From: a virus
Virus record (IMG/VR): IMGVR_UViG_3300012988_000045
Coordinates: 1 to 21,860 of that record
DNA: 21,860 nt
Reading direction: 5' to 3' (one strand)
Notes under the pieces: model-generated
The model's database searches: none
What the model saw: only the letters and a program-made list of their open reading frames with translations
What the model was told of the DNA's origin: nothing
Position numbers and translations under genes: made by a program
Shown here: positions 1 to 21,860 of the stretch, piece by piece
How the letters are laid out: each line of letters starts with the position of its first letter
Numbering within the stretch: the first letter of the stretch is position 1

Positions 1-225
1 ATGACTTTTGAACCTGTTGAGTCTGCAAGCAAGTTGAAGTTCTACAAGACTGCCCGAGTCATCGCTGACACAGCTGTTTTCAAGGCTGGTCAGTATGTGA
101 GTGTTCGCTACATGGGCAGGATCTTGGGCATCGCTCGGTTTGATTGCAGCACACGTGCTGGCATCAACCATCAGCCTGTGAGACAGGTGATGGAGATCAG
201 CAACCTTTCGAACCTGTGCCTCTAA
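1..225 (+). CDS. Small hypothetical phage protein, possibly 5'-truncated
   Basis: I do not recognise this 74-residue protein. It is soluble-looking, with alternating hydrophobic and charged residues and a short stretch (FKAGQYVSVRYMG, about residues 28-40) that could form beta strands. The window opens exactly on its ATG, so no ribosome binding site is visible and the true start may lie upstream. It ends 15 bases before the next gene, which has its own GGAG-type site in the gap, so both probably belong to one run of small accessory genes. No signal peptide or membrane segment is seen. Confidence 0.6.
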   Translation: MTFEPVESASKLKFYKTARVIADTAVFKAGQYVSVRYMGRILGIARFDCSTRAGINHQPVRQVMEISNLSNLCL

Positions 226-240
226 GAGGAGAGCTATATC

Positions 241-438
241 ATGTTTCAGGGTGTGATCACAGTCAAGTCAGATGGTTCCAAGTGGAAGTGCAATGCAATC
301 AATGCATCACGAGCCTGGGATTCGATCTGTTTTTCCCGCGTGCGAGGTTCAGTTGGTGACAGTGTCAGTGTCACCACACTTGGTCATCAGGGCCAGGTCC
401 TGAGTCATCGTCACATTGCCACCGTGAGAAAGATCTGA
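241..438 (+). CDS. Small hypothetical protein
   Basis: This 65-residue basic protein has no family I recognise. The start is well supported: AGAGGAGAG lies about 8 bases upstream of the ATG. Composition is Ser, Val and Thr rich with two cysteines and no membrane segment, suggesting a small beta-rich fold. Its TGA shares one base with the ATG of the next gene, implying translational coupling. An overlapping reading frame from 144 to 359 was set aside because it clashes with both this gene and its upstream neighbour. Confidence 0.65.
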   Translation: MFQGVITVKSDGSKWKCNAINASRAWDSICFSRVRGSVGDSVSVTTLGHQGQVLSHRHIATVRKI

Positions 439-644
439 TGCGCATCAACACTGACAAGATCCAGATCGAAACTGCCCCAACTGAGGTAGACAGGATCATT
501 GATCCTATCATGGATGAGGTCTACAACTACAGTCGCCAGAAGGACTTTGAAGGTCGAGTTGAGTCAGCAACGAAGATCAGAATGGCTCTTGAAGACCTGG
601 CCACCAAGTCACTTGAAAACAAATACATCGGACCAATAGGCTGA
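438..644 (+). CDS. Small helical hypothetical protein
   Basis: A 68-residue acidic protein of unknown function. Residues 12-60 look entirely helical, with a regular pattern of Ile, Leu, Val and Ala and no Pro until the last residues. It starts inside the stop codon of the previous gene (TGATG) and ends 5 bases before the next ATG, so it is probably translated by coupled ribosomes. Nothing in it suggests export or metal binding. Confidence 0.65.
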   Translation: MRINTDKIQIETAPTEVDRIIDPIMDEVYNYSRQKDFEGRVESATKIRMALEDLATKSLENKYIGPIG

Positions 645-649
645 ACACT

Positions 650-904
650 ATGAAAATGGATCTACTAGAAATCGCTGGCAACCCAGAACTGATGGAAGTG
701 GCTCGAAAGGCCATTGAAGATCAGCTGATTGATCTACGTGATGCCCGAATAGCCAATGTCGGTCGCCGCAATGGTCTGGTCGTCTATGAGAAAGACGGCA
801 AGCCAAGCAACATCATCCGCATGGGCCCTGAACATGCATTCTCTCTTGGTCTAACGGCCATCGTGAAACACCTAGCTGAACAATTAGAGAAGACAAAGAA
901 GTAA
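650..904 (+). CDS. Conserved phage hypothetical protein
   Basis: An 84-residue soluble protein. The centre reads as a beta strand run (RNGLVVYEKDGKPSNIIRMG, residues 40-59) between helices. An arrangement ending in IRMGPEHA followed by a helix is one I associate with small conserved phage proteins of unknown role, a weak recollection and not a family assignment. The ATG lies 5 bases after the previous stop and the gene ends 3 bases before the next start. Function is unknown. Confidence 0.7.
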   Translation: MKMDLLEIAGNPELMEVARKAIEDQLIDLRDARIANVGRRNGLVVYEKDGKPSNIIRMGPEHAFSLGLTAIVKHLAEQLEKTKK

Positions 905-907
905 GAC

Positions 908-1084
908 ATGAATCCATCAACCATTCACACAATCCTATTCATCGTCAGTGGAGCATTGTCATTCTGGTTTGGATTTGAGGCTTGCAAACAGAAGCAGGCC
1001 AAGCTCATGTTGATTGGTGCTGCATATGCGATGGCAATGTATATGCTGGGCGTGATTAATGTTGTGGAGAAGTTGGCAAAGTGA
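908..1084 (+). CDS. Two-span small membrane protein
   Basis: This 58-residue protein has two clear hydrophobic segments, about residues 7-25 and 32-52, joined by a short charged loop (CKQKQAK). It should be a hairpin inner-membrane protein. It begins 3 bases after the preceding gene, and its stop TGA lies within the GTGA that starts the next gene, so it fits tightly between two accepted genes with no other use of the interval. The role is unknown; small membrane proteins of this kind recur across this region. Confidence 0.7.
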   Translation: MNPSTIHTILFIVSGALSFWFGFEACKQKQAKLMLIGAAYAMAMYMLGVINVVEKLAK

Positions 1085-1398
1085 ACATCTTCCTAGACGA
1101 TGAGCGCCCAACCCCAGAAGGATGGGTCAGAGTCAACACAGTCAAAGAACTGATTGATCTGTATTTGATGCATCGTGAAGTCATAGACGTCATCAGTCTG
1201 GATCATGACTTGGGTGAGAATGTCCCTGATGGCCAGACTTTCCTGGAGTGGCTGGAAGAGCGTGTCTATACACAGCCAGCGAACTACACACCCATTCCAG
1301 TGTTGTTGATTCACTCAGCCAATCCAGTTGGGCGTGCTGAGATGACCGCAACAATCAGGAAGATCAGAGATGCAAAAGCGAATGCAGGAGCAATGTGA
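1081..1398 (+). CDS. Cyclic-phosphate-processing receiver-like (cREC) protein
   Basis: This 105-residue protein matches my memory of the receiver-like family predicted to act in RNA end processing (cREC, Pfam cREC_REC). Key residues are the acidic DDERP box near the N terminus (6-10), S39-L-D41-H-D43-L-G after a hydrophobic strand, and LLIHSAN (76-82), which supplies His78, Ser79 and Asn81. These stand where response-regulator active-site residues would be, with no output domain. It starts with GTG inside a GTGA overlap. A role in RNA repair or tRNA-fragment metabolism during infection is inference from the family. Confidence 0.75.
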   Translation: MNIFLDDERPTPEGWVRVNTVKELIDLYLMHREVIDVISLDHDLGENVPDGQTFLEWLEERVYTQPANYTPIPVLLIHSANPVGRAEMTATIRKIRDAKANAGAM

Positions 1399-1556
1399 TG
1401 AAATTCAAGACAAGGATCAAGCGTTGGTCTAATGAGTTCTACAAGAAGCTCAGAGCCTTTGTCACCCGCACACCGCATTGTGATCATCGATTTGAACACT
1501 TGGCTGCCCGATGGTGGAAGTGTCGTCTGTGCCCCAAAGTCATTGAGCGAGAGTAA
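1398..1556 (+). CDS. Basic microprotein with putative zinc-binding Cys/His
   Basis: This 52-residue gene fills the space between the receiver-like protein (TGATG overlap) and the next ATG at 1558. It is strongly basic and Trp/Arg rich. His27-Cys28-Asp-His30 and a later Cys42-x-x-Cys45 could form one zinc site. The same strand's longer reading frame beginning at 1432 is in the frame of the next gene and is not needed to explain this interval. Function is unknown; nucleic-acid binding is only a guess from the charge. Confidence 0.6.
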   Translation: MKFKTRIKRWSNEFYKKLRAFVTRTPHCDHRFEHLAARWWKCRLCPKVIERE

Positions 1557-1557
1557 C

Positions 1558-1731
1558 ATGTGCAAGAATCATGAACACTATCATGCCCCATCAAGCATCG
1601 ATGTGGTTGAAAAGGGTTTGCGTCGCACCAGACTCATCAACAGAGTGTTGGTTGGTATATGGTTTGCATCAGTCTTTGGCTACATTGCTTTTATGATGTA
1701 CATTGGCTTTACTAGCCATGGAGTGAAATAA
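1558..1731 (+). CDS. Single-span membrane microprotein
   Basis: A 57-residue protein. I chose the ATG at 1558, one base after the preceding stop, over an upstream in-frame ATG at 1432 that would overlap the preceding gene almost completely. Residues 27-52 form a long hydrophobic stretch, one transmembrane helix. The N terminus has Cys2, His5, His7 and His9, a possible metal site outside the membrane. Basic residues just before the span (RRTRLINR) suggest the N terminus stays in the cytoplasm. Function unknown. Confidence 0.65.
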   Translation: MCKNHEHYHAPSSIDVVEKGLRRTRLINRVLVGIWFASVFGYIAFMMYIGFTSHGVK

Positions 1732-1734
1732 GCA

Positions 1735-2010
1735 ATGAGATTCAACTGCGGCCCAAACAAGGATGATCGCTACCAGAAGACCTATGAGAAGATCAGGGAA
1801 GAACAAGAGCGTTTAAGGAAGTGGCACAAGTGGTTTGCTTGGATTCCAACCCGAGTGTTGGTTGTCAAGGAGATTGTTCCTGATGGATTTGACACAATGC
1901 ATGAAAAGTGCATCTGGTTGGAGACCATTGAACGCAAGGGTCAGTATGGAAGTGGTTGGGAATGGGAATACCGAATTCCAGAAGACCCAAAGGACAGCTG
2001 GCGTGATTGA
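1735..2010 (+). CDS. Conserved phage/prophage hypothetical protein
   Basis: This 91-residue protein resembles small proteins I have seen in phages and prophages. A charged N-terminal helix (residues 8-32) is followed by KWFAWIPTRV, a strand pair, IWLETIERKG and a closing WEWEYRIPED. Trp content is very high. The ATG lies 3 bases after the previous stop. It looks cytoplasmic with no metal site. Its molecular role is not known to me. Confidence 0.75.
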   Translation: MRFNCGPNKDDRYQKTYEKIREEQERLRKWHKWFAWIPTRVLVVKEIVPDGFDTMHEKCIWLETIERKGQYGSGWEWEYRIPEDPKDSWRD

Positions 2011-2014
2011 TCCA

Positions 2015-2212
2015 ATGCACAAACTGAACACCAAGGATCGACAAGACGTAGAAAAGATCCTGCGTGAAGTGTCAGAGGTAGAAGGTGTTTCAGAAGACCT
2101 GTTGAAAAGGCTGTTGATTCGAGTTGACTTGATCATTGATGGTGCCTTTCACAATGGTCATGCCGCTGGTCGAAAGCAGGCTCAAAGAGAAGATTATTGG
2201 CCCAATGCCTAA
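2015..2212 (+). CDS. Small helical hypothetical protein
   Basis: This 65-residue protein starts at the ATG 4 bases after the preceding stop. An open frame extends back to 1835 but would overlap the better supported upstream gene by nearly 180 bases, so the internal start is preferred. The protein is a mostly helical, charged chain that ends HNGHAAGRKQAQREDYWPNA. The ending is of the type G/H-x-x-GR-x-A common in short phage proteins and also seen near the end of the gene at 8009. It is the last gene before the promoter at 2241. Confidence 0.65.
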   Translation: MHKLNTKDRQDVEKILREVSEVEGVSEDLLKRLLIRVDLIIDGAFHNGHAAGRKQAQREDYWPNA

Positions 2213-2240
2213 GCCATTGACTTGATTGGAGTTTATACCC

Positions 2241-2268
2241 TTTACTCTTACAGGTGTTGAGGTATAAT
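2241..2268 (+). promoter_or_regulatory. Sigma70-type promoter, leaderless for the gene at 2276
   Basis: TTTACT (2241-2246) and TATAAT (2263-2268) are 16 bases apart. A CC pair lies directly before the -35 box and a T-rich stretch (GAGTTTATA) further upstream, both shared with the units at 6084, 7458 and 13729. The ATG of the next gene follows the -10 box after only 7 bases, about where transcription should begin, so the mRNA probably starts at or within a base or two of the codon. Confidence 0.75.
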
Positions 2269-2275
2269 TCTAATC

Positions 2276-2632
2276 ATGGAAATCAACGGCATTGAGTGGA
2301 ACAAAGAGAAGATCAATGAGCTCCTGATGACTCAGGACAAGTACATTGGTCGAGCACTTGTGGTTCTGAAAGCTCGCCAGACGAGCGCAGAGCAGTGCAC
2401 GCTGTCAACGCATGAACACAACAACCGTGGCTTCACTGCCTATGATGCAGAGCCAATGACATCGATGGCCTCGTTCTATGAGACGCATGGTCGTCTGACA
2501 GCCAAGCAGCTGGCTTGGCTCAGGGGTGCAAAGAGGGATGGAACAACTGGCCCTTGTCGCCTGAGCAAATACTGGGCACAGCTGATCGAAGAGATCAAGA
2601 TCAAAGCGGAGAAGAAAGCAAATGCTAATTGA
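2276..2632 (+). CDS. Conserved phage hypothetical protein, leaderless
   Basis: This 118-residue protein resembles a common small phage protein whose members share ALVVLKARQT, a downstream EQ, a Gly-Phe plus DAE, and GRLTAKQ followed by a KYWxQL ending. All are present here (residues about 27-36, 39-40, 52-59, 72-77 and 98-102). The middle is longer than I remember for relatives, with GAKRDGTTGPCRL before the KYW. The role is unknown. Its ATG lies 7 bases after TATAAT and has no ribosome binding site, so it should be read from a leaderless transcript. Confidence 0.75.
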   Translation: MEINGIEWNKEKINELLMTQDKYIGRALVVLKARQTSAEQCTLSTHEHNNRGFTAYDAEPMTSMASFYETHGRLTAKQLAWLRGAKRDGTTGPCRLSKYWAQLIEEIKIKAEKKANAN

Positions 2633-2822
2633 ATTCAAACTGGCCATCACCTTGATTGTGGTCTGTCTTATTTCTCTGGTGATGTGTAAAGTTGCCACGG
2701 ATCGATTTGACAAATACCATAAATCCATTGACATCATTGTTGGTGGTTGCACCGCAATCTTGGCCGCTGGTACTGGTGCCAATGCAATTTTCATCTTCCT
2801 AGTTGGAATCTGGAAGCTATGA
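2622..2822 (+). CDS. Two-span small membrane protein
   Basis: A 66-residue protein overlapping the end of the upstream gene by 11 bases. Two hydrophobic segments (about 5-23 and 37-62) flank a charged loop of about thirteen residues, predicting an inner-membrane hairpin. The second segment contains small residues (GGCTAILAAGTGANA), suitable for helix packing. A GGAG about 10 bases before the ATG supports the start. A holin-like role cannot be excluded but nothing specific supports it, since the position in the early region argues against lysis. Confidence 0.7.
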   Translation: MLIEFKLAITLIVVCLISLVMCKVATDRFDKYHKSIDIIVGGCTAILAAGTGANAIFIFLVGIWKL

Positions 2823-3271
2823 ACAAGGGTGAGATGCTCAACATGATGCTGGTGATGGCCACAAATGGTCATGCTGGCCAATATGACAAGGGTGGCAACC
2901 CTTACATCCTACATCCGCTGGCCGTGATGCAAATGCTGGGCACTCAGGATGAGGAAGTCCAGTGCATTGCCATTGGTCATGACTTGGTTGAGGATTGTGA
3001 AGTCACCTACAGCGAACTGTATGCGGCTGGCTTCAGTGAACGAGTTGTTCATGGCATCCGTTGCATGACGAAAGTTCCTGGTGAGACCTACGAAGAATAC
3101 AAGGAAAAGGTCAAGTCCAATCCTGACTCAGTCAAAGTCAAGATGTGTGATCTTCGCCACAACACTGATATTCGCCGACTGACTGGTGTCACTCAGCGTG
3201 ACATCACCCGCATGGAACGTTATTTCAAGTTCTACACTGAGTTGAAAGTTTTGATTGGAGAGAAAGAATGA
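2819..3271 (+). CDS. RelA/SpoT-type HD-domain (p)ppGpp hydrolase-like protein
   Basis: This 150-residue protein matches the small HD-domain hydrolases related to SpoT and MESH1. The metal-binding set is visible: His18 in GHAGQYDKGG, His32 in YILHPLAV, His54-Asp55 in IGHDLVEDC, and Asp111 in KMCDLRHN. The Glu58-Asp59 pair that follows HD in hydrolases is also present. There is no synthetase or TGS domain, so only hydrolysis of a guanosine tetraphosphate-like nucleotide is expected, which would blunt the stringent response; this is inference. The start is the ATGA overlap at 2819; the frame extending back to 2747 is not needed. Confidence 0.85.
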   Translation: MNKGEMLNMMLVMATNGHAGQYDKGGNPYILHPLAVMQMLGTQDEEVQCIAIGHDLVEDCEVTYSELYAAGFSERVVHGIRCMTKVPGETYEEYKEKVKSNPDSVKVKMCDLRHNTDIRRLTGVTQRDITRMERYFKFYTELKVLIGEKE

Positions 3272-3702
3272 TGAAGTCTACACTGCTTGCTGCCCTGCGC
3301 ACGGTCACTGATGTACAGCTGGCCGCAGTTGCACTACAGCTAGCTGAAAAGCACCCAGAGGACTTTGCCAACATTTTGGCAAATGAGCTTGGAATCGATG
3401 CTGTCAAAATTCCTCTTCTACAGGAAGACACCAGGCTGCCAATTGAGTTGGTTCCAATTGAAGAGCCACGCTTTGCCATCATCAAGGTCCAAGTGCGTGG
3501 AATGAAGGAGCCTGCATTCTATAGAATCGCGATCCATCACTATTATGAAGCAATCCGTGAGCTCAATGGTTTACACAGGAAAGTTGATGTGATCAAGTTC
3601 ATTCGCAATGAGTACTGCTTGACATTGCTTGAGGCAAAGAACATCGTTGAAGTGATTATTGAGCATATTGGTGATAAGGCATTAAATCACTATCGTGGAT
3701 GA
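3268..3702 (+). CDS. Hypothetical protein with L12 C-terminal-like domain
   Basis: This 144-residue protein begins with an ATG inside the stop of the previous gene (ATGATG, so 3271 is also possible). The N-terminal 40 residues are helical. The C-terminal part, about 65-133, has the layout of the ribosomal protein L7/L12 C-terminal domain: a strand, then KVDVIKFIR (105-113), L118-x-L and EAKNIV (122-127), close to the bL12 consensus K-x-x-VIK-x-VR ... LGL-x-EAK-x-LV. The gene at 6142 is a longer paralog. The L12-like fold is my inference from this motif; the job is unknown. A terminator hairpin follows directly. Confidence 0.75.
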   Translation: MMKSTLLAALRTVTDVQLAAVALQLAEKHPEDFANILANELGIDAVKIPLLQEDTRLPIELVPIEEPRFAIIKVQVRGMKEPAFYRIAIHHYYEAIRELNGLHRKVDVIKFIRNEYCLTLLEAKNIVEVIIEHIGDKALNHYRG

Positions 3703-3731
3703 TCTTGATTGATTTATCAAGGTTTCTTTCT
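3702..3731 (+). terminator. Intrinsic terminator after the 3268 gene
   Basis: CTTGAT (3704-3709) pairs with ATCAAG (3716-3721) around a six-base loop, with extension to about 8 bp by a T-G and an A-T pair. A T-rich tract, TTTCTTTCT, follows at once. It lies just after the stop codon and just before the promoter at 3755, so it should separate two transcription units. Confidence 0.6.
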
Positions 3732-3732
3732 A

Positions 3733-3760
3733 TTCCCTATTTCGTTCTGTAAGGTATAAT
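3733..3760 (+). promoter_or_regulatory. Promoter, leaderless for the phosphatase gene
   Basis: TATAAT at 3755-3760 is preceded by AAGG, like the GAGG at 2259-2262. The -35 region is weak (TTCCCT at 3733-3738, 16-base spacing), so the -10 element does most of the identification. The ATG at 3768 follows after 7 bases, as at 2276, predicting a leaderless mRNA. Confidence 0.6.
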
Positions 3761-3767
3761 TCTAAGC

Positions 3768-4151
3768 ATGGACAACACAACCAGATTTATGAACAGCGCA
3801 GTCGTGAAAAACAGACTGCAGGGTAGTTCAAAGCGAGTCCTGTGCGTTTGTACCGCTGGAGTGCTTCGCAGCCCGACAGCGGCCGAGGTTTTGTCGAGGC
3901 CACCTTATAACTTCAACACTCGCTCAGCAGGTGCCAACCAGGATGTCGCTCTGATACCTGTCACACAGCAGCTGCTTGATTGGGCTGATGAACTGGTCTT
4001 CATGACGCAGGGTCATCTCAATGAGACCCTGCAGCGTGGGTTTGACATACATGGCAAGGAAGTTCAGGTTCTGAACATACGTGATGACTATGCGTTCAGG
4101 GATCCTGAACTGGTCAAGGCTATACAAGAGAATTACTTCTTTGAAGTTTGA
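3768..4151 (+). CDS. Low-molecular-weight protein tyrosine phosphatase-like
   Basis: This 127-residue protein carries the P-loop signature C-x5-R-S at Cys28-Arg34-Ser35 (CVCTAGVLRSPTAAEV), followed by the SAG near 53-55, a WADELVFMT strand (72-80) and a late acidic loop with Asp106-Asp107 (IRDDYAFRDPEL) supplying the general acid. The layout is that of LMW phosphatases, slightly short of the usual 140-160 residues. It would dephosphorylate phosphotyrosine or a similar phospho-group; the target is unknown. It starts 7 bases after a -10 box without a ribosome binding site. It has its own terminator-promoter boundary upstream. Confidence 0.85.
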   Translation: MDNTTRFMNSAVVKNRLQGSSKRVLCVCTAGVLRSPTAAEVLSRPPYNFNTRSAGANQDVALIPVTQQLLDWADELVFMTQGHLNETLQRGFDIHGKEVQVLNIRDDYAFRDPELVKAIQENYFFEV

Positions 4152-4164
4152 GCATCTACAACCG

Positions 4165-4497
4165 ATGGCGCATATCCTTGCGCATGTTGTACCCAGGAAA
4201 GCCAACAGGCTGTTCTACATGGGTGACTTGGGTCAATATATTCGTTTCCCTGAGCAGGTCGTCAGTGATGCTGACTTGATCAAAGTCATGAGGGATGCGA
4301 TCCTTGATGCTGGATACCATGTCCAAGTCGATTACACCATTCACCCAATCAATGGTGAAGTGATGCATCTTGTCAGTGGCAAACCAGCCAATGCTCTCAG
4401 AGCAATTGCTGACCAGGAATTCGCTGAATACGGTGCCACTGAATTGGAAGCGTTTCGTAAGGCTCTTTCCGTTGTATTTGAGGATGAACTGCCATGA
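4165..4497 (+). CDS. Hypothetical protein, paralog of the 5724 gene
   Basis: This 110-residue protein starts at the ATG 13 bases after the phosphatase stop. No good ribosome binding site is visible, so a TTG at 4141 or an ATG at 4081 in the same frame remain possible. Residues about 35-65 (DADLIKVMRDAI, then a strand with DYTIHPINGEV) match the gene at 5724 (DGDLLAKIFKKA and DMTIHHDGDC), as does a closing helix. Together they suggest a small alpha/beta fold present twice. Function unknown. Confidence 0.65.
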   Translation: MAHILAHVVPRKANRLFYMGDLGQYIRFPEQVVSDADLIKVMRDAILDAGYHVQVDYTIHPINGEVMHLVSGKPANALRAIADQEFAEYGATELEAFRKALSVVFEDELP

Positions 4498-4712
4498 TGG
4501 GTGCTCCCGGTGAACTGGTGTTTGTGAAGCCTGATTATCTGATTGGGCGCATCGAATCCATTCTCATGAGTGAGATTCTACCTGACACGGCAATCCAGTA
4601 TACTGTCAAGATGGATGTTACTGGAGAAGTTGTCAAGGTTCTGCCTAACAGGATCCAGTATGCTGGCATGTTGAATCTTTCAGAAGCAATTGAGCGCCAG
4701 CGCAATGCATAA
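4494..4712 (+). CDS. Small hypothetical protein
   Basis: A 72-residue protein starting in an ATGA overlap with the gene before it. It has hydrophobic strands (GELVFV, IQYTVKMD, GEVVKVL) and a C-terminal helix. The helix-strand order loosely resembles its upstream neighbour, which may make it a diverged relative, though I would not insist on this. It overlaps the lipoprotein gene that follows by 8 bases. Function unknown. Confidence 0.65.
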   Translation: MMGAPGELVFVKPDYLIGRIESILMSEILPDTAIQYTVKMDVTGEVVKVLPNRIQYAGMLNLSEAIERQRNA

Positions 4713-4875
4713 GCTCCTCGCTGTTGTCCTTCTACTTTGTGCAGGCTGTGCTTCACGTCCTGTGATTGTAGAGCCAGCTAATCCTTTTCCAAACCTCCCA
4801 TTGAGTGGTGAAAGAACCAGCTGCAATGGTGTCTATGAAAATCGTATCTGCTATGGCAGAGAAATCCATTGGTGA
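4705..4875 (+). CDS. Small putative lipoprotein
   Basis: A 56-residue protein with a classical short signal: Lys3, a hydrophobic core of about nine residues, then LCAGC with the cysteine at 15. The -3 position is Cys rather than Leu, so the lipobox is slightly off consensus. The mature part is about 42 residues with Pro near its start and two further cysteines (44 and 53). I chose the ATG at 4705 over the in-frame one at 4690 because it gives a proper signal peptide. Residence in the inner or outer membrane cannot be decided. It lacks the Pro-rich composition typical of Rz1. Confidence 0.65.
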   Translation: MHKLLAVVLLLCAGCASRPVIVEPANPFPNLPLSGERTSCNGVYENRICYGREIHW

Positions 4876-4879
4876 GTGT

Positions 4880-5242
4880 ATGAGCCAGAAACCATTGACA
4901 GGTGAAGAACTTGGATTGCTACTCGAAAATGTTGAGTACAAGGAAGGCTGGAAACTAAGCGTCAAGATGGATGGGAAGAGTGGACGTTTCTACCTTCAGT
5001 GGTCCTTCTTGGGTAAGTGTTGCAAGACAGGTGAACATTGTGTTCAATACTGCCGCAAGTGGATGCTCAGCGAATACATGACTGAAAGTGAAGTGATTGG
5101 AACTGCATTCAAGGCAGCACTCACCGCTGAAGAACATGAGTGTCGCGAACACTTCCTGTATGAGAATAAGCGAGTGTTCAACCCGCATATAGATATAAGA
5201 GCGTTGTTGAATGTTTGCGACCAAGAGGATGTAAGATCATGA
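4880..5242 (+). CDS. Conserved phage hypothetical protein
   Basis: This 120-residue protein resembles a family I know from many tailed phages, whose C-terminal half carries RKWMLSEYMTESEVIGTAFK, a continuing AALTAEEHECRE, and a closing FNPHIDIRALLNVCD. Here those lie at about residues 57-76, 77-88 and 98-112. The N-terminal half is beta-rich and starts after a helix. The start at 4880, 4 bases after the previous stop, is preferred to the upstream ATG at 4805, which would overlap the lipoprotein gene. The family's function is unknown. Confidence 0.8.
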   Translation: MSQKPLTGEELGLLLENVEYKEGWKLSVKMDGKSGRFYLQWSFLGKCCKTGEHCVQYCRKWMLSEYMTESEVIGTAFKAALTAEEHECREHFLYENKRVFNPHIDIRALLNVCDQEDVRS

Positions 5243-5727
5243 AGAAACTGATTTTGATATTGGCTATGGTGTTCGCCCCATTAGCTGTCCAGTCTGCTGA
5301 GTTTGTGTTTTCAGGTTTGCCTGAAAAGAAGATAGAGATAAATGGTGGAGATCAGGGAAAGCCACCAAGTGTTGGTGTTTTGGAATCCATCAATGAAACA
5401 GATGGCCAGAAAGCTATCTTCATTGTTAAGTTTGATCCAGAATCAAAAGAACCAGCAGTGTGGATTACACGTGGTGGTCAGCCGATGGCTGTTCGAAAGA
5501 ATGGCGATTACATGACCTTCATTTCAGTTGTTGGTGGAGGTTACATCAACATTGTTGGTTGTAAAGAAGTCAAGGATGGTCAGGTCCAGAATGACTTGAA
5601 GCCAATGGCAACTTGTGTATATGTTGAACATATTTGCACCGGTCTGTCCTCAACAACCTATTTCGGTGCGGCTGTTATGTATGTGCACATTGTAGTCCAA
5701 AAACCAAGTGAGGTCTTTAAGCTGTGA
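5239..5727 (+). CDS. Exported hypothetical protein with signal peptide
   Basis: This 162-residue protein has a textbook signal peptide: MKK, a hydrophobic core, then AVQSA with likely cleavage after Ala20. The mature part is beta-rich with Gly-rich turns and three cysteines in the second half, consistent with a periplasmic domain that may carry a disulfide. AGAGGATG stands upstream of the ATG, which overlaps the previous stop (ATGA). I do not recognise the fold. A role in envelope modification or superinfection exclusion is only a possibility from its location. Confidence 0.75.
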   Translation: MKKLILILAMVFAPLAVQSAEFVFSGLPEKKIEINGGDQGKPPSVGVLESINETDGQKAIFIVKFDPESKEPAVWITRGGQPMAVRKNGDYMTFISVVGGGYINIVGCKEVKDGQVQNDLKPMATCVYVEHICTGLSSTTYFGAAVMYVHIVVQKPSEVFKL

Positions 5728-6068
5728 ATTTGACTGCCACCACAATTGATCAGGTTGCCAAACTCTTTGGTTGGGGATCACTCATCTATCAACCAGCTGA
5801 GATAGACAACGATCGCTGGCTGGCAAAGTATGGTGAGTGTGCTCCATATTACCGAGTATACATGAGTGATGGTGATTTGCTTGCTAAGATCTTTAAGAAG
5901 GCATCTGAGCTACACCTCCGTTGTGATATGACTATTCACCATGATGGTGATTGCCGTGTTATCATGGATTCAGGTGCCCACGTTGGATATGGTTCCAATA
6001 TGTTGGAGGCTACCATCAAAGCCTTTGCTTCAATGTGTGATGACAGTCGTAAGAGACCATTGATCTAA
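5724..6068 (+). CDS. Hypothetical protein, paralog of the 4165 gene
   Basis: This 114-residue protein begins with GTG in a GTGA overlap and has GAGG about 10 bases upstream. It carries SDGDLLAKIF, a helix, DMTIHHDGDCRVIMDSG, and an amphipathic closing helix. This order matches the gene at 4165, with SDADLIKV, DYTIHPINGEV and a similar last helix. It ends just before the promoter cassette at 6069. Cytoplasmic; function unknown. Confidence 0.7.
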   Translation: MNLTATTIDQVAKLFGWGSLIYQPAEIDNDRWLAKYGECAPYYRVYMSDGDLLAKIFKKASELHLRCDMTIHHDGDCRVIMDSGAHVGYGSNMLEATIKAFASMCDDSRKRPLI

Positions 6069-6112
6069 CAGGGATTTTTCACCTTTACTTTCAACGCTGT
6101 TTGGTCTAGAAT
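6069..6112 (+). promoter_or_regulatory. Sigma70-type promoter cassette
   Basis: TTTACT (6084-6089) and TAGAAT (6107-6112) are 17 bases apart. The whole 44-base stretch matches 7443-7486 at 36 of 44 positions by my count, including the spacer, which is more than promoter function needs. A short GGGA/TCACC imperfect stem lies directly upstream of the -35 box. An ATG follows 7 bases after the -10 box, at 6120, and opens a 9-codon reading frame, not the main gene. Confidence 0.75.
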
Positions 6113-6119
6113 TCTTGTT

Positions 6120-6149
6120 ATGATTTGTGGAGACATTTGTAATGAATAA
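6120..6149 (+). CDS. Possible leaderless 9-codon leader peptide
   Basis: The ATG at 6120 stands where the transcript should begin. It reads MICGDICNE and stops at 6147-6149, after the ATG of the main gene at 6142. Reading through it would carry ribosomes over the start of the next gene and could couple its translation. It could equally be a by-product of the promoter unit's habit of ending in ATG. The peptide has two cysteines and no attenuation-type codon run. Confidence 0.3.
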   Translation: MICGDICNE

Positions 6150-6843
6150 TCAGGTTCTGAAAGCCTTCAGAAAAATGACTGATGAGCAGCTGGTTGAGAT
6201 TTGCTTTGAGATGGCCACGCGTGCCCCAAGCATGTTCCTATCTGCTCTTGAGGAAATTCACCCTGAACCAAAGATCAAGAAAGTCAAGGTCGATGACCTC
6301 TTAATCTACCCACTCAAGTTTATCCCATCCAATGGTGACATGGGACCAGATGGCATCAAAGACGTTTGTGCCGTTACTGTCGATGGTGACACTCATTTCA
6401 TTCCTTTCGAAAGTTACGACAAAGTCGTCAATCTGTTGAGGGAATCAAGACACAATGAAGCAATCAAGTATTTGCGCACCACTTTCAGAAGAAATTTCCC
6501 AACCAGGACGGTTGAGAGGATAGTTAGCTCCATTCATTTCCACCTCAATGTTCCTGAATTCCATATGAAGAAGGTGGCCACACCTCTTGAGTTCATCAAT
6601 GAGAGAATTGGTGGAGGAATGGTCAAGTATAACTTCATTGATGGATCAACATTCCATACGTCAACAAGCACCTTCAAAAAGCTTGCAGCCTTCTTTGACA
6701 AAGAAGGTTCCAAGTGGATGAAGTCAAAGGCCAGAGAGAACGCAACGGCCTTTTGCCTCAGCACCTTGTTGCTGAGTCCGAAATTGTCGAAGGATGTTGT
6801 TGATATTGTGGCCAGCTGGCATGCTGGTAATGGAGCAATATGA
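6142..6843 (+). CDS. Two-copy paralog of the L12-like 3268 protein
   Basis: This protein has 233 residues from the ATG at 6142, which has GGAG 9 bases upstream and aligns with the start of its paralog at 3268; a GTG at 6127 is less likely. The N terminus (VLKAFRKMTDEQLVEICFEM) matches the paralog's first helices. Residues about 75-135 (strand, SYDKVVNLLRE, EAIKYLR, RTVERIVSSI) correspond to its L12-like domain in degenerate form. Residues about 160-227 look like a second copy, with TSTFKKLAAFFDKEGS and KLSKDVVDIVASW. Function unknown; the fold is inferred. Confidence 0.75.
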   Translation: MNNQVLKAFRKMTDEQLVEICFEMATRAPSMFLSALEEIHPEPKIKKVKVDDLLIYPLKFIPSNGDMGPDGIKDVCAVTVDGDTHFIPFESYDKVVNLLRESRHNEAIKYLRTTFRRNFPTRTVERIVSSIHFHLNVPEFHMKKVATPLEFINERIGGGMVKYNFIDGSTFHTSTSTFKKLAAFFDKEGSKWMKSKARENATAFCLSTLLLSPKLSKDVVDIVASWHAGNGAI

Positions 6844-7124
6844 TGAACAAAGAACTACCGAAAACATTCAATCCTCGTCAAAGAATCAGGTACATTGCTT
6901 GGGGTTTACTAAGCCTCGTGCTGTATGTTCCTGGCGTTTTCATGGAGATCTTTGAGATCATATTCCTTTGGTTGGCCGAAAGACTGGAGTGGCTCAAATA
7001 CCGTGTTGCTGTTCCTGCTGATTGGGCATCAAACAAGGCTGAAGCAGTGAAAGAAGAAGTGATGGCTCCGTTGAGAGCTGCCCGCAGGCGAACTGCTGAG
7101 TTGAAAGGAGAACGCAATGATTGA
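6840..7124 (+). CDS. Membrane-associated hypothetical protein
   Basis: A 94-residue protein starting with ATGATG in an ATGA overlap. Residues about 17-47 form one long hydrophobic stretch that could be a single span or a re-entrant hairpin broken at Pro31. After it comes a helix rich in Trp, Arg and Glu, then a charged C-terminal helix (NKAEAVKEEV onward) that could be a coiled coil. The polar arms suggest it anchors something cytoplasmic at the membrane. Function unknown. Confidence 0.7.
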   Translation: MMNKELPKTFNPRQRIRYIAWGLLSLVLYVPGVFMEIFEIIFLWLAERLEWLKYRVAVPADWASNKAEAVKEEVMAPLRAARRRTAELKGERND

Positions 7125-7437
7125 ACCAATCAGACCAAATGAAGTTGGATCAGCGAAGCTCAAGGTGTTCCCACCACAGGTCATTGAAGCATTCAATAGT
7201 TTGATTGCTGAAAAGTTTGTTGATGGTTCTGCAAGAGTGAAGCAGGAAGAAGTTCTTGCCAAGATTCTATCACTTGGAACATTCAGCCGCAATGAGATCT
7301 TTGAACGTGGTCTGTTGAATGTTGAATCCATCTACCGTGAAGTTGGTTGGAGTGTCGACTATTACAAGCCTGACTACACTGAGTCTGGTGATGCATACTT
7401 CACCTTCAAGACGAAGGCTCGCCCGAAAAGACCTTGA
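7117..7437 (+). CDS. Conserved phage hypothetical protein
   Basis: This 106-residue protein has the hallmarks of a widespread small phage family: an N-terminal I-x-P-x-EV, FNSLIAEKF, a short loop with VKQEEVL, FSRNEIFERG, a YREVGWSVDY segment and a final aromatic strand (AYFTFK). All are present in order (about residues 5-100). The family is uncharacterised to my knowledge. It overlaps the upstream gene by 8 bases with AAAGGAG before its ATG, and is the last gene before the promoter at 7458. Confidence 0.8.
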   Translation: MIEPIRPNEVGSAKLKVFPPQVIEAFNSLIAEKFVDGSARVKQEEVLAKILSLGTFSRNEIFERGLLNVESIYREVGWSVDYYKPDYTESGDAYFTFKTKARPKRP

Positions 7438-7442
7438 TTTGA

Positions 7443-7486
7443 CAGGGAATTTATCCCTTTACATTCAAGGCTGTTTGGAATAGAAT
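7443..7486 (+). promoter_or_regulatory. Sigma70-type promoter cassette, leaderless for the 7493 gene
   Basis: TTTACA (7458-7463) and TAGAAT (7481-7486), 17 bases apart, are a close copy of the unit at 6069. AGGGA (7444-7448) pairs with TCCCT (7454-7458) around ATTTA, so a 5-bp hairpin abuts the -35 box. The ATG at 7493 comes 6 bases after the -10 box, at the expected transcription start. Confidence 0.8.
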
Positions 7487-7492
7487 AACTGC

Positions 7493-7780
7493 ATGTTACC
7501 AGTACATCAAATCAAAGACGCCTCGGAAATCCTCAGCCACCACACTGGCAAGGGTTATCACTACAATGAAACTGAAATGAAGTGGTATGAGGTCATCGAT
7601 GGAACTTGGTTTGAAAAGACTGAAGACTTCATCGTTGGTGTCATCCGTGATTTGCTTGTCAAGCAGCGTGGTTCTTACACGTATTCCATTTTGAGCGACA
7701 GCAAGGGTCTTTGCTACACGCTTTATGGTGCCTACAAGGCACGTGACCCTCTGACTGCCCATTTGCTGGTGCTCTTCTAA
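7493..7780 (+). CDS. Hypothetical protein, leaderless
   Basis: This 95-residue protein is unfamiliar. It has Tyr, Trp and His in its first half (GKGYHYNETEMKWYEVIDGT), a mid helix with IVGVIRDLLV, and a Leu/Val-rich end that is not long enough for a clear membrane span. It has no ribosome binding site because its ATG lies at the predicted transcript 5' end. Its stop TAA shares its last base with the ATG of the next gene. Confidence 0.65.
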   Translation: MLPVHQIKDASEILSHHTGKGYHYNETEMKWYEVIDGTWFEKTEDFIVGVIRDLLVKQRGSYTYSILSDSKGLCYTLYGAYKARDPLTAHLLVLF

Positions 7781-8016
7781 TGGATGAGGCACCATACGTC
7801 ACTTACAACAAGAATGGGTCAGTTTCTTTTGACACCAAACGAGTTGTCAAGAACTATCTCAAGACTTTGAAGAGTCGTGAGCAGAAACAGCCTGATCAAA
7901 ACATTCACCTGATGGAATTGGTTGAAGCCATTTGGACACAGGGCGAAGAACTGGTCACGCTTCGAGAACAAATCAAGAATCTGGAATGCAAGCTTGCAGA
8001 GGCCACAAATGGCTAA
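7780..8016 (+). CDS. Hypothetical protein with C-terminal coiled coil
   Basis: A 78-residue protein starting in a TAATG overlap. The first 25 residues read as strands (YVTYNKNGSVSFDT), followed by a basic helix and a long heptad-like helix, about residues 43-75 (LMELVEAIW, LVTLREQI, LECKLAEA), that should form a coiled-coil oligomer. Cytoplasmic, acidic overall in the helix. Function unknown. Confidence 0.7.
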   Translation: MDEAPYVTYNKNGSVSFDTKRVVKNYLKTLKSREQKQPDQNIHLMELVEAIWTQGEELVTLREQIKNLECKLAEATNG

Positions 8017-8197
8017 ACTTAACATGTGGATGCGTGCAAGAAACCGTGCTCGCATCTTGGTTGATAAGTTCAACAATGATCCAACCAATTGTATTGAGCA
8101 GGGTGAGGCTGATTGGTATGCCAATGGATATTCCGCTGGATACCGTGCTGGTCTTGCCCGAGCGCATATTGCTGCGAGGAAAAGAAAGAAGTCATGA
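8009..8197 (+). CDS. Small basic hypothetical protein
   Basis: A 62-residue protein whose ATG lies within the end of the upstream gene (8-base overlap, AGAGG upstream). The open frame extends back to 7922 but that would overlap heavily. The N terminus is Arg-rich (WMRARNRARI), and the C terminus has ADWYANGYSAGYRAGLARAH followed by a Lys/Arg tail. The GYSAGYRAG pattern is common in small phage proteins I cannot assign. Nucleic-acid contact is plausible from charge only. Confidence 0.6.
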   Translation: MAKLNMWMRARNRARILVDKFNNDPTNCIEQGEADWYANGYSAGYRAGLARAHIAARKRKKS

Positions 8198-8379
8198 GTA
8201 AGCTTCGCGAATTCCTGATTGGTAAACACGTTGTTGTTGACCACCCAAAGACCTGCCTGAATCCAACTGGAACAGAAGGCTTCAAGATCCTTGAGGTGAG
8301 TATCGATGGTGACAGGATCTTTGTGCGTGGACAAGAGACTTGTTGGTTTGGTGAAAGGTCGATCTTGGAAATTCGATAA
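8194..8379 (+). CDS. Small beta-rich hypothetical protein
   Basis: A 61-residue protein started by an ATGA overlap. It consists mostly of short strands (KHVVVDHP, FKILEVSIDGDRIFVRG, CWFGERSILEI), suggesting a small SH3- or OB-like barrel. The frame extends back to 8113 but the overlap start is preferred. Nothing indicates metal binding. Function unknown. Confidence 0.65.
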   Translation: MSKLREFLIGKHVVVDHPKTCLNPTGTEGFKILEVSIDGDRIFVRGQETCWFGERSILEIR

Positions 8380-8618
8380 TGTGGAAGAAGCTCAAATTCA
8401 CCATGATCAACTGGTTTGTCAGGACCTTTGAGGAACCTGTCAGGCCAAGTGGAGAATTCAGAGTCACTGTTCATAGAAACGGTGCCGTGACGATTCATGT
8501 TGAAGAGTGGTTGGCAACTCCTGAAGGCCAACAGTATTTGAAGGAATGCTCTGAGCGTTTCAGGGATTACAAGAAATTGGTTCGAAAAGGAGAGTGTTGT
8601 GGAAAATGTAGTCATTAG
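8379..8618 (+). CDS. Small hypothetical protein with CC-x-x-C tail
   Basis: A 79-residue protein in a TAATG overlap. The first 16 residues are hydrophobic and basic, a possible amphipathic membrane-contact helix. A beta hairpin (FRVTVHRNGAVTIHV) follows, then a charged helix with ECSERFRDYKKLV. It ends GECCGKCSH, where the cysteines and last histidine might bind a metal. The next gene starts 20 bases before its stop. Unknown function. Confidence 0.65.
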   Translation: MWKKLKFTMINWFVRTFEEPVRPSGEFRVTVHRNGAVTIHVEEWLATPEGQQYLKECSERFRDYKKLVRKGECCGKCSH

Positions 8619-8709
8619 TTTGAACATACCAATGCCAGTGGCGATTCTTACACTCATTGCAATCGTCATTTGTTTTGTTGTTTACCGCGAAACAGGAAAG
8701 AACCGTTAA
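8599..8709 (+). CDS. Single-span membrane microprotein
   Basis: A 36-residue protein with a GTG start, AAGGAG 6 bases upstream, and a 20-base overlap with the previous gene. Residues 10-29 form one hydrophobic helix, followed by a short polar RETGKNR tail that should stay in the cytoplasm. It stops in TAATG with the lipoprotein gene. Its size, ribosome binding site and exact fit support it, but an alternative start at the ATG at 8632 would give a truncated span. Confidence 0.55.
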   Translation: MENVVISLNIPMPVAILTLIAIVICFVVYRETGKNR

Positions 8710-8933
8710 TGAAGAAAATCATCATGTTGGTTGCCGTGCTGACATTGACTGGTTGTTCAGTTAATGCCACCCAGATTGAGGCAGCCCAGGATCTTTGTAA
8801 AGAACACCAAGGTGTATCATACATGGATGGAACATTCTTCAATGAAGATGTTGATGTCAAGTGCGTTGATAATACCAGAATATCACTCATGTTGAACAGA
8901 ACGAAGTATGATAAGAGATTTACATCTCCATGA
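8709..8933 (+). CDS. Small lipoprotein, paralog of the 10793 protein
   Basis: A 74-residue protein with a good lipoprotein signal: MKK, a hydrophobic run and LTGC with the lipidated cysteine at 16. The mature part has two more cysteines (about 33 and 55). The span AAQDLCKEHQG and a later F-x-x-x-x-V-x-x-x-C resemble the gene at 10793 (RAVQFCSEHGG, then a second Cys). A disulfide-tied small domain in the periplasm is the likely form. Function unknown. TAATG start overlap; ends in ATGA with the next gene. Confidence 0.75.
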   Translation: MKKIIMLVAVLTLTGCSVNATQIEAAQDLCKEHQGVSYMDGTFFNEDVDVKCVDNTRISLMLNRTKYDKRFTSP

Positions 8934-9256
8934 GAGATTCAGACAAACACATCATTGATTCGCTGGTTGATATAGCGAATAAGCCATGGGATCGTGGATC
9001 AGGTCATGCTATGTTTACAGTGATGGCTGCATCAGCCATCATTACCAGACTGATTGAAGAGTCTGATATGAACTGGAAGCCAATTGAAACTGCCCCAAGC
9101 AAACAGAGGGTGTTGACGCTGCGCAAGGGTGGCCACATAGCAATTGCTGACTATGATCGCTATGGGTCAGTCACTGGTTGGCATGTTGGTCCCGGTGAAT
9201 TCATCTTTGGCGTAACTCATTGGATGCACATACCAAGAGCATTGTATGACAACTAG
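8930..9256 (+). CDS. DUF551-like protein
   Basis: This 108-residue protein has two parts. The N-terminal 46 residues are helical, including FTVMAASAIITRLI. The rest, from MNWKPIETAPSKQRVLTL, matches the DUF551 pattern, which starts W-x-PIETAP, has central strands and ends with a TH(H)WM-x-(I/L)P motif, here VTHWMHIP. The family is common in phages and prophages and has no known activity. The first domain could be a separate protein fused to it. ATGA start overlap; 11-base overlap with the next gene. Confidence 0.8.
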   Translation: MRDSDKHIIDSLVDIANKPWDRGSGHAMFTVMAASAIITRLIEESDMNWKPIETAPSKQRVLTLRKGGHIAIADYDRYGSVTGWHVGPGEFIFGVTHWMHIPRALYDN

Positions 9257-9455
9257 AACTGAGCTTGAAGTCAAACTTGAGAACACGGAAGAGACATTGG
9301 CTCAAGCAATTGATCTGATCCGTGACTATTACTGGGCAACCAGCCGCGTGCAGGGTCGCAAGAATGACACCAAGGCAAGAGAATTCCTTGAGCAACATTT
9401 TCCAGCAGCATTGACCAATGGCAATCTTAACTACAATGAACAGAAGGTACTATGA
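9246..9455 (+). CDS. Small helical hypothetical protein
   Basis: A 69-residue protein, ATG within the end of the upstream gene. The first half is a heptad-like acidic helix (LEVKLENTEETLAQAIDLI), likely to pair as a coiled coil. A second helix includes KAREFLEQHF. No recognised family. It ends in an ATGA overlap with the next lipoprotein gene. Confidence 0.65.
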   Translation: MTTRTELEVKLENTEETLAQAIDLIRDYYWATSRVQGRKNDTKAREFLEQHFPAALTNGNLNYNEQKVL

Positions 9456-9859
9456 AGACGAATAAGTATTTGGCAGCAGGTGTTTTGGCCGTTCTTCTTG
9501 TTGGTTGTGATAAGGAACGTCTTGAGTACACTGCGGAAACTGAAGTTGGTACAGTGGCTGATCTTCCATATGTTCCAGCTGGTCATGGTAGCACAAGTTC
9601 AGTTGGATTCACCACTAGCGGCGATGTAAGCTTTTCAGGTGGATCAGTTTACATTCCAGAACGCAAGGCAATTGTGTTTGAGTGTGAACATGGCCGTTTC
9701 GTTGTTGAAGGTCACCCTGATCTTTGGGCGAAGCTGAAGGTCGGCCAGAAGGTGACCATTGAATACCATAAGATATACAAGATCGTTGAAACTGATGAAG
9801 GTGTTGTAACCAAATACTTCATCGACCTTGACTTTATCAATGCGGTGCCAATTGGATGA
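9452..9859 (+). CDS. Lipoprotein with beta-rich periplasmic domain
   Basis: This 135-residue protein carries a signal with LVGC at the junction (lipidated Cys19). After a Ser/Gly-rich linker (GHGSTSSVGFTTSGDVSFSG), residues about 66-125 form an all-beta domain: AIVFECEHGRFVVEG, LWAKLKVGQKVTIEYHKIY and FIDLDFINA. I recall this beta domain from other small phage proteins, but the function is unknown to me. The Ser/Gly linker suggests a flexible tether from membrane to domain. ATGA overlaps at both ends. Confidence 0.8.
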   Translation: MKTNKYLAAGVLAVLLVGCDKERLEYTAETEVGTVADLPYVPAGHGSTSSVGFTTSGDVSFSGGSVYIPERKAIVFECEHGRFVVEGHPDLWAKLKVGQKVTIEYHKIYKIVETDEGVVTKYFIDLDFINAVPIG

Positions 9860-10203
9860 TGTCTGATGCAACCTTTTATTGGTGTATGTTGGTGGTGCTA
9901 CTAGCAGCGCTGGTCGGCATCATTTGGTATGCTTATTTCTATGAGCCAAAACTGTGCCACCATTGTGGAAGCAGATTGAGGCATGCAAACAGAGGCCACT
10001 ACAATAGAGCTTGGAATAGCTTTTGCAGTCAGGCAGCTGGAGCGCATGGATACTTCTGTAAAGCCTGTATGAAGGTCAGCTGGGATGAACCAGACTTCAA
10101 CAAGTGGATTGAAAGGCAACCAGAATGGATTGTTCCATATTTGCCAGGTATCACCAAGAAAGGTTATGTTGTGAGGAAGAATGCAAAGTCAAAGACAGGG
10201 TAA
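9856..10203 (+). CDS. Membrane-anchored zinc-ribbon protein
   Basis: A 115-residue protein starting ATGATG. Residues about 7-27 make one transmembrane helix. The remainder has a zinc-ribbon pair, Cys34-x-x-Cys37 and Cys68-x-x-Cys71, on a Trp/Arg/His-rich domain, then a basic tail. With the anchor and this layout, the ribbon probably faces the cytoplasm. It is one of several CxxC proteins in the region. No specific family. ATGA overlap with the lipoprotein gene. Confidence 0.7.
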   Translation: MMSDATFYWCMLVVLLAALVGIIWYAYFYEPKLCHHCGSRLRHANRGHYNRAWNSFCSQAAGAHGYFCKACMKVSWDEPDFNKWIERQPEWIVPYLPGITKKGYVVRKNAKSKTG

Positions 10204-10348
10204 TTGCGACTCCTGTAAGAAGGATTCGCTGCTGACTTACCACAGCACATTCACAGAATGCAACTATTGTGACTTCTGTGGATACAAGATCACAACCCAG
10301 TTGAAGAAGAACGATTTGGCTCCACTGGTCCCATTGAAAGCAGTATAG
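10181..10348 (+). CDS. Zinc-ribbon microprotein
   Basis: A 55-residue protein too short for most gene finders. It has Cys9-x-x-Cys12 and CNYCDFC (Cys27, Cys30, Cys33), so a complete zinc-binding set exists. The ATG has GAGGA 2-8 bases upstream and overlaps the previous gene by 23 bases. The reading frame is intact for 55 codons to a TAG. Similar Cys patterns are common in tiny phage regulatory proteins, but no family is assigned. Confidence 0.65.
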   Translation: MQSQRQGNCDSCKKDSLLTYHSTFTECNYCDFCGYKITTQLKKNDLAPLVPLKAV

Positions 10349-10414
10349 ATCAAACAGAGAGCGTATAAGAGCTTGAATAATGAAGAATCCAAAGTTGGGC
10401 TTGATGCCAACAAG

Positions 10415-10630
10415 ATGGAGATGACGATTGTCTATTGGATGAATTCTGATAACACGATCATGAGCAAATATTTTGATGACCTCAACACGATGTTGAACTT
10501 CAATCTCAGTCTCCGTCAAACAGGTGCAAGATTCATTGCAACCGCAACAGAAAACGTTTCATGTGACATGGTTAGGGATGGCTTGTTGCCAAATGGCCAA
10601 CCATACACATGGAAGAAGAGGAGACCATGA
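10415..10630 (+). CDS. Small hypothetical protein with GARFI segment
   Basis: A protein of 71 residues if read from the ATG at 10415; a TTG at 10373 or the ATG at 10421 are also possible. Strands (MTIVYWMNSD) are followed by a helix (YFDDLNTMLNFNLSLRQ), GARFIATATEN, and a Gly/Lys-rich end WKKRRP. I recall a similar layout in other phage proteins. A 14-codon reading frame from 10380 stops in an ATGA overlap with 10421, which could set the start by coupling. The role is unknown. Confidence 0.65.
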   Translation: MEMTIVYWMNSDNTIMSKYFDDLNTMLNFNLSLRQTGARFIATATENVSCDMVRDGLLPNGQPYTWKKRRP

Positions 10631-10746
10631 AGAAAATCATATGCTTCATACTTCTTGGTTGCATCCAAGGTCGCCGACTATCAATGTTTGAATATGAGTG
10701 CAAGCGTTGCAGTGGAAAGATTGCTTTCTACAGAGACCGAGCATAG
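10627..10746 (+). CDS. Microprotein with Cys-x-x-Cys
   Basis: A 39-residue protein in an ATGA overlap with the upstream gene. The first half is hydrophobic (IICFILLGC) and ends in a cysteine at 12, so a minimal lipoprotein or membrane-contact segment is possible. The second half has Cys25-x-x-Cys28 flanked by basic residues, resembling half a zinc ribbon. The TAG overlaps a TAGAAT box, a possible -10. Size makes the call tentative. Confidence 0.5.
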   Translation: MKKIICFILLGCIQGRRLSMFEYECKRCSGKIAFYRDRA

Positions 10747-10770
10747 AATTAAGGTATTTTGGGTTATAGT
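10721..10770 (+). promoter_or_regulatory. Possible promoter for the 10793 gene
   Basis: Two weak candidates are visible. TTGCTT (10721-10726) and TAGAAT (10744-10749) are 17 bases apart and overlap the preceding gene's end. TATAGT at 10765-10770 lacks a good -35 box. The next gene has GAGGAG before its ATG, and 46 bases lie between the two genes, an unusually large gap for this region, so a promoter is expected here. Confidence 0.35.
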
Positions 10771-10792
10771 AAAGTAGATTGAGGAGACACTA

Positions 10793-11089
10793 ATGTTTTA
10801 TTCTGATGGACAAGAACCTGATATCAATGCGGCAAGTGGAAAGCGCAGAAGCCGATTCATTGCAATATCAAGGTCCATTGTTTGTGCAGTCATTGTAATT
10901 GTATTCATCATTGCAATGACAGGTTGTGTTCGTAGAACTGATGGTGGCCTTGTTGACAGGGCAGTTCAGTTTTGTAGTGAACATGGTGGCATCGATGCCC
11001 TTGTGACAAATGCTGGGTTTGAAAATTCTCCAGAAGCATTTTGCCGCGATGGTGTGAACAAGAACTTTTCATTTGAAAGAAACCGATAA
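10793..11089 (+). CDS. Membrane or lipoprotein-like protein, paralog of 8709
   Basis: This 98-residue protein has a polar N-terminal arm of about 27 residues, a hydrophobic stretch (about 29-43) and MTGC (Cys45), then a mature part with CSEHGG and a second cysteine (FCRDG). The long arm is unusual for a lipoprotein signal, so it may be a type II membrane protein or have a later start. The mature part matches the gene at 8709. GAGGAG 6 bases before the ATG supports the start. Function unknown. Confidence 0.65.
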   Translation: MFYSDGQEPDINAASGKRRSRFIAISRSIVCAVIVIVFIIAMTGCVRRTDGGLVDRAVQFCSEHGGIDALVTNAGFENSPEAFCRDGVNKNFSFERNR

Positions 11090-11097
11090 GGAAGAAT

Positions 11098-11277
11098 ATG
11101 AACAACTCTGAATTGAACTACTTGACTGGTTGCCTTGGCCTCTATGGAGAAACCAGAGAAGCTGCAGTCAAGAACGTGGTTGAGGCTTATGGCCCAAAGA
11201 ACCACCTGCACTATTCAGATGACAGCGATGCAAACAAGGCTGGCGCTGTCTTCAACAAGGTATTCAAGAATCGATGA
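11098..11277 (+). CDS. Small hypothetical protein
   Basis: A 59-residue soluble protein with AAGGAAG upstream of the ATG, ending in an ATGA overlap with the next gene. It starts NSELNYLTGCLGLYGETREAA in style: helices, with a Gly-rich turn in the middle and KNHLHYSDDSDAN later. I do not recognise it. It is short, but the ribosome binding site and the stop/start overlap make it a good gene. Confidence 0.65.
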   Translation: MNNSELNYLTGCLGLYGETREAAVKNVVEAYGPKNHLHYSDDSDANKAGAVFNKVFKNR

Positions 11278-11510
11278 GCAAAAGGGCTCTTGATACTTTG
11301 TTGTATGAGGCTTCCTATTACGTGGAAGCTTATGCAACCAAGAAGAATATCAAAATCAATTGGGACGGCGTGAGCCTCTCATTGAATGGTATTGTTTATG
11401 AATCAAAGTATCCAAATGATTTCAACCAAAGCCTTGTAAATGGTATGAGAACTTTCTTGAGTGAAGAGAATATGATCTCTGACAACTTGATTGGATTGTT
11501 GAGGTTCTAA
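11274..11510 (+). CDS. Small hypothetical protein
   Basis: A 78-residue protein with ATGA at its start and TAATG at its end. Helix (LDTLLYEASYYVEAYA), strands (INWDGVSLSLNGIVYES) and closing helix. Cytoplasmic; no motifs. Unknown. Confidence 0.65.
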   Translation: MSKRALDTLLYEASYYVEAYATKKNIKINWDGVSLSLNGIVYESKYPNDFNQSLVNGMRTFLSEENMISDNLIGLLRF

Positions 11511-11740
11511 TGGAATCATTGGGTGCAATTGGTAACTCTAGTATGTGTTGCGATGCTGCTGGCCACACCATAAGTTGTTCACCACCCCAAATGCTCGTGT
11601 TCTATGGTGGTAAGAATGATTACATCTTCAGAGTCCACCCTGATGGTAATGTTGAAGTAAACCCAGACTTGACTTTGGATGATGCATCAAAGGCATTTTG
11701 GGAATACGTCAATAATCAACGTAAGAACTATCTGCTTTGA
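11510..11740 (+). CDS. Conserved phage hypothetical protein
   Basis: A 76-residue protein of a type common in tailed phages: a strand region ending FRVHPDGNVEVNPDLTLDDA, then a helix with SKAFWEYV. The equivalent layout in relatives is (x)-I-x-P-(D/E)-G-x-V and a helix with Ala-x-x-FWE. It has CC near residue 13 and another Cys, not in a ribbon layout. TAATG start; TTGA end overlap. Function unknown. Confidence 0.75.
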   Translation: MESLGAIGNSSMCCDAAGHTISCSPPQMLVFYGGKNDYIFRVHPDGNVEVNPDLTLDDASKAFWEYVNNQRKNYLL

Positions 11741-11949
11741 ACACCATTGTTGATCTAAGCAGGCATTTCAAGAACAACAAGGTAAAAGTCAAGGAGTCTT
11801 GTGGTTGGTATTTGATAGCAGCAACTGGTCCTAGGAATAAACACGAAAGGTGGACCATGCTTGATGATAACTACTATCGTGATGGCTTACCTATGAAAAA
11901 GAAAGATGTTGATAATATGTTCAAGGTGAAGAAGAATGCCAAGACGTGA
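11737..11949 (+). CDS. Small basic hypothetical protein, TTG start
   Basis: A 70-residue basic protein that begins at TTG in a TTGA overlap with the gene before. The first in-frame ATG is far inside, so TTG is the best start, though no clear ribosome binding site precedes it. The middle has GWYLIAATGP, then DDNYYRDGLPMKKKDVDNMF, an ending I recall from small phage proteins. It overlaps the next gene by 14 bases. Function unknown. Confidence 0.6.
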   Translation: MNTIVDLSRHFKNNKVKVKESCGWYLIAATGPRNKHERWTMLDDNYYRDGLPMKKKDVDNMFKVKKNAKT

Positions 11950-12148
11950 TATCAGTGACCATGAGTTGGTTGAAGGGTTCAAACAGGCACTAAGTGTTCA
12001 CATGGGTGCTGCCGTGCTGGATGAATCTAATAGAACACTACTCAAGAGAGCCAAGGGCTTGATTGATGCCAAAATGGATGCCTTCAATCTGATTGTAGAC
12101 ATACAAGTCAAGCTTGATGAGTTTGAAAGACAGCGAAATGGATTTTGA
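11936..12148 (+). CDS. Small helical hypothetical protein
   Basis: A 70-residue protein, mostly helical, with a heptad-like stretch near the end (LIVDIQVKLDEFERQ) that may pair as a coiled coil. The ATG lies within the end of the upstream gene, preceded by AAGGTGAAG. The stop TGA at 12146-12148 lies just before the next start. No motif is recognised. Confidence 0.65.
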   Translation: MPRRDISDHELVEGFKQALSVHMGAAVLDESNRTLLKRAKGLIDAKMDAFNLIVDIQVKLDEFERQRNGF

Positions 12149-12150
12149 TT

Positions 12151-12471
12151 ATGGACTATAGCAATGGAACAAATAGAAGTGACCGCAGGCTAACTGAATT
12201 GGATGTGGCTTTGAATAACAATTTGATGCCTCACAAGTATCCAGTTGGAAGTTTGGTTGAGATCAACAATCCATACTTCCCCGGTGTCAGGATTTGGGTT
12301 GTCAAACAACTTGATGAACCAAAGTCACTCACCCCAAGGTACAGGTTATCCACCCATCACAATGATTACTTGGTTCAAGAGGACAGCCCAATTTGGGACA
12401 CGTACTTGTCCAGAACTTTCGTGGTTGATGAAAAGGATTTGACCATTATCAAAGACCACATATTGCCATGA
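12151..12471 (+). CDS. Hypothetical protein, tandem paralog 1
   Basis: A 106-residue protein from the ATG at 12151; a TTG at 12145 in a TTGA overlap could add two residues. After a polar N-terminal 28 residues, HKYPVGSLVEINNPYFPGVR reads as an SH3-like strand set. The same words open the following gene. The middle has a YRLS strand and the end is a DEKDLTIIKD strand-helix. Its ATGA end lies in the next gene's start. The pair is a recent-looking tandem duplication; function unknown. Confidence 0.7.
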   Translation: MDYSNGTNRSDRRLTELDVALNNNLMPHKYPVGSLVEINNPYFPGVRIWVVKQLDEPKSLTPRYRLSTHHNDYLVQEDSPIWDTYLSRTFVVDEKDLTIIKDHILP

Positions 12472-12728
12472 CCCACAAGTATGCAATTGGAAGCTTGGTA
12501 GAGGTACAGAATCCATATACACCTGGAATCAGGTTGTTCGTGACTCACCAATATTTCAATGCGTGCTGTGGTGAACCAGTATATGCACTGTCCATGTATC
12601 CTGTTGATAAGGAAATTAACATCAACCCAAACAACCCTGAAGATTATGACCATAGGTGGGTTGTCTATGGTCAATTTAGATTGATGCTCAATGTTGCTGA
12701 GCCAAATCTATCAGAGGTAACATCATGA
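12468..12728 (+). CDS. Hypothetical protein, tandem paralog 2
   Basis: An 86-residue protein. Its opening (HKYAIGSLVEVQNPYTPGIR) matches the upstream gene closely, and its later YALS and final strands line up too, but it lacks the upstream N-terminal arm and has an insertion with ACCGE. The first 40 residues look like a small beta barrel. It starts and ends in ATGA overlaps. The shared hallmark is HKY-x2-GSLVE-x2-NPY-x-PG-x-R. Confidence 0.7.
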   Translation: MTHKYAIGSLVEVQNPYTPGIRLFVTHQYFNACCGEPVYALSMYPVDKEININPNNPEDYDHRWVVYGQFRLMLNVAEPNLSEVTS

Positions 12729-12892
12729 AGAATTATCTACTAGCATTCCTACATTTGGTGATGATCTATTACTCACTTGTTTGTGTATTCAAACATACGA
12801 AAGCAGACAAGCTATATAGAGTGGGATTTTTGATACTTGCAGTTGCAAACATAGTATTTGCTTTGATATACATACATAGAACAATTGTGTGA
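12725..12892 (+). CDS. Two-span membrane microprotein
   Basis: A 55-residue protein with two hydrophobic helices, about 4-22 and 33-50, separated by a basic loop (KHTKADKLYR). Positive charge in the loop predicts it lies in the cytoplasm, with both ends outside. It starts in an ATGA overlap and stops 7 bases before the dehydrogenase-like gene's ATG. AT-rich codons are more frequent here than in its neighbours. Function unknown. Confidence 0.65.
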   Translation: MKNYLLAFLHLVMIYYSLVCVFKHTKADKLYRVGFLILAVANIVFALIYIHRTIV

Positions 12893-12899
12893 GGTTGTA

Positions 12900-13700
12900 A
12901 TGAAGTCTTTCAGTGATGTTTTGATTGTTGGATTTGGTTATGTGGGCAAGGCAACCAGGAAGGTTTACCCTGATGCTCAAATTTGGGACCCAATGGCTGG
13001 CCATGACACTCCAATCAATTGGAAGACAATCAATCTAGTCATTGTATGTGTACCAACTCCATCCAACACAATTGATGGATCATGTGATACAACCATCGTT
13101 GAAGATGTAGTCAAGAACTTCATTCCAAATGCTGATGACTATGATGGCGTGATCATGATCAAGTCAACAGTAGCACCGGGCACCACTTCAAAGCTGGTAA
13201 ACCAAACTGGCCATGATATGGTATTTTGCCCTGAATACATTGGTGAAGGTGGCTATTGGGTTCCACCAGAATTTCCAAACCCAACCAATCCAGTTGAGCA
13301 TGGCTTTTCAATCATTGGTGGCCATCCAGATGTTTGTAGCAGAGTCATTGATGGATACCTTATGCCAATCCTTGGCCCATCAACCCGCTACAGGATAATG
13401 AATCCAACTGAAGCAGAGCTTGTCAAGTATTTCACCAACACCTACCTCGCATTGAAGGTCGTTTGGGCAAATGAGATGCGAAAGATTTGTGATCAGGTTC
13501 CAGGAGTGAATTACCACGTGGTGAGGGAAGGTTGGCAGGATGATCCAAGAGCGGGAACTTCCCACTCAGCGGCATTCCCTGACAAACCTGGATTTGATGG
13601 TAAGTGCTTCCCTAAAGACATGGCAGCACTCAGGGCAGCATTCAGGAGTCCATTCCTTGAAGCTATTGAGAACACGAACAAGCAAAACTTGGGTTCCTAA
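12900..13700 (+). CDS. Short UDP-glucose/GDP-mannose dehydrogenase-like enzyme
   Basis: This 266-residue protein matches the NDP-sugar 6-dehydrogenase family. It has the Rossmann GFGYVG (G11, G13, G16), CVPTPS, KSTVAPGTT (88-96), FCPEYIGEG, K176-Y-F-T-N180 in the central helix, and GKCFPKD (235-241) with the catalytic Cys236 and Asp240. These match the residues K, N, C and D required by the four-electron sugar oxidation. Family members are usually about 390-430 residues; the C-terminal sugar-nucleotide-binding domain is largely missing, as the protein ends some 25 residues after the catalytic cysteine. The ATG at 12900 has GAGG upstream. Confidence 0.85.
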   Translation: MKSFSDVLIVGFGYVGKATRKVYPDAQIWDPMAGHDTPINWKTINLVIVCVPTPSNTIDGSCDTTIVEDVVKNFIPNADDYDGVIMIKSTVAPGTTSKLVNQTGHDMVFCPEYIGEGGYWVPPEFPNPTNPVEHGFSIIGGHPDVCSRVIDGYLMPILGPSTRYRIMNPTEAELVKYFTNTYLALKVVWANEMRKICDQVPGVNYHVVREGWQDDPRAGTSHSAAFPDKPGFDGKCFPKDMAALRAAFRSPFLEAIENTNKQNLGS

Positions 13701-13728
13701 CTTATTGTTTCGTCAAGAGTTTTAGACC

Positions 13729-13756
13729 TTTACAAAACACTGAATTAGGGTAGAAT
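13729..13756 (+). promoter_or_regulatory. Sigma70-type promoter for the 13787 gene
   Basis: TTTACA (13729-13734) and TAGAAT (13751-13756) are 16 bases apart, preceded by the CC and a T-rich stretch (GAGTTTTAGA) shared with the earlier units. Unlike those, no ATG follows at the transcription start; a leader of about 24 bases with GAGGTG leads to a GTG start. Confidence 0.7.
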
Positions 13757-13786
13757 TGTATCATCTTGAAATTTGAGGTGATTTGA

Positions 13787-14287
13787 GTGGCAAGTAAATA
13801 CACGGTTGGGACCAGTCACATTGAGCTTGATCCTGAAGCTCTTGGTCTATTCGTGAAAAGGTCAGCTGATAAGATCCTTGAGATCGCAGCTGAAAAGAAG
13901 ATTGACTTCATTGCCATCACTGGTATGTCTGGTGCTGCCATCGGGTTCTCCGTGAGCATCCTCACCAAGATTCCAATTGCCCTTGTTCGCAAGTCCGATG
14001 ATGACACCCATTCGTGGTACAGCATCGATGTGCCTCAGTCAGCTGAAGGTCATGATGACTTCCGTGAGCATCTGCGCAACAAGAAGGCTCGAAAGAATTA
14101 CCTGATTCTCGATGACCTGATTGAAAATGGCAAGACCGTGAGTCGTGTCTACAATAAGGTTCGTCGTTCAATGAACAACACTTCCTGTTTGGGCATTGTG
14201 TTGTACAATGATATTTGCACCCACAAGCCTTTCAAACTCTCTTCAAAGAAGATTGCACCTGTTCATGCTCTGAATGCCACCCCATAA
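13787..14287 (+). CDS. Type I phosphoribosyltransferase-like protein
   Basis: A 166-residue protein started by GTG, with GAGGTG 6 bases upstream. Residues 41-55 (FIAITGMSGAAIGFS) and 62-70 (IPIALVRKS) resemble the early strands of phosphoribosyltransferases, and LILDDLIENGKTV (106-118) is the PRPP-binding loop. Two positions of that loop differ from the usual (Glu113 and Asn114 where small or Thr residues stand), so activity is not certain. Adenine- or orotate-type substrates cannot be chosen. It is the only gene in its region with both a promoter and a long leader. Confidence 0.8.
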   Translation: MASKYTVGTSHIELDPEALGLFVKRSADKILEIAAEKKIDFIAITGMSGAAIGFSVSILTKIPIALVRKSDDDTHSWYSIDVPQSAEGHDDFREHLRNKKARKNYLILDDLIENGKTVSRVYNKVRRSMNNTSCLGIVLYNDICTHKPFKLSSKKIAPVHALNATP

Positions 14288-14344
14288 ACTATAACGAAGT
14301 CAATGGGTTAGAGGGTTATCATCCACTGACAATTTGGCTCAGGT

Positions 14345-14352
14345 GTAAATAC
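14345..14352 (+). promoter_or_regulatory. Possible late promoter (GTAAATAC)
   Basis: GTAAATAC lies 34 bases before the ATG at 14387, similar to the CTAAATA boxes before structural genes, but its first base differs and the same eight bases occur inside the gene at 13787. It occupies the 99-base gap 14288-14386, where I see no other element. Confidence 0.35.
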
Positions 14353-14386
14353 ATCACACATCCACTGATAACACACGGGATTTGGG

Positions 14387-14599
14387 ATGAAAGACAAATT
14401 GGCAACAGGTGGGAATGAACATCATTCCCTAAGCAGCGTGATCTCAGAGATTCAGGGCTTGCTACAACATTCAAATGACAAGGTTGAGGCTGCAACCACA
14501 GCCATCAGCAATTCTGTTGCCTACAGACATGAAAAGAAGAAGCCAGCCGTGTCAAAGACCAAGAAGAAAATCAAGGGCAATTTCTTCTCACTAATCTAA
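14387..14599 (+). CDS. Small hypothetical protein with basic C terminus
   Basis: A 70-residue protein. GGGATTTGGG precedes the ATG. The first half is a helix (LSSVISEIQGLLQHSNDKVE) and the second half is Lys-rich (EKKKPAVSKTKKKIKG), ending FFSLI. It ends converging on, and overlapping by 4 bases, the minus-strand gene. Nucleic-acid or phospholipid contact is plausible from charge. No family is recognised. Confidence 0.55.
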   Translation: MKDKLATGGNEHHSLSSVISEIQGLLQHSNDKVEAATTAISNSVAYRHEKKKPAVSKTKKKIKGNFFSLI

Positions 14600-14793
14600 A
14601 GTCGGATCATCTTCTCATTCCACTTGTTCAGTGGAATTGATGCGTCTTCATCGCATCCTGGACATGGGCCATGCCATCCTGTCCTCAAACCAATGTTAGT
14701 GTGAACCAATGGATGTTCTGTATGGCACCATTCACACTTCATCATTTCGTAGACCTTCTTTCTCCTAGAGTCTAGTGAAATTACATTTGACAT
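14596..14793 (-). CDS. Zinc-ribbon microprotein on the minus strand
   Basis: A 65-residue protein with Cys20-x-x-Cys23-His and Cys44-x-x-Cys47 (PCPGCDED), a complete zinc ribbon, followed by PLNKWNEK, a helix ending often seen in small phage ribbon proteins. It starts one base after the stop of the minus-strand gene before it, so the two form one transcript. Upstream TTGAG is a weak ribosome site. Its 3' end overlaps the plus-strand gene by 4 bases. Confidence 0.65.
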   Translation of the reverse strand: MSNVISLDSRRKKVYEMMKCEWCHTEHPLVHTNIGLRTGWHGPCPGCDEDASIPLNKWNEKMIRL

Positions 14794-14794
14794 C

Positions 14795-15439
14795 TCAATG
14801 TACAGCCTCTCTTATGTTACCAATGATCCTTCCACCTGATAGGAAATCTCCATTCGGTGTGTAGTAATCCAACTTGTCAATTTTGTAGTTGAATTCAGAA
14901 ATATCTCCAGTACATAGATTACCCATGTATTGAAGCCTTTTGGTATTAACGCCCATGACCACATCATTGATTGAGAAGTATGCTATGTAATGGGTGTAAG
15001 GCATACATGGATGGGTGTGGAAGTTTGCAACTGGCACTAGAGTTGGATCAACTGACTTATCTGGAATGGCAACCCTATCAGCAATGCCTGAAGTCACAAA
15101 TGTGCTGACATAATACTTGGTGCCCTTCTGATAGATGATTCCACCAATCTCAAACTTGTCATTCATTATGAAGGAAGCAGCCAATGCCCAAGTGACTGCC
15201 CTCTTCAATGAGGTGAATGTGTACTTCGCTGGGTCCTGTATCTTCAAGCCCTCAAAGTCCTTCAAAGACTCCTTTGAATCTGGGATTCTCTCAGGAGGAT
15301 CAAGTAATTTCAACTCAGTGTTTTGAACCAGGGTATCCCTGAATTCAACTCTAGGATGAACCTGTCTCACGACGGTGAACGTGAGAGTGAAGGCTATAGC
15401 AAAGACGGCCAATAGAAGATACAATTTCTTTTTGAACAT
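14795..15439 (-). CDS. Membrane-anchored JAMM/DUF4329-like putative metalloprotease
   Basis: This 214-residue protein has an N-terminal span (about 5-24) after FKKK, then a soluble domain. The zinc-protease JAMM set is visible: Glu97 in FEIGGIIYQ, His141-Thr-His143-Pro144 and Ser156-x-x-Asp159 in YFSINDV. The spacing HxHP to S is eleven residues, longer than the usual seven, as in the DUF4329 branch I remember. The span suggests the domain is exported. JAMM enzymes cleave isopeptide-like or peptide bonds; the phage's target is unknown. AGAGGTG stands before the ATG. It lies opposite to all its neighbours. Confidence 0.75.
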   Translation of the reverse strand: MFKKKLYLLLAVFAIAFTLTFTVVRQVHPRVEFRDTLVQNTELKLLDPPERIPDSKESLKDFEGLKIQDPAKYTFTSLKRAVTWALAASFIMNDKFEIGGIIYQKGTKYYVSTFVTSGIADRVAIPDKSVDPTLVPVANFHTHPCMPYTHYIAYFSINDVVMGVNTKRLQYMGNLCTGDISEFNYKIDKLDYYTPNGDFLSGGRIIGNIREAVH

Positions 15440-15469
15440 TTTGGCACCTCTTTGGCTCTAGAAGTATAT

Positions 15470-15498
15470 ATTCTATGATAGCTTATGATTGCTTAATC
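15470..15498 (-). promoter_or_regulatory. Possible promoter for the minus-strand pair
   Basis: Read on the minus strand, TAGAAT (plus positions 15470-15475) resembles the -10 boxes of the early units and leaves a leader of about 24 bases to the ATG at 15439. The -35 area (GATTAA, 15493-15498) is poor, and the adjacent AT-rich ATATATA could instead be part of a late-type element. Tentative. Confidence 0.3.
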
Positions 15499-15509
15499 CT
15501 CATTGTTGT

Positions 15510-15517
15510 CTAAATAA
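15510..15517 (+). promoter_or_regulatory. Late promoter box CTAAATAA
   Basis: CTAAATAA lies 26 bases before the GTG at 15544, with AAGGA between. It resembles the T4 late element TATAAATA, recognised in T4 by the phage sigma gp55, and recurs before sheath, tube and core genes in this window, while early boxes are absent here. Confidence 0.7.
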
Positions 15518-15543
15518 CGGACTCACTATTCAAGGACATTCCG

Positions 15544-15795
15544 GTGGAAAGCTCACAAGTCATAGAACACCTGATCAGAATCTCATCAGACCTTGGATCA
15601 TTGAATTCAAAGTTGGATGCTCTTGCTGCTGCCACGAAATCACATGTGGACTCAGACAACAAGCTGCATGATGAAATTGAGGATAGAATCCAGAAGCTTG
15701 AGTACACTCAAAACAAGATGAAGTGGGTCACAGTCGGGATCGTCACTGCATTGAGCGCAGTCTACAACCTTATCAGTGACTTCTTAACAAAATAA
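15544..15795 (+). CDS. Coiled-coil protein with C-terminal membrane span
   Basis: An 83-residue protein begun by GTG with AAGGA 7 bases upstream. Residues about 5-58 form an amphipathic heptad-like helix (IRISSDLGSLNSKLDALAAA and IEDRIQKLEYTQNK), and residues 61-80 a single C-terminal transmembrane helix. This layout resembles the XhlA-like holin-associated proteins and small tail-anchored phage proteins. Late expression, next to the sheath, would fit a lysis or virion role, but neither is proven. It has its own late box. Confidence 0.65.
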   Translation: MESSQVIEHLIRISSDLGSLNSKLDALAAATKSHVDSDNKLHDEIEDRIQKLEYTQNKMKWVTVGIVTALSAVYNLISDFLTK

Positions 15796-15812
15796 GCCAG
15801 ATTCAGCCTCTC

Positions 15813-15820
15813 CTAAATAA
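15813..15820 (+). promoter_or_regulatory. Late promoter box before the sheath gene
   Basis: CTAAATAA lies 42 bases before the sheath ATG, the longest such leader in the set. The leader holds AGGAG (15850-15854), 8 bases before the ATG. The identical octamer stands at 15510. Confidence 0.75.
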
Positions 15821-15862
15821 TCAGGTCTACACGACTATGACAATGTATTAGGAGTAAATCGC

Positions 15863-17584
15863 ATGACATTCCAGGTTTCACCAGGTGTAAATGTATCTGA
15901 AATTGACTTGACAACTGGCATTCCTGCTGTTTCAGTCTCTACTGGAGCTCTTGCTGGTCACTTCAACTGGGGTCCAGTTGAGGTTGTGATGCCAGTAACC
16001 AATGAAGTTGACTTGGCAGCCAAGTTCGGCCAACCAGACAATAACTCAGCAAGTGACTTCTTCACTGCTGCCAACTTCCTACAGTACTCCAACGATCTAA
16101 GAGTCGTTCGTACCAAGGCCAACAATGCAATCAACGCATCCTCCGACGGATCTGGCGTTTTGATCTTGAATGATGAAGATTACTTCAACAATGAGTATGG
16201 CACTGTCGATGCAGACACCAGCTGGGTTGCTCGTTTCCCAGGAGACCTAGGAAACAGTTTGAGAGTGTATGTTTTCGCTAACACCGCTGGATTCACCGCG
16301 ATCGCAGCCAACACAAGCTCACCTGGATACGAATTCGCCAACTACTTTGATGCAGCACCAGCCACCTCACGTGATTTGTTGAGGAGACGCGATGGTACTG
16401 TTGTCGGTGATGAACTACACGTTCTTGTTGTCGATTACAAGGGTGCCATCACTGGTACAGCAAACACTGTCCTAGAAAAGTTCCCTAACTTGTCACGTTT
16501 GACTGACGCAGTCGGCGATGACGGTTCTTCAGTGTATTACAAGGAAGTCGTCTACCGCACCAGCAAGTACATTCACTGGGTTGGTGTTCCTTCAAGCAAC
16601 ACCAATGGTTGGGCAACAACCGTTGCTCTAGCCAGCAACTCTGTCATCTCACAAGGTACTGTTGAGTCTTCAAACACTGCAACATTGCTTGGTGGTTTGG
16701 ATGGTACAACCATCGCTGCCAACACTTTGGTTGCTCTTGACAAGTTGTCAGATGCTGATTCAGTTGACATCTCACTATTGATGACTTCAGCTGCAAGCAA
16801 CACTGTAACCAACTACGCAATTGGCATTGCTGAGACACGTAAGGACATCGTTGTGTTCGCATCCCCATCAAGGGCTGCAGCACAGGATTCTTCAAACCCA
16901 GCAAGCGCAATCAACACTTATGTCAACACCTTGACACGTTCAAGCTATGCATTCATTGACTCAGGTTGGAAGTACATGTATGACAAGTACAATGACATCT
17001 ACCGTTGGGTCCCTTTGAATGGTGACATCGCAGGTTTGGCTGCACGTACTGACAACAACCGTGACCCATGGTGGTCACCAGCTGGTCTACAGCGTGGTCA
17101 GATCAAGAACGTTGTACGCTTGGCTTACAACCCAACAAAGGCTGATCGTGACACTCTTTACAAGAATGGTGTCAACCCAGTTGTATCATTCCCAGGCGAG
17201 GGTACATTGCTATATGGCGATAAGACCTTCTTGAACTACACCAGCGCATTTGATCGCATCAATGTTCGTAGGTTGTTCATTGTCCTAGAGAAGTCAATCT
17301 CAAAGGCTGCTCGTGCCCAGTTGTTCGAATTCAACGATGCGTTCACCCGTGCACAGTTCGTGTCCATGGTTGAGCCATTCTTGAGAGTGGTCAAGGGTCG
17401 CCGTGGTGTTTATGACTACAGAGTCGTTTGTAACGAAACAAACAACCCACCAGCCGTTGTCGATGCCAACCAGTTCGTTGGTGACATTTACATCAAGCCA
17501 GCTCGCTCAATCAACTTCATCCAGCTTAACTTCATCGCTGTTAGAACTGGGGTTGAATTTAGTGAGGTTGTGGGACAGTTCTAA
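15863..17584 (+). CDS. Tail sheath protein (gp18-like)
   Basis: This 573-residue protein is the contractile tail sheath. The N terminus (SPGVNVSEIDLTTGIPAVSV, then ALAGHFNWGPV) and the C terminus (FVGDIYIKPARSINFIQLNF, then IAVRTGVEFSEVVGQF) are the conserved sheath ends that form the inter-subunit arms. The interior carries variable surface loops, including a Ser/Thr/Asn-rich stretch around residues 240-320. T4 gp18 is 659 residues, so this is a shorter sheath as in environmental T4-like phages. AGGAG 8 bases before the ATG and a late box upstream predict strong late expression. The tube gene follows in the T4 order. Confidence 0.97.
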   Translation: MTFQVSPGVNVSEIDLTTGIPAVSVSTGALAGHFNWGPVEVVMPVTNEVDLAAKFGQPDNNSASDFFTAANFLQYSNDLRVVRTKANNAINASSDGSGVLILNDEDYFNNEYGTVDADTSWVARFPGDLGNSLRVYVFANTAGFTAIAANTSSPGYEFANYFDAAPATSRDLLRRRDGTVVGDELHVLVVDYKGAITGTANTVLEKFPNLSRLTDAVGDDGSSVYYKEVVYRTSKYIHWVGVPSSNTNGWATTVALASNSVISQGTVESSNTATLLGGLDGTTIAANTLVALDKLSDADSVDISLLMTSAASNTVTNYAIGIAETRKDIVVFASPSRAAAQDSSNPASAINTYVNTLTRSSYAFIDSGWKYMYDKYNDIYRWVPLNGDIAGLAARTDNNRDPWWSPAGLQRGQIKNVVRLAYNPTKADRDTLYKNGVNPVVSFPGEGTLLYGDKTFLNYTSAFDRINVRRLFIVLEKSISKAARAQLFEFNDAFTRAQFVSMVEPFLRVVKGRRGVYDYRVVCNETNNPPAVVDANQFVGDIYIKPARSINFIQLNFIAVRTGVEFSEVVGQF

Positions 17585-17588
17585 ATAC
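17581..17588 (+). promoter_or_regulatory. Late promoter box before the tube gene
   Basis: CTAAATAC overlaps the sheath stop codon (TAA at 17582-17584), 23 bases before the tube ATG. Its placement shows how tightly the late control signals are packed; TGGAG lies between it and the start. Confidence 0.75.
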
Positions 17589-17611
17589 AAACAGGATTAG
17601 TGGAGTAGTAC

Positions 17612-18163
17612 ATGACATTTAATGTAGATCAATTCAGATCAAATCTAACAGGTGACGGCGCACGTCCTAACCTGTTTGAAGTTCAACTATTGTTCCCAAC
17701 ATGGGTACAAGGTGGTGGATTGGCTGGAGCCAAGTCATCCTTCATGGTCAAGGCAGCCCAGTTGCCAGGATCAACCATGGGACTAGCACCTCTGTTCTAC
17801 TTTGGACGTGAAGTCAAGTTGGCTGGTAATCGTACATTCCAAGACTGGACAGTACAGGTCATCAACGACGAAGACTTTGTTGTCCACAATGCTGTTCAGC
17901 GTTGGTTCAACGGTATCAATCACCCATCAGAAAACCTACGCTCTGCTCAGGCTGACGTAATTGATGGTGGATATGGTGTCGATGCAATCATCACACAGTA
18001 TGGCAAGGCTGGAGCAATTTTGAAGAACTACAAGTTCGTCGGCATCTGGCCAATGGACATCAGCCCAATTGAATTGTCTTGGGATCAGAATGATTCCGTA
18101 GAGGAATTCAGCGTAACATTCGCTGTTCAGTATTTCCAAGACGTAACTTCTGGTCAGGGCTAA
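17612..18163 (+). CDS. Tail tube protein (gp19-like)
   Basis: This 183-residue protein forms the inner tail tube. It starts with FRSNLTGDGARPNLFEVQLL and ends ELSWDQNDSVEEFSVTF-AVQYF, both shared with T4-type tube proteins (T4 gp19 is 163 residues). The middle reads PLFYFGREVKLAGNRTFQDW and WFNGINHPSE, the last a loop before the hairpin that binds the next ring. TGGAG stands before the ATG. It follows the sheath gene by 27 bases and is closed by a strong hairpin. Confidence 0.96.
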   Translation: MTFNVDQFRSNLTGDGARPNLFEVQLLFPTWVQGGGLAGAKSSFMVKAAQLPGSTMGLAPLFYFGREVKLAGNRTFQDWTVQVINDEDFVVHNAVQRWFNGINHPSENLRSAQADVIDGGYGVDAIITQYGKAGAILKNYKFVGIWPMDISPIELSWDQNDSVEEFSVTFAVQYFQDVTSGQG

Positions 18164-18164
18164 G

Positions 18165-18188
18165 AAGAAGCTGGGAAACCAGCTTCTT
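18165..18188 (+). terminator. Ten-bp GAAA-loop hairpin after the tube gene
   Basis: AAGAAGCTGG (18165-18174) and CCAGCTTCTT (18179-18188) pair perfectly around GAAA, a stable tetraloop. Only TC rather than a long T-run follows, so it may act as a partial terminator, an mRNA 3'-end stabiliser, or both. It lies right after the stop. Confidence 0.75.
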
Positions 18189-18196
18189 TCGCCAAG

Positions 18197-18204
18197 TTAA
18201 ATAT
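18197..18204 (+). promoter_or_regulatory. Late promoter box before the portal gene
   Basis: TTAAATAT lies 24 bases before the portal ATG, with TGGAG between. The first and last bases differ from CTAAATAA, so it may be a weaker copy, in keeping with low portal need. Confidence 0.6.
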
Positions 18205-18228
18205 ATCATGAGATAATGTGGAGCAACC

Positions 18229-19860
18229 ATGGCCTTTAAGCTACTAGGATTCAAAATCGGGCGTGATGAAGACGATGACTCACCAGTAATAGTCACCCCA
18301 GTTACACCAGTCAATGACGATGGCGCTATCATCCTTGATAGCACAACCAGTGGTCTATTCATTGACATGGACTTCGCCTTCAAAGACGAGTCCCAGCTGA
18401 TCATCAAATACAGACAGATGGCAATGAACCCAGAAATGGAGAATGCCATCAATGATATCATCGATGAAGCGATTGTTCATGACAGCGCAAAGGGTGATGT
18501 TGTAGGTCTGAACCTTGACAACTCCAAGTTGTCAGATGGCATCAAGACCAAGATCGTCAATGAATTCAACACCGTCTTGAAGTTGCTGAACTTCAACAAG
18601 TTCGGTGATGATGTGTTCAGGAAGTGGTATGTCGATGGCCGTTTGTACTACTTTGTGGCAATTGATGAAAAGGCTCCTTCTGAGGGCATCAAGGCACTCA
18701 TTGGTATTGATCCAAAGAAGATCAAGAAATACAGGCAGATCCGTAAGGACTTGAACAGGGAAGTCGGTGCTCAGATGATCACTGACGTTGAAGAATACTA
18801 CGTCTACAATGACCAGATGTTCTACAACCAGACCAACAATGGCGTTCCAATGGTCCAGCAGTCCTCATCACAAAGTCAGGGTGTTAGAATTTCACCAGAC
18901 TCTATTGTGTATACGACAAGTGGCATCTATGATCCAATCAGAGCCATTGTTCTAGGTCACTTGCACAAGGCAATCAGACCTTTGAACCAGTTGAGATTCA
19001 TGGAAGATTCCACTGTTATCTACAAGACCTCAAGAGCTCCAGAGCGTAGAGTGTTCTATGTAGACGTTGCTGGTATGAACAAGACTAAAGCCGAACAGCA
19101 CATGAAGAACATCATGACAAGCTTTAGAAACAAGATCACTTACAATGCTGACACCGGTGAAATCATTGATGCTCGTCGTCATATTTCCATGTTGGAAGAT
19201 TATTGGTTGCCACGTCGTGATGGTAACAAGTCAACTGAAGTCACAACTCTACCAGGTGGAGCAGGCTTTGGTGATATGACTGACGTTGAATACTTCGCCA
19301 AGAAGCTTTACGATGCACTTGGAATTCCACGTTCAAGACTTGATAGCACCAATTCATTCAGCTTGGGTAAGTCTGGTGAGATCACCAGAGACGAGTTGAA
19401 GTATGCTAAGTTCATTCAGCGTCTTCAGAACAGATTCTCCATCCTATTCGATGAGTTGTTGAAGCGTCAGCTAACACTGAAGGGTGTTTGCAACCTAGAA
19501 GAATGGGAAGAAATCAAGCAGGACATCTTCTACGTCTACAACAAGGACAACAACTATGAAGAGTTGAAGGAATCCGAGTTGTTGAATCAGAGGTTGACCA
19601 CCTTGACAGCCATGACTCAGTGGTTCGGTGCATTCTTCTCAAGAGAGTGGGCATTCAAGAACGTGTTGAAGATGGATGATGTCAAGATCAAGGAAATGTT
19701 GAAGCAGATTGAGAAGGAAGGTCCAATGCCTCTACCACCTCAGCCTGGTGGCGATCCAAATGCACCACAACAGGGTGCAGATCAACAGCAACAGCCTCAG
19801 GAAGCAGATCCGAAAGATGCAATAAATGCTGCAGCTGCAGAGCTATTGAGCGGACTGTAA
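18229..19860 (+). CDS. Portal vertex protein (gp20-like)
   Basis: This 543-residue protein is the portal that forms the dodecamer at the head vertex and passes DNA (T4 gp20 is 524 residues). Landmarks: an N-terminal acidic arm, KYRQMAMNPEMENAINDIID (65-84), YVYNDQMFY, RRHISMLEDYWLPRRDGN, TTLPGGAGFGDMTDVEYFAK (about 341-360), LYDALGIPRSRLD, and a helical C-terminal half. The tail is Pro/Gln rich (QPGGDPNAPQQGADQQQQPQ) before AINAAAAELLSGL. It has a late box and TGGAG upstream, and is followed by the small core gene. Confidence 0.96.
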   Translation: MAFKLLGFKIGRDEDDDSPVIVTPVTPVNDDGAIILDSTTSGLFIDMDFAFKDESQLIIKYRQMAMNPEMENAINDIIDEAIVHDSAKGDVVGLNLDNSKLSDGIKTKIVNEFNTVLKLLNFNKFGDDVFRKWYVDGRLYYFVAIDEKAPSEGIKALIGIDPKKIKKYRQIRKDLNREVGAQMITDVEEYYVYNDQMFYNQTNNGVPMVQQSSSQSQGVRISPDSIVYTTSGIYDPIRAIVLGHLHKAIRPLNQLRFMEDSTVIYKTSRAPERRVFYVDVAGMNKTKAEQHMKNIMTSFRNKITYNADTGEIIDARRHISMLEDYWLPRRDGNKSTEVTTLPGGAGFGDMTDVEYFAKKLYDALGIPRSRLDSTNSFSLGKSGEITRDELKYAKFIQRLQNRFSILFDELLKRQLTLKGVCNLEEWEEIKQDIFYVYNKDNNYEELKESELLNQRLTTLTAMTQWFGAFFSREWAFKNVLKMDDVKIKEMLKQIEKEGPMPLPPQPGGDPNAPQQGADQQQQPQEADPKDAINAAAAELLSGL

Positions 19861-19862
19861 TT

Positions 19863-19870
19863 CTAAATAG
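19863..19870 (+). promoter_or_regulatory. Late promoter box before the core gene
   Basis: CTAAATAG lies just after the portal stop and 25 bases before the next ATG. It gives the core and downstream genes a start independent of the portal. No further box is seen to the window's end, so the last four genes probably share this transcript. Confidence 0.7.
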
Positions 19871-19895
19871 ATAGTCAACTAACAGGGTGATTAAG

Positions 19896-20054
19896 ATGGA
19901 CAAGACAAATTTCGTACAACAGGTTGTAGATAAGGATGCTTTGGGATTCCAGCACCAGTTTAATGCTGCTATGAATGACAAGGTTTCCTTGGCTCTCGAT
20001 GAGTTCAAGCAAGAAGTTGCTAAGGATATGTTTGGATCAGTCGGAGAAGAGTAA
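19896..20054 (+). CDS. Small prohead-core-like protein (gp67-like)
   Basis: A 52-residue acidic helical protein in the place of T4 gene 67, directly after the portal. The ending, LALDEFKQEVAKDMF, resembles the small core-protein motif of environmental T4-like phages, in which a V-x-x-x-(L/I)-D-x-x-K-x-E-V-A helix closes the chain. It should be a scaffold component inside the prohead, removed by proteolysis. The ATG at 19896 lacks a strong ribosome site (AGGGTGA 7 bases upstream). It overlaps the next gene by TAATG. Assigned by place and motif, with fair confidence. Confidence 0.75.
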   Translation: MDKTNFVQQVVDKDALGFQHQFNAAMNDKVSLALDEFKQEVAKDMFGSVGEE

Positions 20055-21043
20055 TGCTTACACCAGCAAATCATATTGTTAGTGGGGAATCAGTAGATGC
20101 TTTGAAGAGGCACATACGCTCACACTTGAAGATCTATTCATTGGCTCTTCATGAGTTGGATGAGATTGAGGCTAACACCCCAACGACTCCAACACCTCCT
20201 CCAGCAAGATATGACGAAAACGTTGACCCACCAATTGCTACCACAAGGCCATTGGCTCCAATTGGACCAGATCTAACTGATCCAAAGAAGCAGCCACCAG
20301 CTGAAGTTGTCAACACACCTATCAAGCACAAGACCTTCATGCCACCTGCAAAGGTTTCTGAAGAAGCTCTTGTTGAAGCAGTTGCTGCTCTAGCCAAGAA
20401 GACCAAGCCACGTCTATCCATGAAGTTCAAGGACTTCGCTGATTGGCATGAGCGTGCTGACTTCCAAGGCAAGCATGAAACCAAGTTCAAGATCCATGAC
20501 AATGGCAACAAGACTTCCGCCTACAAGGGTGACAAGCACTTGGGTACTTTCCACCATGATAAGAAGCATGGTGAAGTCTATAGAGAAGAAACTGAGCTAG
20601 ACGAAGGCGCAGCAAAGGACTACACCCCACACAACCATCATGAAACATGGAAGGACCACGTCAAGGGCACTTACAAGGGTGCTGAGTTCAAGCAAGGTGT
20701 TGAGCCAAAGGGTGCTGACTGGGAAGGTCACACTGTAACTCATGCACATTGGAAAGATAAGGTCGTTGCCAGCTTCGCCCACCATGCTCCTGTAAAGAAG
20801 GATAACAAGGTTGTTGATGGATATGGTTCAGTTGACCACAGATCAGTTCATGAAGAATATGTTACTGAGCTCAACAAGGAAACTGTGAAGAGCTATCTTT
20901 CAAAGTCCAAGAAGGAAGTCAAGGATGTAAAGGCATATGCTGCAGCATCCCAGGGTGGTCCATCTAAGGAAGGCAGATTGACAAGCTTCTTGAAGAAGCG
21001 TACTGCTGGTCAGGCAAGAGCAAAGGCAAGTCTTGCAAAATGA
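20054..21043 (+). CDS. Modular charged protein in the prohead-core region
   Basis: A 329-residue protein I do not recognise as a whole. Residues 1-40 are helical and end ALHELDEIEA; 41-100 are a Pro/Thr-rich linker. Two repeats follow: A, 128-184, and B, 196-276, each with a Trp near its start, a GDK-x-x-(G/A)-x-F-x-H core (159-168, 234-244) and an EE-containing acidic end (REETELDEG, HEEYVTELNKE). A basic tail (286-329) ends KASLAK. The same module occurs in the gene at 21315. LDE and TEL resemble prohead protease sites. Probably an internal head or scaffold protein; this is inference. Confidence 0.7.
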   Translation: MLTPANHIVSGESVDALKRHIRSHLKIYSLALHELDEIEANTPTTPTPPPARYDENVDPPIATTRPLAPIGPDLTDPKKQPPAEVVNTPIKHKTFMPPAKVSEEALVEAVAALAKKTKPRLSMKFKDFADWHERADFQGKHETKFKIHDNGNKTSAYKGDKHLGTFHHDKKHGEVYREETELDEGAAKDYTPHNHHETWKDHVKGTYKGAEFKQGVEPKGADWEGHTVTHAHWKDKVVASFAHHAPVKKDNKVVDGYGSVDHRSVHEEYVTELNKETVKSYLSKSKKEVKDVKAYAAASQGGPSKEGRLTSFLKKRTAGQARAKASLAK

Positions 21044-21315
21044 GAAGCATGTCCAAAATAAGGGCGATGTTGGAAGAGGCTACCAAAGACCCAGCACTCT
21101 TGGCTCATGCAGCTAAGAAGAAGGAATTGGAAGGCAAGATATCTGAACATCGTGCGGCATGGGAAGGTGCTCAACATGACTTGAGAAAGCACATGGAAGA
21201 TCATCCAAACTATGCCAAGAATAAGGCGAAGAGGGATGCCACTGCTGCCAAGCGTCCTCGCCATGATGGATATGAAGAAGGTCGTTCTACACCAAGGAAG
21301 AATGGAAACTGGTAA
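21040..21315 (+). CDS. Small charged helical protein, core region
   Basis: A 91-residue protein in an ATGA overlap. It is highly charged: a helix (KIRAMLEEATKDPALLAHAA), KKKELEGKISEHRAAWEGA, and a basic Arg/Lys/Asn-rich tail (RPRHDGYEEGRSTPRKNGNW). The composition, with many Lys, Arg, Glu and few hydrophobics beyond Ala, suits an internal head protein or a DNA-bound component. MRSMS could start at the second Met at 21049. No family is recognised. Confidence 0.65.
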   Translation: MRSMSKIRAMLEEATKDPALLAHAAKKKELEGKISEHRAAWEGAQHDLRKHMEDHPNYAKNKAKRDATAAKRPRHDGYEEGRSTPRKNGNW

Positions 21316-21860
21316 TGAGTGAAAAACTAGACAAGGTAAAGTCAGCTGTTGCTTCCCTCAAGAAGCAATACTCAGGTCCAAGATCAACTGTTGATCTTGA
21401 TAAGGCCAAGTCAAAGCATGCCGACACTTGGCACCCAGACAACTTCAAGAAGGAAGAAACCATCGATGAGGTCGCCAATGTTTCACACGTTGGTGGTATT
21501 GCTGGAGAAGCTGGTCACCAGTATCACAAGTGGGGTGGCAGTTCTGGTGGTGTTGATGGTTGGAAGAAACTAGTAAACAAGCACCACCCAGAATCAAAGT
21601 TTAGTGATCATGGCGAAGGTGATACCAAGAAAACCAAGGCCCATGTTGGTGAAAAGGAAGTTGGCTCATTCAGCCACTATAACAATTCATCCAAGACGTT
21701 GGTCAAGGAAGAAGTCATTGATGAAGTCAGAATAACCTCATCAATGAGAGATGGTGCCAAGGCATACAATGATGGAAAGAAGCATGGTCAGGGTGGTGCA
21801 GTAAAGAGCTCCATAGATTATGGAAGATTTCAGCCACACTATGATAGAGGATATGCCCAC
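21315..21860 (+). CDS. Modular prohead-core-region protein, 3' end outside window
   Basis: The reading frame opens at the ATG in TAATG and runs 182 codons to the window edge with no stop. It carries FKKEETIDEVANVS (44-57), then a module with GWKKLVNK (82-89), GEKEVGSFSHY (112-122) and LVKEEVIDEVRI (129-140), matching repeats in the gene at 20054. The IDE before V (50-52 and 135-137) is of the hydrophobic-x-Glu type that the T4 gp21 prohead protease cuts. A further part begins SMRDGAKAYNDGKKHGQGGA. Likely a processed internal head protein. Confidence 0.7.
   Translation, partial: MSEKLDKVKSAVASLKKQYSGPRSTVDLDKAKSKHADTWHPDNFKKEETIDEVANVSHVGGIAGEAGHQYHKWGGSSGGVDGWKKLVNKHHPESKFSDHGEGDTKKTKAHVGEKEVGSFSHYNNSSKTLVKEEVIDEVRITSSMRDGAKAYNDGKKHGQGGAVKSSIDYGRFQPHYDRGYAH

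Follow-up and report, generated by a model that had tools for sequence, protein, structure and literature searches.

Module chains with gp21-type linkers between the portal and prohead protease genes of a T4-type virus: candidate prohead-core polyproteins

The window (the whole stretch of viral DNA analyzed here, 21,860 bp, IMG/VR record IMGVR_UViG_3300012988_000045) carries a T4-type late block, in which Pfam and PHROG scans identify the tail sheath, the tail tube, and the portal protein gp20. Four tightly overlapping ORFs lie 3' of gp20, namely a 52-aa ORF, P1, P2, and P3; the stop codon of the 52-aa ORF overlaps the start codon of P1 (TAATG). The features of this stretch are as follows (arrow, predicted cut).

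18229..19860, + strand: gp20 portal gene (Portal_T4, E 1.4e-157; phrog_213, E 2.5e-181), upstream border of the stretch
19896..20054, + strand: 52-aa ORF, gp67-like prohead-core (weak phrog_1064 'prohead' match, E 0.011)
20054..21043, + strand: P1, 329-aa chain protein (ORF)
20360..20377, + strand: EEALVE, candidate linker and cut site after P1 residue 108 (from sequence; a weaker candidate)
20378..20605, + strand: copy 1, W...GDKxxGTFxH module, P1 109-184, ending in linker EETELDE (shuffles, beta meander)
20606..20869, + strand: putative copy 2, P1 185-272, ending in linker EEYVTE (similarity to copies 1 and 3 not significant)
20870..21040, + strand: diverged SK-x-TL-xx-Y helical module, P1 273-329, directly after EEYVTE (shuffles, model)
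21040..21315, + strand: P2, 91-aa basic ORF, net +7; its start overlaps the P1 stop and its stop overlaps the P3 start
21315..21860, + strand: P3 chain protein, residues 1-182 (ORF open at the end of the window)
21453..21470, + strand: linker EETIDE↓V of P3, predicted cut after residue 52 (from sequence)
21471..21725, + strand: copy 3, W...GEKEVGSFSH module, P3 53-137, ending in linker EEVIDE
21708..21725, + strand: linker EEVIDE↓V of P3, predicted cut after residue 137 (from sequence)
21726..21860, + strand: start of the next module, P3 138-182, which ends on contig L003 with linker EEVLLE↓I (residue 195)

Elsewhere, the window encodes a cyclic-phosphate processing receiver domain (1081-1398; cREC_REC, PF20274, E 9.6e-24), whose family has been discussed in connection with RNA repair and NAD systems of phages, and a phage UDP-glucose/GDP-mannose dehydrogenase (12885-13700; PF00984, E 6.6e-19). 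An ORF with an HD_4 domain (2747-3271; E 1.6e-5, below the curated cut-off) is possibly small alarmone-hydrolase-like. Tandem paralogues at 12145-12471 and 12468-12728 have GSLVE(I/V)xNPYxPGxR in common and give no Pfam match. The ORFs at 3268-3702 and 6127-6843 have similar N-termini (24% over 75 aa, pair E 0.003), and the former contains a weak ribosomal L7/L12 C-terminal-like stretch.

P3 continues on another IMG/VR contig. L003 starts with the last 123 bases of the window, with zero mismatches, and L003:1-1557 encodes P3 residues 142-659 in frame, so that full-length P3 has 659 aa. Since the reading frame and the T4 gene order agree, we infer that the window and L003 belong to one locus. 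P3 is followed on L003 by a 98-aa very basic protein, a 129-aa ORF, the prohead protease gp21 (L003:2285-2932; Peptidase_S77, PF03420, E 1.3e-37; phrog_207, E 3.3e-76), the scaffold protein gp22 (T4_CASP, E 8.3e-61), and the capsid protein gp23 (Gp23, E 2.7e-120). The P1 and P3 genes are thus positioned between gp20 and gp21. Because L003 continues P3 and then encodes gp21, the gp20–gp21 interval, read across the two contigs, is 4161 bp; the corresponding interval is 0.3-0.7 kb in phages C48C1, Melnitz, and S-SSM7. The 98-aa strongly basic protein (L003:1554-1850) starts with MSTFKEHLAE↓A, a leader like the capsid targeting sequence (CTS), followed by an Arg/Lys-rich body; in loci L043 and L083 a homologue is encoded just before gp21.

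Neither P1 nor P3 gives a match in INPHARED by tblastn, even at E 1, and in IMG/VR the whole sequences retrieve near-identical fragments only. P1 has no hit in Pfam or PHROGs, and scans against these databases match neither protein to gp22, gp67, gp68, or head internal proteins. Relatives of P2 were searched, and none was found.

The preliminary description of this DNA read P1 and P3 as carrying three copies of one repeated module. All the strings it quoted are found in the ORFs P1 (20054-21043) and P3 (21315-end). Copy 1 (P1 124-175) and copy 3 (P3 53-128) align with a Smith–Waterman score of 65, whereas shuffled sequences score 32.8 ± 6.2 and none of 500 reaches 65. The similarity of copy 2 to copy 1 or copy 3 is not significant by the same procedure. 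Therefore, two W-module copies are certain, not three. For the W module of copies 1 and 3, a search for relatives found none. In an AlphaFold model of P1 (mean pLDDT 58), the C-terminal module is helical and copy 1 forms a four-strand beta meander (P1 145-178, block pLDDT 69-90); copy 2 is left unmodelled at a pLDDT of about 30-40. The P1 sequence HEEYVTELNKETVKSY comprises a linker and, after it, a divergent copy of the very widespread helical SK-x-TL-xx-Y module; the alignment of this copy with P3 395-444 has a score that 2 of 500 shuffles reach.

What recurs in P1 and P3 is an acidic linker ending in (L/I/V)-x-E, positioned between unlike small domains. The acidic ends had been taken as the end of the repeated module; they are far above chance, but they join unlike modules. 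P3 has seven strict linkers, which end at residues 52, 137, 195, 255, 323, 394, and 450 with a spacing of 56-85 residues and read, from N to C, KEETIDE↓V, KEEVIDE↓V, KEEVLLE↓I, TEEVIEE↓S, GEEIDE↓S, KEEVIDE↓V, and AEEAIDE↓S. Additional sites are DLLE↓V (538) and MNE↓A (585). The pieces between the linkers are unlike each other and, without the acidic linker, mostly basic. We count it against a reading in which the linkers are cut that P3 is read across two contigs.

Both proteins are rich in K, E, H, and D, which could in principle make the pattern a by-product of charged, low-complexity composition. Composition-preserving shuffles argue otherwise: full-length P3 contains 6 EE-x-(I/L/V)-x-E motifs where 0.03 are expected, a count reached by 0 of 5000 shuffles, and P1 and P3 together contain 8 where 0.06 are expected. 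These counts, together with the conservation of the motif at fixed border positions across independent loci, refute the explanation by composition, to which we assign a negligible probability.

More than 100 similar chains are found in IMG/VR. The pattern x-(DENK)-E-x-SK-x-TL-xx-Y-xx-KA, written for one P3 module after an earlier one (EE-x-IDE-x-SK) had proved too strict, has at least 120 matches, in ORFs of up to 1492 aa among the matches listed. In these ORFs, module follows module, with EEVEQLDE↓LSK..., EEVELDE↓A..., and similar sequences in between. Several related chains start with an MKSxK..(I/L)xE leader resembling the T4 capsid targeting sequence. The modules of P3 were assigned by HMM searches; single-linkage clustering was dropped, as it had merged unrelated families.

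P3 256-323: PPxILxRR family (HMM)
P3 395-450: SKTL family (HMM; 279 domains, 154 loci)
P3 451-538: DGS family (HMM; 38 loci)
P3 539-594: DFVHS family (HMM; 132 loci)
P3 590-659: RY..HGKKASG family (few true members)

The five families occur in 35 different orders across 270 ORFs. Apart from P3, six ORFs have PPxILxRR and DGS together, with PPxILxRR first, and several of them (e.g. L043, L083, and L124) are located between gp20 and gp21; in P3, further modules separate the two. Two cultured phages encode modules of these families: gp064 (683 aa) of Caulobacter phage Cr30, which grows on the standard laboratory strain C. crescentus CB15, has four SKTL modules with LxE linkers, the gp21 homologue being encoded elsewhere in the Cr30 genome, and gp058 of Sinorhizobium phage phiM12 is a small gp20–gp21 protein with a DGS module. 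The SKTL module with its linker is predicted by AlphaFold to be a helical hairpin (mean pLDDT 70), for which a fold search gives no significant PDB match, the best being ribosomal-protein-sized hairpins with E 2.5 or worse.

Some chains also contain recognizable domains. The 1154-aa chain at L111:2454-5915 opens with a cytidylyltransferase/NMNAT-like module (phrog_3041, E 4.8e-62); next come EEQELDE, a highly basic module, and then several SKTL modules, the enzyme being one bead on the string. An 879-aa ORF at L021:1324-3960, directly after gp23, combines a DUF192 domain (E 4.3e-28) with an SKTL module.

To avoid circularity in locating the linkers, we sampled DFVHS modules in IMG/VR with a pattern for the module body only, blind to the linker. 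In the new copies, (I/L/V/M)-x-E ends exactly 13 residues before 'DF' in 110/110, against a background of 0.20 for a 12-residue window. Glu occupies position -1 in 100%, and position -3 is L56/I29/V14/M1. The linker is present regardless of whether the module opens the protein, follows a short MKxFK...-type leader, or stands mid-chain. SKTL modules outside the selection of the first pattern have the motif at the exact site in 71/73 (background 0.022); the two exceptions appear to be errors of register. For the RY..HGKKASG family, whose HMM drifted, we used the four clear members (P3, L074, L107, and L038); (I/L/M)-(D/N)-E-A precedes the module in all four. The DGS family shows no linker excess at its border (14/32 against a background of 0.40), and this lack of a strict border linker counts against cutting.

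The linkers could instead be conserved structural borders, such as helix caps or docking motifs, that are never cut, the chains then being long structural or scaffold proteins. In agreement with this, two module families have the motif within their conserved start, and the AlphaFold helix extends through the SKTL linker (pLDDT 60-75), which we likewise count against cutting. However, one and the same motif is found in front of unlike modules and also behind N-terminal leaders; its conservation is confined to positions -1 and -3, with variable residues at -2 and -4, in line with the published signature of gp21 sites; and the genes adjoin gp21. We therefore consider uncut structural borders improbable.

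All 62 DFVHS loci on fragments with T4-type genes are in the gp20–gp21 stretch (39 between gp20 and gp21, 17 after gp20, and 6 before gp21), and most SKTL loci on such fragments are as well. Fragments lacking T4 head genes account for over half of the loci; they are silent on position and are counted against the cutting reading. In L083, L124, and L044, an SKTL module with its linker is found inside gp22 (phrog_237, E down to 5.5e-82), which in T4 is a gp21 substrate with several cut sites. The L024 chain starts with a prohead domain of phrog_1064 (E 3.6e-6), to which the modules are fused. The preliminary description had placed the two genes where T4 has its prohead core and had seen in them a chain of domains with gp21-type sites; both views are supported by the chains in the gp20–gp21 stretch or inside gp22, the gp21 homologue downstream, and the motif at the module borders.

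As leads only, we used two T4 sites, which we take to be ...FLTE↓AEIGG in gp23 and MKTYQEFIAE↓A in IPIII. Among 34 gp23 sequences from related loci, a candidate site is readable in 28, and it is (L/I)xE↓(A/S/T/G) in 28/28; the candidate site in the phage's own gp23 is FLTE↓TAPV. T4 gp21 cuts after L/I-X-E (PMC9026906), a rule that the linkers of P1 and P3 resemble. From the linker statistics, these linkers are predicted to be cut as well.

If gp21 cuts the chains, the products could be scaffold material that, like most fragments of T4 gp22, gp67, and gp68, fills the core and then leaves the head, with no injected cargo. The genes occupy the place of T4 gp67 and gp68, SKTL modules are found inside gp22 and behind a gp67-like domain, no enzyme fold is recognized in the modules of the studied phage, and T4 core proteins are cut into fragments that mostly exit (PMC9026906). 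P1 and P3 themselves show no homology to gp22, and their compact, shuffled modules differ from one coiled scaffold. On the other hand, modules that are distinct, conserved, and shuffled would be odd for packing material. Moreover, some chains contain an enzyme (the cytidylyltransferase of L111), and chain-type and NMNAT proteins are reported in the purified virion of cyanophage S-SCSM1. On balance, scaffold material without injected cargo seems rather unlikely to us.

In S-SCSM1, which is cultured, the label 'virion protein' is given to a protein carrying an EEVELDE linker, to the proteins neighbouring it, and to an NMNAT. The corresponding study reportedly detected 45 virion proteins by mass spectrometry.

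The closest precedent for retention in the head and injection is provided by the T4 internal proteins (PMC3012670, PMC9958956). IPI, IPII, IPIII, and Alt are CTS-targeted, processed by gp21, and injected. The chains resemble them in the T4-type phage background, in the gp21-type L/I-X-E sites, in the mostly basic, small, and diverse predicted products, and in the CTS-like MKSxK...xE leader of several related chains. The T4 internal proteins are, however, single small proteins that lose one leader (Alt also loses a C-terminal piece), whereas the chains string many unlike modules in one gene, with a site at each joint. An N-terminal capsid targeting sequence of about 10 residues is absent from P1, which starts with MLTPANHIV..., and from P3, which starts with MSEKLDKV...; CTS-like leaders are found only in related chains and in the 98-aa protein of L003. 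The lack of an MKTYQEF-type leader in P1 and P3 counts against the cutting reading.

Polyvalent proteins (Iyer et al. 2017), including DarA and DdrB of phage P1, likewise have several domains in one phage polypeptide and are thought to travel in the head (PMC5512222). Such proteins would be injected whole, and an embedded or host protease would free the effectors in the new cell. They have recognizable effectors and often their own peptidase; Pfam and PHROG scans find neither a peptidase nor a recognizable effector domain in the P1 and P3 chains, the typical polyvalent domains are absent, and the linkers fit the phage's own head protease. We therefore regard injection of whole chains as highly improbable. 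In phages phiKZ and SPN3US, the S80 prohead protease also cuts inner-body and ejection proteins after a short motif ending in Glu, and many head proteins are cut, with redundant sites in the propeptides. In contrast to what the chains suggest, these cuts remove propeptides and the mature part stays one protein.

Taken together, we think it likely that P1 and P3 are prohead-core polyproteins that gp21 cuts into mini-proteins, some or all of which remain with the DNA and are delivered to the host. The gene position and the T4 precedent suggest that the chains would be synthesized late in infection, together with the rest of the head-core proteins, and would become part of the core that forms on the portal. 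During head maturation, gp21 would cut after the Glu of each (L/I/V)-x-E linker, and a single long protein would yield about ten mini-proteins, each 50-90 residues long and, leaving aside the acidic linker, in most cases basic. The DNA would then be packaged around the pieces that stay, and some or all of them may be injected as T4 internal proteins are. Retention and injection are the weakest steps of this proposal; they are suggested by analogy with the T4 internal proteins, by the L111 enzyme, and by S-SCSM1. Phages would exchange, duplicate, and insert the linker-plus-module unit, with gp22 and the position behind gp67 among the insertion sites, and one gene could therefore carry a changing set of cargo. 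The chain design probably allows a single gene to supply the head with many mini-proteins.

T4 internal proteins are anti-defence and host-takeover factors, and to our knowledge the internal cargo of most T4-like phages is unannotated. The chain design recurs, unannotated, in many environmental viruses. We tentatively propose, as a reading somewhat short of probable, a general cargo-cassette system in which T4-like phages from many environments would fill their heads from polyproteins of interchangeable modules, each with its own gp21 site, the inserts being co-packaged, released, injected, and evolving by swapping. The ingredients are known, namely gp21, its motif, CTS-targeted cargo, and multi-domain phage effectors. 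Their combination into shuffled polyproteins appears to be new, as Pfam, PHROGs, and the open literature searched, outside which most subscription papers lie, contain no description of such chains. If the predicted cutting takes place, it would show that tailed phages employ true polyproteins and process them with the capsid protease, and the linker would serve as a simple sequence tag for hundreds of unrecognized head-packaged mini-proteins.
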